DNA from: Alphaproteobacteria bacterium
GTDB lineage: Bacteria > Pseudomonadota > Alphaproteobacteria > UBA9219 > RFNS01
Reading direction: 5' to 3'
Assembly (NCBI GenBank): GCA_037200005.1
Contig: JBBCGY010000001.1
Span: 1,569,103-1,633,102 of the forward strand
Length of the DNA stretch: 64,000 bases
A model generated the notes under the pieces. The model was not told the DNA's origin. It saw nothing but the letters and a program-made list of their open reading frames with translations, and did no database searches. Position 1 is the stretch's first letter; every line of letters starts with the position of its first letter. Both the position numbers and the translations under genes were made by a program. Positions 1 through 64,000 of the stretch are shown piece by piece.

Positions 1-1
1 G

Positions 2-115
2 CCAGCCGATCTTCCGCTGCTGTTCGATGACGGCCTCGAGACCAAATGGGATCGCGCCATCGCCAAGCTCGGCATCACGCCCGGCTCCTTCACCGGCGAA
101 GCCGGACAGGCTTAG
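2..115 (+). CDS. C-terminal fragment of an unidentified protein
   Basis: Frame 2 is open from the window edge to a TAG at 113-115 and gives 37 residues (start PADLPLLFDD, end GEAGQA). The codon choice is GC-rich like the neighbouring genes, which suggests a real gene entering from the left. The fragment is too short to assign to a family, and no catalytic motif is visible. It runs in the same direction as the next gene, with a gap of about 70 bp. Confidence 0.45.
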   Translation, partial: PADLPLLFDDGLETKWDRAIAKLGITPGSFTGEAGQA

Positions 116-183
116 TTTTTGACCTCCGCTTGTCCGCGTGCTATCCAGAGTTGTTTTTCATGTAACTTTTTTCCGGAGAAATC

Positions 184-939
184 ATGTCTTTCGATTTTCC
201 AGATTTAGGAAAAATTCCCTACAGCGAGTGCCGAATTGTCGGCGTGAAAGGTTCCTTCGACATATGTGGGCCGCTGAGGCCGACCTATGCGACGAAAGAT
301 TGGCTCATCATTCCTTACAGCCAGGAAGATGACGGCGTCATACCTCACCGCGAACACAGCCAGCCAAAAAGTTTCCTGCGCCATCATATCGAACGCGGCC
401 TGTGGCCCTTGAAATCGCCGCAGCCCGCGACTCAAGCGGTCAGTTTTTTCGATGAAAGCTTTAGGTCGCAATTCCAGGATTTAACGGGACAAGCAGTCCC
501 TGCCTGGACAGGCGCCACGGCGCGCCTGCGACATGAAGAAGACATCACTCTTCTTTTAGGCTCAAATACCGAAATCAATCATTATGCGCACCGCATCGCC
601 ACGCCTTTGAAGCAGACAGCCATTCAGGCCGCCCGCGCCGGAAATTTCGACCGCGCCGACGAGGCAGCCGGACTGGCCATCTCGCGACTCTCCGATGAGC
701 CATCGCTGCGTCTTCAAACCGGCATGCTGCTCTATGCCATCAGGCTGCATACCGGCCTGAGAAAACCGAGCGATATGGAATCCGCATATAAAACCTGGGT
801 TGAAGATTTTAGAGACAGCCCGAATTTTTCCTATGAAAAATGGACTCGCGGCATTGAAAAATATGCGGCGTTTTGGAGCGGCCCGGCAAGGCCTGGAAGC
901 GGCAACAACGCTGCGCCTGATTCCAAGCTGCAACTCTAA
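184..939 (+). CDS. Hypothetical protein, 251 aa
   Basis: The ORF starts with ATG eight bases after a GGAG-like site (ccggagaaatc). It has no signal peptide or membrane segment. The N-terminal third (about residues 1-70) is rich in aromatic residues and Pro. Residues about 120-230 look helical, with a pattern resembling TPR/HEAT-type helix pairs (around RAGNFDRADEAAGLAI). I do not recognise the family. It converges on the membrane gene at 957-1469 with only 17 bp between the stops. Confidence 0.6.
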   Translation: MSFDFPDLGKIPYSECRIVGVKGSFDICGPLRPTYATKDWLIIPYSQEDDGVIPHREHSQPKSFLRHHIERGLWPLKSPQPATQAVSFFDESFRSQFQDLTGQAVPAWTGATARLRHEEDITLLLGSNTEINHYAHRIATPLKQTAIQAARAGNFDRADEAAGLAISRLSDEPSLRLQTGMLLYAIRLHTGLRKPSDMESAYKTWVEDFRDSPNFSYEKWTRGIEKYAAFWSGPARPGSGNNAAPDSKLQL

Positions 940-956
940 GCGCCGCGTTTTGCGAT

Positions 957-1469
957 CTAATACCCGCACTCTTTGGGCGTCAGTTCGATCTTGACCGGCT
1001 CGATCTCGGCACGGCCCAGCATGGTATAGATCATTTCCAGGCCGATGCCGGCTTGAAGCAAGTTCCGGTTATTGTCGTAATGGCAGCCGATTTGCTCCAT
1101 GCGGCGGCGGACGGTGGCGGCCTGGCGCGCGAAATCATCCGGATCGGTCGCGGTGATGGAAAAGCGATAAACGATCTTTCCTTCATCAGCCTCGACCGTG
1201 TCCAGCCTTGTCGTCGTATCCAGCTGTTTGGGCAATGGGATCATCTGCCTGATACCCTCGGCCACCTGCTGCGGCGTCGGAGCCGGAGGGGGAACTTGCT
1301 GCTCCAGAACCACGATGCTGACGCCGCCGAGCATGATCAGCGCGCCGAGAATGATGAACGCCTTCTTCCCGCGCAAAGCCGCCGGCCTGACGAACTTCGC
1401 GCCCAGGCCGAGCGCGACGAAATATCCGCCGACCACCAAGCCGATAATCGCGTCGAACAAATGTTCCAT
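957..1469 (-). CDS. Hypothetical membrane protein, 170 aa
   Basis: Two hydrophobic segments lie at about residues 5-24 and 34-54, split by a short basic loop (ALRGKK). A proline-rich linker (PPPAPTPQQ) follows, then a soluble C-terminal domain of about 100 residues. The layout suggests a small inner-membrane protein with the C-terminal domain on one face. A GGAG site lies just upstream of the ATG. I do not recognise the family; three Cys residues (one near residue 130, two at the C-terminus region) give no clear motif. Confidence 0.6.
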   Translation of the reverse strand: MEHLFDAIIGLVVGGYFVALGLGAKFVRPAALRGKKAFIILGALIMLGGVSIVVLEQQVPPPAPTPQQVAEGIRQMIPLPKQLDTTTRLDTVEADEGKIVYRFSITATDPDDFARQAATVRRRMEQIGCHYDNNRNLLQAGIGLEMIYTMLGRAEIEPVKIELTPKECGY

Positions 1470-1546
1470 AGGGTCTGCTCCGAGCGGAGAATCTTGAAGG
1501 AAATTTATTGATAGGATAGCAAAGGTGAAACTGGCAAACGATTTTC

Positions 1547-1936
1547 TTAAGCGATTTTTTCCGACTGTCTCTTCCGCCGAAGAATAATCATATCGGCGAT
1601 TTTTGCTACGACGCCAACGATTGCAATGCCCGCATACTGATACAGAGGCAAGAAAATGAAGGCCAAGCCGGATTGCGGATCAGGGTGGATATAGAGGACA
1701 TCGTAATAAAGATATAACGAGAGGGCAAAAAATACCCCCTGAAAAGAGAGCATGGCTAAGCACGCCAGCCTTGTTCTCAAGAATATCGCACATAAGCACA
1801 AAAGAATTTGCGGGCCTGTCGCCCACATCCAGAATGCAATCCTTATATCAAAACGCACGCCTATTAACCAGGCCATGGCGATGGCATAGACCATCAGGAT
1901 CGATACAGAGACTCTTGCGATCCCGTTCTTCGCCAT
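1547..1936 (-). CDS. Small polytopic membrane protein
   Basis: Starting at the ATG at 1936 gives 129 aa with about four hydrophobic helices and a basic C-terminus (LRRKRQSEKIA). The A of this ATG is also the last base of the rimO stop (TAATG), so translation is probably coupled to rimO. That favours this start over the upstream in-frame ATG at 1954, which lies inside rimO. The function is unknown. It is likely the second gene of a rimO operon. Confidence 0.6.
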   Translation of the reverse strand: MAKNGIARVSVSILMVYAIAMAWLIGVRFDIRIAFWMWATGPQILLCLCAIFLRTRLACLAMLSFQGVFFALSLYLYYDVLYIHPDPQSGLAFIFLPLYQYAGIAIVGVVAKIADMIILRRKRQSEKIA

Positions 1937-3297
1937 TAAACCGCCTTCCCCCACAGATCATATTCATCCGCCTTGTTGACCGCGACCTGCACGATATCGC
2001 CGGGGGCGAGCGTGCGCCCCTTCCCGGCTTTCACATAGACATTGCCGTCAATGTCCGGCGCGTCGGCGCTGGAGCGGCCCACCGCCCATTTTTCCTCGAT
2101 CCGATCGATGATGACCGGCAGCGTCTTGCCCACCTTGGCCTGAAGGCGCTGCGCGCTGATGATTTGCTGCGCCTGCATGAAACGGTGCCAGCGATCTTCC
2201 TTCACCTCGTCCGGCACTTGCGGCAGGCCGAGATCGTTCGAGGTCGCGCCCGCCACCGGCTCATATTTGAAACAGCCCACGCGGTCGAGCCTTGCCTCTT
2301 GAATCCAGGCCAGCAGTTCCTGGAAATCTTCCTCCGTCTCGCCGGGAAAACCGACAATGAAGGTCGAGCGCAAAGTCAGATCGGGGCATATCTCCCGCCA
2401 CTTCGCGATCCGCGCCAAAGTCTTGTCCTGATGCGCGGGACGGCGCATCGCCTTCAGCACGTTCGCGCTCGCATGCTGGAACGGAATATCGAGATAGGGG
2501 AGGATTTTCCCGTCGGCCATTAACGGCAGCACTTCGTCCACATGCGGATAGGGATAGACATAATGCAGCCGCGCCCAGACGCCGAGTTCGCCGAGCGCCC
2601 GCGCCAGATCGATAAAGCGCGTCTGGTAGTCTTTATCGCGCCACCGGCTTGCGGCGTATTTGATGTCCTGGCCATAGGCGCTGGTATCCTGCGAAATCAC
2701 CAGCAGCTCCTTCACGCCCGCCGCGACCAGCCTCTCGGCCTCGCGCATGACATCGGCGAGCGGGCGGCTGACCAGATCGCCGCGCAATTTCGGAATGATG
2801 CAGAAGGTGCAGCGGTTGTTGCAGCCTTCGGAAATTTTCAGATAGGCGTAATGGCGCGGCGTAAGCTTGATCCCCTGCGGCGGAATGAGATCGACGCGCG
2901 GATCGTGGCGCGGCGGCAGCGCCTCATGCACCGCGCCGACCACGGTTTCATATTGCTGCGGCCCGGTGATGGCGAGAACGCCGGGATGCCGCGCGCGGAT
3001 CAGTTCCGGCTCCGCGCCCAGGCAGCCGGTGACGATCACCCTGCCGTTTTCGGCCAGCGCCTCGCCGATGGCGTCGAGGGACTCGTCGCGCGCGCTGTCG
3101 AGAAAGCCGCAGGTGTTGACGATGACCAGATCCGCGCCCTGATATTCGGCGGAAAGTTCATAGCCTTCCGCGCGCAACTGGGTGATGATGCGTTCGGAAT
3201 CCACGAGCGCCTTGGGACAGCCCAGGCTGACGAGGCCGATCCGGGGTACGGCTCGCGGCGGAGAATGATGCGTTGTATCCATTCCATCTCTTAACAA
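1936..3297 (-). CDS. rimO: Ribosomal protein S12 methylthiotransferase RimO
   Basis: RimO is a radical-SAM enzyme that adds a methylthio group to the beta carbon of an Asp in ribosomal protein S12. The 453-aa product has the usual order. The N-terminal UPF0004 domain carries three cluster Cys (in SLGCPKA, NTCGFL, TGCLG). The radical-SAM CxxxCxxC motif is CNNRCTFC near residue 160, and a C-terminal TRAM domain follows. The motif [15 protein letters not shown] separates RimO from MiaB. Length is normal. The actual start may be a few codons in, at the Met of MDTTHH. Confidence 0.96.
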
Positions 3298-3532
3298 ATT
3301 GAGGGCAAGAAAGGCAATATATTCAAGCTTCTCTTGACTCTAACCTGAAACTATGCACAGGCTGCACTCAAGTTTGACTACGGCTCTGTTATGAGCAAGA
3401 GATCGCCGGAGGTTTTGCGTCGGCGGCCTATCCTCGTGATGACGGAAACAATCCCACTACCTGATTGTTTTCTCTGGCAACAAGAGAGTTCGAACCGGGG
3501 CGCAAGCTCCGGGCCAGGAAAACCCGGCGCGG

Positions 3533-3546
3533 CCTGCATATGCAGG
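3533..3546. promoter_or_regulatory. Perfect 14-bp palindrome in the cold-shock gene leader
   Basis: CCTGCATATGCAGG is its own reverse complement. It lies about 38 bp before the cold-shock ATG, in a 286-bp stretch (3298-3583) that holds no convincing gene. Cold-shock genes often have long structured leaders, so a DNA operator and an RNA hairpin are both possible. No protein is known to bind it from this sequence. Confidence 0.3.
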
Positions 3547-3583
3547 AAACGTCAACCATCACGTCACACCCAAGGATACGGCA

Positions 3584-3787
3584 ATGGCAACAGGTACAGT
3601 AAAATGGTTTAACCCCACCAAGGGTTACGGCTTCATCCAACCAGATGCAGGCGGTCCCGACATCTTCGTCCACGTCAGCGCAGTCCAAGCCGCAGGCTGG
3701 GATAGCCTGGCCGAAGGCCAGAAGGTCAGCTACGAGCTGGTCACCAGCAAGGGCAAGACCTCGGCGGGCAACTTAAAGTCCGTCTAA
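3584..3787 (+). CDS. Cold-shock domain protein (CspA family)
   Basis: This 67-aa single cold-shock domain protein is an OB-fold that binds single-stranded RNA and DNA and melts RNA structure. Both RNA-binding motifs are present: RNP-1 as KGYGFI (about residues 13-18) and RNP-2 as DIFVHV (about 27-32). Length is typical. The gene stands alone, with a purine-rich RBS (aagga) before the ATG and a strong terminator 17 bp after the stop, so it is probably monocistronic. I cannot say whether it is cold-induced or constitutive. Confidence 0.95.
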
Positions 3788-3803
3788 GCGAATGAATAAG
3801 ATC

Positions 3804-3844
3804 GCCCCGCACATGGCCCAGCGCCGTGCGCGGGGCTTTTTCTT
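3804..3844 (+). terminator. Intrinsic terminator after the cold-shock gene
   Basis: GCCCCGC at 3804-3810 pairs with GCGGGGC at 3830-3836, and the hairpin is followed directly by a T-rich tract (tttttctttt). It lies just beyond the cold-shock stop codon and faces the convergent phaZ gene. Confidence 0.85.
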
Positions 3845-3868
3845 TTTAGGGCGAGAAAAAATCAACGG

Positions 3869-5128
3869 TTAGCTTGCCGTCTTGACCACGCGAAGCTTCG
3901 GCCCCTTGTCATGAGCGCGCACGAAATCGCGAATGATGGGCAGGATAAGCTCGCGATATTTCCGCCCGTTGAAAATCCCGTAATGCCCCACCGCCGCCTG
4001 CAAATGATGGCGCTTCATATCCGCCGGAAGCCCTGAACACAATCCTTGCGCGGCCTGCGTCTGGCCGGGCGCGGAGATATCGTCGAGCTCGCCCTCGATC
4101 GTCAAAAGCGCGGTTCTGCTGATGGCGGCGGGATCGAGCTTTTCGCCGCGCCATACATATTCGCGTTTGGGCAGAAGATGCTTCTGAAACACGTTCTCGA
4201 CCGTTTGAAGATAGAATTCCTCCGTCACGTCCATGACCGAAAGATATTCGTCGTAGAATTTACGGTGCGATTCCGCCGACTCGCCGTCATTGCGGACCAA
4301 GTGCTGGAACAGCTTCACATGCTCGCCGACATGGCGATCGAGATTCATCGACATGAAGCCGCTGAGCTGCACGAAGCCTGGATAAACCTGGCGCATCGCG
4401 CCCGGATAATAGAGTGGCACCGTGGTGATGACGTTGCGCTTGAACCAGCCGATCGAACGCTTCTCCGCAAGCTCGGTGACCGCGGTCTTGCTCGTGCGCG
4501 CGTCGATCGGGCCACCCATCAGGGTCATGCTGCGCGGCTGCGCCGGATCATTGGACTGCGCCATGGCGGTAACCGCCAGCAATACCGGAACCGCGGGCTG
4601 GCATACCGCGACCACATGCACATCGGGACCGAGCAGACGCATGAATTCGATCAGATAGGCGATATAGTCGTCGAGATCGAATTTCCCTTGCGCAAGCGGC
4701 ACATGCCGCGCGTCAATCCAATCGGTGATGAAAACCTCGTAGTCCGGCAGCAGCGCTTCCACCGTGCCGCGCAGCAGCGTGGCATGATGCCCGGACATCG
4801 GCGCCACCACTAAAATCCGCGGGCTCGGGTGCGGCGTCAGCCGATGGAAATGCAATAGCCGGCAAAAAGGCTTGGTTTTAACGGTCTCCTCGATGACATC
4901 GACCCTGTTGCCGTCGATGGTCGTCGCCTTCAGTCCGAATTCCGGCTTGCCGAAACGGCGGGTCGTGCGCTCGACAAGTTCGGCTCCCGCCGCCACCGCG
5001 CGTCCAAAACTGGTATACGAAGCAGGGAGATAGGGATTCTGAAACACCGATTGCGTAGCCTCGGCGGCGAACCGCATCGGCGCCATCATGGCGTGACTGA
5101 AATCATAAAGCTGATAAAGATTGAACAT
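3869..5128 (-). CDS. phaZ: Intracellular poly(3-hydroxybutyrate) depolymerase PhaZ
   Basis: PhaZ hydrolyses intracellular PHB granules to release 3-hydroxybutyrate. The protein (about 419 aa) has the family N-terminus (LYQLYDFSHAMMAP) and an alpha/beta-hydrolase core. The nucleophile elbow reads VVAVCQP, with Cys instead of Ser, as in the Cupriavidus PhaZ1-type intracellular enzymes. The C-terminal part contains VGHYGIFNGRKYRE, with the probable catalytic His. I prefer the Met at 5128 because it matches the family start; the ORF extends to 5152. A polyhydroxyalkanoate store is implied, although no phaC lies in the window. Confidence 0.9.
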   Translation of the reverse strand: MFNLYQLYDFSHAMMAPMRFAAEATQSVFQNPYLPASYTSFGRAVAAGAELVERTTRRFGKPEFGLKATTIDGNRVDVIEETVKTKPFCRLLHFHRLTPHPSPRILVVAPMSGHHATLLRGTVEALLPDYEVFITDWIDARHVPLAQGKFDLDDYIAYLIEFMRLLGPDVHVVAVCQPAVPVLLAVTAMAQSNDPAQPRSMTLMGGPIDARTSKTAVTELAEKRSIGWFKRNVITTVPLYYPGAMRQVYPGFVQLSGFMSMNLDRHVGEHVKLFQHLVRNDGESAESHRKFYDEYLSVMDVTEEFYLQTVENVFQKHLLPKREYVWRGEKLDPAAISRTALLTIEGELDDISAPGQTQAAQGLCSGLPADMKRHHLQAAVGHYGIFNGRKYRELILPIIRDFVRAHDKGPKLRVVKTAS

Positions 5129-5274
5129 GCCGCTCCAGATCATATGCTGCAACGCAACATAGCCTATTTGTTAACCAATGCCAATAGCCTGACTTTACAC
5201 CAGAGCCATTAAGACTGGTTAAATAGGGGAAAGATTTCCTGCCGCCCTGGAGCGGGCGGCAGGTTTCCATCCGA

Positions 5275-5802
5275 TTATTTCGGGGCGGTGGGCGTTTTCT
5301 TGGCACTTGGCGGTTTCTTGTTTCCCGGAACGGCGGCCGGAGATGTTATCCGCTTTTTGCGGTCTTCGCGCGCTTTCTGAAAAAATTCCTTGCGCTGCTC
5401 GGCAGTCATGCTTTTGATTTTCTCCCGCTCAGCCATATGCTGGGCATAGCGTTCTTTTGTCTCTTTTTCTCTCTCGGCCATGTGCTTTTCCATCTCGGCC
5501 CTTTTGTCCGGAGCCATGGAATCCAAGTAGGATTTTCTTTGGGCTTCCCTCTGCGCCTCGCGTTCCTGATACATTTTTTTATAGTAAGTCTCGCGCTGCT
5601 CCGGCGTCATGGCCGCCATTTTCTCGCGCATGGCCTTGCGCTGCGCCATAAGCTCTTCGCGCGATGGCCGATTGCTTCCGGGAACCGGCATCGCGGTCTT
5701 GCCCTTGTCCATGGCGGGCGGCGGCGGTTCCGCGGCATGAACCGCCGAACCGGCGGCGAGCATGGCGGCAAACGCAAAAGCGGCAACGGCTACGGCTTTC
5801 AT
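5275..5802 (-). CDS. Secreted charged-repeat protein, possible Spy/CpxP-like role
   Basis: The product is 175 aa. It has a clear signal peptide (MKAVAVAAFAFAAMLAAGSAVHA) and a highly charged helical body. A motif of the MTPEQRETYYKK type recurs three times, with variants MAPDKRAEMEKH and MTAEQRKEFFQK. This recalls the LTxxQ repeats of the Spy/CpxP periplasmic chaperones, but the match is loose. The tail is Lys/Pro-rich. It is the last gene of the ECF operon and overlaps the upstream gene by ATGA at 5799-5802, so it is probably a periplasmic effector or partner of that module. Confidence 0.7.
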   Translation of the reverse strand: MKAVAVAAFAFAAMLAAGSAVHAAEPPPPAMDKGKTAMPVPGSNRPSREELMAQRKAMREKMAAMTPEQRETYYKKMYQEREAQREAQRKSYLDSMAPDKRAEMEKHMAEREKETKERYAQHMAEREKIKSMTAEQRKEFFQKAREDRKKRITSPAAVPGNKKPPSAKKTPTAPK

Positions 5803-6329
5803 TTCTCTTCTCCTTTTTTGGATGGCTCTGACGATGAATTTTGCACGCGCGCCTGCATCTCGTTGAACAGTCTTACGACCGGACTGAAATTACGCAGCAT
5901 AGCTCTGGCAAGCTTGCTTCGATCCTCGGGAGGCAGATCATGCAGCGCCGCGACAAGGCTATCCTGCATGATTCCTTGAATATGTGCCGATGCCTGCCGC
6001 GTGGCGGCGAGCTTGGCTTGAAGCGCGTCAAGATCAAGATCGGGCTGCTGAATGAGTTCGATGATGTCATGCCGGCTTTGCTGCAAATCACGCTGCGCCG
6101 TCTGGATTTCCTCCTGCCGGGCCTCTACCTGGATTTGCAAATTCTTATAAATCTCCGGCGGCACGGTATTCAGCAGGCGCTGAACATAATCGATGCGTAC
6201 GGCATGAGTCTCGTACAGCAAGGCCGCGGACAAGGCGACACCGCCCACGACACAGTTTAATCCCAAGGAGACGAGCAACAGAGTCAGCACCGCGCGGGGG
6301 CTGTGCTGCCAATTCGACCACCGGTTCAT
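5799..6329 (-). CDS. Membrane-anchored periplasmic metal-resistance/sensor-like protein
   Basis: This 176-aa protein has one N-terminal membrane anchor (about residues 14-38) and a helical periplasmic domain (IYKNLQIQVEARQEEI; MLRNFSPVVRL). The shape resembles the Metal_resist/CnrX family, whose members sense metals or envelope stress and control an anti-sigma factor. His and Met are sparse, so a true CnrX metal site is not evident. It overlaps both neighbours by four bases, which points to tight co-translation in an operon with the sigma factor. Confidence 0.65.
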   Translation of the reverse strand: MNRWSNWQHSPRAVLTLLLVSLGLNCVVGGVALSAALLYETHAVRIDYVQRLLNTVPPEIYKNLQIQVEARQEEIQTAQRDLQQSRHDIIELIQQPDLDLDALQAKLAATRQASAHIQGIMQDSLVAALHDLPPEDRSKLARAMLRNFSPVVRLFNEMQARVQNSSSEPSKKGEEK

Positions 6330-6601
6330 AGGACTCCGAACGGCTCAAAACCCAGAATCATATCGCCGGCGCCATAATCGAAACCGCCGAGCCATATGCC
6401 GAATGCCAGCGCCACGGCAAATCCGGTCGCGCTTCCCAAGCGGCCTATCGGTCCCAGCAGAGCCCAAAGGGATGCCATGTTCAGGCGGGGCTGCTGCGGG
6501 ATTTGCAGCAACTGTCCCCACAGATGAGCCGATACCGGCACATCCGGCAAAGACGCGATCAAATGGCGAAGATGCCGCTCGTGAAACTCATCATTCCGCA
6601 T
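6326..6601 (-). CDS. Small single-pass anti-sigma factor candidate
   Basis: The 91-aa protein has a soluble N-terminus of about 45 residues (HERHLRHLIASLPDVPVSAHLWGQLL) and one membrane helix (about residues 57-72, TGFAVALAFGIWLGGF). Size, topology and position right after an ECF sigma gene match CnrY-type anti-sigma factors, whose short cytosolic helix clamps the sigma factor. The sequence is too short for family assignment by eye. It overlaps the sigma gene (6591-6601) and the sensor-like gene (6326-6329). Confidence 0.6.
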   Translation of the reverse strand: MRNDEFHERHLRHLIASLPDVPVSAHLWGQLLQIPQQPRLNMASLWALLGPIGRLGSATGFAVALAFGIWLGGFDYGAGDMILGFEPFGVL

Positions 6602-7229
6602 CTCGTTCCCCCTTTTGCTTGTCTAATTGCTTGTCTAAAACCGGCGCTAATAAGACCTTAAGTTTCCGCCGCGCGCGCGCGAGCAAAGATTCGAGTGCTT
6701 CCAGACTGAGCCCCATGCTTCGGGCCGCTTCTTCCTGTCTCATGCCGCGATACTCGACCAGAAGCACCGCTGCCCGCTGCCGTTCCGGCAACTGCAAAAT
6801 CGCCTGGCGTACCGCGACCTGTTCCTCCGCCGCCGCCAGCACCGACATCGCGTCGGGAGCCGGATCCGGCCATTCCTCGCTGACTTCCCCGCCGTGCCAG
6901 CGCCGCCGCCGGATGCGGTCGAGACAGGCATTGACTATTACACGATCCAACCAGGACCTGAAAGCCCCACGATCAGGCCGCCATATCTCGGGCTGCCGCC
7001 AAAGACGCAGGCATATATCCTGAACGATCTCCTCCGCCTCACCCGTCGCGCCGAGCATGTGCCGGGCCAAAGAAAGCATTTGCACCGCATGGCGGCGCAC
7101 CAAAATCGTATAGGCGTCACGGTCGCCGCCCGCGATCCGCCGCATTAAATCGGCAGGTTCGCTCTGGCCGGCGTCGGGCGCCTCAGGCTGCATCATGGCG
7201 ATCTGGCCGCCAATGCTTAGAGAATTCAT
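6591..7229 (-). CDS. RNA polymerase ECF-type sigma factor
   Basis: This sigma-70 family group IV factor redirects RNA polymerase to a small stress regulon. Region 2 runs about residues 28-95 (DRDAYTILVRRHAVQMLSLARHM; EAEEIVQDICLRLWRQP). Region 4 with its helix-turn-helix is at about 135-195 (LPERQRAAVLLVEYRGMRQEEAARSM). The 212-aa length fits, and the first 15-25 residues may not be part of the true protein because Met-Met occurs at residue 12-13. It heads an overlapping four-gene operon and probably autoregulates it. Confidence 0.9.
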   Translation of the reverse strand: MNSLSIGGQIAMMQPEAPDAGQSEPADLMRRIAGGDRDAYTILVRRHAVQMLSLARHMLGATGEAEEIVQDICLRLWRQPEIWRPDRGAFRSWLDRVIVNACLDRIRRRRWHGGEVSEEWPDPAPDAMSVLAAAEEQVAVRQAILQLPERQRAAVLLVEYRGMRQEEAARSMGLSLEALESLLARARRKLKVLLAPVLDKQLDKQKGERDAE

Positions 7230-7289
7230 CCTCAGATTGCCCTTTAAATCTTAACAATTGGTGATTATAGTATAAAAGTCAGGCAACTG

Positions 7290-7597
7290 ACTATGGTGAT
7301 AAACGCCTTGCGGCATAGACGGAGCGGACCCGGGGGCGGTACCCGGCGCCTCCACCAAAGCGCTTAAAAGACCAAAAAGCGTTTTGGCGGGGGCGAAATA
7401 GGATCGACGCACGCAGTAAAGGCATGGTTTTTGCCCGGCATGATACCGCCGTTATCGGGTCAATCCTACAGGTGCCAACGACAATGTTGACACTCGTGAA
7501 GTTGCCATGGCTGCCTAATCATTCGCTTGCGAATGATTGACAGTTAAGCACTGAACGCGGCCTCGGAGGGTGTGCCGGGCAACAGAAACACCCTCCA
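7290..7597 (+). ncRNA. ssrA: Transfer-messenger RNA, circularly permuted two-piece form
   Basis: In alphaproteobacteria the tmRNA 3' (acceptor) part is encoded first and the coding part second. Here the acceptor piece ends with the T arm (CCGGG / GGCGGTA loop / CCCGG) and CGCCTCCACCA, with CCA at 7355-7357. The coding piece begins GGGGGCG at 7389, which pairs over seven bases with CGCCTCC, including the G-U pair at position 3 used for alanine charging. Between them lies a removable 31-nt spacer. The outer ends are estimates; a hairpin at 7565-7596 probably closes the coding piece. It frees stalled ribosomes and tags the peptide for proteolysis. Confidence 0.93.
7474..7518 (+). other. tmRNA proteolysis-tag reading frame
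   Basis: From the resume codon GCC at 7474 the frame encodes ANDNVDTREVAMAA, followed by TAA at 7516-7518. With the tRNA-borne alanine the tag is AANDNVDTREVAMAA. The AANDN start binds SspB and the hydrophobic Ala-Ala end is read by ClpX, as in the Caulobacter tag AANDNFAEEFAVAA. The Met at the antepenultimate position is a small departure from the usual hydrophobic Val or Leu. Confidence 0.93.
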
Positions 7598-7706
7598 AAT
7601 CGATGATCGGGAAACTGCCGTCAGCAATCAAAAAGAAAATAGGAGACAGGTCGCGGAATATCTCTTAACTTTCTGATTACTGATAACTGATAACTGTTTT
7701 CTGGCC

Positions 7707-8192
7707 ATGACCGAAGATTTGCTGCGTTACGATAAAATGGTGGAGAAGGCGCTGCGCGATGTCGTGCGCCAAGCTCTTATAGGAGCCGCGCAGGACGGCC
7801 TGCCCGGCGAGCATCATTTTTATATCAGTTTCTCGACGCAATATCCCGGCGTCAAGATTCCGGACTATCTGTTCAAGCAATATCCGGACGAAATGACCAT
7901 CGTCCTGCAATACCAGTTTTCCGACCTGAAGATCGAGGAAGAGCATTTCAGCGTCTTCCTGAGCTTCAATAACGTGCGCGAGAAACTGACGATCCCGTTC
8001 CAGGCCATCACCACATTCGCCGACCCTTCGGTCAATTTCGCGCTGCAATTCCAAAGCATCGGCAGCGATGACGACGATGACGGCGAAGAAACGCCCGACG
8101 ACGGTTCCGAGGCCGAAGGCGGAGAGAAACCCGCCAAGGACGAAAAGCGCGGCGAGGTCATCAGCCTGGATATGTTCCGGAAGAAGCCGTAA
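7707..8192 (+). CDS. sspB: ClpXP adaptor SspB, alphaproteobacterial type
   Basis: SspB binds ssrA-tagged proteins and tethers them to ClpX for degradation by ClpXP. The 161-aa protein has the conserved core (HHFYISFSTQYPGVKIPDYL; YPDEMTIVLQYQF; VNFALQF). A long acidic linker (about residues 115-145, runs of Asp/Glu) leads to a short basic C-terminal tail (ISLDMFRKKP), which is the ClpX-docking end. The gene lies about 110 bp after the tmRNA gene in the same direction. Three 7-bp direct repeats (TGATTAC, TGATAAC, TGATAAC at 7674-7694) sit just before the start. Confidence 0.93.
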   Translation: MTEDLLRYDKMVEKALRDVVRQALIGAAQDGLPGEHHFYISFSTQYPGVKIPDYLFKQYPDEMTIVLQYQFSDLKIEEEHFSVFLSFNNVREKLTIPFQAITTFADPSVNFALQFQSIGSDDDDDGEETPDDGSEAEGGEKPAKDEKRGEVISLDMFRKKP

Positions 8193-8286
8193 GGAATTCA
8201 AGGCCAAGGGAAGACGCGGTTTTTAGCCTATATCGTTTTATTTTCATATTTTCTGTGATATTTTGAAACATTGAAATTCGCCGGAT

Positions 8287-9180
8287 ATGCCCATGCGTTT
8301 GCCGACATTCGAGACGCTCGCCGCGTCCTTTGCCGCCCTGAGCGACAGCAGAGAGAAAGTAGGATTCCTGGAGGCCTTCGCTACGGTGTTCGCGGAACGG
8401 CCCGGCATAGCGAACTCCGTCTTATTAGCCGGCATCGCCAACGCAGCAACAGATAACAATGCGCATGTGCGCAAGGTAGCCCAAAAAACCCTGAATACCG
8501 TTTTCGAGAAGCGCCCCAATCTCGCGGATGCCTCCTTGGCCGCATATGTCACAAAAAGCGCCATAACGGATAATGACCTCGCCGTCAGCATGGCAGCGCA
8601 GCAAACGCTCGGCACGATTATCAAGAAGCGGCCCAATCTGGAAGTGGCCATCCTCGATGTCGCCCTACAAGCCGCTTTAGGCGAGATGCCCGATCGACAT
8701 CACGCGACGGCGGAATCCATCATGGCGATCATAATTAAAAGAAACGCTGGCCTGGCGCCCGGTGTCGTGAAAGATATACGGATCGCCATCGGCGGCGAGG
8801 ATCCTAGCGTCCGCAAGGCGGGATTATGGACCGCCCGCGCCATTGTCACCGCATCTCCCAACCTCGCGGAGGAATTCCTCGATAGCGTGCGGTGCGCTAC
8901 GACGGACCACGACACAAAAGTCCGCAGTTCGGCTTATGATATTCTCGGCAGCATGATCGAAAAACGCCCCGATCTCGCGAACGCGGACATGGCCGCCACC
9001 ATCGCAAGAGCAGTCGTCAGCGAGCCTGTATTATTCGCTCGCGAGTCGGCGCAAAGAACCCTTCGCACCATTCGGGAGCAACGGCCCGATATCGCCAGGG
9101 AAGAACCGGCGGCCGCAATCCCCTTCCGGCCTGCTTACCCAACAAAGCTGCGGTGCATTGCGGCTAACGACATTTCCTGA
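8287..9180 (+). CDS. HEAT-repeat-like protein, 297 aa
   Basis: The protein consists almost wholly of helix-pair repeats of about 40 residues that share a signature with KRPNLA-type turns (EKRPNLADASLAA; KKRPNLEVAILDV; EKRPDLANADMAA). At least five copies are visible between residues 25 and 270. HEAT solenoids usually bind other proteins; no enzyme motif is present. No signal peptide is visible, so it is probably cytosolic. Related repeat proteins occur elsewhere in the window (39081-39629, 40263-41168, 49554-50126). The start could be the second Met at 8293. Confidence 0.75.
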   Translation: MPMRLPTFETLAASFAALSDSREKVGFLEAFATVFAERPGIANSVLLAGIANAATDNNAHVRKVAQKTLNTVFEKRPNLADASLAAYVTKSAITDNDLAVSMAAQQTLGTIIKKRPNLEVAILDVALQAALGEMPDRHHATAESIMAIIIKRNAGLAPGVVKDIRIAIGGEDPSVRKAGLWTARAIVTASPNLAEEFLDSVRCATTDHDTKVRSSAYDILGSMIEKRPDLANADMAATIARAVVSEPVLFARESAQRTLRTIREQRPDIAREEPAAAIPFRPAYPTKLRCIAANDIS

Positions 9181-9182
9181 TC

Positions 9183-9890
9183 CTACGCCGCTCGCCGGAA
9201 AATTCCCGCGAGGCCCGCGAGGCCGCGCAGCGAGCCGAGATGCCTCGGCAAATCCTTGAGATGTCCCGCCGCCTGGCCGAGCCGCAGCGCCTCCTCGATG
9301 CGCCGGTCGAGAAACGCCCAGCTCGCCGCGCGGCCCGCGCTCTCGTCATTCAGCCAGAACAGCATCGTGGTCTTCAGCACATAGGCCAAAAGCCCGCGCT
9401 TGGTGTAGAAATTGAAATCCGTGCTGGCGTCCCCCGCCGCGCGCCAGATCGCGTCGCAAGCCTTATAGGTCAGCTTCAGCCCGTCCGGCGCGTGATGCGG
9501 CATCGCCGCCCACAGCAGCAATTGCCGCGCGGCCTCGCGATGCGGCCCCATCGCCTCGAAGCGCACGCGCGCCGCGAAGGCCACTTTCTCGCGGATGCGC
9601 CTGCCGGAAAAATAACGGTCGCCCGCGACGGCTTCTTCCATTTTCCGATCCGTCCATTCCCCGAACCCCGCGACGGCGTCGCGCACGCCGCGCGGATAGA
9701 TCAGATGCAGCCGCCCCTCTTCCACGCCCGCAGCTTCCGCGCCGCGCCGCAGAGCCTCCATCGTCCAGCCGTCGAAAGCGGCCTGGGACAGAATGGCGAG
9801 CAGTAATTTATCGTCGTTAGGATTTTTCGCGCCGGACGCCGTCTTGGATTGCGTCTTTTTAGGCCGCGCCGTCTTTTTCCGTTTCGTCAT
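9183..9890 (-). CDS. COQ9 family protein (ubiquinone biosynthesis)
   Basis: COQ9 proteins bind lipids or isoprenoid intermediates and assist the COQ7-type hydroxylation step of ubiquinone synthesis. The 235-aa protein has a basic N-terminal tail (KKTARPKKTQSK) and a TetR-like helical fold. Family-typical stretches are LLLAILSQAAFDGWTMEALR near residue 30 and DFNFYTKRGLLAYVLKTTMLFWLND near 160-185. Its ATG lies inside the 3' end of def (overlap 9859-9890), so the two genes are co-transcribed. It converges with the HEAT gene, with 2 bp between the stops. Confidence 0.88.
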   Translation of the reverse strand: MTKRKKTARPKKTQSKTASGAKNPNDDKLLLAILSQAAFDGWTMEALRRGAEAAGVEEGRLHLIYPRGVRDAVAGFGEWTDRKMEEAVAGDRYFSGRRIREKVAFAARVRFEAMGPHREAARQLLLWAAMPHHAPDGLKLTYKACDAIWRAAGDASTDFNFYTKRGLLAYVLKTTMLFWLNDESAGRAASWAFLDRRIEEALRLGQAAGHLKDLPRHLGSLRGLAGLAGIFRRAA

Positions 9891-10425
9891 CCTGCCGCTC
9901 CTTTAGCAACCGCTTTCTTATTTCGCTTTCATGCGCCAGGCTGTCGAAGCCCCGCATCCGGTCGAGATACATGACGCCGTCCAGATGATCGACTTCATGC
10001 TGCACGACGCGGGCGTGAAACCCTTGCGCTTCGCGCTCGATAAGCCGCCCGGCAAGATCATAGCCGCGATAGCCGATATGGGTAAAGCGCGGCACCATCC
10101 CGCGCAGTCCCGGCAGCGACAGGCAGCCCTCCTGCCCCAGCTCCTGCTCGGCGCTTAAGGGCGTGATTTCGGGATTGACGAGGATATGCAGCGGCAATGC
10201 GTCTTCCTCCGCAGGCTCGGCGCGTTCTTCCGGGAGCCAGAAAACGATCAGCCGCAGCCCCTCGCCCACCTGCGGCGCGGCAAGACCGACCCCCCGGCTC
10301 GTCAGCATGGTTTCGGTCATGTCGCGGGCGAGCGCCACGATTTTCGGGTCGTCGAACCCGGCGATGGGCGCGGCCTTGGCGCGCAAGACCGGATTGCCGA
10401 GAAATATCAATTGCCTCAATGCCAT
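9859..10425 (-). CDS. def: Peptide deformylase
   Basis: Def is a metalloenzyme that removes the N-formyl group from new proteins. All three motifs are present: GVGLAAPQVG (about residues 46-55), EGCLSLPG (about 98-105, metal-binding Cys) and QHEVDHLDG (about 141-149, HExxH with two metal His and the catalytic Glu). The 188-aa length is normal. The usual partner fmt is not beside it; it is coupled to a COQ9 gene instead. Confidence 0.96.
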   Translation of the reverse strand: MALRQLIFLGNPVLRAKAAPIAGFDDPKIVALARDMTETMLTSRGVGLAAPQVGEGLRLIVFWLPEERAEPAEEDALPLHILVNPEITPLSAEQELGQEGCLSLPGLRGMVPRFTHIGYRGYDLAGRLIEREAQGFHARVVQHEVDHLDGVMYLDRMRGFDSLAHESEIRKRLLKERQDDETEKDGAA

Positions 10426-10600
10426 AACGCTATTCTAAGCCAGGATCGCGAAAACAGAAATGCCATTTTTGCGTCCCGCATGCGGCCAAAGCCGCGATTC
10501 AACGCTTTCCTTCATATTTCGGGCGTGATATAGCCGCCCATCGGTTAGCGAAGGTCGCCAACCGCCAGGAATTTTGTGACCCCCGAAAGAGGTGAATTGT

Positions 10601-10804
10601 TTGCAAGTATCAGTCCGCGATAACAACATCGACCAGGCTCTGCGCGCCTTGAAAAAGAAAATGCAGCGCGAAGGCATTTTCCGCGAAATGAAATTACGCC
10701 GGAACTACGAGAAGCCGTCCGAAAGGAAGGTGCGTGAGAAAGCCGAGGCCCAGCGCCGCCAGCGCAAGGTCGAGCGTAAGCGCAAAGAACGCGAAGGTTT
10801 ATAA
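10601..10804 (+). CDS. rpsU: Small ribosomal subunit protein S21 (bS21)
   Basis: This 67-aa basic protein of the 30S platform matches the family along its length ([37 protein letters not shown]). The start is most likely TTG at 10601, since homologues begin Met-Gln-Val and the SD AGAGGTG lies six bases upstream. A GTG at 10592 is in frame but lies inside that SD. A strong terminator follows, so the gene is probably monocistronic. It is divergent from def. Confidence 0.93.
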
Positions 10805-10834
10805 TCGAGCGTCTCTTTATCGATTGAAACAGGA

Positions 10835-10866
10835 ACGGGCGGTTCGCAGGAACCGCCCGTTTTTTT
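10835..10866 (+). terminator. Intrinsic terminator after rpsU
   Basis: ACGGGCGGTTC at 10835-10845 pairs perfectly with GAACCGCCCGT at 10850-10860 around a four-base loop, and six further T follow. It is a textbook strong terminator 31 bp after the rpsU stop. Confidence 0.93.
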
Positions 10867-10886
10867 ATGCTTATCCATGAATTCAA

Positions 10887-12329
10887 TTATGGGGTCAGAT
10901 CGACCGCCTTGAACGGCACGCGGCAGCCTGCGACGCGCTCGCCGTTCTGAATCAGAATTGCAGGCTTTTTCGGTGCTTCGCAATTCAGGTAGCCGAGCTT
11001 TTCGATCGGCACGGTTTGCTCATCAGGCAGCACCTGGAATTTCTGGTGCGTTTTGTGGACGCAGGCGACCAGAGCGCCGCTCTGGCCGACATAATTCTCG
11101 GCCATCATATCCTTGCTCCAATGTTTGCGGCCCTTGCGAGCACGGCAATCGACCGAAGCCAGTCCGCCCGGCACCTTATCGGCAGGCTGCGGCCAAGTCT
11201 CGGTGATCTGCACGGTTTCCGCAATCGCCGGTGCTTGGGCTGCAAGCGGCAGGCCGTCGGATTTTGTTTCGGCAGACGTCACGGCAGGTTGGGCAGGCGG
11301 CGGAGCAACAGTCGCCGCGGGAGCGGCTGCCACGGGCGGCGCGACGGCGACTGGCGCTGCGGCTTGCGCCACAGGCTGTCCGGCGACCGGCTTTAATCCC
11401 TGATTGCTGCCGGGCTTAATGGGCAGCGTGCCTTGCGGGCAAGGATTCGCAGGCTTTGCGTCGGCAATCCAAATCGTGCACGGCACCATGACCGTAGAGG
11501 CGGGAGCCGCGCTGGCCTGAGCGGAAGCGACGGGCGCGGCGGATGCCGATGCGACAGGCAAAGCGCTGGAAGATATCGTCCAGGGTGCCGCCGCTTTAAC
11601 GACAGACGCCGAGGCAGAGGTTGAGGCGGCAGGCGCTGCTCTATCCTTGGCCGGAAACTTGGATGTAACGGAGACGATAGCCACCGCGCCGGCGGCGGCG
11701 AGGGCCGCCGTGCCAACCACGGCACCGGCCGCAATAGCGGCCCAACGCCATTTTCTGGAACCAGTCGCATTTTCCGTCGGGAGACTAATTGGCGGCAACT
11801 CGCCAATAGGCGCGGCGCGGCGGCGCGCGGCCACTTGCGTCGCCGCGGCGCGGGCGTCAACGGACGGCACGCCATCGATCACGACGCGCGGCGCGCCGTG
11901 CCCGATGGGCTCTCTGGGCTGATGACGAACCGGAGGCGCAACCGCTGAAAAAAGCTGCGCCGGCGGAAGTGCTGGCATGGGTTCCGTCTGCACATATACC
12001 GGAGGAGGCGCGGCGGGCATCAACGAAACATCTCGCCTTGGAGGCAAGGCGCTCCTTGTGGCGGCGGCGCTTGCGAGCGAAGACGTCCCCATCGGCGCGG
12101 TCGCGGTCGCAGCGGGAGGAGTTCGCGGCGGCGGCAACGGGGAGGATGGCGACGGCAGCGGCGGCGGCGAACCGTGAATGAGGGTGGTCTGGGCGCGCTT
12201 GGCTGAAGGCGGCGGCGGCCGCGTGTTATCAAGACGTCCGCGCGGCGACGGGGGCGGCGAACCGCTGGAGCGATTGATCGTCGTAAAAGTGCCTGGCGCT
12301 CCGGGCGCCTTACTGGAACTGCCCGTCAT
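10887..12329 (-). CDS. Pro/Ala-rich single-pass membrane protein, 480 aa
   Basis: Residues 1-195 form a disordered Pro/Ser/Arg-rich cytosolic region (PPPSPRGR, PPPLPSPSSPLPPP). A membrane helix follows at about 200-225 (AAIAAGAVVGTAALAAAGAVAI), then an Ala/Pro/Val linker, and a compact C-terminal domain (about 380-480) with several Cys (VDCRARKGRKHWSKD; YLNCEAPKK; AGCRVPFK) probably on the periplasmic side. The architecture suggests a tether or envelope scaffold. I do not recognise the family. A GAGGGA site precedes the ATG. Confidence 0.65.
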   Translation of the reverse strand: MTGSSSKAPGAPGTFTTINRSSGSPPPSPRGRLDNTRPPPPSAKRAQTTLIHGSPPPLPSPSSPLPPPRTPPAATATAPMGTSSLASAAATRSALPPRRDVSLMPAAPPPVYVQTEPMPALPPAQLFSAVAPPVRHQPREPIGHGAPRVVIDGVPSVDARAAATQVAARRRAAPIGELPPISLPTENATGSRKWRWAAIAAGAVVGTAALAAAGAVAIVSVTSKFPAKDRAAPAASTSASASVVKAAAPWTISSSALPVASASAAPVASAQASAAPASTVMVPCTIWIADAKPANPCPQGTLPIKPGSNQGLKPVAGQPVAQAAAPVAVAPPVAAAPAATVAPPPAQPAVTSAETKSDGLPLAAQAPAIAETVQITETWPQPADKVPGGLASVDCRARKGRKHWSKDMMAENYVGQSGALVACVHKTHQKFQVLPDEQTVPIEKLGYLNCEAPKKPAILIQNGERVAGCRVPFKAVDLTP

Positions 12330-12440
12330 GTTAAAAATCCCTCTTCTGAATATCCCTACCTCTTAATTACCATGAAAACATGAAAGTAAATAACGTCATG
12401 AGCGCCCATTACGGCGCTTTTCTTTCGCATTAACCACAAA

Positions 12441-12641
12441 TTACGGCGCGGGCGCGCGATAGAACCGATCAAGCTCGTATATCGACTGACGGAATGCCGA
12501 CGCCGATTGCCTTGCCGCGCCGGCCACCTCCTGGCAAGCGCTCTTCCATGCCGTTTCGGGGTCGATGGCGAAAGCGGGCACGATCATCATCAAGGTGACC
12601 AGCCCTCTTTTAACGGAGAGTTTTCTTTTAACGAGGAGCAT
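12441..12641 (-). CDS. Possible small secreted protein, 66 aa
   Basis: A basic N-terminus and a hydrophobic stretch (LVTLMMIVPAFA) resemble a signal peptide, followed by about 40 residues with one Cys (WKSACQEVAGAARQ). No good ribosome-binding site is visible before the ATG. It lies between the Pro-rich protein and the divergent era gene. The coding call is tentative. Confidence 0.35.
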   Translation of the reverse strand: MLLVKRKLSVKRGLVTLMMIVPAFAIDPETAWKSACQEVAGAARQSASAFRQSIYELDRFYRAPAP

Positions 12642-12725
12642 GCGCGATTCCCGGCTAATGCCCGATTATAGCAGAAAAACACCGAAAGTCATTGCGCAAA
12701 ACGCTTATGGCTATATAAGTCACCC

Positions 12726-13628
12726 ATGTCTCTTCCAAACAAAACCCGTTGCGGCTTCGCCGCGATCATCGGCGCTCCCAATGCCGGAAAATCGACGCTG
12801 CTGAACACGCTGCTCGGCCAGAAGCTGGCCATCGTCAGCCCAAAGCCGCAGACCACCCGCACCCGCATTCTCGGCATCACCGTCGTCGGCAAGGCGCAAA
12901 TCGGCCTGCTCGACACGCCCGGCATATTCGATCCCAAGGAAAAACTCGACCGGGCGATGGTCGGCGCGGCCTGGCAGGCGCTCGACGAAGCGAACTGCAT
13001 TCTGCTGATGGTCGATGCCGCGCGCGGCTACGACCTCAAGACGCAAAAGATCGTCGCGCAGCTCCAGAAACAAGAGCGCAAAGCGGTTCTGGCGCTCAAC
13101 AAGATCGACCAGACCGCCAAGCCGGATATCCTGCCGCTGACGCAGGAATTGTCCGCGACCGGCCTGTTCACCGACATCTTCATGATATCGGCCAAGACCG
13201 GCGACGGCGTCGCCACGCTCAAGAAACACATCGCCGCCGCCATGCCGGAAGGCGAATGGATGTTCGACCCCGAACTCGTGACCGACATGCCCTCAAGCCT
13301 GGTCGCCTGCGAGATCACGCGCGAGCAGCTTTACCTTCAATTATCGCAGGAACTCCCTTACGCCGCCGCCGTCATTCCCACCGCCTGGGAAGACCGCAAG
13401 GACGGCAGCGTCCGCATCGAGCAGAAGATCGTCGTCGCCCGCGACGGCCAAAAGGCCATCGTCATCGGCAAAGGCGGCGCGCAACTCAAAAAAATCGGCA
13501 GCGAAGCGCGCGGGGAACTGGAAAAATTCTTCAGGCGGAAGGTTCATCTGTTCCTCAATGTCGCCGTGGAGCCAAGCTGGCGCGAGCAGCGCGGCTACTA
13601 CCAAATGCTCGGCATGACGGGCAAATAA
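12726..13628 (+). CDS. era: GTPase Era
   Basis: Era is an essential GTPase that binds 16S rRNA near its 3' end during 30S assembly. The G1 motif GAPNAGKST is at residues 14-22, followed by a T-rich switch I (PQTTRTRI), G3 DTPGIF and G4 NKID. The C-terminal KH domain carries IVIGKGGAQLKKIG. The length of 300 aa is standard. The usual neighbours rnc and recO are not next to it. Confidence 0.97.
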   Translation: MSLPNKTRCGFAAIIGAPNAGKSTLLNTLLGQKLAIVSPKPQTTRTRILGITVVGKAQIGLLDTPGIFDPKEKLDRAMVGAAWQALDEANCILLMVDAARGYDLKTQKIVAQLQKQERKAVLALNKIDQTAKPDILPLTQELSATGLFTDIFMISAKTGDGVATLKKHIAAAMPEGEWMFDPELVTDMPSSLVACEITREQLYLQLSQELPYAAAVIPTAWEDRKDGSVRIEQKIVVARDGQKAIVIGKGGAQLKKIGSEARGELEKFFRRKVHLFLNVAVEPSWREQRGYYQMLGMTGK

Positions 13629-13664
13629 GCGCCATTATTCGCGCGAATGCCGGATTCAAAAATG

Positions 13665-13693
13665 TTGCGGGCATTGGCGCCCCTTGCTATGCA
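13665..13693 (+). promoter_or_regulatory. Candidate sigma-70 promoter for the gene at 13772
   Basis: TTGCGG (13665-13670) and TATGCA (13688-13693) are separated by 17 bp. The same arrangement, including CTTGC directly before the -10 box, recurs in front of atpH at 15066. Agreement between two unrelated upstream regions is the main support. Confidence 0.45.
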
Positions 13694-13771
13694 GTGCGGA
13701 CTTGGCCGCAGCCTATGATGGCGCGGCGTCGAACGGCTATCTTAAACGGATATGATTTTAGGAGTATATTG

Positions 13772-14263
13772 ATGTCGCAGAACGAAGCCCACGAACAAGC
13801 TGGCCATGAGCAAGCCGGCGGCTGGTATTTGGTCAAGGCGCCGCCCGGCCCGCATCATGCGCAATCCGTGGCGCAGCTTCTCGGCGGCATAGACAAAGCC
13901 GCTCTCGAAACCTGCAAACGCACCGACGGCTTGATGCAAATGGCGATCGTGTTTGACGAAGCGCCCCCGGACAGCGGCAGGGATATCATGCTGACGCCCA
14001 TGAATATGCATCCGATTACCGCTTTGCTCCACAGGGCAACTCAAGCCTCCGGCTATAGCGATTATTCCGGCATCAGCCAGAGCCATGCAGGGCGTCCGGA
14101 TTCCGCGGGACAAGGGAACATCCAAGGGCAGGGATATGTCGCGCTGCGCTCCCATCATCTTCCCGAAATGCTCGACAGGCTGCAAGCGGAACTCATGAAT
14201 GCGGCGACGCGCCCGAAATCCGCGCCGCAAAACGCGTCGTCCCCCAGCGAACATAAACTTTAA
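13772..14263 (+). CDS. Hypothetical protein, 163 aa
   Basis: I start the gene at the ATG at 13772, seven bases after AGGAG; the longer open frame upstream is the out-of-frame shadow of era. The product begins MSQNEAHEQAGHEQAGGWYLVK and has no membrane segment. The central part (VFDEAPPDSGRDIMLTPMNMHP) is probably folded and the C-terminus is Ser/Ala/Pro-rich. I do not recognise the family. It converges with the gene ending at 14273. Confidence 0.6.
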   Translation: MSQNEAHEQAGHEQAGGWYLVKAPPGPHHAQSVAQLLGGIDKAALETCKRTDGLMQMAIVFDEAPPDSGRDIMLTPMNMHPITALLHRATQASGYSDYSGISQSHAGRPDSAGQGNIQGQGYVALRSHHLPEMLDRLQAELMNAATRPKSAPQNASSPSEHKL

Positions 14264-14272
14264 TCGCGCCGG

Positions 14273-14971
14273 TTAAGCCAGCACGATCACCGATTCCACT
14301 CGTTTCTCGGGAGGTCGCATCGCCGCGCGCAAACGCTCCGCGGTGGCTTCATCCAGCTCGGGGACGCTTTCTTTGACCAGATAGATCATGGTGTCGGGTT
14401 TCGGCCTTCTGAGCGGAGCGCAAAGGCCTAACTCATGCGCGGTTTCAAACAGCCCGGCCATATTCCATTTAACGGCAAGCACGCTGCCGATGAGTTCTCT
14501 TCTGTCGCTTAAGGCGACCAGCCTGTCGACGCAGGCATGCGGATCGCGCTCAAGAAAAGTGGCGCGGCTTTTTTCAATTTTGGCCAGCTCCCTGCCCGCA
14601 TCCGCAAACTGGCCGATCAGCGCGCCCGTTTGGATGGCGTCTTTGATCGCGGCCTCGCGATTTTGGCTAGGGAAAGGAGTGCCCCGGTCTTCCATGCATA
14701 TCGCGTCCGCGCCATAGGAGAAGGTTTTTAAGACAAGCGCGATACCTGCGGCGGCGGCGTCATCGGGCGTTTGGATCAGCAGCTTGCGATCTTCATCCTT
14801 GATGACCGGATAGGCTCTGACCATACGTTCGGCCAAAAGGGATATCGTGAGCCATGACGCGGGACGATCCTCTGGCTGCCGGGCGTCCAAGACTTGATCG
14901 ACATGATCGCCAATGACGCTGATGGTCGTGTCTATAATCTCTTTTTTCATTCTTTTGATATCTTCGTACAT
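14273..14971 (-). CDS. Hypothetical protein, 232 aa
   Basis: A GGAGAAG site precedes the ATG at 14971. The sequence is helix-rich and soluble (ASWLTISLLAERMVRAYPVI; ALVLKTFSYGADAICMEDRG), with no signal peptide. The C-terminal 60 residues contain PKPDTMIYLVKESVPELDEA. No enzymatic motif stands out and I do not recognise the family. Codon use matches the neighbours, which supports a real gene. Confidence 0.6.
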   Translation of the reverse strand: MYEDIKRMKKEIIDTTISVIGDHVDQVLDARQPEDRPASWLTISLLAERMVRAYPVIKDEDRKLLIQTPDDAAAAGIALVLKTFSYGADAICMEDRGTPFPSQNREAAIKDAIQTGALIGQFADAGRELAKIEKSRATFLERDPHACVDRLVALSDRRELIGSVLAVKWNMAGLFETAHELGLCAPLRRPKPDTMIYLVKESVPELDEATAERLRAAMRPPEKRVESVIVLA

Positions 14972-15065
14972 ATGTCTTCTCCATATAAAAAATAAGATGC
15001 CGCCTTATAACACCCGCAATCCGGGAAATTCAAGAACCATGGTGCGGCATGCGGAATCAAAACGG

Positions 15066-15094
15066 TTGCGGCCTTGAACGCTGCTTGCTATGAA
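15066..15094 (+). promoter_or_regulatory. Candidate sigma-70 promoter of atpHA
   Basis: TTGCGG (15066-15071), 17 bp, TATGAA (15089-15094). It lies about 90 bp before the atpH start, inside the only stretch of non-coding DNA before the operon, and matches the element at 13665-13693. Confidence 0.45.
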
Positions 15095-15186
15095 ACCCTG
15101 GCTTGGCGCGGCCCCAGGGCGGCGCGAAGAAAAAACCCTTGTTATTCAACGAATTCAACCCGTTAAGGATATTGTCTTTGGCGACC

Positions 15187-15777
15187 ATGAGCCACCAGAT
15201 TAACACTTCAGCCGCCGCGCCGCAGGCAGGCGAAGGCGCGATTCTCGCCAAGCGTTACGCGCGGGCGCTTTTCGCGCTGGCCGATGAGCGGCAGGCCGTG
15301 GCCGAAATCGCCATCGAGATGGACGGCTTGCAGCAGCTTGCCGCGCAATCGGAAGAACTGCGCCAGCTGATAACCGACCCGCGCTTTACCCGCGCCAATC
15401 TCGGCCAGGCATTGCAAAAACTGGCGGCGATGGCGGGCTTGAGCAAAATCACCGCCGATTTCCTGGGACTGCTTGCCAAAAACCGCCGCGCCGGATTGCT
15501 GCCGCAAATCGCGGCGGCCTTTCTGGCCGAACGCGCGCGGCGCGACGGCGAAATCACAGCCGCCGTGACCTCGGCGCAGCCGCTGACCGAAACGCAGCAA
15601 AAGCAGCTCATCGAAAAACTTGCCGCGGCGACGGGGAGCAAAATCCGCCTGAGCCTGCACCAAGACCCGGATTTGATCGGCGGTTTTACCGTCAAATGGG
15701 GATCGCAACTCATCGACGCGTCGCTGAAAGGCAGACTGGCGGCGTTGAAACATCATATGAAACAAGAGGCAGCCTGA
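15187..15777 (+). CDS. atpH: ATP synthase F1 subunit delta
   Basis: The delta subunit links F1 to the peripheral stalk (b subunits). I start at the ATG at 15187 (MSHQINTS), giving 196 aa; the open frame extends further upstream but homologues begin near here. Family features are [14 protein letters not shown] at about residues 22-35, a long helical middle, and a C-terminal [22 protein letters not shown]. The stop is one base from the atpA ATG, so the two are translationally coupled. Confidence 0.95.
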
Positions 15778-15778
15778 C

Positions 15779-17308
<1,530 letters not shown>

Positions 17309-17327
17309 GGAAACGGCGGCAGGGCTA

Positions 17328-17747
17328 TCACTGCCCGCCGCAAGTAAAATCGTTTTCGCCGCATTCGGCCTGCTCGCGGAGAATCTTAATTTGTTCGCGA
17401 GTAAGATCGCTCGTGCATTGAGATATAAGCATCGGATGCACCGATCCATTGACTGTGCCGAGATTGTTAAACGCACATTGCCGATCCCGATACGCGATCC
17501 AGGCTCTTTGCACCGCGCGTAATTCTTTCTGCCCAGCCGGGCTGATCTTCTTCATCAGCTTTTTATAAACGGCATTCAACTCCGCGTCGGCTTTCTTCCA
17601 GTCCTCCAGCGCGCATTGAGTCATGTCCGCCTGGGTCATCGGTGACGCGCAATCGACCGCCCAGCTTTTCCCGCTTGCCGTCAGGCATGCGAGAACCAGC
17701 CATGTCAGAAAAATACGCGTGCGCGCCCGATGATAGGTCATGGTCAT
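17328..17747 (-). CDS. LprI/DUF1311-family secreted protein
   Basis: This small periplasmic protein is of the family related to the lysozyme inhibitor LprI. It has a signal peptide (IFLTWLVLACLTASGKSWA), then the family core with paired Cys: DCASPMTQADMTQCALEDW, then LNAVYKKLMKK and VQRAWIAYRDRQC. I start at the ATG at 17747, whose A is the last base of the upstream gene's stop (TAATG), so it is coupled to that gene. It is probably the third gene of the pseudokinase operon. Confidence 0.8.
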   Translation of the reverse strand: MTMTYHRARTRIFLTWLVLACLTASGKSWAVDCASPMTQADMTQCALEDWKKADAELNAVYKKLMKKISPAGQKELRAVQRAWIAYRDRQCAFNNLGTVNGSVHPMLISQCTSDLTREQIKILREQAECGENDFTCGGQ

Positions 17748-18298
17748 TACCGCGCCACCTGCTGGCCGAACTCGTCGAATTTCTTGTCGTTGGCGACGTC
17801 GGAACCCCACAGGCGTTTCAGTTCTTCCTGGTTGGATTTAAGGCGGGCGATCTTGCCGCCCGCATTGCCCGCCATCACGCTCGCCACGGCGCCCGGCACG
17901 ACGGCATAGATCAGGTAACCGACGCCCGCCGAAGCCAGCATGATGAACCATGTGTTCACATCGCGCGCCAGCTTCATCGAGTTGTCCAGATTCTGCCCCA
18001 TCTGCCATAACTGCAGGATAAAGGGGAGGCACCCGGCGAAATTCGTGGCGCCGACCGTCAGCGCCAAAACTTTTTCCTTATCCCGGTCCGTCACCAGGCA
18101 GACCAGCGTGGGCAACATGCCCGGCACCAGCAGAAACGCGGTCGGCCAGATGGCGACCAGCAGCGCCATGATCGCGAACAGAACTTGAAATCCTTTCCCC
18201 TTGCCTTTGGATTTGCCGCCGCCCTTGACCGGCTTGCCCTTCGCGTCCTTGACGGCAGGCTTCGCCGCGGGTTTGGCTGTTTTTTTATCCTTGGCCAT
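17747..18298 (-). CDS. Membrane protein of the pseudokinase operon
   Basis: The 183-aa product starts with a Lys/Ala/Pro/Gly-rich cytosolic tail (about residues 1-35) and has about three or four hydrophobic segments (VLFAIMALLVAIWPTAFLLVPG; LTVGATNFAGCLPFI; TWFIMLASAGVGYLIYAVVPG). It ends in a soluble helical tail (LKSNQEELKRLWGSDVANDKKF). I do not recognise the family. It lies 7 bp after the pseudokinase and overlaps the LprI-like gene, so the three are likely one operon. Confidence 0.7.
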   Translation of the reverse strand: MAKDKKTAKPAAKPAVKDAKGKPVKGGGKSKGKGKGFQVLFAIMALLVAIWPTAFLLVPGMLPTLVCLVTDRDKEKVLALTVGATNFAGCLPFILQLWQMGQNLDNSMKLARDVNTWFIMLASAGVGYLIYAVVPGAVASVMAGNAGGKIARLKSNQEELKRLWGSDVANDKKFDEFGQQVAR

Positions 18299-18305
18299 CG
18301 CTCAC

Positions 18306-20327
18306 CTACCCTGCCGTCATCATCTTCATGATCGAAAATACCGACGCCATCGCCGACAGCACCCAGGCGATATACGTCGCCACCGGACGGCCGTAGCGCC
18401 GCGCCACTTCGGCGTGATTTCTCATCTGCTGATCGAGAATATGGGTTTGCGTCGTCATGGCGCGGTACAGCTGCCGCGCGGCAGAGAAATTCTGTTGGTC
18501 GCGCTCGACCGCCTTCGGATCGTCGAGCAGATGCAGCAAATCGGCGAGCCGCCCTTGTTCGGTGGCCTCGCCGAGCCGCGACGCCACCTCGGCATGAAGA
18601 GGTTTGTAATGGTAGCGCCGCGTCAATGGCTCGGCCAGACTTATGAGCCAACCGGCAAGGCCGGGCAAATGATCCGGCCCATGCTTGCGCTGCCATTCGC
18701 TGAACAGCGTGATGATCGCCAGCGCGCGGCGGGGTGAATCCGCCTGCTCGTTCAAAGGCCGCAGCAAATAATCCATGCTGCGGTCGCGCGTGGCGATCCA
18801 GGCCGCGAGATGGCGGTCGATCGGCTCGCGAGGCTTTCCCGCTTCCCGCGACGATTTCTCGAGCGCGGGCAGCAAGTCTTTCGGCGTCAAAATATATTGG
18901 CCGCGCAGCAGCGGGCTCATGCAGGGCAATGTGGGATTAAGCTCATAGGCGGCGCGCTCGATCCCGCTGCCGACGCTGGCGCGCTCGATATAGCCGCGCA
19001 CGCGCTCGAAAGTTTGCGCCAGCGGCACGAGTTCGGTCTTGCCTTCCTGCTGCTGATTGACCCAATAGCCGATGAATTGATTGCTGATGACCTCGGCGAT
19101 GATCTGGACATTGCCGCCGGCGCGCAGCGTCTCGGCCAGCGCGGGGCCGATGCCGAAAGGCAGGAACGCCTGCCCGCGATAGAAAATCGGCCCGCCGGGG
19201 TCGAGCGCCATGCAGACCATCGCCACTTTCTGCTCGTCGAGATGGGCCGTGCGGCCGCTGTTTCTCAGGACATTGATGGCCTCCTGGACGCGGTCGGCGC
19301 GGTCGTCATCCATCAGCGCGCGGCGCAGCCAGCGGTCCAGTTCCTCGCGGTCGATGATCTGCACGGCGGCGGGGACATTATCGGCCATCGCCCGGATGAC
19401 ATGGCGGATCTGCCATAATTCCTTGCCGTCGAACATCAGCGCGCGGGCGGGGCGGCGGTTGGATTCGGCCTGTTTGGGCGTCAGCCTCTGGCCGCCGATC
19501 CACGCTTCGAGATCGTGCGGCAGCCACCGCTGCTTCGGGTCTTCGTGCAGCAGACCGCGCAACAATTCGAAATGCGCGGGCTGAACACGCTGGTTGACGA
19601 CCAGCGCGCCGAAGCTTCCTTTCTCCAGCTTGGCCTTGACGATAGCGGCGTCATCCATGCCGCGCATGGGATTCTGCCCCAAAATCAGCAGAACCAGCGT
19701 GACGCCGAAAGCGTACATATCGTCCGCGATGGTGCCCGCGCCGCGCGCGAAGGGCGCGGCCTGGGCCCGATCCGGCGGCTCGAATAAAACCGGCTGCCCG
19801 ACGCCCGGCGGCGCGGTGACGCATTCGCCGAGCTGCGGCATGCCGCTGCCCGTCTCGCGCCAGAAAATATTGGTCGGCCGGACGCTGCCATGCATGATGC
19901 CGGCGTCGGCTAGCTCGCGTAGCGCGCCTACGACCGGCGTGATAAAGTGGCTTTTGATAAAGTCTTCGGTCATCGGCGCATGGACTTCGTCGATGCTCTG
20001 CCAAAGCCTTGAATTCTGCGGCTGCTCGAAAACGAAACCGAAATAACGATTGCCGTCCGGCCAGCTGATGGAGCCGTTGTCGACGAGGCGCAGCAGGGCG
20101 GGATTGTCGATCATCCGCAACTGATTGAAAATATCGGTGCGCGGCGGATAGCCCTGGCGGCAGATCAGCGCCATGAGGTCGGCGGTATGCGCGCCCTTCA
20201 TGCGCGCGAGATGGGCCATGGCCGAGGCGCTGTCGAACCCCGGCAGCGGATTGGCCGGAAACACTTCGCTCCGGCTGCCGAGCGGCAAAGTCTCGCCGCT
20301 TCCGCGTTTGGGTGCCTCCTCGCTCAT
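18306..20327 (-). CDS. Membrane-anchored protein-kinase-fold pseudokinase
   Basis: The first ~290 residues follow the bacterial Ser/Thr kinase pattern, but key residues are lost. The catalytic loop reads HGSVRPTN (residues 146-153) where HRDLKPxN is expected, so the catalytic Asp is Ser. The DFG position reads LGE (about 166-168), and no VAIK lysine or glycine loop is visible. The DxWSxG-like helix is retained (DDMYAFGVTLVLLILGQNP). A long helical domain follows and a C-terminal membrane helix (AWVLSAMASVFSIMKMM). It probably acts as a scaffold or nucleotide-free sensor with the two downstream genes. Confidence 0.75.
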   Translation of the reverse strand: MSEEAPKRGSGETLPLGSRSEVFPANPLPGFDSASAMAHLARMKGAHTADLMALICRQGYPPRTDIFNQLRMIDNPALLRLVDNGSISWPDGNRYFGFVFEQPQNSRLWQSIDEVHAPMTEDFIKSHFITPVVGALRELADAGIMHGSVRPTNIFWRETGSGMPQLGECVTAPPGVGQPVLFEPPDRAQAAPFARGAGTIADDMYAFGVTLVLLILGQNPMRGMDDAAIVKAKLEKGSFGALVVNQRVQPAHFELLRGLLHEDPKQRWLPHDLEAWIGGQRLTPKQAESNRRPARALMFDGKELWQIRHVIRAMADNVPAAVQIIDREELDRWLRRALMDDDRADRVQEAINVLRNSGRTAHLDEQKVAMVCMALDPGGPIFYRGQAFLPFGIGPALAETLRAGGNVQIIAEVISNQFIGYWVNQQQEGKTELVPLAQTFERVRGYIERASVGSGIERAAYELNPTLPCMSPLLRGQYILTPKDLLPALEKSSREAGKPREPIDRHLAAWIATRDRSMDYLLRPLNEQADSPRRALAIITLFSEWQRKHGPDHLPGLAGWLISLAEPLTRRYHYKPLHAEVASRLGEATEQGRLADLLHLLDDPKAVERDQQNFSAARQLYRAMTTQTHILDQQMRNHAEVARRYGRPVATYIAWVLSAMASVFSIMKMMTAG

Positions 20328-20424
20328 GGTTGCGCTTTCGATTGCGATAACAACCGCCTACCTTGCCAATTTATGGTAAATAAGGGATTAAGTTGAGCAA
20401 TCCTTACGAATACGTTGACAAATC

Positions 20425-21213
20425 ATGCCCTTCGTCTCCCATGCCCAAAATCTCGAAGACGTGATGCTGTGGCGCGCCCTTAATCATGTCGGCCATGGCC
20501 GCTATGTCGATGTCGGCGCGCAGCATCCGGTGATCGAATCCGTGAGCAAGGCGTTTTACGACCATGGCTGGCGCGGCGTTCATGTCGAACCGACGCCCGA
20601 ACATGCCGAACTTTTGCGCCGGGACAGGCCGGATGAAACGGTGCTGCAAATCGCGCTGGGCAGTCATGACGGCACGCTCGACCTCAACGTCATTCCCGGC
20701 ACCGGCCTGAGCACGGCGATCGACGTCTACGCGAACCGCCATAAGGCCGAGCGCGGCTTCGACGGCCATCGCGTCCAGGTGCCGATGATGACGTTGAAAT
20801 CAGCTCTTGCCTTCCTCGCGGGCCAAGAAGTTCATTGGCTGAAAATCGATGTCGAGGGGCTGGAGGGCGAAGTCCTCAAAGGCTGGGATAGCAACATCCT
20901 GCGGCCCTGGGTGATGGTGATCGAGGCTACGGTTCCCGGTTCGCTGGATGCCCGTCACGAGGATTGGGAGCCCATGCTGATCGCGGCGGGATACCGCTTC
21001 GTCTATTTCGACGGACTGAACCGCTTTTATATCGCGAAGGAGCATGGCGAACTCGCGGCGGCTTTTTCTTCTCCGCCGAGCATTGTCGACGCGGTCAAAT
21101 ACCGCTTCGGCGCGGCGACGGTCGCCCGGATGCTGAAACTGCAATACTGGCACTGGCCGCTTCAGAGACTCAGGAAATCCGGCAGAACGGCCGTTCCCAG
21201 GACGAAATATTGA
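20425..21213 (+). CDS. FkbM family SAM-dependent methyltransferase
   Basis: FkbM-type enzymes O-methylate sugars and other small molecules, often in polysaccharide pathways. The 262-aa product has the SAM-binding start GRYVDVGAQHP (about residues 27-37), an acidic motif VHVEPTPEHA, and the family signature WLKIDVEGLEGEVLKGW near 135-151. The glycine motif is degenerate (DVGAQ), as is common in FkbM. No glycosyltransferase lies next to it, so the substrate is unknown. It starts about 100 bp from the divergent pseudokinase gene. Confidence 0.88.
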   Translation: MPFVSHAQNLEDVMLWRALNHVGHGRYVDVGAQHPVIESVSKAFYDHGWRGVHVEPTPEHAELLRRDRPDETVLQIALGSHDGTLDLNVIPGTGLSTAIDVYANRHKAERGFDGHRVQVPMMTLKSALAFLAGQEVHWLKIDVEGLEGEVLKGWDSNILRPWVMVIEATVPGSLDARHEDWEPMLIAAGYRFVYFDGLNRFYIAKEHGELAAAFSSPPSIVDAVKYRFGAATVARMLKLQYWHWPLQRLRKSGRTAVPRTKY

Positions 21214-21239
21214 GTCCGGGCCGAAAACCGCCAGGCAGC

Positions 21240-21830
21240 TCACGTGCCGGATATGTCCGGAATTTCAATTTCTTCGCAGCCGAAAAGATTGCTGTTATTG
21301 GTCATATTCTGCTGGCGCAAGATCGCAAGCGCGGCGTGAATGATATCCTCTTCGCCATCGGATCGGCCGCATGCTTCCTCGATGACATAGGCGTAAAATC
21401 CGAGATCGATGGCATCATAGGCCGTGGCCAGGACGCAATCGTTGATGTCGTATCCCACGATGTGAATCTCGGCGATGCGCTCCGCTTCCAGAGCCTCCAG
21501 CAAAGCCGAACGCTGGTCGCACTTAAAACCTGATCTGGCCGATTTGGTTATGCTGACCAGCCTCGCGTTTTTATGCTGAATCTCGGCCAGGACGTCCTCG
21601 TCCGTGAACCCGGCTTGCTCTTGCGGCAAAAGCCATCGGCTCTGCTTATAGAACATCGATTCCGGACCCGCATGATAGGCGGCGGCCACATAAAGGGGAT
21701 AATGCGTGGCGCGCAGAATCTCTTTGATGGCCCACACCGTGGATAAGGCCTTATCTTCCAGGGTCGCGGGCTGAACATCTATAATGAAAAGGGCTTTTGG
21801 CCTGCCGGACGCGGGAATTTTTATTTTCAT
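21240..21830 (-). CDS. Isochorismatase-like cysteine hydrolase
   Basis: The 196-aa protein has the catalytic triad of the family: Asp in FIIDVQ (about residue 18), Lys in ITKSARSGF (near 95) and Cys in GYDINDCVLATAYDAIDLGF (near 130). Known members hydrolyse amides or isochorismate (nicotinamidase, N-carbamoylsarcosinase and others). The substrate cannot be told from sequence. A GGAGG site precedes the ATG. No linked pathway genes are visible. Confidence 0.82.
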   Translation of the reverse strand: MKIKIPASGRPKALFIIDVQPATLEDKALSTVWAIKEILRATHYPLYVAAAYHAGPESMFYKQSRWLLPQEQAGFTDEDVLAEIQHKNARLVSITKSARSGFKCDQRSALLEALEAERIAEIHIVGYDINDCVLATAYDAIDLGFYAYVIEEACGRSDGEEDIIHAALAILRQQNMTNNSNLFGCEEIEIPDISGT

Positions 21831-21910
21831 TCCCTGCCTCCGTCAAACGCAGCCGGAAAAATCGCGAATTAAGAAAATCAGTCCATGCTCAAGGATGGCG
21901 GGTCAAAAAG

Positions 21911-22387
21911 TCAGACATTCAGAGAAGCGGGGCTTTTAATGCGTCGTCTCAACGGCTCAAGCGACGGATGATTGTTCACAGGCTCTGGCTGAGCGACCAT
22001 CGGATCGGCACCCGGGCCTTGAGCGCGCGCCTGAGCCAGTTGCAGCCGCATGGCGACGAGGGGAGCTATTTCGTTTGATGGCACGTTGGCATCGGACCTG
22101 ACGGCATTGAAATCAAGCTTGATTCTGTCGCCGTCAAATTTCTGTACGAGGCGCGCCCCTTTATTGGCCCCGATCACGCCGCCAAGATGGGCGACGACAT
22201 CCTGCGCGGGCGTTCCCGCCGGCATGCCCAGATTGGCCGCCATTCTATCCGCGGGGACGCTGACATGCTGACCTGATCTTCCGGGGCGACCGGAAGGACT
22301 ATCCCCGATATGGCATGCACCGTTCGGATTCATGACATCACGGAGAATTCTTCTCGCTGTCTCTTGCGGCAAAGCTTCTATCGGCAT
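21911..22387 (-). CDS. Hypothetical protein, 158 aa
   Basis: I start at the ATG at 22387, six bases after GGAG; an upstream TTG four codons earlier is less likely because it overlaps this site. The product is soluble. It has GMPAGTPAQDVVAHLGGVIGANKGARLV in the middle, and a C-terminus rich in Pro, Gln and Arg. Repeated Gly/Asn/Ala motifs suggest a small folded domain with a loose tail. I do not recognise the family. Confidence 0.55.
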   Translation of the reverse strand: MPIEALPQETARRILRDVMNPNGACHIGDSPSGRPGRSGQHVSVPADRMAANLGMPAGTPAQDVVAHLGGVIGANKGARLVQKFDGDRIKLDFNAVRSDANVPSNEIAPLVAMRLQLAQARAQGPGADPMVAQPEPVNNHPSLEPLRRRIKSPASLNV

Positions 22388-22508
22388 GGTCGGCTCCAAA
22401 ATTGATGCCTCTATACTATACCAGAAAAAGTTGCTTTTTCAGAAATCCGATTGGACAGAAATACTTTCATCCTATGGTCAAGGAGAGGCTAATGGCTTTC
22501 AGGACATC

Positions 22509-23804
22509 TCACCCCGCGAACGGGTCCTGCATCAGGATCGTGTCGTCGCGTTCCGGGCTGGTGGAGAGCAGGGTTACGGGGCAGCCGATCAGCTCCTCGA
22601 TCCGGCGGATATATTTGATCGCGCGCGCCGACAATTGCGCCCAGCTGCGCGCGCCGCGCGTGGTCTTTTGCCAGCCTTCGCAGGTTTCATAGATCGGCTC
22701 GATTTCCGCCTGCGCCTTCTGGCTCGCGGGCAGATAGTCGAGCGTCTCGCCGCGAAGCTTATAGCCGACGCAGATTTTCAGTTCCGCGAGCTCGTCGAGC
22801 ACGTCGAGCTTGGTCAGCGCGATGCCGTCGATGCCGCCGAGCTTGACCGCCTGGCGCACCATCACCGCGTCGAACCAGCCGCAGCGGCGCTTGCGCCCCG
22901 TGACGGTGCCGAATTCATGGCCGCGCTCGCCGATATGCTCGCCTATCGGCCCGGTATCCTCGGTCGGAAACGGGCCGGAGCCGACGCGGGTGGTGTAAGC
23001 CTTGGCGATGCCCAGCACCCTGCCGACCGCGGCAGGCCCGACCCCGGAGCCGGTCGCCGCCTGCGCCGCGACGGTATTGCTGGAAGTGACATAAGGATAG
23101 GTGCCGTGATCGACATCAAGCATCGTGCCCTGCGCGCCCTCGAACAGGATTTTTTTGCGCGCCCGGATCGCCTCGTCCAGCACGCGCCAGACCGGCGCGG
23201 CGAAAGGCAGAATGCGCGGCGCGATGTCCATCAGCTTGCGCATCAGATCGTCGCGGGCGATTTCCTCCGCCCCGAAGCCGCGGAGCAGCGCGTTATGGTG
23301 ATGCAATAACTGCTCGACCTTATCCGCGAGCAGATCGGGATCGGCGAGATCGCATAGCCTGATGGCCCGCCTTGCGGCCTTGTCTTCATAAGCGGGGCCG
23401 ATGCCGCGTCCCGTCGTGCCGATCTTGTGGCCTTGTCCGGCGGCGGCCTCGCGCGCCCGGTCGACCATGCCATGCACCGGCAGGATTAGCACCGCATTCT
23501 CGGCGACGCGAAGGCTTTCCGGCGTCACGCTAATCCCCTGCTTGCCGATAGAGGCAATTTCGTCCAGCAGCGCCCACGGATCGACGACCACGCCATTGCC
23601 GATGATCGACAGCTTGCCGGGCCGCACCGCGCCCGACGGCAGCAGGCTCAATTTATAGGTCACGCCGTCGATGACGAGCGTGTGCCCGGCATTGTGACCG
23701 CCCTGGAACCGCACCACGACATCGGCGCGATGCGAAAGCCAATCGACGATCTTGCCTTTGCCTTCATCGCCCCATTGCGCGCCGACGACCGCGACATTGC
23801 TCAT
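22509..23804 (-). CDS. purA: Adenylosuccinate synthetase
   Basis: PurA joins IMP and aspartate with GTP to give adenylosuccinate, the first step from IMP to AMP. The 431-aa product has the N-terminal [13 protein letters not shown] (GTP P-loop with catalytic Asp), the IMP-binding [23 protein letters not shown] near residue 130, and [12 protein letters not shown] near 300. The length is normal. Its ATG overlaps the hisZ stop by four bases, a gene pair known from alphaproteobacteria. Confidence 0.97.
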
Positions 23805-24958
23805 AGTTTTACCGCCTGGTTATTGTGCAGAATATGCGTGCAGCGTAATGTCTTCGCCGCGCCGCTTGCGTCGCCGTCCGGCATCAGCGCCGCGATAGTG
23901 ACGAAGCCTTTCTGCCTGTATTGTTCCGCGAGCGCAATATCCGTCCCGTAGGGAAGATAAAGCCGCTCTTTTTGCGCCGGTTCCGGCACCGCCGCCAGCA
24001 GATTTTCGCTGTAGAACGTAAAGCCGGTGGCCGGTTCGCCATCTCCGCTTCCCCCCACGGGCCGCGAGCGATAGCGCCCTCCCCGTCCGAGTTCGATCCC
24101 GCGCTCGTCCGCGAACAAAGTGAAGCTCAGGCCGGTCTGATATTCGAATCCGCGATGCTCGACAAGATCAAGCGTGATCTGCTGAGAAAGCTTCATGGCC
24201 GAAATGATATTCCATACGGCCAGCAAATGCCTGTATTCGGCCTGGGCTTCGTCCGGCAGCGAGAGGCGCTGCAATCCGTCGAGCGCGGGCTCGATCCCGC
24301 CGCTCAGGCGCAGCAATTGCGTGGCTATATCGGCGGCAGGGCCGCCGATTTTCTCCACGGCGGCGCGATCCTTGCGATCGAGAGCATGACGCAGCGCCGC
24401 CTCCGTTTCCGGATCGAGGCGCAGGCTTTTGCACAAAGCGGGGATCAATGTCGGCAAAGACAGATCGAGCGTGCTCGCGCCAACGCCCAGCGCATCGAGG
24501 CTGCGGCAAGCAAGCCCGATCGCTTCCGCATCCGCCTCGGGCTGCGCCGCGCCGAGCAGCTCGATGCCGACCTGGCCGAATTGCCGCTCGGGGCGATGCT
24601 CGCTGCTGCTTTGCCGCACCGCCTGCCCGGCATAGGCAAGGCGCAAAGGACGCGGCCAGTCGGCGATGCGGGTCGCGGCGATGCGGGTCATTTGCACCGT
24701 GATATCCGCCCGCAGCGCCAGCATCCGCCCCGACAGAGGGTCCATCAGGCGAAACGTATGCGGCCCCATGCCGCTGTTCTTGTCGCCGAGCAGCGTGTCT
24801 TCAAATTCGATCAGCGGCGGCTTGACGCGCTCATAGCCATGGGCGCGGTACAGCGCCATCAGCGTATCGGTAAGCTCCGCTTCCTGCTCCGCGCGCGGAG
24901 GCAGCAAATCGGCGAAACCGGGCGGCAAAAGCGCGGCATGATGAGAGGACATGGACAA
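23801..24958 (-). CDS. hisZ: ATP phosphoribosyltransferase regulatory subunit HisZ
   Basis: HisZ is a catalytically inactive HisRS-like subunit that activates the short form of HisG in histidine synthesis. The 385-aa protein starts [22 protein letters not shown] and has HisRS-like motif 2 features ([20 protein letters not shown], then [10 protein letters not shown]). No tRNA-binding domain is present. No hisG lies in the window. It is translationally coupled to purA. Confidence 0.92.
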
Positions 24959-24964
24959 TTTTGA

Positions 24965-25561
24965 TTAATCCTGAATCTGCGCGGAAACGGGATCGATCTC
25001 CTGCGCCTGAAGCAGCGTATCCGGCACAAAGCGCCGCTGCTGCCCGAAGCTGCGCGGCGGGCGGACGGCGGGACGGCCCTGAGAGGAAGGCTGGCGCAGC
25101 CGGTTTACGGCCCCATGCGTCAGCGCGCGGTCTTTCTCGATCTGCTGGCCGATTTCCCACAATTTATCGGCGGTATTGCGGGCGAGCGCGCGCCATTTCT
25201 CAACTTCCTCGCGGGTCCGGCCCAGGGAAGTCTCAAGCCGCGCCAGCGTCAGTTTCGTCCGCGCTAGCTCGCCATGCTGCATCGCCGAACTTGCCTGATG
25301 CTGCTTAAGCCGGGATTGCAAATCTGCCACCTGGGCTTCGAGCGTCCTTACGGCGCGGGTCGATTCTGCGATGTTATGAAGGGGGGCGGGCCGCGCGGCG
25401 GGAGAACGGTTGGCCGCGGCGCGGGCAAGATCGGCGAAGCTCATGCCGTCCTGCATCAAAATCTGCCTGGCCATGCGAACCGCCGCCGTCGCTTCTCCGT
25501 CATGCGAAGAATCCGCGAGCGCCAAGACTTTGACGAGACGTGCCAGTGTCGTGTGATTCAT
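24965..25561 (-). CDS. DUF2786-like coiled-coil protein
   Basis: I start at the ATG at 25561 (MNHTTLARLVKVLALADSS). Residues 1-45 match the DUF2786-type pattern (ALADSSHDGEATAAVRMARQIL), seen in short N-terminal domains of proteins linked to nucleic acids or phage. A long heptad-rich coiled coil follows (TLEAQVADLQSRLKQHQ; RLETSLGRTREEVEKW, about 75-165). The tail is Arg/Pro/Gln-rich. No catalytic residues are seen. It lies 6 bp upstream of hisZ in the same direction. Confidence 0.6.
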   Translation of the reverse strand: MNHTTLARLVKVLALADSSHDGEATAAVRMARQILMQDGMSFADLARAAANRSPAARPAPLHNIAESTRAVRTLEAQVADLQSRLKQHQASSAMQHGELARTKLTLARLETSLGRTREEVEKWRALARNTADKLWEIGQQIEKDRALTHGAVNRLRQPSSQGRPAVRPPRSFGQQRRFVPDTLLQAQEIDPVSAQIQD

Positions 25562-25620
25562 GGTTAAGAGATAACATGGCGGCAACTGATTCGCCCAGCC
25601 CTATAACGATCTCGGCGCCG

Positions 25621-25818
25621 TCACTTTTTCCAGTTTATGGCCGCCAGCGCGAACAGCGCCAAGGCAAGAAACTGCAGGATGACGCGGGCGCGCATGAGCT
25701 TGTTGCCCCATTTGCGGTTGAACTCCCCGCCCTTGGCCAGCGCCAAAATGCCGATAAGAAGAACCGCCAGCACCGCCGCCATGGCGCCGATCATGCAAAT
25801 GGCGAGGAATGTGCTCAT
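25621..25818 (-). CDS. HIG1-type twin-transmembrane small protein
   Basis: The 65-aa protein has two membrane helices (about residues 4-27 and 43-62) separated by the basic loop KGGEFNRKWGNKLMRARV. That loop matches the HIG1 (hypoxia-induced gene 1) signature of alphaproteobacterial twin-transmembrane proteins, relatives of mitochondrial respiratory supercomplex factors. A link to the respiratory chain is an inference from the family. It lies just upstream of the M23 lipoprotein gene's stop, in the opposite order of transcription (that gene is transcribed first). Confidence 0.75.
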   Translation of the reverse strand: MSTFLAICMIGAMAAVLAVLLIGILALAKGGEFNRKWGNKLMRARVILQFLALALFALAAINWKK

Positions 25819-25823
25819 GTCGA

Positions 25824-26975
25824 TTACGGTTTGAGGGCTACGAGAACTTTAGCGCCGCCGGCGGGGTCTTTCGGCGGCACCGGGGACGACAAGCATGGAA
25901 GCCGCTTGAAATCCGTCGGCGCGCCGTTTTCGCGCGCCTCGAAATGCAGATGATAGCCCGTCGCCTCACCGGTCATGCCGACATAGGCGAAAACGCTTCC
26001 GGCGGGAATGACCGTCCCCAATTTCAGCCCTTCGGCAAATCCATCCAGATGGCCGTATACGGTCGATACCCCGCCGGCATGGCAAATTTCGGCCATCGTT
26101 CCATAGCCGGCATCCTCGGCAATTTTGCATAGCACGCCGCTTGCCGGGGCTCTTACCGGCGTGCCCTGAATCTGTTTCATGTCCGCGCCGAAATGCATGC
26201 GCGGCGCGGTGGCATGATCTTGAATGCGGAAAAGAGAAGTATAGCGCATGACATCCGCCAGCGGCGTCACGCAGCCGAGAAACGGATTCTCGACACCCGC
26301 GCCCGAAGCCGCGGCAAGCGCGGCTTCGTTCGTCAAATATCCGTCCCTGATGCGCTCGGTCTTTCCCATTTCCTTGAGCAATTCATGCGACATCCGCAGC
26401 GTATATTTCATCATGGCGGTGACGTAATCGCGCGCGTCGGCGGGAAGAGCGTTACGCCAGGATTTGCCGTGAATCCTCACGGCTTTATCGACGTTTTTTT
26501 CCCCTATGCGATAGGCGGCAAGCGCCTTCTCGGCATCGCCGCCCTGCGCCTTGAGCAGTTCCGCCATATGCGCGGCGCGGGCGGCGACAAAGGCCGCGCT
26601 GTCGCCTCCCTGCGCGACGCCGTTGGGCGCTTCAGACCAAAGCTGCGCCGCCAGCATGTGGGGATCGAGCGTATAGCCGCGCGCGTTTTCCAGAATGAGG
26701 GGAATATATTCAGGCTGCCTGCGCAGCATGCCATCGACGGGATCGCTGGAATCGGAAGCAGCGCCAGGGACAATAACGGGAACGGAAGCGGTGTGCGCGC
26801 TTGGGACAGCGTTCGCGCCTGGATCGGCTTGCGTATTAATCGGCCCTACCCAGGACGGTTTTGCATTTTGCGTTTCGCGTTCGTCGCAGCCGGTGGCGGC
26901 AACGGCCAAAATCTCGGCAGCGGCGACGAAAAAAGCCGCTCCGCGGCTTTTGCCGTTAAGCGAAGCGCGGCGCAT
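25824..26975 (-). CDS. Lipoprotein with SLT-like and M23 peptidase domains
   Basis: The signal peptide ends in a lipobox (VAATGC, lipid-modified Cys30), placing the protein on a membrane. Residues about 85-190 resemble a lytic transglycosylase: QLWSEAPNG with Glu115, AAYRIGEKNV (like AYNxGxxxV), and LPADARDYV. The C-terminal M23 (LytM) endopeptidase domain has all zinc motifs: H261FGAD265, YGHLDGF (H309) and HLHFEAR (342-348). It could cut both glycan strands and cross-link peptides. It overlaps the upstream secreted protein by 20 bp. The 951-codon gene upstream has a similar layout. Confidence 0.8.
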   Translation of the reverse strand: MRRASLNGKSRGAAFFVAAAEILAVAATGCDERETQNAKPSWVGPINTQADPGANAVPSAHTASVPVIVPGAASDSSDPVDGMLRRQPEYIPLILENARGYTLDPHMLAAQLWSEAPNGVAQGGDSAAFVAARAAHMAELLKAQGGDAEKALAAYRIGEKNVDKAVRIHGKSWRNALPADARDYVTAMMKYTLRMSHELLKEMGKTERIRDGYLTNEAALAAASGAGVENPFLGCVTPLADVMRYTSLFRIQDHATAPRMHFGADMKQIQGTPVRAPASGVLCKIAEDAGYGTMAEICHAGGVSTVYGHLDGFAEGLKLGTVIPAGSVFAYVGMTGEATGYHLHFEARENGAPTDFKRLPCLSSPVPPKDPAGGAKVLVALKP

Positions 26976-27336
26976 ATAACCCTATTCCCCGGCGAGAGTC
27001 GCCCGCCGCATATTCCCAGTCGGTATCGTCGCGCAAGCTTCTTGCAGGAGGAGCGGCGGGAGCTTTGGCAGGGGCGCTCTTGCGCTTGATAAGCGGCACG
27101 CGCGGTTTGCTCTTTTCCTTGGGATGAGAGACAGATGCCCGGGACGGGCATACCATCTGCTCCGGCACGCACATATCATTCTTGTATTCGATGAACTGCG
27201 TTCCGCAGCTGGAGGGAACATCCTGAGGAGGCGCCAATGACATGGCCGCCGCCCCGTCTTCTTGCGCCCGCGCTCCGGCGGAGTGCAGAGCCAGCAAAGA
27301 AATCGCCACCGCCGAAATACCGGATTTCATTTTCAT
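26956..27336 (-). CDS. Small secreted protein with paired cysteines
   Basis: A signal peptide (ISAVAISLLALHSAGARA) is followed by about 100 residues. These contain three Cys close together (SSCGTQFIEYKNDMCVPEQMVC) and a basic Lys/Pro-rich tail. I do not recognise the family. It lies between two peptidoglycan-hydrolase genes and overlaps the downstream one, so it may be part of the same operon and act in the periplasm. Confidence 0.6.
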   Translation of the reverse strand: MKMKSGISAVAISLLALHSAGARAQEDGAAAMSLAPPQDVPSSCGTQFIEYKNDMCVPEQMVCPSRASVSHPKEKSKPRVPLIKRKSAPAKAPAAPPARSLRDDTDWEYAAGDSRRGIGLYAPRFA

Positions 27337-27378
27337 GCCGCCGCTCCGTTCAATATTTCAAATAAACGCGTCTTAATT

Positions 27379-30232
27379 CTAACTCTGGTTCGGCGAATTG
27401 AACCGCACCGCGTAATTGCGGAATTGCCGCACACCCGCCAGGCTCAAATAAGGCGCGGGATTGATCGGCTGGTTGTTGTGCCGCACTTCGAGATGCAAAT
27501 GATATGGCATGCCGGGCTGGGCGGCGTTGCCGGTCTTGCCGACGTAGCCGATCACGTCGCCGGGACGCACCGGACGGTTAAGAAGGCTGCCGGGCCGCGG
27601 CATGGCATCGCGATCCAGATGGGCGTAAATCGAAGCTATGCCGCCGCCGTGGCAGACCTTGATCATCCGGCCAAAGCCGCTCGCGCCGCCATCCGGCCCG
27701 TCTGTGTCGCCGCATATGACGCCGCTGCCGATCGCGGAAACCGGCGTGTCTTTCGCCGCCACAAGATCAGTGCCCACATGCATATGGCCGGGGCGAGCTT
27801 CGCCGAAGCCATGGGTATCCATAACGGACCCCGGCGGCAGCGGCGATGCGATGCGCGCGCCCGAAGCGTTGTTATTGGGCACAGCGGCATAAGGCGAAGC
27901 GCCGTAAGGGGCGACACTGGCGACAGGCGCGCTGACGGCGGGTTCGGAAGCAACAGGCGCGGCGACGGCGATGCCCCGGAGTTTGGCAATCGCGACCTGC
28001 AGATTGACCGGATAATTTTGCGGCGTCGGATGCACATGGCCGCCGTCAAGCCCGACCAGCGGCCCGGAAAACAGCACGCCTTGCTCGCGCGCGATGCGCT
28101 CCAAAGCGGGGTTGGCGCCCTTGATGTCGTCGCGGTCGCCGACGCCGATGATGACGATGTTCTTCGCGCCGCCGGCGCGGGCCGCAGCGATCTGCTTCGG
28201 AACATATTCCTCGATCTGGGAAACGCCGTTGCTCGCGCCGGTCGACAAGATCAAATTCTCCCGCATCCGGCCTTCCCGACCCATTTTCTCGACGAAGCCG
28301 AGAACCGTCTTCGGGTTTTGGCTCACAAGAGCTTCGCTGGCGGTTTTCGCGCCGAGAACGCCCGGCGCCGCGTCGCGATAGCCTTCGGCCAGACTGTCGC
28401 CGGCGATGGCGACATTGGACGCCGTGACTTCCGTCTTGGCCGCCTGGAGACTCTGGTTGAGATTAGAGCCGGGCGCGGGCCAGACCTGGACGAATACCTC
28501 GCCGCCCCAGTGCACGCGCGGATTACCGGGTTCGGGGGGGTGGTTGTCGGCAAAGACGGTGACATAAAGCCGTCCGTCGGGGCTGCGGCCATTGGGGAAC
28601 ATCGGCTTGGCTTCCCCGACGGAAGCATGCTCGCCCGTGGGCTTGCCGGCGTATTGGTTGAAAACCCGGTTGTCCTCGACGCGAAGAGCCTGTCCGAACG
28701 GAAGGGCGTTGATCTCGCTCTCGCTCATCCGCTTGTAAATCACGCCGCTGCGGCGCGCGTACCCGTTATTCTTCGGGCTGAGGCCGTCACCCTGCACGCC
28801 GTCGAAAGCCTTGGCGATTTCGGACGGCATCGCGCCTGCCGCCTGCGCAAAATTCGGCGCGCCCTGCGGCAGGATATTCGCCAGATAGCCCTGGCTCGGC
28901 GGCTCGGCGGCGGCGACCCCGGCGGAATTCTGAAACGAGGCATTGTTCATCGCGGACGCATAGGTTCCGTAAAGCTTGGTGATGCGCCCGAGATAGCCCT
29001 TGGTTTCGTCTGGAACATGATCTTGCCAATTGCGGCCCGATGCGCGCGCCGCAGCCGTGGCGCGTTGAACGCCGCCTTCGCCCGAATTATAGCCGGCTAG
29101 CGCCTTGTCGGCGCTGCCGTCGTATTTATCGAGCAGATAGGCCATCAGGCGCGCCTGCGCCGGAATGCATTTCTTGGGATCCATCGCATCCTGCACGGTC
29201 ATGCCGTAGGCCGCGGCGGTCGAAGGGATGAACTGGCACAAACCATAAGCATGGCCGATCGCGCCGGTTTTTTTTGTTGCGATAGGTGCTCACGGCATTG
29301 GGATTGCCCGACGATTCCTGGTTGATCTGCGCCGCCAGAAGCACCGGATCCACGCCGCTCTCTTTGGAGGCGGCCATGATGAGCGAACCATATTCGTTCA
29401 GGATTTTGTTGACGACCTTCATATCGGCGCCGCCAACGGCGCCACCGCCGCTCACTGGCGGGGTATACTGATTGTTGTGACGATGAGGGGTATAGGTCTT
29501 CCACTCGGTATCGCTTTCGTCGTCGCCGAATCTGCTGGCCTGCGCCACGCCCCATTGCGTCGCCATGCCGGAATCCAGGCCGTTATAACCAAGCGGGCGC
29601 TGCGGCTCCGGCTTGCTCGCGAGGCTGAGAAGACCCGCTATCACCACCATCGGCGCAACATAGCCACCGAGGCGCGCCCAGTCGCCGCCCATGACCGATG
29701 CGAAAGGCTGCGCGCTTTGCGGGGGGATCGTCGATGCGCGATTGGCCGGAGCGGCGTTCGTCGCTGCCGCACGAGGCGCGACGTAAGTCGGCGGCGCCAC
29801 ATTCGCGGCGGCTTGAGGCATATGGGCGCCGTGCGCCGCCGCCGTCACTTGCGTCGAGCGGGAAGCGGCACGGTACACAGGAGGAACCATGGGGCTGGTT
29901 CCGACCGGCGTGGTGCGAATCCTGCGCGTTGTCGGAGGCCTTCTGCGCCGCGCAGGCTGCGTGGGCATAGCCCGCGCAACACTCTGCCGCTGGGCTTGCT
30001 GCGCCAGATACCAATCGGCCTGGGACGAACGGCGGGAAGATATCGGATGCGACGATGGCGCAGGAGGGCTGACAGGCGCGGCTTGGGCCGACTGATTGTC
30101 CCGACCGCCGGAATCGTCTTCGAGAAAATAAGGGCGCATGCCGCTCCATAGCCGCTTGGCCCCGGACTGCATCGATCCCGCGGGCGGCATCATGGATTTA
30201 AGCTTTTGTCCTATATTTTCAAACATTTCCAA
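27379..30232 (-). CDS. Lytic transglycosylase - GDSL hydrolase - M23 endopeptidase fusion, frameshifted
   Basis: Removing one T from the T8 run at 29268-29275 restores a single protein of about 950 aa. A Pro-rich N-terminus leads to one membrane helix (190-206). An SLT domain follows (275-430; catalytic Glu306 in INQESSGNP, then GHAYGLCQF and AGYNSGEGGV). A GDSL/SGNH hydrolase comes next (Ser613 in AIAGDSLAEGY; DGGH, residues 729-732). The C-terminal M23 domain has H818-D822, YAHLD and HLHLEVR (911-917). The set could cut glycan, remove an ester (for example O-acetyl) and cut cross-links. As sequenced, translation stops soon after the SLT Glu. Confidence 0.85.
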
Positions 30233-30412
30233 GCTGCTTTGAGACTATCTTACCTCAACCGCTAAAATGCCTTTAAATAGGGTCGAAAGCAATAAAATAG
30301 CGGCGCGTAATACTTTCATCCCGCCCGCCAATTAACTATAAAAAACAGCTCGCAAATAATTCATAACGATTTGATTTGGTTAGAGTAATGGTGCGCTGCG
30401 GAAACGCCGCAG

Positions 30413-32668
30413 TTACTGAGTGCCGTCCGCCGTTTTCGCCTGTTCCATCCGAGCGAAGTTCTCGTCAAGCTGGCTGCTGGGCGCGTAATAGGCATCCACG
30501 GACTTGCCATAGGCGAGCAACTGGTTGTCATCGGTAATGATCTCGCCGGACGCGCCGAAGCGCCGGACTCCTTCCCTATCCAGCTGCATGGCCTGGATGA
30601 TCTCATCTTCGCCCATATCCCGGACGCCTGCCCGCGCGAAACCCGGCCATGCCGTCCCGAGCGGCGGATTTTCATCCATCGAACCGAGGATAATGCCGGT
30701 TCTCCCGGGCTGAGAAAGCCACATAATCGCGTTCGGAAACGCCTCCTGGAACGTCTTCACGATCGAAGCGGCATAATGAGGCCCCACAATGTGGAACGGC
30801 ACCCATTGCGCGATCATCCCGTGAGGCCTGAGCTTTTTCCGCGCAAGCTGGTAAAACTCCCTGGAATAGAGCGCGTTGACTCCCGCGAAGTTCGGCGGCA
30901 TCGGCTCAAGCGTGATGACATCGTACATCTTGTCCGCGCGGCGCATATAAGCCCGGCCGTCCATGACGATCTTGCGGACCCTGGGGTCCTCGAGAACGCC
31001 CTGATTGGCGGGAAAATTATGCGCGAGCTTTAAGACGCGGGGATTGATATCGACGATATCGAGCGACGCCGGATTTTCCTGGCGCACGGCGTTCAGGGTC
31101 TGCCCGGTGCCGAAACAGATCACCAGCGCGTCCTTGGGATCGGGATGCAGCAGCATCGGCAGATGCCCCATCCACGCCATATAGCGGGCATAAGCTATTT
31201 CTTCCGCGCCGTGCTGCGCGGCGGCAACGAAACCGTCGATCACCAGGCCGCGCCCGCCGGTGGCATAATCGACCGCCGCGACCGTCGCCTCCGGCCCCTC
31301 ATAAAACTCCAGAATTTTGGTGACGCTGTTCGGCTTATGATCCTTGGTCGCGTCGTAAGCGAGATGGCCCTGCACGCGCGTTCTTCCTACGCCCGATTCA
31401 AAGACGAAAGCTATGGCCAGCGCCATGACGGCGGATGCGCACAAGAACAGCCTGCTCCGGCGCGGCGCGGCCGTGATTCCGGCGGCGGCCACCACGATTC
31501 CGGCAAGCCATGCGGTTCGCGCGAATCCGATCGTGGGCAGCAGCAGCCATGCCGCCGCCAGCGACCCCACGATGGCGGCAAAAGTATTGAACGCGTAAAG
31601 AACGCCCCATTTTCGCGGAGAATTCTGATCGTCGAGGATCCAGGGCAGCGCGACGCCGAGAAGCATGACGGGAGCGCCGATCACGAAAAACGTCATGAAA
31701 AACCAATTCAGAGAAACCGGCTGCAGATCGAAATACACGACACGGTCGAAACGTTCGACCAGCGGCGTGACCAGAAGAACGAGGATTCCTGCCCAGCCCA
31801 CCAGCGAGCCCAGCGGCGCTTTCATACGCTTGAATGTCGGGGCAAGCCCTGCCGCCAGCCCAAGCCCCGCCAGCACGGCGGCCAGCATGACCGCGAAGGC
31901 CTCCGTGGTGCTGTGGAACGCGGATGTCAGCGACCGGAACCATGCGACTTCGAGCGCGAAGGTGGCGAATCCCGTCGCCAGCACGATCATCGCTTCAGCC
32001 GCCGGCTTAAGCTGCGGATGGAAACGCGGGCGATCGGATTCTTCGTCCACCACGGGCGCGCCCGGCCCCAACAGCCAGGCGAAAATCCCCACGGCCATGT
32101 TGATGGCGGCGACGAGCCAGGATGCATGAGTGACGCCAAATTGCGGAATCAGCAGGAATGCCGCAAACATGGCTCCGGCAGCGGCGCCCATCGTATTCAA
32201 GCCATATAATACCGCAATCGACGTGCGGAATTGCCTGGCGACGAGTCCGAGCACGGGCAGCGTCGCGCCCATGCATATCGTCGGAACGCCGAGCGCGGCG
32301 GCGATGCCGAGTATATGCACAAGCGAAGCGCTTTCCGGCGCGCTGGCGTAAACCTGGGTATCGAGATTCTCGACGGCCCGGAACGCGGCATTCAGAAAAA
32401 GCCCCGCGACGCCCGTCACCAATTCAAGCACGCCATACAGGCGAACCGGGCGCGCGATGACCTTGCCCTTAAGCGCCCGCCCCATCAGAACGGAGCCGAT
32501 GCTCATCCCGCCCATCGTCACCGCGAGCGTGAGCGCCGTGCCCCAGGCCGATACGCCCAGCGCCAGCGTCGATTTGATCTGCCATATGACTTCCCACGAC
32601 AAGGCCGCAAGGCCGGCGGTGGCGGCAAGCCAGTGAATGGCGGTGCGCGATCTGGGGTCAAAGGACAT
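30413..32668 (-). CDS. Membrane-fused spermidine-synthase-like protein
   Basis: Residues 1-400 carry about 11-14 hydrophobic helices (LAATAGLAALSWEVIWQIKSTLALG at the start). Residues 480-720 form a spermidine-synthase-fold domain with the nucleotide motif ICFGTGQTLNAV, the acidic pair DIVDINPRVL, DGRAYMRRADKMYDVITLEP and QWVPFHI. The usual catalytic Asp of polyamine synthases lies in the DxxxxEP region, here Glu in TLEPMP, so aminopropyl transfer is uncertain. Such fusions are common in bacteria with unknown substrates. The gene stands alone; the 180 bp after its stop hold nothing I can name. Confidence 0.82.
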   Translation of the reverse strand: MSFDPRSRTAIHWLAATAGLAALSWEVIWQIKSTLALGVSAWGTALTLAVTMGGMSIGSVLMGRALKGKVIARPVRLYGVLELVTGVAGLFLNAAFRAVENLDTQVYASAPESASLVHILGIAAALGVPTICMGATLPVLGLVARQFRTSIAVLYGLNTMGAAAGAMFAAFLLIPQFGVTHASWLVAAINMAVGIFAWLLGPGAPVVDEESDRPRFHPQLKPAAEAMIVLATGFATFALEVAWFRSLTSAFHSTTEAFAVMLAAVLAGLGLAAGLAPTFKRMKAPLGSLVGWAGILVLLVTPLVERFDRVVYFDLQPVSLNWFFMTFFVIGAPVMLLGVALPWILDDQNSPRKWGVLYAFNTFAAIVGSLAAAWLLLPTIGFARTAWLAGIVVAAAGITAAPRRSRLFLCASAVMALAIAFVFESGVGRTRVQGHLAYDATKDHKPNSVTKILEFYEGPEATVAAVDYATGGRGLVIDGFVAAAQHGAEEIAYARYMAWMGHLPMLLHPDPKDALVICFGTGQTLNAVRQENPASLDIVDINPRVLKLAHNFPANQGVLEDPRVRKIVMDGRAYMRRADKMYDVITLEPMPPNFAGVNALYSREFYQLARKKLRPHGMIAQWVPFHIVGPHYAASIVKTFQEAFPNAIMWLSQPGRTGIILGSMDENPPLGTAWPGFARAGVRDMGEDEIIQAMQLDREGVRRFGASGEIITDDNQLLAYGKSVDAYYAPSSQLDENFARMEQAKTADGTQ

Positions 32669-32714
32669 GGTCGCTCGTCATAAGAGGGGCGGCGGAAACG
32701 GAAGACATGATTTA

Positions 32715-32782
32715 GAGCAAATCCCGCTTAGGTGGAACATCCGCTCTTCGCAGGTGATCCACCTGAGCGGGTGAATTCGCTC
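32715..32782. repeat. Imperfect palindromic intergenic element
   Basis: CCCGCTTAGGTGGA (32723-32736) pairs with TCCACCTGAGCGGG (32758-32771) with one G-T mismatch. Outer flanks GAGCAAAT and TGAATTCGCTC extend the arms. Short palindromes bounded by GAGC-AAT / ATTCGCTC recur between genes in many alphaproteobacteria, so this is probably one copy of a dispersed repeat. It has no T tract and is unlikely to be the terminator; one lies just downstream. Confidence 0.6.
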
Positions 32783-32820
32783 GACAAACAAAAACTAGAA
32801 CATGCATAGGGTTTCGCCAA

Positions 32821-32850
32821 GAAAAAACCCCGCAGGGTGAGCTGCGGGGT
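32821..32850 (-). terminator. Intrinsic terminator of groESL
   Basis: ACCCCGCAG (32827-32835) and CTGCGGGGT (32842-32850) form a perfect stem. On the minus strand the stem runs straight into TTTTTTC, as needed for groEL; on the plus strand a weaker TTCTTTATT follows, so it may act both ways. It lies about 100 bp after the groEL stop. That gap holds only small GC hairpins. Confidence 0.85.
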
Positions 32851-32953
32851 TCTTTATTCTGGGGCAATCCGCCTTCGCCCTTCGGGCTTCGGCACGATAA
32901 GACTTTTGTAGGTTCGCGAAGCCCTTGCGGGCTTCACTCGCCAACAAAGCGCC

Positions 32954-34651
<1,698 letters not shown>

Positions 34652-34963
34652 TTAGGCGGCTTTGCGCTGCGTCTTGCCCTCGATCACGCCCATGATGTCG
34701 GATTCCTTCATGATGAGGAGGTCTTCGCCATCGAGCTTCACTTCCGTGCCCGACCATTTGCCGAACAGGACGCGATCGCCCGCCTTGACATCCATGGGAA
34801 GGAATTTGCCGTTCTCGTCGCGGGCACCGGGACCGACGGCGAGCACTTCGCCTTCCGAAGGCTTTTCCTTGACGGTATCGGGAATGATGATGCCGCCTTT
34901 GCTGCGATCTTCATCCTTGATGCGCTTGACGACCACGCGGTCCTGCAGGGGACGGAATTTCAT
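34652..34963 (-). CDS. groES: Co-chaperonin GroES
   Basis: The 103-aa protein starts at [14 protein letters not shown], the family N-terminus; the open frame extends upstream but a strong SD (AAGGAG) sits just before this ATG. The mobile loop (about residues 17-33, [14 protein letters not shown]) and the roof loop (DENGKFLP) are present. It is the first gene of the groESL operon, under a CIRCE operator. Confidence 0.97.
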
Positions 34964-35004
34964 ACTCTCTCTCCTTGGTTGAACATCAGTCGCGGAGCCA
35001 GGCA

Positions 35005-35031
35005 TTAGCACTCAGCCCCAGCGAGTGCCAA
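35005..35031 (-). promoter_or_regulatory. CIRCE operator (HrcA site) of groESL
   Basis: Read on the minus strand, TTGGCACTC, nine bases, then GAGTGCTAA: the plus strand reads TTAGCACTC-N9-GAGTGCCAA. This is the consensus inverted repeat bound by the repressor HrcA, and it lies in the groES leader about 42 bp before the ATG. No hrcA gene is in the window. Confidence 0.95.
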
Positions 35032-35033
35032 AC

Positions 35034-35062
35034 ATGTAGTCCCTTACCGGACGGGGTTCAAG
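35034..35062 (-). promoter_or_regulatory. Candidate groESL promoter
   Basis: On the minus strand CTTGAA (35062-35057) and CTACAT (35039-35034) are 17 bp apart, with the -10 box three bases before the CIRCE element. CTTGAA is close both to the housekeeping alphaproteobacterial -35 (CTTGAC) and to the sigma-32 -35 element, so either sigma could use it. Confidence 0.6.
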
Positions 35063-35171
35063 GCTTTCTTACGGATTTTTTGTCATAAGGGCGCTTTTTG
35101 CCCTTTCCTGTTTAACCTATTCTTGGGACTTATTTTCTAGAATGGTTAATGAGGGTTCCAGGGAGGTCTTC

Positions 35172-35435
35172 ATGGCTGAATTGATCCGGCAATTGGAAAA
35201 TTACCGCCTGACCACGGCGGAAATCATCTACCACATGCCCGACCACCCCTCCCTGCTGCAAAGCTATATCTGGCAAGACCTCGACATGGCCCCCAGATTT
35301 CCCTGCCTGAAAAAATTCCTGCATTTCTGGGAAACCCATCTTGAGGGCAAGCTCTATACCGTCAAGGTCGCGCATCACGCGCTCATTTCTCCCGGCGAAT
35401 TCGCTTATGCCGACGGAGAGCTGGTGCTGCATTAA
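35172..35435 (+). CDS. usg: Usg-like protein
   Basis: This 87-aa alphaproteobacterial family of unknown role is often found near trp or chaperonin genes. The signature YRLTTAEIIYHMPDHPSLLQSYIWQD runs from about residue 9, followed by LAPRFP-like DMAPRFPCLKKFLHFWE and VAHHALI. I prefer the ATG at 35172, five bases after GGGAGG, over the ATG at 35142. The gene is divergent from groESL. The historic link to phosphoribosylanthranilate isomerase is not supported by any motif. Confidence 0.88.
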   Translation: MAELIRQLENYRLTTAEIIYHMPDHPSLLQSYIWQDLDMAPRFPCLKKFLHFWETHLEGKLYTVKVAHHALISPGEFAYADGELVLH

Positions 35436-35444
35436 TTTGATTAT

Positions 35445-35930
35445 TTAACAGCTAAGCTTCGGGAGAACGTCGGGAAACGCGAGTGCCGCCATGGGGACAG
35501 ACGGCACGGCAAATCTCACGCCGCTTTCCGGGTCCCCGCCGGCGGGCGTTCCATTGACTACATGTCCCACTTCATTCAAATGTTTCAATGCCTCAAGAGC
35601 GGCATGACGGATATAAGGCGTAATGATGCGATCAGGAAGTTCCACTCGTTGCGAATCCGGCTTCCCAAAATTATCGGCGATCTCGGCCAATTTTTCTACG
35701 ACCTCGCCCATGCCTTCTTTGAATTTGCGCAGGGACTCCGCCTTGGGAATGATACCCATATGCGGGTTGGCTATGCCGTCGATAACCCGCCCGGCGAAAG
35801 GGTCATCAATCCGAACCGGCCATGGTTCGGGAGCCAGCCGGGGCGCTCCATGAATGGAAATTCTCAGGTCCCTCAGCCAATCCTCATCAGCACCTTTTTC
35901 ACGTCGTGATCCAGACTGATTATTGTTCAT
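35445..35930 (-). CDS. Hypothetical protein, 161 aa
   Basis: I start at the ATG at 35930, preceded by GAGGGG. The product is soluble, with a polar N-terminus (MNNNQSGSRREKGADEDWL) and a helical middle (KFKEGMGEVVEKLAEIADNF; RHAALEALKHLNEVGHVV). The C-terminal 20 residues are hydrophobic with a final Cys. The helices loosely resemble the HEAT-like proteins of this window, but repeats are not clear. I do not recognise the family. Confidence 0.55.
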   Translation of the reverse strand: MNNNQSGSRREKGADEDWLRDLRISIHGAPRLAPEPWPVRIDDPFAGRVIDGIANPHMGIIPKAESLRKFKEGMGEVVEKLAEIADNFGKPDSQRVELPDRIITPYIRHAALEALKHLNEVGHVVNGTPAGGDPESGVRFAVPSVPMAALAFPDVLPKLSC

Positions 35931-36030
35931 ATTTCCCCTCACCCGGCTTTATGATTGATGATTCCAATGAATAAATGATCCGATCAATATACGTCTTTTT
36001 AGAACTGCATCCAATATTTTCTGATTACTT

Positions 36031-36729
36031 TCACAATGATTCTAGAAGTTTTTTGAAACAGAAATACATCGGCACACGTCCCGCTTGCAGCGCTTTGGTC
36101 TCATAGCGCGTTTCGATCCAGCCGGGCGAACGAACGGTACTGATGCCGTCGCCTTGCAGCGGCGTGAAGTCAGCGGCCCCTTTCATTTGTTCCGCCGTCC
36201 ATTCCTGCAAGACCGGATCGTCACTGGCGAGCATAAGCGGCGCGCCGGGCTTCATCGCGCGCGCCAAGGCCTTTAGCGTTTCCGGTTGCACGAAGCGGCG
36301 CTCGGCATGGCGCTTTTTCGGCCAGGGATCGGCGAACAGAATATAGACGCGGGTCGAGACAGGAATCCGGCAGCGCGGCGACCAGCTGGCGCGCGTCTTC
36401 GGGGAAAATCCTGATGTTTCGCAATTGCGTCTTATCGATATGGTCGAGCAGCCCGGCGACGCCATTGATAAACGGCTCGCAGCCGATAAAGCCATTTTCA
36501 GGATGCAGCGCCGCCTGCGCCGCGAGATGCTCGCCGCGCCGAAGCCGATCTCGAGCCATAATTCCTTCGGCTTGAAATCGAACCACGCGGCGGGATCGGC
36601 TTTGCCGGGCGGCAATTCGATCCGCAATGCGGGCAGCAGCGTTTCCATCAATCCGCTTTTGCGGACGCGCAACGGGCGTCCCTTGCGGCGCCCATAGAGG
36701 CGCGCAGTTTTTTCAGCCTCATCTTTCAT
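36031..36729 (-). CDS. trmB: tRNA (guanine-N7-)-methyltransferase TrmB, with paired frameshifts
   Basis: TrmB methylates G46 of tRNA. The start (GRRKGRPLRVRK), LWLEIGFGA and the C-terminal half (RVYILFADPWPKKRHAERRF) are typical. Between them about 60 residues are read in the wrong frame. In the +1 frame the same DNA gives the expected GEHLAAQAALHPENGFIGCEPF and LRNIRIFPEDARQL. One base is missing near 36531-36537 and one is extra near 36351-36353, so the ends stay in frame. As written the SAM-binding core is destroyed. Sequencing error is likely. Confidence 0.88.
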   Translation of the reverse strand: MKDEAEKTARLYGRRKGRPLRVRKSGLMETLLPALRIELPPGKADPAAWFDFKPKELWLEIGFGAASISRRRRRCILKMALSAASRLSMASPGCSTISIRRNCETSGFSPKTRASWSPRCRIPVSTRVYILFADPWPKKRHAERRFVQPETLKALARAMKPGAPLMLASDDPVLQEWTAEQMKGAADFTPLQGDGISTVRSPGWIETRYETKALQAGRVPMYFCFKKLLESL

Positions 36730-36783
36730 GAGGGCCTGCTTATCACGTTCAAAAGAGCGGGTGATAATTTTAATTTAGAAGGT

Positions 36784-37364
36784 TTAATTCAGAAGGGGAG
36801 GCGGTGTGCCCCCACCCGGCTTTTTTGACTTTGGCTTATTGAGCTTCAGAAGAATGTCGTCACTCATTTTCGTAATATTCTTGATAGCCTGGTCGGGATC
36901 AAGCGCTTCTTTGGTGATGGCCAGGAGTTTTTCAATGTCCTTTTTGCGCTCGGCATCATGCTCTTCCAGCATGTCCATATAGGCTCGATTCCGCTTCGCA
37001 TGATTGCGCAGCCCGTAAGCGCCCAAACCCAGGCATCCCGCCAATGCAACGCCAAAAGACTGGCCCTGATTCCATGGTCGTCCATCTCTCTGTCGATGCG
37101 GCTCAACTCGTCCGTTATGATGGGCTTCATACTGTGGGGATAATATCGATTGAGCTTAACAGCTTCCTGCCGTTGGCCGTAATTCTTGACGAACTTCAGG
37201 GCATTGGTCCCGAAAGCGACGGTGTTAAGCACCGTGACGCCTGCAAATAACGCAGGCGCCCAATATTGGCGCGCAGCAGCTTTGAAGGCCGAAAGGGAAA
37301 ATTTAGAGCCGACGGCGGATAATTGCCGCCCGCAAGCCCGCATTCTTTCGGTAATAGTCGTCAT
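36784..37364 (-). CDS. Hypothetical membrane protein, frameshifted
   Basis: From the ATG at 37364 (GGAG upstream) the frame runs to about 37070, then continues in another frame to 36784. The joined product of about 194 aa has a membrane segment near residue 35 (PALFAGVTVLNTVAFG) and another after the shift (GVALAGCLGLGAYGL). A Lys/Glu-rich helix and a Pro/Gly C-terminus end it. One base appears lost at about 37069-37076. I do not recognise the family. Confidence 0.55.
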
Positions 37365-37523
37365 AATATCGCTCCGGGATATTCGGACACCGGCAAACGC
37401 CAAGCCCTCCGAAGAATCTAACATCCGATATGCGTTTCATCTATGGTTTAAATAGTTTCACGCGCCGAAAGCGCTACGATAATTAAGATTCGCGTTTAAA
37501 ACGGCACCTTTAGCCATCAATGG

Positions 37524-38692
37524 TTACGCCCCGAACGCCCGCTTCAGTTCCGGCACCAGATCGAGTTTTTCCCAGCTGAAATGCCCGTCGAGCGTCGGCT
37601 CGCGGCCGAAATGGCCGTAGCTGGAGGTGGCGGCATAGATGGGACGGTTGAGTTTCAGATGCTCGCGAATACCGCGCGGGCTGAGATTCACCATCTCCTG
37701 GATGACGCTCACCACTTTTTCTTCATCGACGCGCCCGGTGCCGTTCAGATTCACATAGACGCGAGCGGCTTCGAGACGCCGATGGCATAGGCAAGCTGGA
37801 TCGTGCATTTGTCGGCCAGATCGGCGGCGACGATATTCTTGGCGAGATAACGCGCCATGTATGCCGCCGAGCGATCGACCTTGGTCGGGTCCTTGCCGGA
37901 AAAAGCGCCGCCGCCATGCGGCGCGGAGCCGCCATAGGTATCGACGATGATCTTGCGTCCCGTCAGGCCGGTATCGCCGTCCGGGCCGCCGATCACGAAG
38001 CGCCCGGTCGGGTTGACGTAAAAATGCTCCTCGGGGCACATCCAGCCCTTCGGCAGAATCTGCTCGACATGCGGACGGACGATCTCGCGCACCTGGTCCT
38101 GCTCGATGCTGTCGTCATGCTGCGTGGACACGACGATGCGCGCGGCGCGCACCGGCTTGCCGTCCACATATTCCAGCGTCACCTGGCTCTTGGCGTCGGG
38201 GCCGAGCAGCGGCGCCGCACCGCTGTGCCGCGCTTCGGCAAGCGACCGGAGAATCCCGTGAGCGTAATGGATCGGCGCGGGCATGAGCTGCGGCGTCTCG
38301 CGGCAGGCGAAGCCGAACATGATGCCCTGATCGCCCGCGCCCTCGTCCTTGTTGCCGCTGGCGTCGACGCCTTGCGCGATATCGGCGGACTGAGCGTGAA
38401 CCAGCATGTCCACGTCGCACCATTGCCAGTGGAATCCCTTTTGCGCATAGCCGATATCCTTCACGGCGGCGCGGGCGGTCTCCACCACGTCGGCGGGCTT
38501 GAAGCTGGCATCCGAGCGCATTTCGCCCGCGATGACGATGCGGTTGGTGGTGGCGAGCGTCTCGATGGCGAGACGCGCCTGCGGATCGGCACGCAAATAC
38601 ATGTCGACGATGGCGTCGGAAATGCGGTCGCACACCTTATCGGGATGGCCTTCGGCGACGGATTCACTGGTAAAGAGATAATGCTTGCTCAT
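37524..38692 (-). CDS. metK: S-adenosylmethionine synthetase, frameshifted
   Basis: MetK makes SAM from ATP and methionine and is nearly always essential. The protein starts [20 protein letters not shown] and carries [12 protein letters not shown] (residues ~117-128), [19 protein letters not shown] and [16 protein letters not shown]. Near 37761-37768 one base is missing: the frame ends ASM-stop, while the other frame continues [16 protein letters not shown] to [18 protein letters not shown]. Restoring a base gives 389 aa, the normal length. This lesion in an essential gene argues for a sequence error. Confidence 0.93.
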
Positions 38693-38758
38693 GCTGCCCC
38701 ACATAAATGAGGCAAGAGAACAGCATGATCGCGGGCGGCGATCAAGGGGGCGGATATT

Positions 38759-39070
38759 TTATTTCGGAACCATGTCCTTGATCGCCTCGCCAAGCAGACG
38801 GCCCATCGTTCGCCTGTTGGGATGAGTCTCGCCCGCCAGCGCCACCTGAACCAGGCGGACTGTCTGCAGCGTGAGCGATTCATATTTGGCCATCAAATGG
38901 AGGCGGTGGCCCACTTCGCGCACGATATTCGTATAAGCGGATGACCCTGGATTTTTCAGGACGCATTCAATCAATTTGGTCGTCAAGGAAGGCGTCGCGG
39001 TAATGGCCGCCGCTAAAAACCACAGCCGCCTTACTTCCGGTTCGGCGAGCGTTTCCGATTCAGCAGTCAT
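38759..39070 (-). CDS. Hypothetical helical protein, 103 aa
   Basis: AAGGGA precedes the ATG. The sequence is entirely helical and soluble (RRLWFLAAAITATPSLTTKLIECVL; QTVRLVQVALAGETHPNRRT). The spacing of helices resembles a HEAT/ARM fragment like the larger proteins of this window. It lies 10 bp after the next gene (39081-39629), so the two are probably co-transcribed. Confidence 0.55.
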   Translation of the reverse strand: MTAESETLAEPEVRRLWFLAAAITATPSLTTKLIECVLKNPGSSAYTNIVREVGHRLHLMAKYESLTLQTVRLVQVALAGETHPNRRTMGRLLGEAIKDMVPK

Positions 39071-39080
39071 AATGTTCCCT

Positions 39081-39629
39081 TCAGCAGGTGGGAATCAGCC
39101 GTCCGGAAGGAGAGAAGCCGCCGCCGTAATCCATGCCCACGGTGCGTTGAGCCTCTCGCACGAGCGCTTCGACCTGGTCGCCGGCGCACGCATAGCCGTC
39201 AGACGGCGGCGTTATATTTTTTACCTTGCTCCCATTTCCACATCTTGTGGCTGCCGCGGCTTTCCAATCGGCAAGCGCGAAAACCAATTGAATATCGTCC
39301 GGAACCGGCAAGCCTTTTTTCTTGCGCGCCTCCACCGTCGCGGGCGGCATGGAGATTGCGCCGATAGCGGATTCGATGCTGTCCCGAAGTTTCGGACAAT
39401 GATTCGTTATCGCGCAGAGCGTGCCGACGGCGGATTCGCACAATTTGAAATTATGCTCCGTGAGGGCGATCCTGGTGATCTGGCATGCGAGCTTGGAGTC
39501 TACCAAGCCAGGATGCTGCGGCACTGAATCCGTAAGCACGCCCAGCCAATCCCGCTTGGTTTCCGGCTTCGTTGCCTGTTCCAGCGTTTTGGCAATGAAT
39601 TGCGCCGCCGTCTCGTTTATATCAAGCAT
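39081..39629 (-). CDS. HEAT-like hypothetical protein, 182 aa
   Basis: AAGGGGAGC precedes the ATG. The N-terminal 100 residues hold two helix-pair repeats (DSKLACQITRIALTEHNFKLCESAVGTL; PKLRDSIESAIGAIS) like those of the protein at 8287-9180. The C-terminal half has five Cys and mixed loops. No enzyme motif is seen. It forms a two-gene unit with the 103-aa gene downstream. Confidence 0.6.
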   Translation of the reverse strand: MLDINETAAQFIAKTLEQATKPETKRDWLGVLTDSVPQHPGLVDSKLACQITRIALTEHNFKLCESAVGTLCAITNHCPKLRDSIESAIGAISMPPATVEARKKKGLPVPDDIQLVFALADWKAAAATRCGNGSKVKNITPPSDGYACAGDQVEALVREAQRTVGMDYGGGFSPSGRLIPTC

Positions 39630-39790
39630 ATTGCTCCCCTTAATCTAATTGAATATATACTCGGATATACATTGGACGGCGCGTGAAACCAATTGGAATT
39701 TTTAGCGGACGCGGAAAATAAATGCTCGGCGGGCATGCGTCCTATGATACATCCCTCTTAACCAATTCGATATGAAAATGGAGGACGCCG

Positions 39791-40174
39791 ATGCGTTCCG
39801 AACGACAATTGCGGGTGGGAGAAGAAATCCGCCACGCGCTCGCCGCCGTGTTTCAGCGCAGCGATTTTCACTGGCCCGAGGATTTCACGCCTCCCGCCGC
39901 CATCACGGTCACCGAGGTGCGCGTCAGCCCCGATCTTCGCAATGCCACCGCCTATGTCATGCCGCTGGGCGGCGGCAATATAGCGCCGCTGGTTAAGGTG
40001 CTGAATGGCGGCATCGGCTTTTTCCGCCACGTCATCGCCAAGGAAGTGAAGCTCCGCTTCGTGCCCAACCTGACTTTCGCGGCGGACGAAAGCTTCGATT
40101 ACGCAAAGAAAATCGAGGGCATCCTGCATGACCCTTCGGTAGCCAAGGACTTGAATTCCGAAGAAAAATCATAG
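39791..40174 (+). CDS. rbfA: Ribosome-binding factor A
   Basis: RbfA binds the 30S subunit and helps mature the 5' end of 16S rRNA. The 127-aa KH-like protein starts RSERQLRVGEEIRHALA and has ITVTEVRVSPDLRNATAYVMPL and LRFVPNLTFAADESFDYAKKIEGIL. A GGAGG site precedes the ATG. The usual upstream nusA-infB genes are absent, and an unrelated gene separates it from truB. Confidence 0.95.
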   Translation: MRSERQLRVGEEIRHALAAVFQRSDFHWPEDFTPPAAITVTEVRVSPDLRNATAYVMPLGGGNIAPLVKVLNGGIGFFRHVIAKEVKLRFVPNLTFAADESFDYAKKIEGILHDPSVAKDLNSEEKS

Positions 40175-40185
40175 ACATATCCGGT

Positions 40186-40216
40186 TTGCATTACTTTCAT
40201 CTTTTTGCCTTATAAT
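40186..40216 (+). promoter_or_regulatory. Candidate promoter for the gene at 40263
   Basis: A perfect TATAAT lies at 40211-40216, with TTGCAT at 40186-40191 and an over-long 19-bp spacer. It lies in the 88-bp gap after rbfA, 46 bp before the next ATG. The -10 match is good and the spacing is not ideal. Confidence 0.4.
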
Positions 40217-40262
40217 CGCATTCGTAAAATTATGACGGCCCTATTTGAAGCATGGAGTTTTA

Positions 40263-41168
40263 ATGGCCAGACATTCATCCGGTCTATTTCCGGAAGCCCA
40301 GTCCCTGCCTTTGAAAGTGGAAGGCGAGCGCCACCAAGACTGGAACAAGCTTGCCCTCATCGCCGCCGGCGGAGGCCAGAAGGCCGATAAGGCGCTCGCG
40401 ACCATCATGCATGTTCATGAAGATCATTCCTTGCCCGAGCCGATCCGCCAGGAAGCCGCCGTCGTGGTGAGCGCCGTATTCGCGCATAAAGGCGTGCGCG
40501 CCCATACCGACAATTTCAACGCGGCGCTGCAAAACAAAAACCCCGCGATCAAGAATCTCGCCCGGTCGCTGAAATCCTCCTTGCCCAACCTCAAGGGTAT
40601 TCTTCTCCATGACCATGAAGGCGATCCGGCCCAGCGCGCGCGGCTCGTCGCGCTCGAGACGGTGAATCTATGGGAAGAAGCGCGCCATGTCCGCCTGACC
40701 GAACTCGCGGTGACGGCGGTTCGCGGCGGCCCTAGCGGCATCGAAGCGCTGAAGGTTTTCGACGTCCTTTACAGGCTGCCCGAGCAATTTCCTCCCGAGA
40801 TGCTGGCGGAGATCAATACCGCGCGTTTCGCCGTCGAGGCCTGCACCGGCAATCTCGCCAGCGCCGAATTCTTCAGAGACGCCAAAGAACGCGGCGGCAG
40901 CAATGTCCGCGCTTTGACCGCCAGTTTACATCGCGCTTTGCCGCAGATTCTTCCCGAAGAAGCGCCGCCGCCATTGCCGGGAATCCGCCGCAGCGCGACG
41001 CCGCTCCAGACTTTCGCGGTGCGGCCGACGTCGAGGCATCCGGCAAAGCTAGAGAAAAAGCCTAGCCAGCCCATCCCCAGGCCCACCCCCAAGGTCGGCC
41101 CCAAGCGCACGCCCACGCGGCCCGGCGGGTTCGCGGCAACCAAGCTGCCAGTCCCCAAACCGAAATAA
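40263..41168 (+). CDS. HEAT-like protein with Pro-rich tail
   Basis: The ATG at 40263 follows GGAG; a TTG six codons upstream is less likely. Residues 25-235 are helix pairs (EPIRQEAAVVVSAVFAHKG; KNPAIKNLARSLKSSLPNL; EARHVRLTELAVTAV). The last 70 residues are Pro/Lys/Thr-rich and basic (PSQPIPRPTPKVGPKRTPTRP), perhaps for RNA or protein binding. It sits between rbfA and truB, where no such gene is expected. A ribosome-linked role is only a guess from position. Confidence 0.65.
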   Translation: MARHSSGLFPEAQSLPLKVEGERHQDWNKLALIAAGGGQKADKALATIMHVHEDHSLPEPIRQEAAVVVSAVFAHKGVRAHTDNFNAALQNKNPAIKNLARSLKSSLPNLKGILLHDHEGDPAQRARLVALETVNLWEEARHVRLTELAVTAVRGGPSGIEALKVFDVLYRLPEQFPPEMLAEINTARFAVEACTGNLASAEFFRDAKERGGSNVRALTASLHRALPQILPEEAPPPLPGIRRSATPLQTFAVRPTSRHPAKLEKKPSQPIPRPTPKVGPKRTPTRPGGFAATKLPVPKPK

Positions 41169-41235
41169 TCGACGGGAAATAGCGGCGGAAAGAAATCTTG
41201 TCGTCCATCCTCCGTCTTCTGGTATCTGTCCTCCG

Positions 41236-42126
41236 ATGAATGGATGGCTTATTCTCGACAAACCGCTCGGCCTTAGCTCGACACAGGCGCTCGGCAAGGC
41301 GCGGCGTTTGCTTGGCGCGAAAAAAGCTGGGCATGGCGGCACACTCGATCCGCTGGCGTCCGGGGTTCTGCCGCTGGCCTTCGGCGAGGCGACCAAGCTG
41401 ATTTCCTTCGTCATGGACGGACGCAAGGAATATCGCTTCACGGTACGCTGGGGCGAAGCCCGGACGACCGACGATGCCGAGGGCGACGTGACCGCCGTCA
41501 GCGAAGTCCGCCCCACGGAAACCGCCATACGCGCCGCGCTGCCCGGCTTCATCGGCGATATCAGCCAGACCCCGCCGATTTTCTCGGCGATCAAGGTCGC
41601 GGGCGAGCGGGCCTATGACCTGGCGCGCGCCGGGGAAAAGGTGGAACTTGCCTCGCGTATCGTCCAAGTCTTTGATTTTCAATTGATTTCTATCGACGAT
41701 AACGATCACGCCAGCTTCGCCGTCACCTGCGGCAAAGGCACCTATGTCCGGTCTCTAGCGCGGGATTTGGCGCTTAAATTGGGCACAGCCGGCTATGTTT
41801 CCGCCCTGCGGCGCGACCGCAGTGGGCCTTTTACGCTCGATAGGGCGATTTCGCTGGAAAACCTCGCCGAACTGTCGCATAAGGGCGAGGCCTTAACGGC
41901 ACTTCTCGATATTGGCGCGGCGCTGGACGACATCCCGGCACGCGTCATCGATGATCGGGAAGCGCGGCTGCTTCGCCACGGCCAGGGGATTATGCCCCAG
42001 CCCGGCGAGATTTTGCCAAATCCTAATGGAACGCAGCCCGTGCTTGCGACCCATCATGGAAATCCGGTGGCGCTGATCGCGCCGAAGGATGGGATTTGGC
42101 ATCCGGTGCGCGGATTCAACCTATAG
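41236..42126 (+). CDS. truB: tRNA pseudouridine(55) synthase TruB
   Basis: TruB makes pseudouridine 55 in the T loop of tRNAs. The 296-aa product starts NGWLILDKPLGLSS and has GHGGTLDPLASGVLPLAFGEATK (catalytic Asp in TLDPLA near residue 41), and GKGTYVRSLARDLA (about 170). The length is normal. rpsO follows 18 bp later, as in most bacteria. Confidence 0.97.
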   Translation: MNGWLILDKPLGLSSTQALGKARRLLGAKKAGHGGTLDPLASGVLPLAFGEATKLISFVMDGRKEYRFTVRWGEARTTDDAEGDVTAVSEVRPTETAIRAALPGFIGDISQTPPIFSAIKVAGERAYDLARAGEKVELASRIVQVFDFQLISIDDNDHASFAVTCGKGTYVRSLARDLALKLGTAGYVSALRRDRSGPFTLDRAISLENLAELSHKGEALTALLDIGAALDDIPARVIDDREARLLRHGQGIMPQPGEILPNPNGTQPVLATHHGNPVALIAPKDGIWHPVRGFNL

Positions 42127-42144
42127 AGAATGAAGGAGTATACG

Positions 42145-42414
42145 ATGTCGATTACCGCCGAGCGCAAACAGGCGCTTATCAAGGAACACGCGCACACCGC
42201 CAATGACACGGGTTCGCCCGAAGTCCAGATCGCGATTCTGAGCGAGCGCATCGCCAACCTGACCCAGCATTTCCAGACCCACGCCAAGGATCACCATTCC
42301 CGGCGCGGCCTTTTGATGCTCGTCAGCAAGCGCCGCCGCATGCTGGACTATCTCAAGCGCGCGAATGTCAAAGGCTACCAAGAGATCATCGAAAAGCTTG
42401 GCATACGCAAATAG
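42145..42414 (+). CDS. rpsO: Small ribosomal subunit protein S15 (uS15)
   Basis: This 89-aa 30S protein binds 16S rRNA and bridges to 23S. The start is the ATG at 42145, six bases after AAGGAG; the in-frame ATG at 42130 lies upstream of that site. Conserved stretches are [32 protein letters not shown] and KRRRMLDYL. In many bacteria S15 represses its own message; no such structure can be judged here. Confidence 0.97.
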
Positions 42415-42424
42415 ACAGCCGCCT

Positions 42425-42879
42425 ATGGCGAGGTCTCCGAACGTCGAGGAAGACCGTTTGATTGCCGTCGATCAGCCGATCCCGTCCTGCATGACCGGCT
42501 TCTCGGCCTCGTGCTGGCGGTGCCGCCGCCGAACCAGCCCGGCTATAAAAGAGTCTATAAGGATTTCGCCGTCCTCGATCATGATCCCGCCGGAGAAATC
42601 CGGGGCGCGGTCTATGTCGCCTATCAAGCGCCCGGCTGGGGCTTTATCAAATTGATATGGGTGAAAGAGAACGAACGCCGCCGAGGGCTGGGACAAAAAT
42701 TGATGAAGACAATGGAAGAAGAGGCCGCGAAGCGCGAATGCCGCTCCATTTATCTTTGGACTTACGATTTTGAAGCGCCGGAGTTTTACGAAAAACTCGG
42801 CTACACACGCTATGCTGTGCTTGAGGATTTTATTCCCGGACATCAGCGCCTAGGTTTCATGAAGCGAATCGCAGCATGA
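42425..42879 (+). CDS. GNAT family N-acetyltransferase, probable 5' frameshift
   Basis: The body (GEIRGAVYVAYQAPGWGFIKLIWVKENERRRGLGQKLM) has the acetyl-CoA motif RRRGLGQKL, followed by YLWTYDFEAPEFYEKLGY. It is in the same frame as rpsO, where the only start is a late GTG at 42511 that would cut off about 25 residues. An ATG at 42425 in another frame gives MARSPNVEEDRLIAVDQP and joins if one base is missing near 42473-42480. The substrate is unknown. The gene lies between rpsO and pnp, which are usually adjacent. Confidence 0.75.
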
Positions 42880-42940
42880 AAGGCCTTTCGCCATTGGGGT
42901 GAAGGGGACGTCTAACTGTACATGAAAGGAACAGACGGAC

Positions 42941-45056
42941 ATGTTTAATATCTACAGAAAAGAAATGATGTGGGACGGCAAGAAGCTCGTCCTGGAAACC
43001 GGCAAGATGGCCCGCCAGGCCGACGGCGCCGTCGTGGCGACGTTGGGCGGCACGACCGTGCTTTGCACCGTGGTCGCGGCGAGAAAAGCCAAGCCGGGGC
43101 AGGATTTCTTCCCGCTGACGGTCAACTACCAGGAAAAGACTTACGCCGCGGGCAAGATTCCCGCGGCTTCTTCAAGCGCGAAGGCCGTCCGCCCGAATCC
43201 GAAGTTCTCATCAGCCGCCTGATCGACCGCCCGATCCGTCCGCTGTTCCCCGAGGGCTATCTGTGCGAGACGCAAGTCGTCGCGACGGTTCTGTCGCACG
43301 ACCTCGAAAACAATCCCGATATCGTCGCGCTGATCGGCTGCTCCGCCGCGCTGACGATTTCCGGCGTTCCGTTCCTCGGCCCGATCGCCGCGGCGCGCGT
43401 CGGCTATAAGGACGGGCAGTTCATCCTGAACCCCCCGATGCACGAAGTCGCGGCGGGCGAGCTGGAGCTTGTCGTCGCCGGAACGCGCGAAGGCGTGCTG
43501 ATGGTCGAATCCGAAGCAAGGAACTGCCTGAGTCCGTGATGCTCGACGCCGTCACCTTCGGCCATAAGAGCTTCCAGCCGGTCATCGACCTGATCATCGG
43601 CCTCGCGGAAATGGCGGCGAAGGAGCCGCGCGATCTGCCCCCGGCGGCTTTCGACAAGAAGGCGCTGGTCGCCCAGCTCACGAGCCTTATCGGCAGCGAT
43701 GTCGCCGACGCCTATAGCGAAACCGTCAAGCAGGCGCGTTACGCCAAGCTCGACGCCGCCAAGGCGAAGGCGCTGGCCTCCATCCCCGCCGAAACATTCG
43801 CTCCGGAAGCCGTCGCCGAAGGCGTCGAGCATCTGCAATACGAGCATGTCCGGCACATGATCCTCAAGACCGGCAAGCGGATCGACGGGCGCGACACCAA
43901 GACCGTCCGTCCGATCATCTCGGAAGTCGGCCTTCTGCCGCGCACGCACGGCTCGGCGCTGTTCACGCGCGGCGAAACCCAGGCGCTGGTCGTCACCACG
44001 CTCGGCACCAGCCAGGACGAGCAGATCATCGACGCGCTGGAAGGCGAATACCGCCAGCACTTCATGCTGCATTACAACTTCCCGCCCTACTCGGTGGGCG
44101 AGACCGGCCGCATGGGCAGCCCCGGACGCCGCGAAATCGGCCATGGCAAGCTCGCCTGGCGGGCGATCCGTCCGCTGCTGCCGAGCAAGGAGGCGTTCCC
44201 CTACACCATTCGCGTGGTGTCGGAGATCACCGAATCCAACGGCTCCAGCTCGATGGCCACCGTCTGCGGCGCTTCGCTGTCGATGATGGACGCGGGCGCG
44301 CCGCTGGCGCGTCCTGTCGCGGGCATCGCGATGGGCCTCATCAAGGAAGACAAGGACTTCGCCGTCCTGTCGGACATTCTCGGCGACGAGGACCATCTCG
44401 GCGACATGGACTTCAAGGTGGCGGGCACGGATAAAGGCGTGACCGCGCTGCAGATGGACATCAAGATCACCTCGATCACCGAGGAGATCATGAAGATCGC
44501 TCTGGCGCAGGCGAAGGACGGCCGCATCCATATCCTCGGCGAAATGGCCAAGGCGATGACCGGCGCGCGCGACGGCGTCAACGAACACGCCCCGCGCATC
44601 ACCAGCTTCAAGATTCCCAAGGAGAAAATCCGCGAGGTTATCGGCACCGGCGGCAAGATCATCCGGGAAATCTGCGAAACGACCGGCGCCAAGGTCGATA
44701 TCGAGGATGACGGCAGCGTGCGCGTCGCCGCCGTGGACGCGGCAGCGGGCGAAGCCGCCGTCAACTGGATCAAGGGCATCGTCGCCGAACCGGAAATCGG
44801 GCAAGTCTATGTCGGCAAGGTCGTCAAGACCGTCGATTTCGGCGCGTTCGTCAATTTCCTCGGCGCGCGCGACGGCCTGGTCCATATCTCGGAGCTTGCC
44901 GACCGCCGCGTCAACAAGGTCACGGACATCATCGATGTCGGCCAGGAAGTCCGCGTCAAGGTTCTCGGCGTCGACGATCGCGGCAAAGTCAAGCTGTCGA
45001 TGAAGCAGGTCGATCAAAAGACCGGCGAAGATCTCGGCCAGCGCGAAGCGAGTTGA
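42941..45056 (+). CDS. pnp: Polyribonucleotide nucleotidyltransferase, two frameshifts
   Basis: PNPase degrades RNA 3' to 5' with phosphate in the degradosome. The start [28 protein letters not shown] is typical. Near 43161-43165 one base is missing (CCCGCGGC for CCCGGCGGC), shifting into [23 protein letters not shown] second base is missing near 43516-43518 ([12 protein letters not shown]). The third frame carries the catalytic [10 protein letters not shown] region, the KH domain ([11 protein letters not shown]) and the S1 domain ([22 protein letters not shown]). With both restored the length is about 705 aa, as expected. Confidence 0.93.
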
Positions 45057-45081
45057 TCGCACCCGCGTTCTTGGGCATAAT

Positions 45082-45117
45082 GGCGGCGCCGTCGAAAGAC
45101 GGCGCCGTTTTTATTTC
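45082..45117 (+). terminator. Intrinsic terminator after pnp
   Basis: CGGCGCCGTC (45084-45093) pairs perfectly with GACGGCGCCG (45098-45107) around a GAAA tetraloop, followed by TTTTTATTT. It lies about 25 bp after the pnp stop and before the redoxin gene, so that gene probably has its own promoter or depends on read-through. Confidence 0.92.
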
Positions 45118-45130
45118 TGTGAGGAACGCC

Positions 45131-45743
45131 ATGAAGAAATTACCAGCCTTGGCTTTTGCCGCTCTTGCGCTTTTCATATCCAGCCCGGCCATCGCGGATG
45201 CCGTGCCCGGCAAGCCCGCGCCCGCTTTCTCGGTTCATGACATCGATGATAAAGCGCAAACGCTGGGCCGAGTACAAAGGCAAGACCGTCGTCCTCGAAT
45301 GGAACAATCCCGAATGCCCGTTCGTCAAGAAGCACTACGGAACCGGCAACATGCAAACGCTGCAAAAATACGCGATGGACAAGGGCGTCGTGTGGTTGGC
45401 GATCAATTCCGGCGCACCGGGCAAGCAAGGCCACCTGACTCCCGAAACCGCGAAAACGGTGCTGGCGGAAGTCAAATCCACGCCCACCGCCTATATCCTC
45501 GATCCGGAAGGAAAGCTGGGACGGCTCTATGGCGCGAAATCGACGCCGCATATGTTCGTGATCGATAAAGCGGGCGTCGTCGCTTATGCCGGAGCCATCG
45601 ACGACAAGCCGACCTATAATCCCGAAGACGTCCCCGGCGCGGAAAATTATGTGAAAGCCGCTGTCGACGCCTTAGCCGCGGGCCAGCAGCCCGTCAAAAC
45701 CCATGCCACGGCGTATGGCTGCGGCGTCAAATATGCGGATTGA
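45131..45743 (+). CDS. Secreted thioredoxin-fold redoxin, frameshifted
   Basis: A signal peptide (ALAFAALALFISSPAIADA) is followed by GKPAPAFSVHDIDDKAQTL. Then an extra G in the run at 45265-45267 shifts the frame. The other frame continues AEYKGKTVVLEWNNPECPFVKKHY, TPTAYILDP and TPHMFVIDKAGVVAYAGAIDD to the stop. With one G removed the product is 203 aa. The active region has a single Cys (ECPFVKKH), not CxxC, so it is closer to AhpC/TSA-type redoxins. It is probably periplasmic. Confidence 0.82.
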
Positions 45744-47672
45744 GCCGTCTGCCTGACGGCGCCAGCGTCACGGATGCTTTGACGAGAGGATTGGCGGCGG
45801 CATTTTCTTTTGCCGTCAGCGCTTCCGCCGCGCGGAACTGCGTGGGAAATTTTTCGCGCAGTTCCGGCATGGCTTTAGTCAGGCCGTTATCCTCGCCATA
45901 GTTTTCCGCCGCCGCTTGGCTCAGCTTTTCCAGCATCTGCGCCGTCTGCGGATTGACGTCCTTGGCCGCCAACTCGGTTTTTGTCCCCTCCAGCCTATCG
46001 CTGGCGAAGTTGAGCGCATAGGCCATGTGTTTAGCCTGCCTGAAGGCAGGCTTGTCTGCTTGTTGCAAATCATTAAGCGTGAAAGCCAACCCCGTGTTAA
46101 GAAAGGATCCGTGCTCGGCACCCTCCGCGCCCATACCCCCCTGACTAGCGTCATAGGCGAGCAGGTAAAACATGCCGCGCGCGTCAAGATTGGCGGGGGG
46201 CGACGGCAGGGGACCATCATTACCAATACCCTGCATTCCCCCCGCTAGATCGGCGAAGGCGTTCACGCGGGCGCATCGCCTCGTCCTTGAAAGTTCCGTC
46301 CTCGTTTCTGGGGCCGAAGATTCCCGCCAGATCGGCAACCTTTATCTGCGTCGTCAAATCCGACGGCGAAGGCGGCGGCGGCGGCGGCGGCTGATAGCCC
46401 TCTTGCGATAAACGCTGACGTCCCTCATGAAACCTATCAGGCATGCGCTCGATTAAAGGGCTGAGAAGCCCGGAAAATTTAGGATCAAGATCGCCGATAC
46501 GAATTAAAAATGCGGCGCTGCGCGCATCGATGTCGCTGGCGGAAAGATCGGTATTTTTCCCGTCACGGAAATCTATCGCGGCCTGCATTTTCTTGTCGGA
46601 TTCTTTCGACTGCTCCGGCGTCATGTCGCGCCAGAAATTCTTCGCGCCGCGATGGGCATAATCATCCCGCGCCAAATCCCCGATCTCGCTGATGGGCATC
46701 CCTTTGAGCTTTTCGCGCAGATTGAGCGTGCCGTCTTGCGGGGGATTGATCAAATCGGCAAGAACTAAATCGAGCGCCGGGGCCGTGAAATGCTGGAAGT
46801 CATAACTCTTATTCTTATATATCGCCGCGATATCTTTCTTCAGGCCGTCTTCCAAGCTTCCTCATGGTTCTCGCGCCATTTTTTCTCGCCCCGCTGAATT
46901 CGCCATAGCCATATACCAGCGTCGGCGATCATTTCCTTGCGGGTATCGTACATCTGCGGCGTCTTATCGCTTCTCCTCCGGCGCGACGCCGCCGATGCCG
47001 TGGAAAGCCTCATGCCCGGGAATATAATCAGCGCCGGAGAAAGGAGACTCCGACTTGTAAGGATCGGTCAACGCAAGACAAAAGTAGGTAGCATCGGCAA
47101 TACTTGTCCCGGCCGTAGGATAGGCCCCAGCGACTGCTTTCCTGAGCACGGCTTGGCTGATATCTTTATAGGAGTGAAAGCCACCCGCGAACGGATCGGA
47201 AGAACGGATGATGAAGCAGCGGTGGATGGAGCGTTGGCGGATCGAGTATCCTCGAGCAGATTCCCGCTCTTCGCCTCATTCATCCTGTTGCGCAGCCACG
47301 CCACCGCCTGTTTCGCGCTCGCGGGATTAACGGGAGGAAGAGCGGCGGTCGCCCTTTCGACTTCTTGCGCGAAACGCTCCGTATCGTTGAAGCGCGAGGA
47401 ATCGACGATCAGAATCTTGCCGCGCGTGCGCGGGTCATTATCGATGGCGGCCTGGAATTCCAGCCCTGCCTGCTCTTGGCATTGATCTGCAGTTGAGGAT
47501 CGTCGGGAATATTGCCCGAGAAAATGTCGGCGCGCGCCATGCGCTCGGAAAGCTTGGGGGTCTCTTGGGTGCTTGATGCCGCCGTGAAAGCAACGCCCCC
47601 CGCTATGCCGATAGCAGTCCCTATACCGATAGCAATCGTGCGGCGAACGTTATTCAGAAATTTTCCGGCCAT
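45727..47672 (-). pseudogene. Decayed upstream copy of the 48018-49034 membrane protein family
   Basis: A chain of open segments in changing frames can be read from ATG 47672 to 45727. The start MAGKFLNNVRRTIAIGIGTAIG resembles the paralogue's MADKFLGV. The middle holds a possible zinc motif, PGHEAFHGIGG (HExxH, near 47000-47040). The C-terminal third matches the paralogue closely (LDARGMFYLLAYD; YGEDNGLTKAMPELREKFP; end NPHI). At least five shifts are needed (near 46269, 46860, 46980, 47240 and 47480). The density exceeds that of neighbouring genes, so it may be a true pseudogene, though sequence error cannot be excluded. Confidence 0.65.
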
Positions 47673-47676
47673 GACT

Positions 47677-47874
47677 TCAAAACGCCCCGCCCTTGCGGAC
47701 GACCGCGCCAAGATTCTCGGCGGCCTCGGCGCGCTGTTCGGCGTGAATTCATCAGCCATCGGCGCGCTCCCGCCTGCGAGCCGGAACGAAAAGCGCGAGC
47801 CGTCCATGCTCGCCGATGGAGCAAGCCGTCTCATCGTGCGCTTGTCGCGATTTCATTCCTGGCGGGCGCGGCAT
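47677..47874 (-). pseudogene. Truncated copy of the 49010-49420 gene
   Basis: The start MPRPPGMKSRQAHDETACSIGE parallels MLRAPKMKPRNPPDEAVCFIGE of the gene at 49420. The middle (about 70 codons) is missing, and the end resembles the AEKFTPEQRAEAAENLGAVVRKGG tail if one base is restored. DNA identity to the 49-kb copy is high at the 3' end. Together with the neighbouring pseudogene it forms the decayed half of a tandem duplication. Confidence 0.55.
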
Positions 47875-48017
47875 GGGCTTTCCAGTAAAATGCTTGCTCT
47901 TTATCCTATCCGATTTTCGCCGATTTTATAAAATAAGGATTTAATTTCAGCGTCGGCGGCGGCGCATCATGCCGATTAAGAATTCATAAACCATAACTCA
48001 ATGAAATCCGTGCGGCG

Positions 48018-49034
48018 TCAAATATGCGGATCGGCCTTATGAGCGGAAGCAAGCCTGGGAACATGAACGGGACGTGCCGGGGCGCCGCTAGCTGAAGCCA
48101 ACGGCGCTTCCCGCGCCGCCATGGCGTCCGCCGCGCGGAATACGTGGGGAAATTTCTTGCGCAGTTCCGGCATGGCTTTGGTGAGACCGTTATCCTCGCC
48201 ATAGATTTTCGTTACGGCGACGCTCAATCGCGTAAGAGCAAGGGCGGTGCGCGCATTCATATCCGCGGCATTAACGCTCGCATCTTCGCCGCGCAACCGG
48301 CTGTCGGCATAGTCCAGAATGCACGACATTTTTTCTGCCTCCTTATAGGCAGGAGATGCTTTCGCCTCTATGTCCCAAATCGCCCCGTTAAGGTCGTTAC
48401 TATAACGACCCTCTTTGGTGCCGTCATAAGCGCGGTTCAGAAGATAGAGTATGCCGCGCGCATCCAGATCGCCGGGCGCGAGCTTCGCTTCCCTGTCGTG
48501 GATTTTCTCCTCGGCATACATCATGATGCGCGTCATTTTTTCGGCGTCTTTGCCGGCCAGATTATTCGTCCCGCCGAAAGCGCCGCTCATATTGGCCAAA
48601 TCCGCGCGGGTTAAGGCCGCGATCGGCCGGGGACCGGCTTGATAGCCTTGGCGCGCCAACTCTATATCGGCCGCCTGAAAAAGCGGGGCAAATCGTTGAC
48701 GCAATTCGGCATAGCCCGGTCGAGTCCGAGATAACCCCTGTCGCAGCCAGGCATCGTTCGTGCGGATAAGATATGCCGCTGCGGGAACATCCAAATCTCC
48801 TTCGGCAAGATGCATGCCGCCGCCCTTGCTTTGCGCGGCGATATAATCCACGGCGTTCTGCATCTTGGTGTCGACAGCCTGCGGTGCCGGTGCTTGAGCA
48901 AGCTGGGCCGGCACTTCCTTGGACGGGGTCAAAAGGTGGGTCAGCTTCCGCTGGGGGCCCCCGAGAAAAGTTACCCAGCCTATCATGCCGATAACGGCCC
49001 TGGGCAGAATCACGCCCAGAAATTTATCTGCCAT
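48018..49034 (-). CDS. Hypothetical membrane-anchored protein, 338 aa
   Basis: A short N-terminal hydrophobic helix (VILPRAVIGMIGWVTFLGG) is followed by about 300 soluble residues. These contain a repeated DARxxxYLL-type motif: LDVPAAAYLIRTND, LDARGILYLLNRAYD and MNARTALALTRL, each after a Leu/Ala/Asp turn. The C-terminal block YGEDNGLTKAMPELRKKFPHVFRAADAM is shared with the decayed copy at 45727. It may be a helical repeat domain. I do not recognise the family. The start overlaps the end of the gene at 49010-49420. Confidence 0.65.
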   Translation of the reverse strand: MADKFLGVILPRAVIGMIGWVTFLGGPQRKLTHLLTPSKEVPAQLAQAPAPQAVDTKMQNAVDYIAAQSKGGGMHLAEGDLDVPAAAYLIRTNDAWLRQGLSRTRPGYAELRQRFAPLFQAADIELARQGYQAGPRPIAALTRADLANMSGAFGGTNNLAGKDAEKMTRIMMYAEEKIHDREAKLAPGDLDARGILYLLNRAYDGTKEGRYSNDLNGAIWDIEAKASPAYKEAEKMSCILDYADSRLRGEDASVNAADMNARTALALTRLSVAVTKIYGEDNGLTKAMPELRKKFPHVFRAADAMAAREAPLASASGAPARPVHVPRLASAHKADPHI

Positions 49035-49420
49035 GGCTTCAAACGACCGCCCTTGCGGACGACGGCGCCAAGATTCTCGGCAGCCTCGGCGCGTTGTTCG
49101 GGGGTAAATTTTTCAGCCATCGCGTGCTCCCGCCTGCGAACGCGTAGTGTCGTCCGCACTGGGCCGGCTTCATCGGTTTCCGCCACGATCAGTTCATGAT
49201 CGGCTTCGAGCGAGGCAAGGGCTTGCGGCCCGACCGCGAAGCGCGGCGCAAGCGGGTGGCCCGCGCCGTCATAAAGCGCGACCACCCGGCCCTCGATGCT
49301 GAAACTACGCGGCTCCGCCTTCAGAACAGGTGCAAAAAGCACGATCTGGCGATATTCGCCGATGAAGCAAACCGCTTCGTCCGGCGGATTCCTCGGTTTC
49401 ATCTTCGGCGCGCGCAGCAT
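49010..49420 (-). CDS. Hypothetical protein, 136 aa
   Basis: I start at the ATG at 49420 (MLRAPKMKPRNPPDEAVCF); a TTG at 49441 would extend it by seven residues. The middle is a beta-rich stretch (EYRQIVLFAPVLKAEPRSFSIEGRVVALYDGAG) ending in TTLRVRRREHA. A helical end (EKFTPEQRAEAAENLGAVVRKGG) may belong to a separate small ORF whose ATG lies at AMAEKF. I do not recognise the family. A shortened copy lies at 47677-47874. Confidence 0.55.
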   Translation of the reverse strand: MLRAPKMKPRNPPDEAVCFIGEYRQIVLFAPVLKAEPRSFSIEGRVVALYDGAGHPLAPRFAVGPQALASLEADHELIVAETDEAGPVRTTLRVRRREHAMAEKFTPEQRAEAAENLGAVVRKGGRLKPWQINFWA

Positions 49421-49553
49421 GGGCTTTCCGGCAATGGACAATCTACAGTCTATCCGATTTGACCGATTTTAGAAAATAAGGATTTAATTTCAGGCCGCTC
49501 GGCGGCTCACGAGGCGGTTAATGTCTCGTAAACCATAAGGCCGGAATTACCAA

Positions 49554-50126
49554 TCAATGCAGCCCATAGCGGCGCGCGGTTCTGAGGCTGCTTTCCCGCG
49601 TTCGGGAAGCGGCCGTATACAATCGAACGGCGTCCTCAGCGGCAGGCTTAAACTCAGGATAAAGATCGCCGATCAAGCGTATATTCCTCAATCCAGCATT
49701 CTGAACCCGTCTGCTATCGTCCAGAAGAGCGTCCCTGGCATAAGGCAAGATGTCCGGAACCAAAGCGGGGCAATGGCGAAGCAAAACGCCTAGACTCGCC
49801 TGCGCGGCCTCGCGGAAATAAGGGCGCGTATCCGGCGTGCGGGGATTAGCTCCCTTGTCGTCCAGTTCCTTGAGAATCGCGGGCGTACATTCCGGATGCT
49901 GGCGAATCAAACAAACCAGGGCGTTGTTCGCCTCCTGGCGCGCAATCTCGCTCCCATCCCCCAGCGCGATCTTGACGGTTCTGGCGATGATAGAGGGGTT
50001 CGCATAATCCTTATGGGGCAGAATATGCGATAATACGCGCAATCCGTTGACGACCTGAGTGGTCGTCGCGGCGGAACTGAAAGCGTTCCGGATGGAATAA
50101 TCCGCTTCGCCCGATATCGATGGCAT
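49554..50126 (-). CDS. HEAT-like repeat protein, 190 aa
   Basis: AAGGAG precedes the ATG. At least three helix-pair repeats are visible (PSIIARTVKIALGDGSEIARQEANNALVCLIRQ; REAAQASLGVLLRHCPALVPDIL; RRVQNAGLRNIRLIGDLYPEF). They resemble those of the proteins at 8287 and 39081 in length and turn signature. No signal peptide or enzyme motif is seen. It is divergent from the flavoprotein gene at 50219. Confidence 0.7.
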   Translation of the reverse strand: MPSISGEADYSIRNAFSSAATTTQVVNGLRVLSHILPHKDYANPSIIARTVKIALGDGSEIARQEANNALVCLIRQHPECTPAILKELDDKGANPRTPDTRPYFREAAQASLGVLLRHCPALVPDILPYARDALLDDSRRVQNAGLRNIRLIGDLYPEFKPAAEDAVRLYTAASRTRESSLRTARRYGLH

Positions 50127-50218
50127 TATTATCTCCTTGGAATATGGGACGGATTATAAAGTCCAAAGCCCGAAAGTAATAAGGAAAATTGCCTGAATCG
50201 GATACAAATCGGTAGTCA

Positions 50219-51674
50219 GTGCCGCCAAAAGGCGTCTATACTTTGGCAGCCAACAACTTCTGGACCAGCCTCGTCGTGAAAAATCTAACGCCATTGCGCA
50301 TCTCTGGGCGCGAAGTCTTGCCTTTAATCGAAGGCGGAAAAGGAATTTCCGTATCCAACGGCGAAAGCTCCGGCGCATGGGCCGCCGCGGGAGGCGTGGG
50401 AACTTTTTCCGGCGTCAATGCCGATTCCTATGACGACAACGGCCAAATCCTTCAGCAGGTTTACAACGGCAAAACTCGCCGTAACCGGCATGAGGAACTC
50501 GTCGCCTATTCGATCAAGGGCGGCATCGCCCAGGCCCAGACGGCGCATGAAATCTCCGGCGGGCAGGGCCGCATCCATATGAACATCTTGTGGGAAATGG
50601 GCGCGGCGGAACGCATCCTCACCGGAATCCTCGAAGGCGCGAAGGGCCTGATCCACGGCGTCACCTGCGGCGCGGGCATGCCCTACAAGCTTGCCGAGAT
50701 CGCCGGCCATTACGGCGTTTCCTATTACCCCATCGTGTCTTCGGCGCGCGCCTTCCGCGCGCTGTGGCTACGGTCTTTCCGCAAATTCCACGATCTTCTG
50801 GGCGCGGTGGTCTATGAAGACCCCTGGCGCGCGGGCGGCCATAACGGCATCACCAATTCCGAAGACCCCGCCCACCCCGAAGACCCCTACCCCCCGCGTC
50901 AAAGCTTTGCGAGATTATATGCGCGAACAGGGCCTCGGCAACGTGCCGATCGTCATGGCGGGCGGCGTCTGGTGGCTCTCCGAATGGGAGAACTGGCTCG
51001 ACAATCCCGAGCTTGGCCCGATCGCGTTCCAGTTCGGCACGCGGCCTCTGCTGACCCAGGAAAGCCCGATTTCCGGCGCCTGGAAAAAGAAGCTGCTGGC
51101 GCTCAAGGAAAACGACGTGTTTCTCAACAAATTCTCGCCGACCGGGTTTTATTCCTCCGCCGTGCGCAATCCGTTCCTGCAGGAACTGATCGAGCGCTCG
51201 GAGCGCCAGGTCGCCTATACGCTGGAACCGGTCGGCGAGCATGTCGTCGAATTCCAGGTCGGCGCGGTCGGCCGTCCGGTCTATCTGACCGCGGGCGACT
51301 TCAAGCGCGTCGAGGCCTGGACCGCCTCCGGCTTCAGCCGCGGCATGCGCACGCCGGACAATACGCTCATTTTCGTCACGCCGGAGCGGGCGCAGCAGAT
51401 CACGCAGGATCAGGTCAGCTGCATGGGCTGCCTCAATGCATGCAATTTTTCCAACTGGGCGGTCAACGAAGCCAACACCACCGGCAAAAAACCCGATCCG
51501 CGCAGCTTCTGCATCCAGAAAACCCTGCAAAATATCAGCCATGACGGCGACGTGGAGAAGCAGCTGATGTTCTCCGGCCATAACGCCTATCGCTTCGCCA
51601 AAGACCCGTTTTACGCGGACGGCTTCGTCCCGACGGTCAAGCAGCTCGTCGAACGGATTGCATCGGGGTTCTAA
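50219..51674 (+). CDS. Nitronate monooxygenase-like flavoprotein, frameshifted
   Basis: The TIM-barrel FMN-binding pattern is visible (EGGKGISVSNGESSGAWAAAGGVGTFSGVNADSYD near residues 37-70; VTCGAGMPYKLAEIAGHYGVSYYPIVSSARA). An extra C in the C6 run at 50890-50895 breaks the frame; removing it joins to RVKALRDYMREQGLGNVPIVMAGGVW and gives about 484 aa. The C-terminus adds CMGCLNACNFSNW and a later Cys, an iron-sulfur-like set beyond the basic 2-nitropropane dioxygenase fold. The start is a GTG, so the N-terminus is uncertain. Confidence 0.82.
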
Positions 51675-51685
51675 CTTATCCGACG

Positions 51686-51762
51686 GCCTTGACAGGCCAC
51701 CTTGACAGGCCACCTTGACAGGCCACCTTGACAGGCCACCTTGACAGGCCACCTTGACAGGA
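51686..51762 (+). repeat. 13-bp tandem repeat, about six copies
   Basis: The unit CTTGACAGGCCAC repeats exactly at 51688, 51701, 51714, 51727 and 51740, with a partial sixth copy at 51753-51761 (CTTGACAGG). Each unit holds TTGACA, the sigma-70 -35 consensus. The array begins 11 bp after the flavoprotein stop. The period is not a multiple of three, so it is not coding. Replication slippage is the likely origin. Confidence 0.95.
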
Positions 51763-51782
51763 TTGAGTCTTTACGACTCAAT
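51754..51782 (+). promoter_or_regulatory. Possible promoter and 8-bp inverted repeat after the array
   Basis: The last repeat unit supplies TTGACA (51754-51759). Seventeen bases later CTCAAT (or TCAATA one base on) could act as a weak -10 box. ATTGAGTC (51762-51769) and GACTCAAT (51775-51782) form a perfect inverted repeat over the spacer and -10, like an operator. The gene at 51812 starts 29 bp later. This is an interpretation; neither element has been tested. Confidence 0.3.
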
Positions 51783-51811
51783 AGGGCAACTTCCTCTGGC
51801 CTACCGGCTTC

Positions 51812-52135
51812 ATGATTGTCTTCGGCATCCTCGGCGTAATCTTGTGTCTGGCCAGCGTCATTCTGCTGGGCCTGGATCTTTCGTCCTTTATCGGCGACGG
51901 CGTTTCCGAACCGGGGCGGCTGCATTTCACTCAGATTCTCGAGCTTATGCGCAAATGGCTGCCGAGCTATTGGACTCAGACCGTCAATTACATCAATACC
52001 CAGCCCCAAGGCGAATTCTGGGCCTGGTTCGCCAAATTCATGGTTTCATTGCCCGCGACGGTGGTCGGCCTGATGATCGGCTTCGGCTTGATCGTGCTCG
52101 GCTTTCGCATTCACCGCTATCGAGACGGCCCGTAA
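51812..52135 (+). CDS. Small membrane protein, 107 aa
   Basis: There are two hydrophobic helices (about residues 2-24, IVFGILGVILCLASVILLGLDL, and 75-98, VSLPATVVGLMIGFGLIVLGF). A soluble loop with several Trp/Tyr lies between them (KWLPSYWTQTVNYIN). The tail is short and basic (RIHRYRDGP). The family is unknown. Its last 90 bp overlap the 3' end of the convergent hydrolase gene, which is unusual; one of the two may end sooner in reality. Confidence 0.65.
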   Translation: MIVFGILGVILCLASVILLGLDLSSFIGDGVSEPGRLHFTQILELMRKWLPSYWTQTVNYINTQPQGEFWAWFAKFMVSLPATVVGLMIGFGLIVLGFRIHRYRDGP

Positions 52136-52858
52136 TTCTGTCGCGGCGTCCCACATCGCCATCAAATCCTGCTCCCGGTTGAGACGATGATCGCCGTCCT
52201 TGATCAGCGTCACGCGCACGTCATGCGCCGCCGCCAGTTCGGCGGCTTTGATGGAAGTCCGCCAGGGCACGGCATCGTCCTTCTGGCCATGCAGCAGACG
52301 CAGCGGGCATAGAACATCGATCGGCGCGCGCAACATCAGATGCCCGCGTCCCTCCGTCACCAGCCGGTGCGTGTAGATCATGCCGCCTTCGCCCGGCAGG
52401 AATCCATCCTGCTCCATCCGCAGACGTTTTTCGGGCGGCAGCAAATCCCATACCAGATCTTCGGTGAAATCCGGCGCGGCGGCGATGCCGACGATGCCCG
52501 CGACGCGCTTGGGCCGCGCCAGAGCCAGCTTAAGCGCGATCCAGCCGCCCATCGACGATCCAACGAGAATTTGCGGGCCTTCGGTGCAATGGTCGAATAT
52601 CGCCAAGGCGTCCTCGGACCAATCGCCGATGCAGCCATCCTGGAACTTGCCCGCCGATTGGCCGTGCCCCCGGTAATCGAAGCGGAGATAAGAATAACCG
52701 GCCCGCGCGCATTGCTCCGCCAGAAAACCCGCCTTGGTTCCGCTCATATCCGAGGCATAGCCGCCGAGAAACATGATTCCGGGCGATTGCCCCTTCCCGC
52801 GCTCGAAAGCCAGGCGGATGCCGTTATGATCGAGATAGTCGGGCATGAGGCCGGGCAC
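52046..52858 (-). CDS. Alpha/beta-hydrolase
   Basis: The 270-aa protein has YLRFDYRGHGQSAG (oxyanion region), the nucleophile elbow VGSSMGGW (Ser near residue 98), LHGQKDDAVPW (Asp near 194) and DGDHRLNREQD (His near 224). The pattern resembles ABHD10-like thioesterases or hydrolases, but the substrate is not clear. The last 40 residues (AVNAKAEHDQAEADHQADHRRGQ) are read over the convergent gene and look non-conserved, which suggests a lost stop or an indel. The start may be the Met at 52846. Confidence 0.82.
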   Translation of the reverse strand: MPGLMPDYLDHNGIRLAFERGKGQSPGIMFLGGYASDMSGTKAGFLAEQCARAGYSYLRFDYRGHGQSAGKFQDGCIGDWSEDALAIFDHCTEGPQILVGSSMGGWIALKLALARPKRVAGIVGIAAAPDFTEDLVWDLLPPEKRLRMEQDGFLPGEGGMIYTHRLVTEGRGHLMLRAPIDVLCPLRLLHGQKDDAVPWRTSIKAAELAAAHDVRVTLIKDGDHRLNREQDLMAMWDAATELRAVSIAVNAKAEHDQAEADHQADHRRGQ

Positions 52859-52884
52859 CAGGAAATGGAGGCGGGGACGGACGC

Positions 52885-53340
52885 TTAGGCCGCCGCCGCT
52901 TCAGCGCCGATCATCATATTGAAGATGGCGGCGGCATCGCGCGCCTTGCGGCACTGGGCGCAAAACTGGGGATCGCGCAGCATCTTCGACGCCTGCGCCA
53001 AAGCCTGCAAGTGATCGGCTCCGGCATCCGACGGCGCCAGCAGCAGAAACACGAGATCGACCGGCTTATCGTCGACGGCCTCGAAATCGATCGGCGCGGC
53101 GAGCCGCGCGAAGAAGCCGCACACGCCCTCCAGCCCCGCGATCTTGCCGTGCGGAATGGCGATGCCGTGGCCGACGCCGGTGGTGCCGAGTTTCTCGCGC
53201 TCCCACAGCGCGTCGAAAATGACATGCGGGCTGAGGCCGGTCACTTCGCCCGCGCGCGCGGCCATATCCTGCAGCAGGGCTTTTTTATTCGCCGCCGCCA
53301 GATCGCAAATGACATGATTCTTCGCAACAATATCCTGCAT
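52885..53340 (-). CDS. ptsN: Nitrogen-PTS EIIA protein PtsN
   Basis: PtsN is the last phosphate carrier of the nitrogen-related PTS and regulates transport, potassium and stress genes. The start is the ATG at 53340, with AAGGGGAG upstream; the frame extends to 53391. The active-site His lies in HGIAIPHGKI (near residue 64). Other family features are LWEREKLGTTGVGHG and DLVFLLLAPSDAGADHLQALA. The 151-aa length is normal. It follows hpf and rpoN as in many proteobacteria. Confidence 0.95.
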   Translation of the reverse strand: MQDIVAKNHVICDLAAANKKALLQDMAARAGEVTGLSPHVIFDALWEREKLGTTGVGHGIAIPHGKIAGLEGVCGFFARLAAPIDFEAVDDKPVDLVFLLLAPSDAGADHLQALAQASKMLRDPQFCAQCRKARDAAAIFNMMIGAEAAAA

Positions 53341-53391
53341 CAAATTCTTCTCCCCTTCGACTTCGCCTTCGCGCTGTCCCATGATTCCCAC

Positions 53392-54003
53392 TCAGCGCGA
53401 TACGGCCTTCGCGGCGGCAGGCTGGTTGACGGCAATATTTTGCGTCGGATCGACCCAGCCGATATGGCCGTCGGCGCGGCGGTAGATCATGTTGAGATTG
53501 CCATGCGCGCGGTTGCGAAACAATAGCGCCGGAAGATCGCCGAGATCGAGCCGCATGACCGCCTCCCCTACCGTCAGGGTTTCGATCGGCGTCGTCATTT
53601 CGGCGACGACCACGGGATTGTCGGGCGCTTCGTCGGCCACCTCTTTGCCGTCGGCCTGGAGCACGAAAGATTGCGCCATGACGGTCGCATGCGCGTCGAC
53701 GTCTTTCTTATGATAGTCCTTGAGCCGGTTATGATGCCGCCTCAGGCGCTCGCCGATTCGCGCCGAAGCCTCGTCGAAAGCGGCATAAACCTCGGTCGCG
53801 GCCCCATGGCTTTGCAAGGTGATACCGCGCCCGGCATGAACATGGATGTCGGCGCGAAACAGATGCGCTTCACGCGAGAACGTCACCTGGGCGTCCAGGG
53901 GCGTGGAAAAATGTTTGCCGATAATATCCTTAAGATTCTGTTCTACATGCTGGCGCAGGGAATCGCCCACATCGATCTGCTTGCCCTTAACCGACAATTG
54001 CAT
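53392..54003 (-). CDS. hpf: Ribosome hibernation-promoting factor, long form
   Basis: Long HPF dimerises 70S ribosomes into inactive 100S particles in stationary phase. The N-terminal domain (about residues 1-100) has QLSVKGKQIDVGDSLRQHVEQNL and DIHVHAGRGITLQSHG. A linker leads to the C-terminal dimerisation domain (VVVAEMTTPIETLTVGEAVMRLDLGDLPALLFRN). I start at the Met of MQLSVKGK; the frame extends upstream to 54042. The length of 203 aa fits the long form. It is placed between rpoN and ptsN. Confidence 0.94.
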   Translation of the reverse strand: MQLSVKGKQIDVGDSLRQHVEQNLKDIIGKHFSTPLDAQVTFSREAHLFRADIHVHAGRGITLQSHGAATEVYAAFDEASARIGERLRRHHNRLKDYHKKDVDAHATVMAQSFVLQADGKEVADEAPDNPVVVAEMTTPIETLTVGEAVMRLDLGDLPALLFRNRAHGNLNMIYRRADGHIGWVDPTQNIAVNQPAAAKAVSR

Positions 54004-54120
54004 TTGAGACACCTCGTTGGAAGGAATCCGCCGCCGCTTCATAAACGCGGCAAGATCGGCAATTATAACATAGCATCCATGATGCCGATAAATTTTTTTC
54101 TCGATATTTAAGGAGCAATA

Positions 54121-55599
54121 TTAATGGTTTAGTTGCATTTGGCTTTTTTCCGCCTGATGGCGGCGACGCGCGGCGGAAGACGGAATATTCATCGACTCGC
54201 GGTATTTCGCCACCGTGCGCCGGGCAATATCGATTCCCTCGCCCTGCAGCAGCGCGGCAATCCGGTCGTCGGCGAGAATCGCGCTCGGCCCCTCGGCCTC
54301 GATTAGCGTCTTGATTTTATGCCGCACCGCCGAAGCGGCATGCGCCTCGCCGCCGTCATGGTTGCCGAGCGCGCCGGAGAAGAAATATTTAAGCTCGAAG
54401 ATGCCGCGCGGGGTGGCGATATATTTATTGGCGGTGACGCGGCTGATGGTCGATTCATGCATGGAGACGGCTTCCGCGATCTGCCGCAGCGTCAAAGGCC
54501 GCAACCGCGCGACGCCATAGACGAAGAACTGGTCTTGATGCCTGATGATCTCGGCGGCGACCTTGAGGATCGTCGTCGCGCGCTGATGCAGCGCCTTCAC
54601 CAGCCAATTGGCCTGCTGCCAGCGCTCGCTGAGATAATCCTTGTCCGCCTTGGCGCGCGCCGCGCCGGAAACCCTGGTATAGTAACTCTCGTTGGCCAGC
54701 ACGCGGGGCAGGCTCTCGGGATTGAGCTCGACCTGCCATCCGCCTCCCGGCAGAGGCCGCAGCAGAACGTCCGGGATCAGCGTCTGCGTCACGTCGGACG
54801 GGGCGAAAGCCTGCGCCGGCCGCGGATTGAGCGTCTTGACTTCCACGAGCATGGCGGCGAGGTCTTCGGCATCCACGCCGCACAGAGACTGCAATTTCTG
54901 GAATTCGCGCGCCGGGATCAAGTCCAGGTTATCGATCAGCGCGGCCATCGCGGGATCGAAGCGGTTGCGGTCGCGCAATTGAAGGGCGAGGCACTCTTTC
55001 AAGTCGCGCGCGAAAATCCCCGGCGGATCGAAGCGCTGCAGCTTGGCGATGACGGCGGCGAATTGCTCGGGCGGCGCGCCAAGCTGGGCGCGCACCAGAT
55101 CGAGCTCGCGCGGCAGATAGCCGGACTCGTCCAGCATTTCGACCAGCGCCGCGCCGATGATCTTTTCCACCGGATCGCACAGGTCGCAATGCACCTGGCC
55201 TAAAAGATGCTCGCGCAGGCTGACATCCGCCGGTATCGTCTGCTCGAAGGAAAATTCGTGATCGCCCGCGCCATGGCCATGCTGGCGGTCGCCGTGCTCG
55301 CTCGCCCACACATTGTCGAAATCGGTGTCGAGCGGCGCTTCGTTCTTGAACGGATCAATCTCGGCCGGAGCGTTTTCGGCGGCGGAGGTAAGCGTCTCCG
55401 GCTCGGTCGGCACGATCTCGGCGATCGGCGCGTCGTCCGTCTCGGCGCGCTCGAGCAGCGGATTGCTCTCAAGCTCGGTCAGGACGTAGTCCTGCAAATC
55501 CAGATTGGACATTTGCAGCAGCTTGATAGCCTGCTGCAATTGCGGGGTCATCACCAGGCTTTGCGTCTGGCGGACATCTAGTCTTTGCGAAAGCGCCAT
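54121..55599 (-). CDS. rpoN: RNA polymerase sigma-54 factor
   Basis: RpoN drives genes for nitrogen use, motility and others, with enhancer-binding activators. The 492-aa protein has the Gln-rich region I (QTQSLVMTPQLQQAIKLLQMSN), an acidic region II, the core-binding domain (DLKECLALQLRDRNRF), the helix-turn-helix (VSMHESTISRVTANKYIATPRG) and the RpoN box ARRTVAKYRE near residue 465. The length is normal. About 118 bp separate it from hpf. The usual lptB neighbour is absent; a glycosyltransferase gene lies upstream. Confidence 0.97.
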   Translation of the reverse strand: MALSQRLDVRQTQSLVMTPQLQQAIKLLQMSNLDLQDYVLTELESNPLLERAETDDAPIAEIVPTEPETLTSAAENAPAEIDPFKNEAPLDTDFDNVWASEHGDRQHGHGAGDHEFSFEQTIPADVSLREHLLGQVHCDLCDPVEKIIGAALVEMLDESGYLPRELDLVRAQLGAPPEQFAAVIAKLQRFDPPGIFARDLKECLALQLRDRNRFDPAMAALIDNLDLIPAREFQKLQSLCGVDAEDLAAMLVEVKTLNPRPAQAFAPSDVTQTLIPDVLLRPLPGGGWQVELNPESLPRVLANESYYTRVSGAARAKADKDYLSERWQQANWLVKALHQRATTILKVAAEIIRHQDQFFVYGVARLRPLTLRQIAEAVSMHESTISRVTANKYIATPRGIFELKYFFSGALGNHDGGEAHAASAVRHKIKTLIEAEGPSAILADDRIAALLQGEGIDIARRTVAKYRESMNIPSSAARRRHQAEKSQMQLNH

Positions 55600-55713
55600 G
55601 CATCGAAGCTAAGGCATGGAAGGTTAAATCTTGGTTGCTATCGCATTCTTTCTGGCATCAATATTGCATCAATCGGGTAACGGAATTTTAAGAGACACTC
55701 TAGAAAGCAAGCC

Positions 55714-56829
55714 TCACGCCGCCAGTATCGCCTCCAGCCATGCGCCGTAGGAAAAATTATCCTCCACCCAGTGCCGCATCCGCATCGCAAGACGCAGCCT
55801 GTCCTGCAGCGAGAGGCCGAGCACTTCCGCGAGCATCGTCTTGATGGCGTTGCCGTCGCCCTGCGGCGCGATCCAGGCGGTTTCGCCGGGCGCCACCATC
55901 TCCATATGCGCGCCGCCGTCGCTGACGATCAGCGGCCTGCCCATCGCCTGCGCCGCGAGAATTTCCGGCATGGCGGATCGCGCCGGCGCGCCGATCGCCA
56001 TCACCACATTGGCGAACCACAGCGCCGCCGGAAGATCGCGGCAATCGTCGATCAGCAAAACCTGTCCCAATAATTTCCTGTTCTCGACCTCGGCCATAAG
56101 ATGGCCGCGATAACCCTGCTCGGCTTCCGCGCCCAGCATCACGGCATAAACGTCGCGGCGCTTCATGCGCGCGAGAATGTCGAGCAGCAGCCATTGCCCG
56201 CCGTCCTTCATCAGAGGGCCGAGATGCAGGATGAGCGCCGCGTTTTCAGGCACGCGCCAGCTTTCGGCGAGAGCGAGCGCCCGCTCTGGCGTCACCCGCG
56301 CCGGATCGTAAAGCGCGGAGTCGAGGGCGGGCGGCAGCATATGAATATGCTCCGCTCCAAGACCGAATTCGCTTTGCATGGCCAAGGTTGCGAATTCTCC
56401 GTCCGTCACAACCTTGCCGCCGTTGCTCAGAAATTTTTGCAATTGCGCGATCGTCTGCGGATTGGCGGGCGGCGGCGCCACGGGAAAATATCGCACCGCA
56501 ATATTTTCCTTGAGGTGGTCCATCGCCGCGAGATCGGCGAAATTCTGCAGCCAGACGCGGCGCGGCGCATGCGCGCGAACAACCGAAGCGATCTTCCGTT
56601 TACGCTGCAAGCGCGAAAAGAATCCATCGCCTTGGTGCAATGCGAAATGTTTGACGCCGGATCGTTCATAATCGACGAGCAACGTGCCGTGCATGCTTGC
56701 CACAATGCTTTGCCCGCCGCGCCGATGCCACAGATTAGCGCAATCGAGCCATTGCCGGTTTATGCAGTTTTGTGATAGGTTCTGCGGAAGAAGAAGAAAT
56801 CTTTCCTTGCTCTTTGCGGCGGCGGTCAT
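55714..56829 (-). CDS. GT-B fold glycosyltransferase (GT4-like)
   Basis: The 371-aa protein has the two-domain GT-B pattern. The second domain carries LILHLGPLMKDGGQWLLLDILARM, LGQVLLIDDCRDLPAALWFANVVM and EILAAQAMGRPLIVSDGGAHMEMVAPGETAW (the conserved E-x7-G-P-x-I-x-S/A region of GT4). The N-terminus is Arg/His-rich with no membrane helix. It could build a cell-surface glycan. No linked sugar genes are seen. Its ATG lies 12 bp from the start of the divergent gene at 56842. Confidence 0.82.
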   Translation of the reverse strand: MTAAAKSKERFLLLPQNLSQNCINRQWLDCANLWHRRGGQSIVASMHGTLLVDYERSGVKHFALHQGDGFFSRLQRKRKIASVVRAHAPRRVWLQNFADLAAMDHLKENIAVRYFPVAPPPANPQTIAQLQKFLSNGGKVVTDGEFATLAMQSEFGLGAEHIHMLPPALDSALYDPARVTPERALALAESWRVPENAALILHLGPLMKDGGQWLLLDILARMKRRDVYAVMLGAEAEQGYRGHLMAEVENRKLLGQVLLIDDCRDLPAALWFANVVMAIGAPARSAMPEILAAQAMGRPLIVSDGGAHMEMVAPGETAWIAPQGDGNAIKTMLAEVLGLSLQDRLRLAMRMRHWVEDNFSYGAWLEAILAA

Positions 56830-56841
56830 GCGGCAGTCCCG

Positions 56842-57984
56842 ATGGTGGCCCAGATGATTTCTGGTTTGAGAAACTTCATTGAATCAAAATTCTTTGATCA
56901 AAGCAAAATGCTTGCGCCGGTTGACGGCTATCTGACCCGGCAAGACGACCTCGAAATTCCCGAGCACAACACCATCCTCGGCGGAGCCGCCTGGACTTAT
57001 CCGGCGCGGCGCATCGCGCGCTTTCATATGCCGGGACTTCATGTCGGAATCACTTATATCGGCGGGATCAACACAGTGCGAGCAGATTCTGGCGCGGAGC
57101 CTGTCGCCGCCGCGCTCATGGGCTTGCCGGACGCCTTGCGGCCTTCCTTTACCTGTTTCGACTATGGCGGCTTCGGAAAATCGGGCGGCGAGCTATACGA
57201 TCTGAAATTCGGCCAGATGCTCGACGACGCGCGCAGCGTGGTCGAGGCCACGGCGGGGCCGCAAATCCTGGTCGGCACGTCGATGGGGGGCTTTATCGCG
57301 CTTAAGCTGGCGCAAGAGGAGCATGCGAGAAAACTCGCCGCGGCGGAATCCGGATCGAAGAAAGGAATTCTCGGCGAAAAGCGAAAGATTCTGGCGGTCG
57401 TGCCGATCAACGCGGCATGGAACTTCTCCGAGCTTCCCAATATCAGACAGGTGTGCCGCCATATCGTGACCAATATCCGGCATATGCGCAATGGCGGCCG
57501 GCCATTGCCCAGCGGGCTGGTCCGCGAGTTCCTGGCGGAGGGACGCCATCATTGCCTGCGCACGGAATCTTCGCCCGGCGGAGAACAGCGTTTTCCCTTC
57601 GGCTGTCCGGTTCTGGCCATTCAGGGCGGCGCCGATCCGCTGGTGAAGGTCGAACGCTCGAAAGAGCTGATGCGTCGCATCGACGCGCCCGCCACGGAAT
57701 TGTACGTTTTTCCCGAAGGCAATCACCATATGACGAACGATCAGGTCAGGCATCTGGTGCGCAACGGCTTGCCCGCGGTGGCGAAAAGCCTGGGCCAGGA
57801 TTTGCCTTGGCTGATGCAGGATCATGCGCAGGAGAGCCTGAAGAAATTCTTCGCCGCTGCGGGCCGGCAAGTGGCCGCGCTCTTCGCCGGGCAGGCAGGC
57901 GATATCCCGGCGCTGCGGCCGGACGGATATGATTTCGGCAATCTCCGTTCGCCGTCCGTTGCGCCGAGCCGCATGCCGGGCTGA
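56842..57984 (+). CDS. Alpha/beta-hydrolase, 380 aa
   Basis: The core has FTCFDYGGFGKSGGELYD (about residues 98-115), the nucleophile elbow LVGTSMGGFIALKLAQ (Ser near 147), LAIQGGADPLVKVERS (Asp near 260) and FPEGNHHMTNDQ (His near 291). The N-terminal 70 residues have no clear match, and the C-terminal tail (90 residues) is Ala/Arg-rich. The true start could be later than the ATG at 56842 because it lies 12 bp from the divergent gene. The substrate is unknown. Confidence 0.78.
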   Translation: MVAQMISGLRNFIESKFFDQSKMLAPVDGYLTRQDDLEIPEHNTILGGAAWTYPARRIARFHMPGLHVGITYIGGINTVRADSGAEPVAAALMGLPDALRPSFTCFDYGGFGKSGGELYDLKFGQMLDDARSVVEATAGPQILVGTSMGGFIALKLAQEEHARKLAAAESGSKKGILGEKRKILAVVPINAAWNFSELPNIRQVCRHIVTNIRHMRNGGRPLPSGLVREFLAEGRHHCLRTESSPGGEQRFPFGCPVLAIQGGADPLVKVERSKELMRRIDAPATELYVFPEGNHHMTNDQVRHLVRNGLPAVAKSLGQDLPWLMQDHAQESLKKFFAAAGRQVAALFAGQAGDIPALRPDGYDFGNLRSPSVAPSRMPG

Positions 57985-57988
57985 GTTT

Positions 57989-58663
57989 CTATACGCGCAA
58001 TTTGGCCTTCTGGGCATAGAGCCTCAGGTCGGCGGCGGCGAACAGGCCTTCCGGCGTATCGTTGGCGTTGAACGGCGCGGCGCCGAAGCTGGCTTTCAGC
58101 GGCAGAACGCGCGCGCCCCAGGTCAAGGCGCGGGTGTGAAATCCATGCTCCAGCTTGCGCAAACGGGCGAGGCCGTTATCACTGTCGGTGCGAGTCATGA
58201 TGATCGCGAACTCGTCGCCGCCGATGCGCGACACGAGATCGCTCGAGCGCACTTCAGCCGTCAGGGCCGCGGCCACTTCTTTCAGATAAGCGTCGCCCGC
58301 GTTATGGCCGTGCAGGTCGTTGACCTGCTTGAAGGCGTTCAAATCGCAAAGAATGAGCAAGCCCCTGGCATGATCGTCGCGCGCCGCGGCCGCGAGTTCG
58401 CGTCCAAGCTCCAGCATCAAGCCGCGCCGATTGACCACCCCGGTCAGTTCGTCGGTCAACGCCAGATTTTCCAATTGGGCGATGCGATGCCGTTGAGCCG
58501 CGATAACTTGCTCGGCTTCGGCAATCAGAATTCTGGCTTCGCTTACGCTCGAAATCTCGCCCCGGCGCCAATTGTAGATAGGGTCGTAACTTTTAAAGCC
58601 GTTTTTTGAGAAAACCGACTGCGTCGCAGCGGGTAAATCCAATTTTGAAAATTGATTGAGCAT
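57989..58663 (-). CDS. GGDEF-domain diguanylate cyclase
   Basis: The enzyme would make cyclic di-GMP from two GTP. The GGDEF domain fills residues 65-224: DELTGVVNRRGLMLELGREL, LLILCDLNAFKQVNDLHGHNAGD, and the intact active loop RIGGDEFAII. An I-site RSSD lies five residues before GGDEF, so feedback inhibition by c-di-GMP is expected. The N-terminal 60 residues have a coiled coil but no known sensor domain. I start at the ATG at 58663 with GGAG upstream. It converges with the hydrolase gene, with 4 bp between the stops. Confidence 0.9.
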   Translation of the reverse strand: MLNQFSKLDLPAATQSVFSKNGFKSYDPIYNWRRGEISSVSEARILIAEAEQVIAAQRHRIAQLENLALTDELTGVVNRRGLMLELGRELAAAARDDHARGLLILCDLNAFKQVNDLHGHNAGDAYLKEVAAALTAEVRSSDLVSRIGGDEFAIIMTRTDSDNGLARLRKLEHGFHTRALTWGARVLPLKASFGAAPFNANDTPEGLFAAADLRLYAQKAKLRV

Positions 58664-58837
58664 AGCATCATCTCCCCATGTCTGCTTCAGAGGATGCAAA
58701 GTGCAGGCCAAAATTAACCCATTGATAATGCGGTAAAAATTATGCCAGTATAATGGACGGGGCGGTAAGAATGCCCCGGTGGGGCGTTCAGCGCTGCGAA
58801 AAAATTACCCATCCCCTATCGCTTGCCCATTGAAGCC

Positions 58838-59662
58838 ATGAAGAATCGCGTCGTTCTCCTCCTTGCGATATATATGACAATCGCTTGCTCCGGCAACGCG
58901 GCGGCGGCGGGTATTCAGATTACGCCGCATCGCGCCATCTATCAAATGCGCCTGGAGCAAAGCCGCCAATCGAGCCAGATCGCCAGCACCGAAGGCAAAA
59001 TGATGTTCACCATCAACGATGCCTGCGACGGCTGGACGAGCGAACAGAAACTGGACATGAAATACTATTACGTGGACGGGAAAGATGCGGCGAACACCAT
59101 CGCCAACTCCTCCTGGGAGGCCAAGGACGGCACGCGCTATGTTTTCACGGCCCGCAGCACAAGCAACAGCCAGGAAACCGCCACTTTCCGCGGCCAGGCG
59201 GAACTTGGCGCCACGGGAGGCAAGGCGGTCTATAGCGAACCTAAAAGCAAAACCGTCGAACTTAAGAGCGCCGCCCGCTTTCCGACCCAGCATACGCTCG
59301 AGATTCTGAATTATGCCGCGCGGGGAGAGAAGATACCGAACCGGATCGTTTTCGACGGCTCCGACGAATACGGCCAGAGCGAAATCAGCATTTTCGTCGG
59401 CAAGCCCTCGCCGCTCGCCGCCGCCATGGATATTACCGGCAAATTGCGCGGCAATCCGCTTCTCCAGGAAGATGCATGGCCGGTGAGAATGGCATTTTAT
59501 CCGCTCGAAGCCAGCGAAGCGGGAACGCCCGATTACGAAATGACCATCGACCTTCTGCCCAACGGCGTCGCGCGCAGCATGCTCGTGGATTATGGCGATT
59601 TCAGCGTACGCGGCACCCTAACCAATCTTGAGGCTCTGCCCGCGGGCGGATGTTCGCGATAA
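58838..59662 (+). CDS. eipB: EipB/DUF1849 periplasmic protein
   Basis: EipB-family proteins maintain envelope integrity in alphaproteobacteria (Brucella, Caulobacter relatives). A signal peptide (VVLLLAIYMTIACSGNAAAA) is followed by a beta-rich domain: HRAIYQMRLEQSRQSSQIASTEGKMMFTI, DACDGWTSEQKLDMKYYY, and a C-terminus TNLEALPAGGC. The two Cys match the conserved disulfide pair of EipB. I start at MKNRV; an ATG five codons earlier is possible. It is a 274-aa protein, close to the family length. Confidence 0.88.
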   Translation: MKNRVVLLLAIYMTIACSGNAAAAGIQITPHRAIYQMRLEQSRQSSQIASTEGKMMFTINDACDGWTSEQKLDMKYYYVDGKDAANTIANSSWEAKDGTRYVFTARSTSNSQETATFRGQAELGATGGKAVYSEPKSKTVELKSAARFPTQHTLEILNYAARGEKIPNRIVFDGSDEYGQSEISIFVGKPSPLAAAMDITGKLRGNPLLQEDAWPVRMAFYPLEASEAGTPDYEMTIDLLPNGVARSMLVDYGDFSVRGTLTNLEALPAGGCSR

Positions 59663-59687
59663 GGGGCTGGCGCTCAACCTGATCGGC

Positions 59688-60195
59688 TCATGCCCTAGCG
59701 CATGGGCGGCGCTGCCGGGACGTGATTATATGACGGCCCGGCGGGGGGCGGTGGTGAAGGAATAGGATAGGACTGGGGGGCCGGCCCTCCTTGAGGCAAT
59801 GACGGACCGTACTGAACAGGGCCAGGCACGGCACCAGGGTACCAGCCGTTGTTATATGGCTGCACGGGATATCCGCCATACTGGGCTGGATAGTTTCCCC
59901 TGCCTCGGACAATGACCGGATCGACGCAGAGATTGTAAGCACCGGTGGTCCATGTCTCGCCCGTGTCGCCGTCAAGCATATAAGAGCATCGAATGTTGCA
60001 GACGCGGCCCTGTCCGGGGGGACATTCTTCCGGCGTATTGACTAATACGAGATCGCGCTGATTGAAGGTATGAATATCAAGTATGCCGGTCGCGCCGCAT
60101 CCGGATGAAAGAACGCCAACGGTAGCGGCAGCGATGCCTAACACCGTCTTATCGCTCAATAATTTTCTGGACAAGTTAGCCACCCAGCTCATCAT
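59688..60195 (-). CDS. Hypothetical Pro/Gly-rich lipoprotein
   Basis: The signal peptide ends in a lipobox (VLSSGC, Cys near residue 33). The mature part has five Cys in about 60 residues (PEECPPGQGRVCNIRCSYM; YNLCVDP), then a long Pro/Gly/Tyr-rich tail (GNYPAQYGGYPVQPYNNGWYPG) like a surface or wall-binding linker. GGAG precedes the two start Met codons. I do not recognise the family. Confidence 0.65.
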
Positions 60196-60312
60196 CCGTC
60201 TCCACGGCTATTAGCGGTGTTCATTACATCTCGGAGAATACGGGACAGGCTTATGTCCTGTCCATGCCAACATTACTTTCATGCTTAACGGCTTCATTAT
60301 AACAGCGTTTTC

Positions 60313-60927
60313 TTACAATAAATTGAATATCACGGTGCGCAGTCCCGTCATGCCGGTATTGCGCGTCGCGCTGGTCGATAAAAGCTCGGCATAGGCCGCC
60401 GGATGTTTGGTTAATTTTTGCCGCGTCTCTTCAAGGATTTTTTCCTGGGCCTCGGGCGGCGTCAGATCGGTCTTGGTCAGGACGATCTGATAAAGCTGGG
60501 CCGCCCGGTCGAGCGTGGCCAGCATCTCCTGATCCGTCGCCGTGATTCCGTGCCGGGAGTCGATCAGCGCGAAAACCCGCTTTAACGTCCGCCGCTCGCG
60601 CAAATACAGGCGCAGCAAACTTTGCCAGGCGGCGGCCTTGACCTTGGGCGCCTTGGCGAAGCCATAGCCCGGCACGTCGACGAGATAACAGCGGCGCTCC
60701 AGGCGGAAGAAATTCAACTGCTGCGTCCGTCCCGGCGTCGTCGAGACATGCGCGAGCTTTCTGCCGGTCAGCGCGTTGAGAAGCGAGGACTTCCCGGCGT
60801 TCGAGCGTCCGATAAAAACGAATTCAGGCAAATGCGGCGGCGGCATCGCGGCAGCCGTCGCCGCGCCGAAAGCGAAGTCGCATTCCCCGGCAAAAAACTT
60901 ATCGGCACGGGTAGGGCCTGTGCTCAT
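60313..60927 (-). CDS. engB: Ribosome biogenesis GTPase EngB/YsxC
   Basis: EngB is needed for 50S assembly. The 204-aa protein starts at STGPTRADKFFAGE and has G1 IGRSNAGKSSLLNAL (about residue 40), DVPGYGFAKAP (G3), TKTDL (G4) and LSTSATRNTG (G5 region). I start at the ATG at 60927, whose A is shared with the yidC stop (TAATG). The longer frame upstream is a shadow of yidC. The gene ends the rpmH-rnpA-yidD-yidC-engB unit. Confidence 0.95.
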   Translation of the reverse strand: MSTGPTRADKFFAGECDFAFGAATAAAMPPPHLPEFVFIGRSNAGKSSLLNALTGRKLAHVSTTPGRTQQLNFFRLERRCYLVDVPGYGFAKAPKVKAAAWQSLLRLYLRERRTLKRVFALIDSRHGITATDQEMLATLDRAAQLYQIVLTKTDLTPPEAQEKILEETRQKLTKHPAAYAELLSTSATRNTGMTGLRTVIFNLL

Positions 60928-62699
60928 TATGGCTTGCTGTGCTTCTTGTCCATCTGGCGATAGATCAGAAACTGCTGCGTGATCGAGATCGTGTTGCTCC
61001 AGGTCCAGTAAATCAGCAAACCCGCGGCCATGCTGGGACCGAGCATGGCGGTGAATATCACCGGCATGAGCATCATGACCTGCGCCTGCATGGGATCGGG
61101 CGGGGCCGGGTTCATTCTTTGCAGCGCGTACATGCTGACGCCCATCAACAGCGGCCAGACGCCGATATGGAGAAAGGCGGGAGATGCGGGGATATTCCAT
61201 GGCATCAGGCCGAAGAGATTGAGAATCGTCGTCGGGTCGGGAGCCGACAAATCCTTGATCCAGCCGAAGAACGGCGCGTGACGCATGTCGATGCCGATAT
61301 AAAGCACTTTGTAGAGCGCGAAGAAGACCGGCAGCTGCGCGAAGATGGGCAGGCATCCCGAAAGCGGCGAGACTTTTTCCCTTTTATAAAGCTCCATCAT
61401 TTCGATGCTCTGGCGCGGCTTGTCGTCCTTGAAGCGTTCCGACAGGAGCTTCAATTCAGGCTGCAATTTCTTCATCTTGGCCATGGAGCGGTATGATTTG
61501 ATGCCCAGGGGCAGCACCGCCATCTTCACCAATACGGTCAGCGCCAATATGGCGAGGCCGACATTGCCGAGCTGCCTGCCGAGCCAGTTCAGCGTGTAGA
61601 GCAACGGCTTGGTCAGGAATCCGAACCAGCCGAAATCGATGGCGAGAGCGAATTTCTCTATATTATATTTCTCGGCATACATATCGAGCAGTTCGACCCG
61701 CTTCGCCCCGGCGAAGAAGTGGCGCGTATATTCATGCGTCGCGCCGGGAGCGATCGTGGCGGGAGCGCCGCGATAATCGACCTGGAATTTTCCGTCCTCT
61801 GTCTTCTGCTCCGGACGCCTGGCAAATTTGAAGCTCGCGGCGATTTGTTCCTCGGGCGGAGGGATCAAAGCCGTATGCCAATATTTGCTGGTGATGCCGG
61901 CCCATCCGCCCTGCGAGGCCTCGGCGATGGAAACCTTGTCTTCCAACTCGCCATAACTATGTTCCTTCAGCACGCCGCCCAGCACGCCCAGCGGCCCTAT
62001 ATGGCCCATGGCAAGCTCGCTCTGGTCGGGAATGGTCTGATGCACGAGCAGCCCGAAGGGATGCAAGGTCACGGGCCGTTCGCCGCTGTTGCGAACGCGA
62101 TCGGTGATGGTGAACATGAAGTGATCGTCAAGCGTGATGACGCGCTCGAAGCGCAATCCCTCGCCATTGTCCCACGTAAGCGTGACCGGCGACTCCGGCG
62201 TCAGCCTGGCGCCCGGCGGCAGGCTCCACTCGGTATCGGAGGACGGCAGCTTGACGTTCTCGCCGAGCCAGCCGAACTCCGCATAACAGGCAGGATGCGG
62301 CCGGGCCGAACCGGACGGAGACAATAAAACGACCGGCGGGCTGGCGGGATCGACGGTTTCACGATAGCGGCGCAGGACCAGATCATCGATGCGCCCGCCG
62401 GCCAGATTGATCGAGCCGCTCAATTCGCCGGATTCGACGGCCACACGCTTTTGTTCCGCGACCAGAAGGGCGCGGTCTTTAAGTTCCGTTGACGCCGCCG
62501 CGGTGGAGACAGAAGGCGCTGGGCGGCGCGACGCGGGCGGTTCTTTCAGCGCCAGCTTGGCGGCTTTCTGCTGGGCAATGGCGGCGCGATAGGCCTCGAG
62601 CCTCGGGCGTTCGTAAAAATAGTGAAAGCCAAGCAATATGCTCAGCGAAATCGCCATGGCCAGAAACAGATTGGCATGATTCATCGAACTCATCGGCAT
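60927..62699 (-). CDS. yidC: Membrane protein insertase YidC
   Basis: YidC inserts and folds inner-membrane proteins with or without Sec. The 590-aa product has an N-terminal helix ([20 protein letters not shown]), a large periplasmic domain (residues ~60-350) and the conserved C-terminal five-helix core ([61 protein letters not shown]). The ending is KKHSKP. The ATG may be the Met of MNHANL; yidD overlaps its start by 10 bp. Confidence 0.96.
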
Positions 62700-62956
62700 T
62701 CCTTAGAAACAGGGTCATAGCCGGAATCTCCCCAAGGGTGACACCGGCAAATACGGCGCAGCGCCATCCCGCCGCCGCGCGCGGCGCCATGCGTCTGCAG
62801 GGCTTCAAGCGCATAAGCCGAACAGCTGGGCTCGAAACGGCAATTGCTCCCCAGCCACGGCGCGAGCATAAAACGATAAAAGATCACCGCGCCGCGAAGA
62901 ATCGAGGTTACGGCAAAAGACATGGCGGCGGCGCAAATGCGGAAAATGGCAAACAT
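62690..62956 (-). CDS. yidD: Membrane protein insertion efficiency factor YidD
   Basis: This 88-aa protein promotes insertion of YidC clients. It has one amphipathic N-terminal helix and the signature [28 protein letters not shown], then [17 protein letters not shown], with the family's conserved Cys residues. It overlaps yidC by 10 bp and follows rnpA by 57 bp, as in most proteobacteria. Confidence 0.95.
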
Positions 62957-63013
62957 GGAGTGTTTATGGCAAAGTTTTGCCCGTGCCTCAATTTGAATAA
63001 ATGAATAATGTCA

Positions 63014-63403
63014 TTATTCCTTGGAAGAAGCTTTGGGGGAGGCGGCTTTTGCGGCGTTAAGGCGGCGCAGCGCGTAAAGCAGATCTCCGCGCAGGGCGGC
63101 AAAATCACGGGATACCGTTTCCGGCCTGGCAATCAGCACGTAATCGCAGCTCTCGCCCGCCATGGCAGGCAAGACTTCCCGCGCCAGCGCCCGAAGCCGC
63201 CGTTTGGCGCGGTTGCGCATGACGGCATTGCCGACGCGCTTGCTGGCGGTCAACCCATAGCGCAGTCCGCCGGACTCTTGGCCGGATTCATGCGCCCGCG
63301 CTTGCAGGACAAGCCCTTTGGTCGCGCATTTGCGACCGCTGGAAGCGGCGGCAAGAAACTCCGCACGCCGCTTGAGAATAGAAAGCATGGCAGGCATGTT
63401 CAT
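63014..63403 (-). CDS. rnpA: Ribonuclease P protein component
   Basis: RnpA binds the RNase P RNA and helps cut the 5' leader from pre-tRNAs. The basic 129-aa protein (or 124 aa from the Met at 63388) has LKRRAEFLAA at the start and the RNR signature GNAVMRNRAKRRLRALAREV near residues 58-77. The tail is Ala/Lys/Ser-rich. It lies 16 bp after rpmH. Confidence 0.94.
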   Translation of the reverse strand: MNMPAMLSILKRRAEFLAAASSGRKCATKGLVLQARAHESGQESGGLRYGLTASKRVGNAVMRNRAKRRLRALAREVLPAMAGESCDYVLIARPETVSRDFAALRGDLLYALRRLNAAKAASPKASSKE

Positions 63404-63418
63404 CTTTAAGATGAATCA

Positions 63419-63553
63419 CTAGGCCGACAGGCGCTTGCGGCCCTTGGCGCGACGACGGGCGACGACTTGGGCGCCGTTTTTCGTAGCCATGCGGGCGCGA
63501 AAGCCATGACGCCTTTTGCGCACCAGCTTGCTGGGCTGATAAGTGCGTTTCAC
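63419..63553 (-). CDS. rpmH: Large ribosomal subunit protein L34 (bL34)
   Basis: This 44-aa very basic protein ([19 protein letters not shown], then [20 protein letters not shown], ending LSA) is full length for the family. The start codon is GTG (63551-63553), giving Met-Lys-Arg-Thr. It heads the rnpA-yidD-yidC-engB unit. In many bacteria dnaA and oriC lie upstream; here a different gene lies beyond it, so no origin is shown. Confidence 0.95.
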
Positions 63554-63634
63554 GATAAACTCCAGAACGCGAATAGTTAAGCGGCGGTTATAGGAAACCT
63601 CGCCGCCGGAGTCAAACGAATCCGCGAATCGGGC

Positions 63635-64000
63635 TTAAGGAGGCGAAATCGTCGAGCCGGTGATGGGAATCGTGGCGGTTCCCCCGCTGCTCAGCGGCGG
63701 GCCGGAGGCGCAGGTGCCGGTCGTCGCTTTCTTGACTTTGAAATTACCACTTACCGACTGCGGGCGCCTATAGCAGCCCGTGCAATAATTCGCAGGAGCT
63801 ACCGTGGGAACTTGGCCTTTGGTGTATATCAGGCCGCTATCGGTATTGGTCATGGTCAATATGTAAGACGCGTTCGAGGGAACGATCTTGCTCGTCTGCT
63901 CCCAGCTGACAGTTCCCTGTACCGGACATTCTCCGGCTCCATAAGAGATGGTTTGGTTCGCGATGGAATCGCTAAGATTGTCAATAACGGTATTGACGGC
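63635..64000 (-). CDS. C-terminal part of an unknown secreted-type protein
   Basis: The frame is open to the window edge, giving at least 121 residues before a TAA. The sequence is Thr/Ser/Gly-rich with paired Cys (GAGECPVQG; NYCTGCYRR; GTCASG) and beta-like stretches (ASYILTMTNTDSGLIYTKGQVP). This looks like an extracellular or surface protein, perhaps a pilin-like or structural one. No family can be named from this part. It lies about 80 bp upstream of rpmH in the same direction. Confidence 0.55.
   Translation of the reverse strand, partial: AVNTVIDNLSDSIANQTISYGAGECPVQGTVSWEQTSKIVPSNASYILTMTNTDSGLIYTKGQVPTVAPANYCTGCYRRPQSVSGNFKVKKATTGTCASGPPLSSGGTATIPITGSTISPP

Follow-up and report, generated by a model that had tools for sequence, protein, structure and literature searches.

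A predicted membrane-anchored SLT–M23 peptidoglycan hydrolase carrying an SGNH module related to those of phage lysins

We describe here a protein of 950 residues, encoded within a 64,000-nt window (the whole stretch of alphaproteobacterial DNA that was analysed), which is a variant of known peptidoglycan hydrolases with an uncharacterised and rare SGNH module shared with phages. The chain has, in order, a Pro/Ala-rich N-terminus, a hydrophobic segment, an SLT lytic transglycosylase domain, an unassigned region, the SGNH domain and an M23 endopeptidase domain (Table 1). We consider the chance to be about even (roughly 0.5) that this is a three-module periplasmic hydrolase, in which the SLT and M23 domains would act as cutters while the SGNH domain would remove an ester from peptidoglycan. 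More tentatively, SGNH domains having the block III signature 'LS[ST]GASN' could constitute a mobile peptidoglycan-tailoring module, exchanged between phage virion lysins with muramidase, SLT or M15 domains and, in the present case, a bacterial SLT–M23 enzyme, so that a single chain strips a wall ester while cutting glycan as well as peptide.

Table 1. Features of the SLT–SGNH–M23 gene and of the two genes next to it
Feature	Positions	Strand	Residues	Remarks
Whole gene	27379..30232	-	950 codons	With the A8 run read through; ATG at 30226 is the likely start
Predicted single membrane-spanning stretch	29615..29671	-	188-206	Kyte-Doolittle maximum
SLT lytic transglycosylase domain	29038..29383	-	284-398	PF01464, 73.4 bits, E 1.5e-20
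A8 run, site of frame break	29268..29275	- (T8 on +)		Inside the SLT domain
Linker region	28432..28761	-	491-600	Beta-rich prediction, very low confidence
SGNH domain	27967..28419	-	605-755	Ser613, Asn668, Asp729, His734; AlphaFold2 model, structure searches, alignment A3
M23 endopeptidase domain	27457..27783	-	817-925	PF01551, E 1.8e-17
Small gene between the two hydrolases	26956..27336	-	126 aa	Signal-peptide-like start, no family match
Tandem paralogue	25824..26975	-		Lipoprotein-like start, degenerate SLT remnant and M23, no SGNH

Reading frame and the flanking domains

The gene is present in the assembly as an overlapping pair of open reading frames on the minus strand (29126-30232 and 27379-29241) that meets at the A8 run. 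The sequence-only reading had proposed that a single polypeptide spans this run, and the SLT domain bears that out, since the read-through protein matched the PF01464 profile at 73.4 bits over positions 2-111 of 117, with both halves in register, compared to 20.7 and 34.9 bits for the separate halves (profile positions 2-34 and 40-111). The downstream frame starts in the middle of the SLT domain and is therefore no separate gene. An indel error of the assembly is the likeliest cause of the break, because two conserved genes elsewhere in the window, metK (37524-38704) and trmB (36031-36729), which here served as controls for assembly frame errors, are likewise frame-broken. A real break, whereby the gene would be decaying or its full-length product made only through slippage on the A8 run, seems quite improbable. 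No mononucleotide run in the window is longer than this one, and transcriptional slippage, although best known at A9/T9, is possible at shorter runs in some bacteria (PMC1088944). Against this, the single metK copy of the genome is split across two frames and trmB has two breaks, which indicates that the assembly carries indel errors; the remaining gene, moreover, is open across 950 codons, and each of the three domains has motifs that look intact. Slippage on eight bases is also less likely than an assembly error because selection against slippage is evident from nine bases in a sizeable fraction of bacterial genomes (PMC1088944). The chromosomal neighbours are groEL and a spermidine-synthase-like gene on one side, with a histidyl-tRNA-synthetase-like gene and purA on the other.

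The flanking domains and the proposed membrane anchor were also found to agree with what had been read from the sequence. One hydrophobic stretch, preceded by the Pro/Ala-rich region of about 187 residues, fits a single predicted anchor and suggests a cytoplasmic N-terminus with the enzyme domains in the periplasm. The SLT and M23 domains, claimed to have intact-looking sites, both match their profiles, the SLT domain over its whole length, and retain their catalytic motifs, and thereby belong to their respective families: Glu306 (in QESSGNPNA) and AGYNSGEGGV in the SLT domain, and HVGTD (H818, D822), YAHL and HLHLE (HLH 911-913) in the M23 domain, the latter scoring 63.8 bits against a cut-off of 28.7. 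The linker at residues 491-600 gave no convincing relatives in sequence searches; its pLDDT was 41 when modelled alone, and was below 50 for most of the 110 residues preceding the SGNH domain using AlphaFold2.

The SGNH domain and its phage relatives

The middle domain has an SGNH fold as judged from its structural model, structure searches and relatives, which upholds the original assignment in spite of a blank Pfam search. Residues 605-755 gave no Pfam match even at E 10, thus neither to Lipase_GDSL nor to Lipase_GDSL_2, and no named family was found in Pfam, PHROGs or NCBIfam; phrog_19273 (function not known) was the only weak, repeated PHROGs match across its relatives. One standalone relative (L069) matched PF13472 (Lipase_GDSL_2) over its whole length, with E 1.2e-5 and 26.4 bits against a cut-off of 32.9. 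AlphaFold2, using nine family rows, gave an SGNH core with pLDDT mostly 90 or more, and Foldseek with this model found GDSL lipases, PatB and OatA at E < 1e-3 (OatA at E 9e-4). Using VIA-align, where rows within 1 Z were regarded as tied, the top match was the catalytic domain of SaOatA (Z 16.3, 2.5 Å, 144 aa), followed by SpOatA (Z 15.4), TesA (15.3) and arylesterase and acetylesterase folds at about 14. Esterases thus come within about two Z of OatA and the fold alone cannot separate a transferase from an esterase. In a profile search of the PDB, the best plausible matches were weak and were again to OatA (5ug1/5ufy, E 0.13-0.23), while a viral structure library independently ranked a protein of Synechococcus phage S-H38 first.

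The alignment of SGNH relatives (A3) showed the GDS motif, the Leu-Ser, Gly and Asn of block III, and the block V His to be invariant, with Ser613 of block I, the oxyanion Asn668 of block III and His734 of block V being the corresponding SGNH residues here. The conserved His is His734 (in VHP) and not the first His of the DGGH that had been pointed out. Block III reads STGASN, with the spacing GxSN as compared to the classical GxND. In block V, Asp729 lies five residues before His734, whereas most relatives have the Asp at H-3 (DxxH); it is at H-5 also in L065, a phage contig (IMG/VR 3300047329_000014). Judging from these positions, the triad may be altered, with its Asp displaced by two residues in both proteins.

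Outside the source genome, the LS[ST]GASN type of SGNH domain was found in phage sequences and nowhere else, in most cases joined to a muramidase, SLT or M15 domain. A tblastn search against phages found a prophage tape-measure protein of Helicobacter pametensis (BK070131, 35% identity, E 1e-3), and iteration added S-H38, a single-domain Kuttervirus 'putative lipase' and several IMG/VR contigs. The SGNH type was seen beside a phage lysozyme domain (PF00959) in the tape-measure protein, beside an M15 peptidase in S-H38, after an SLT domain (PF01464) in L065, beside an SLT-like end in L045 as judged by motif only, and before an SLT-like motif lacking a Pfam match in L068. This repeated adjoining of varied peptidoglycan hydrolases is the best, though indirect, evidence for peptidoglycan, or something attached to it, as the target of the SGNH domain. 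In BK070131 and its relatives, the homologous SGNH domain, about 35% identical, lies just upstream of the muramidase domain, but these are tail tape-measure proteins with lysozyme or SLT-like partners and no M23. The L065 protein, like the protein studied here, has an SLT domain followed by an SGNH domain, the latter with an LSSGASN block, and the SGNH parts are 41% identical over 78 aa; it is, however, a 1285-aa phage protein that has no M23 domain, and the SLT parts show no sign of recent shared ancestry. The domain order, for which the sequence-only reading knew of no precedent, is thus in part known, as SLT–SGNH already occurs in this phage protein, while the full SLT–SGNH–M23 order was not found elsewhere. 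In the open-licence literature we found no description of an SLT–SGNH–M23 chain, nor any of tape-measure proteins that carry this type of SGNH domain.

Two further observations concern these phage genes. In L065 (2420-6274), the SLT domain is directly followed by the SGNH domain and then by about 650 more residues without a family. The 'putative lipase' of Kuttervirus SeF6a (L044:2941-3366, phrog_14008), which belongs to this SGNH variant and consists of that one domain, is encoded between the genes for the baseplate tail tube cap and the baseplate wedge.

Among bacteria, genomes of the order (33), the class (385) and the phylum (398) were searched with the A3 profile, and the present gene was the only true match. 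These samples overlap and comprise at most about 800 distinct genomes, with no second LS[ST]GASN copy in any of them. A class-level match (L071) was rejected as a von Willebrand A protein, the LLSDGTSN of which merely resembles block III. Weak sequence matches in other genomes of the class were scattered pieces, none with a whole SGNH domain, and tblastn searches of plasmids gave no match. Ordinary relatives of the M23 part occur nearly everywhere, those of the SLT part being scattered and distant.

Possible roles of the SGNH domain

According to the reading that we prefer, the protein would be a periplasmic peptidoglycan hydrolase, anchored in the inner membrane, whose three modules are all catalytic. 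Its SLT domain would cleave glycan strands by lytic transglycosylation, the M23 domain would cleave stem-peptide cross-links, and the SGNH domain would strip from this substrate an ester, most likely the O-acetyl group at C-6 of MurNAc, such that one chain de-blocks, cuts glycan and cuts peptide at one place. Both the activity of each domain and the ester substrate are inferred. MurNAc C-6 O-acetylation is known to keep lytic transglycosylases from forming their 1,6-anhydro product, and peptidoglycan O-acetyl groups are removed by Ape enzymes, which are of the SGNH type (PMC6174289). Ape is the functional model, with OatA being the best structural match; OatA, PatB and Ape all share the SGNH fold, but they are separate enzymes or are fused to a membrane acyltransferase and not to SLT and M23 domains, and identity of the SGNH domain to OatA is only 10-14%. 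Should the SGNH domain indeed de-acetylate peptidoglycan, removal of a group that blocks both lysozyme and lytic transglycosylase would be coupled to the cutting domains in one chain, in phages as well as in one bacterium or more. This would account for a set of phage-lysin domains that lack annotation.

Several results weaken the ester-removal reading. Among solved structures, the closest are catalytic domains of O-acetyltransferases. The Asp of block V is displaced both here and in L065, the sampled genomes contained no orthologue by which selection on the SGNH site could show, and no gene specific for peptidoglycan O-acetylation was identified in the host genome. The host does have an MBOAT gene that adjoins the gene of an ALGX-like SGNH protein, with a glycosyltransferase close by (L091:2023-5139), a pair that by analogy looks like exopolysaccharide O-acetylation, and also an AT3–SGNH fusion; the pair and the AT3 genes could acylate envelope polymers.

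The structural ranking would fit a peptidoglycan O-acyltransferase similar to OatA or PatB, which by adding acetyl groups would limit or position the cutting by its neighbouring domains, as SaOatA and SpOatA were the top structural matches, PatB was among the first found with Foldseek, and the weak PDB profile matches were likewise to OatA. We nonetheless consider this unlikely. TesA, an arylesterase and carbohydrate acetylesterases follow within 1-2 Z units, and the joined protein has one predicted transmembrane stretch and no AT3 domain, so that its likeness to OatA is limited to the catalytic domain; nor was an AT3 or MBOAT partner found among the neighbours examined. Phage virion lysins would, moreover, presumably gain little by protecting a wall that they must cross. 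The displaced Asp, together with the non-canonical block III, could instead indicate that the SGNH domain has little or no catalytic activity and serves to bind substrate, thereby directing the lysin to the wall. To this we assign a still lower likelihood, because the Ser, the block III Asn and the His are invariant in divergent relatives, which fits catalysis better than binding.

The tandem paralogue and origin of the fusion

The paralogue located next to the small gene matched the joined protein by blastp in both its M23 domain (E 1e-18, 39% identical) and the C-terminal part of its SLT domain (E 5e-8, 31% identical). It differs from the 950-aa protein in its lipoprotein-like start, in an SLT remnant that lacks much of the N-terminal half, and in having no SGNH domain, the last of which points to insertion of the SGNH module. 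The simplest history is probably one where, of an SLT–M23 pair, one member gained a phage-type SGNH module. That variant, seen mainly in phage virion lysins, would accordingly have been inserted into a pre-existing SLT–M23 protein, the direction of transfer being inferred. The paralogue may also act as a partner of the 950-aa protein.
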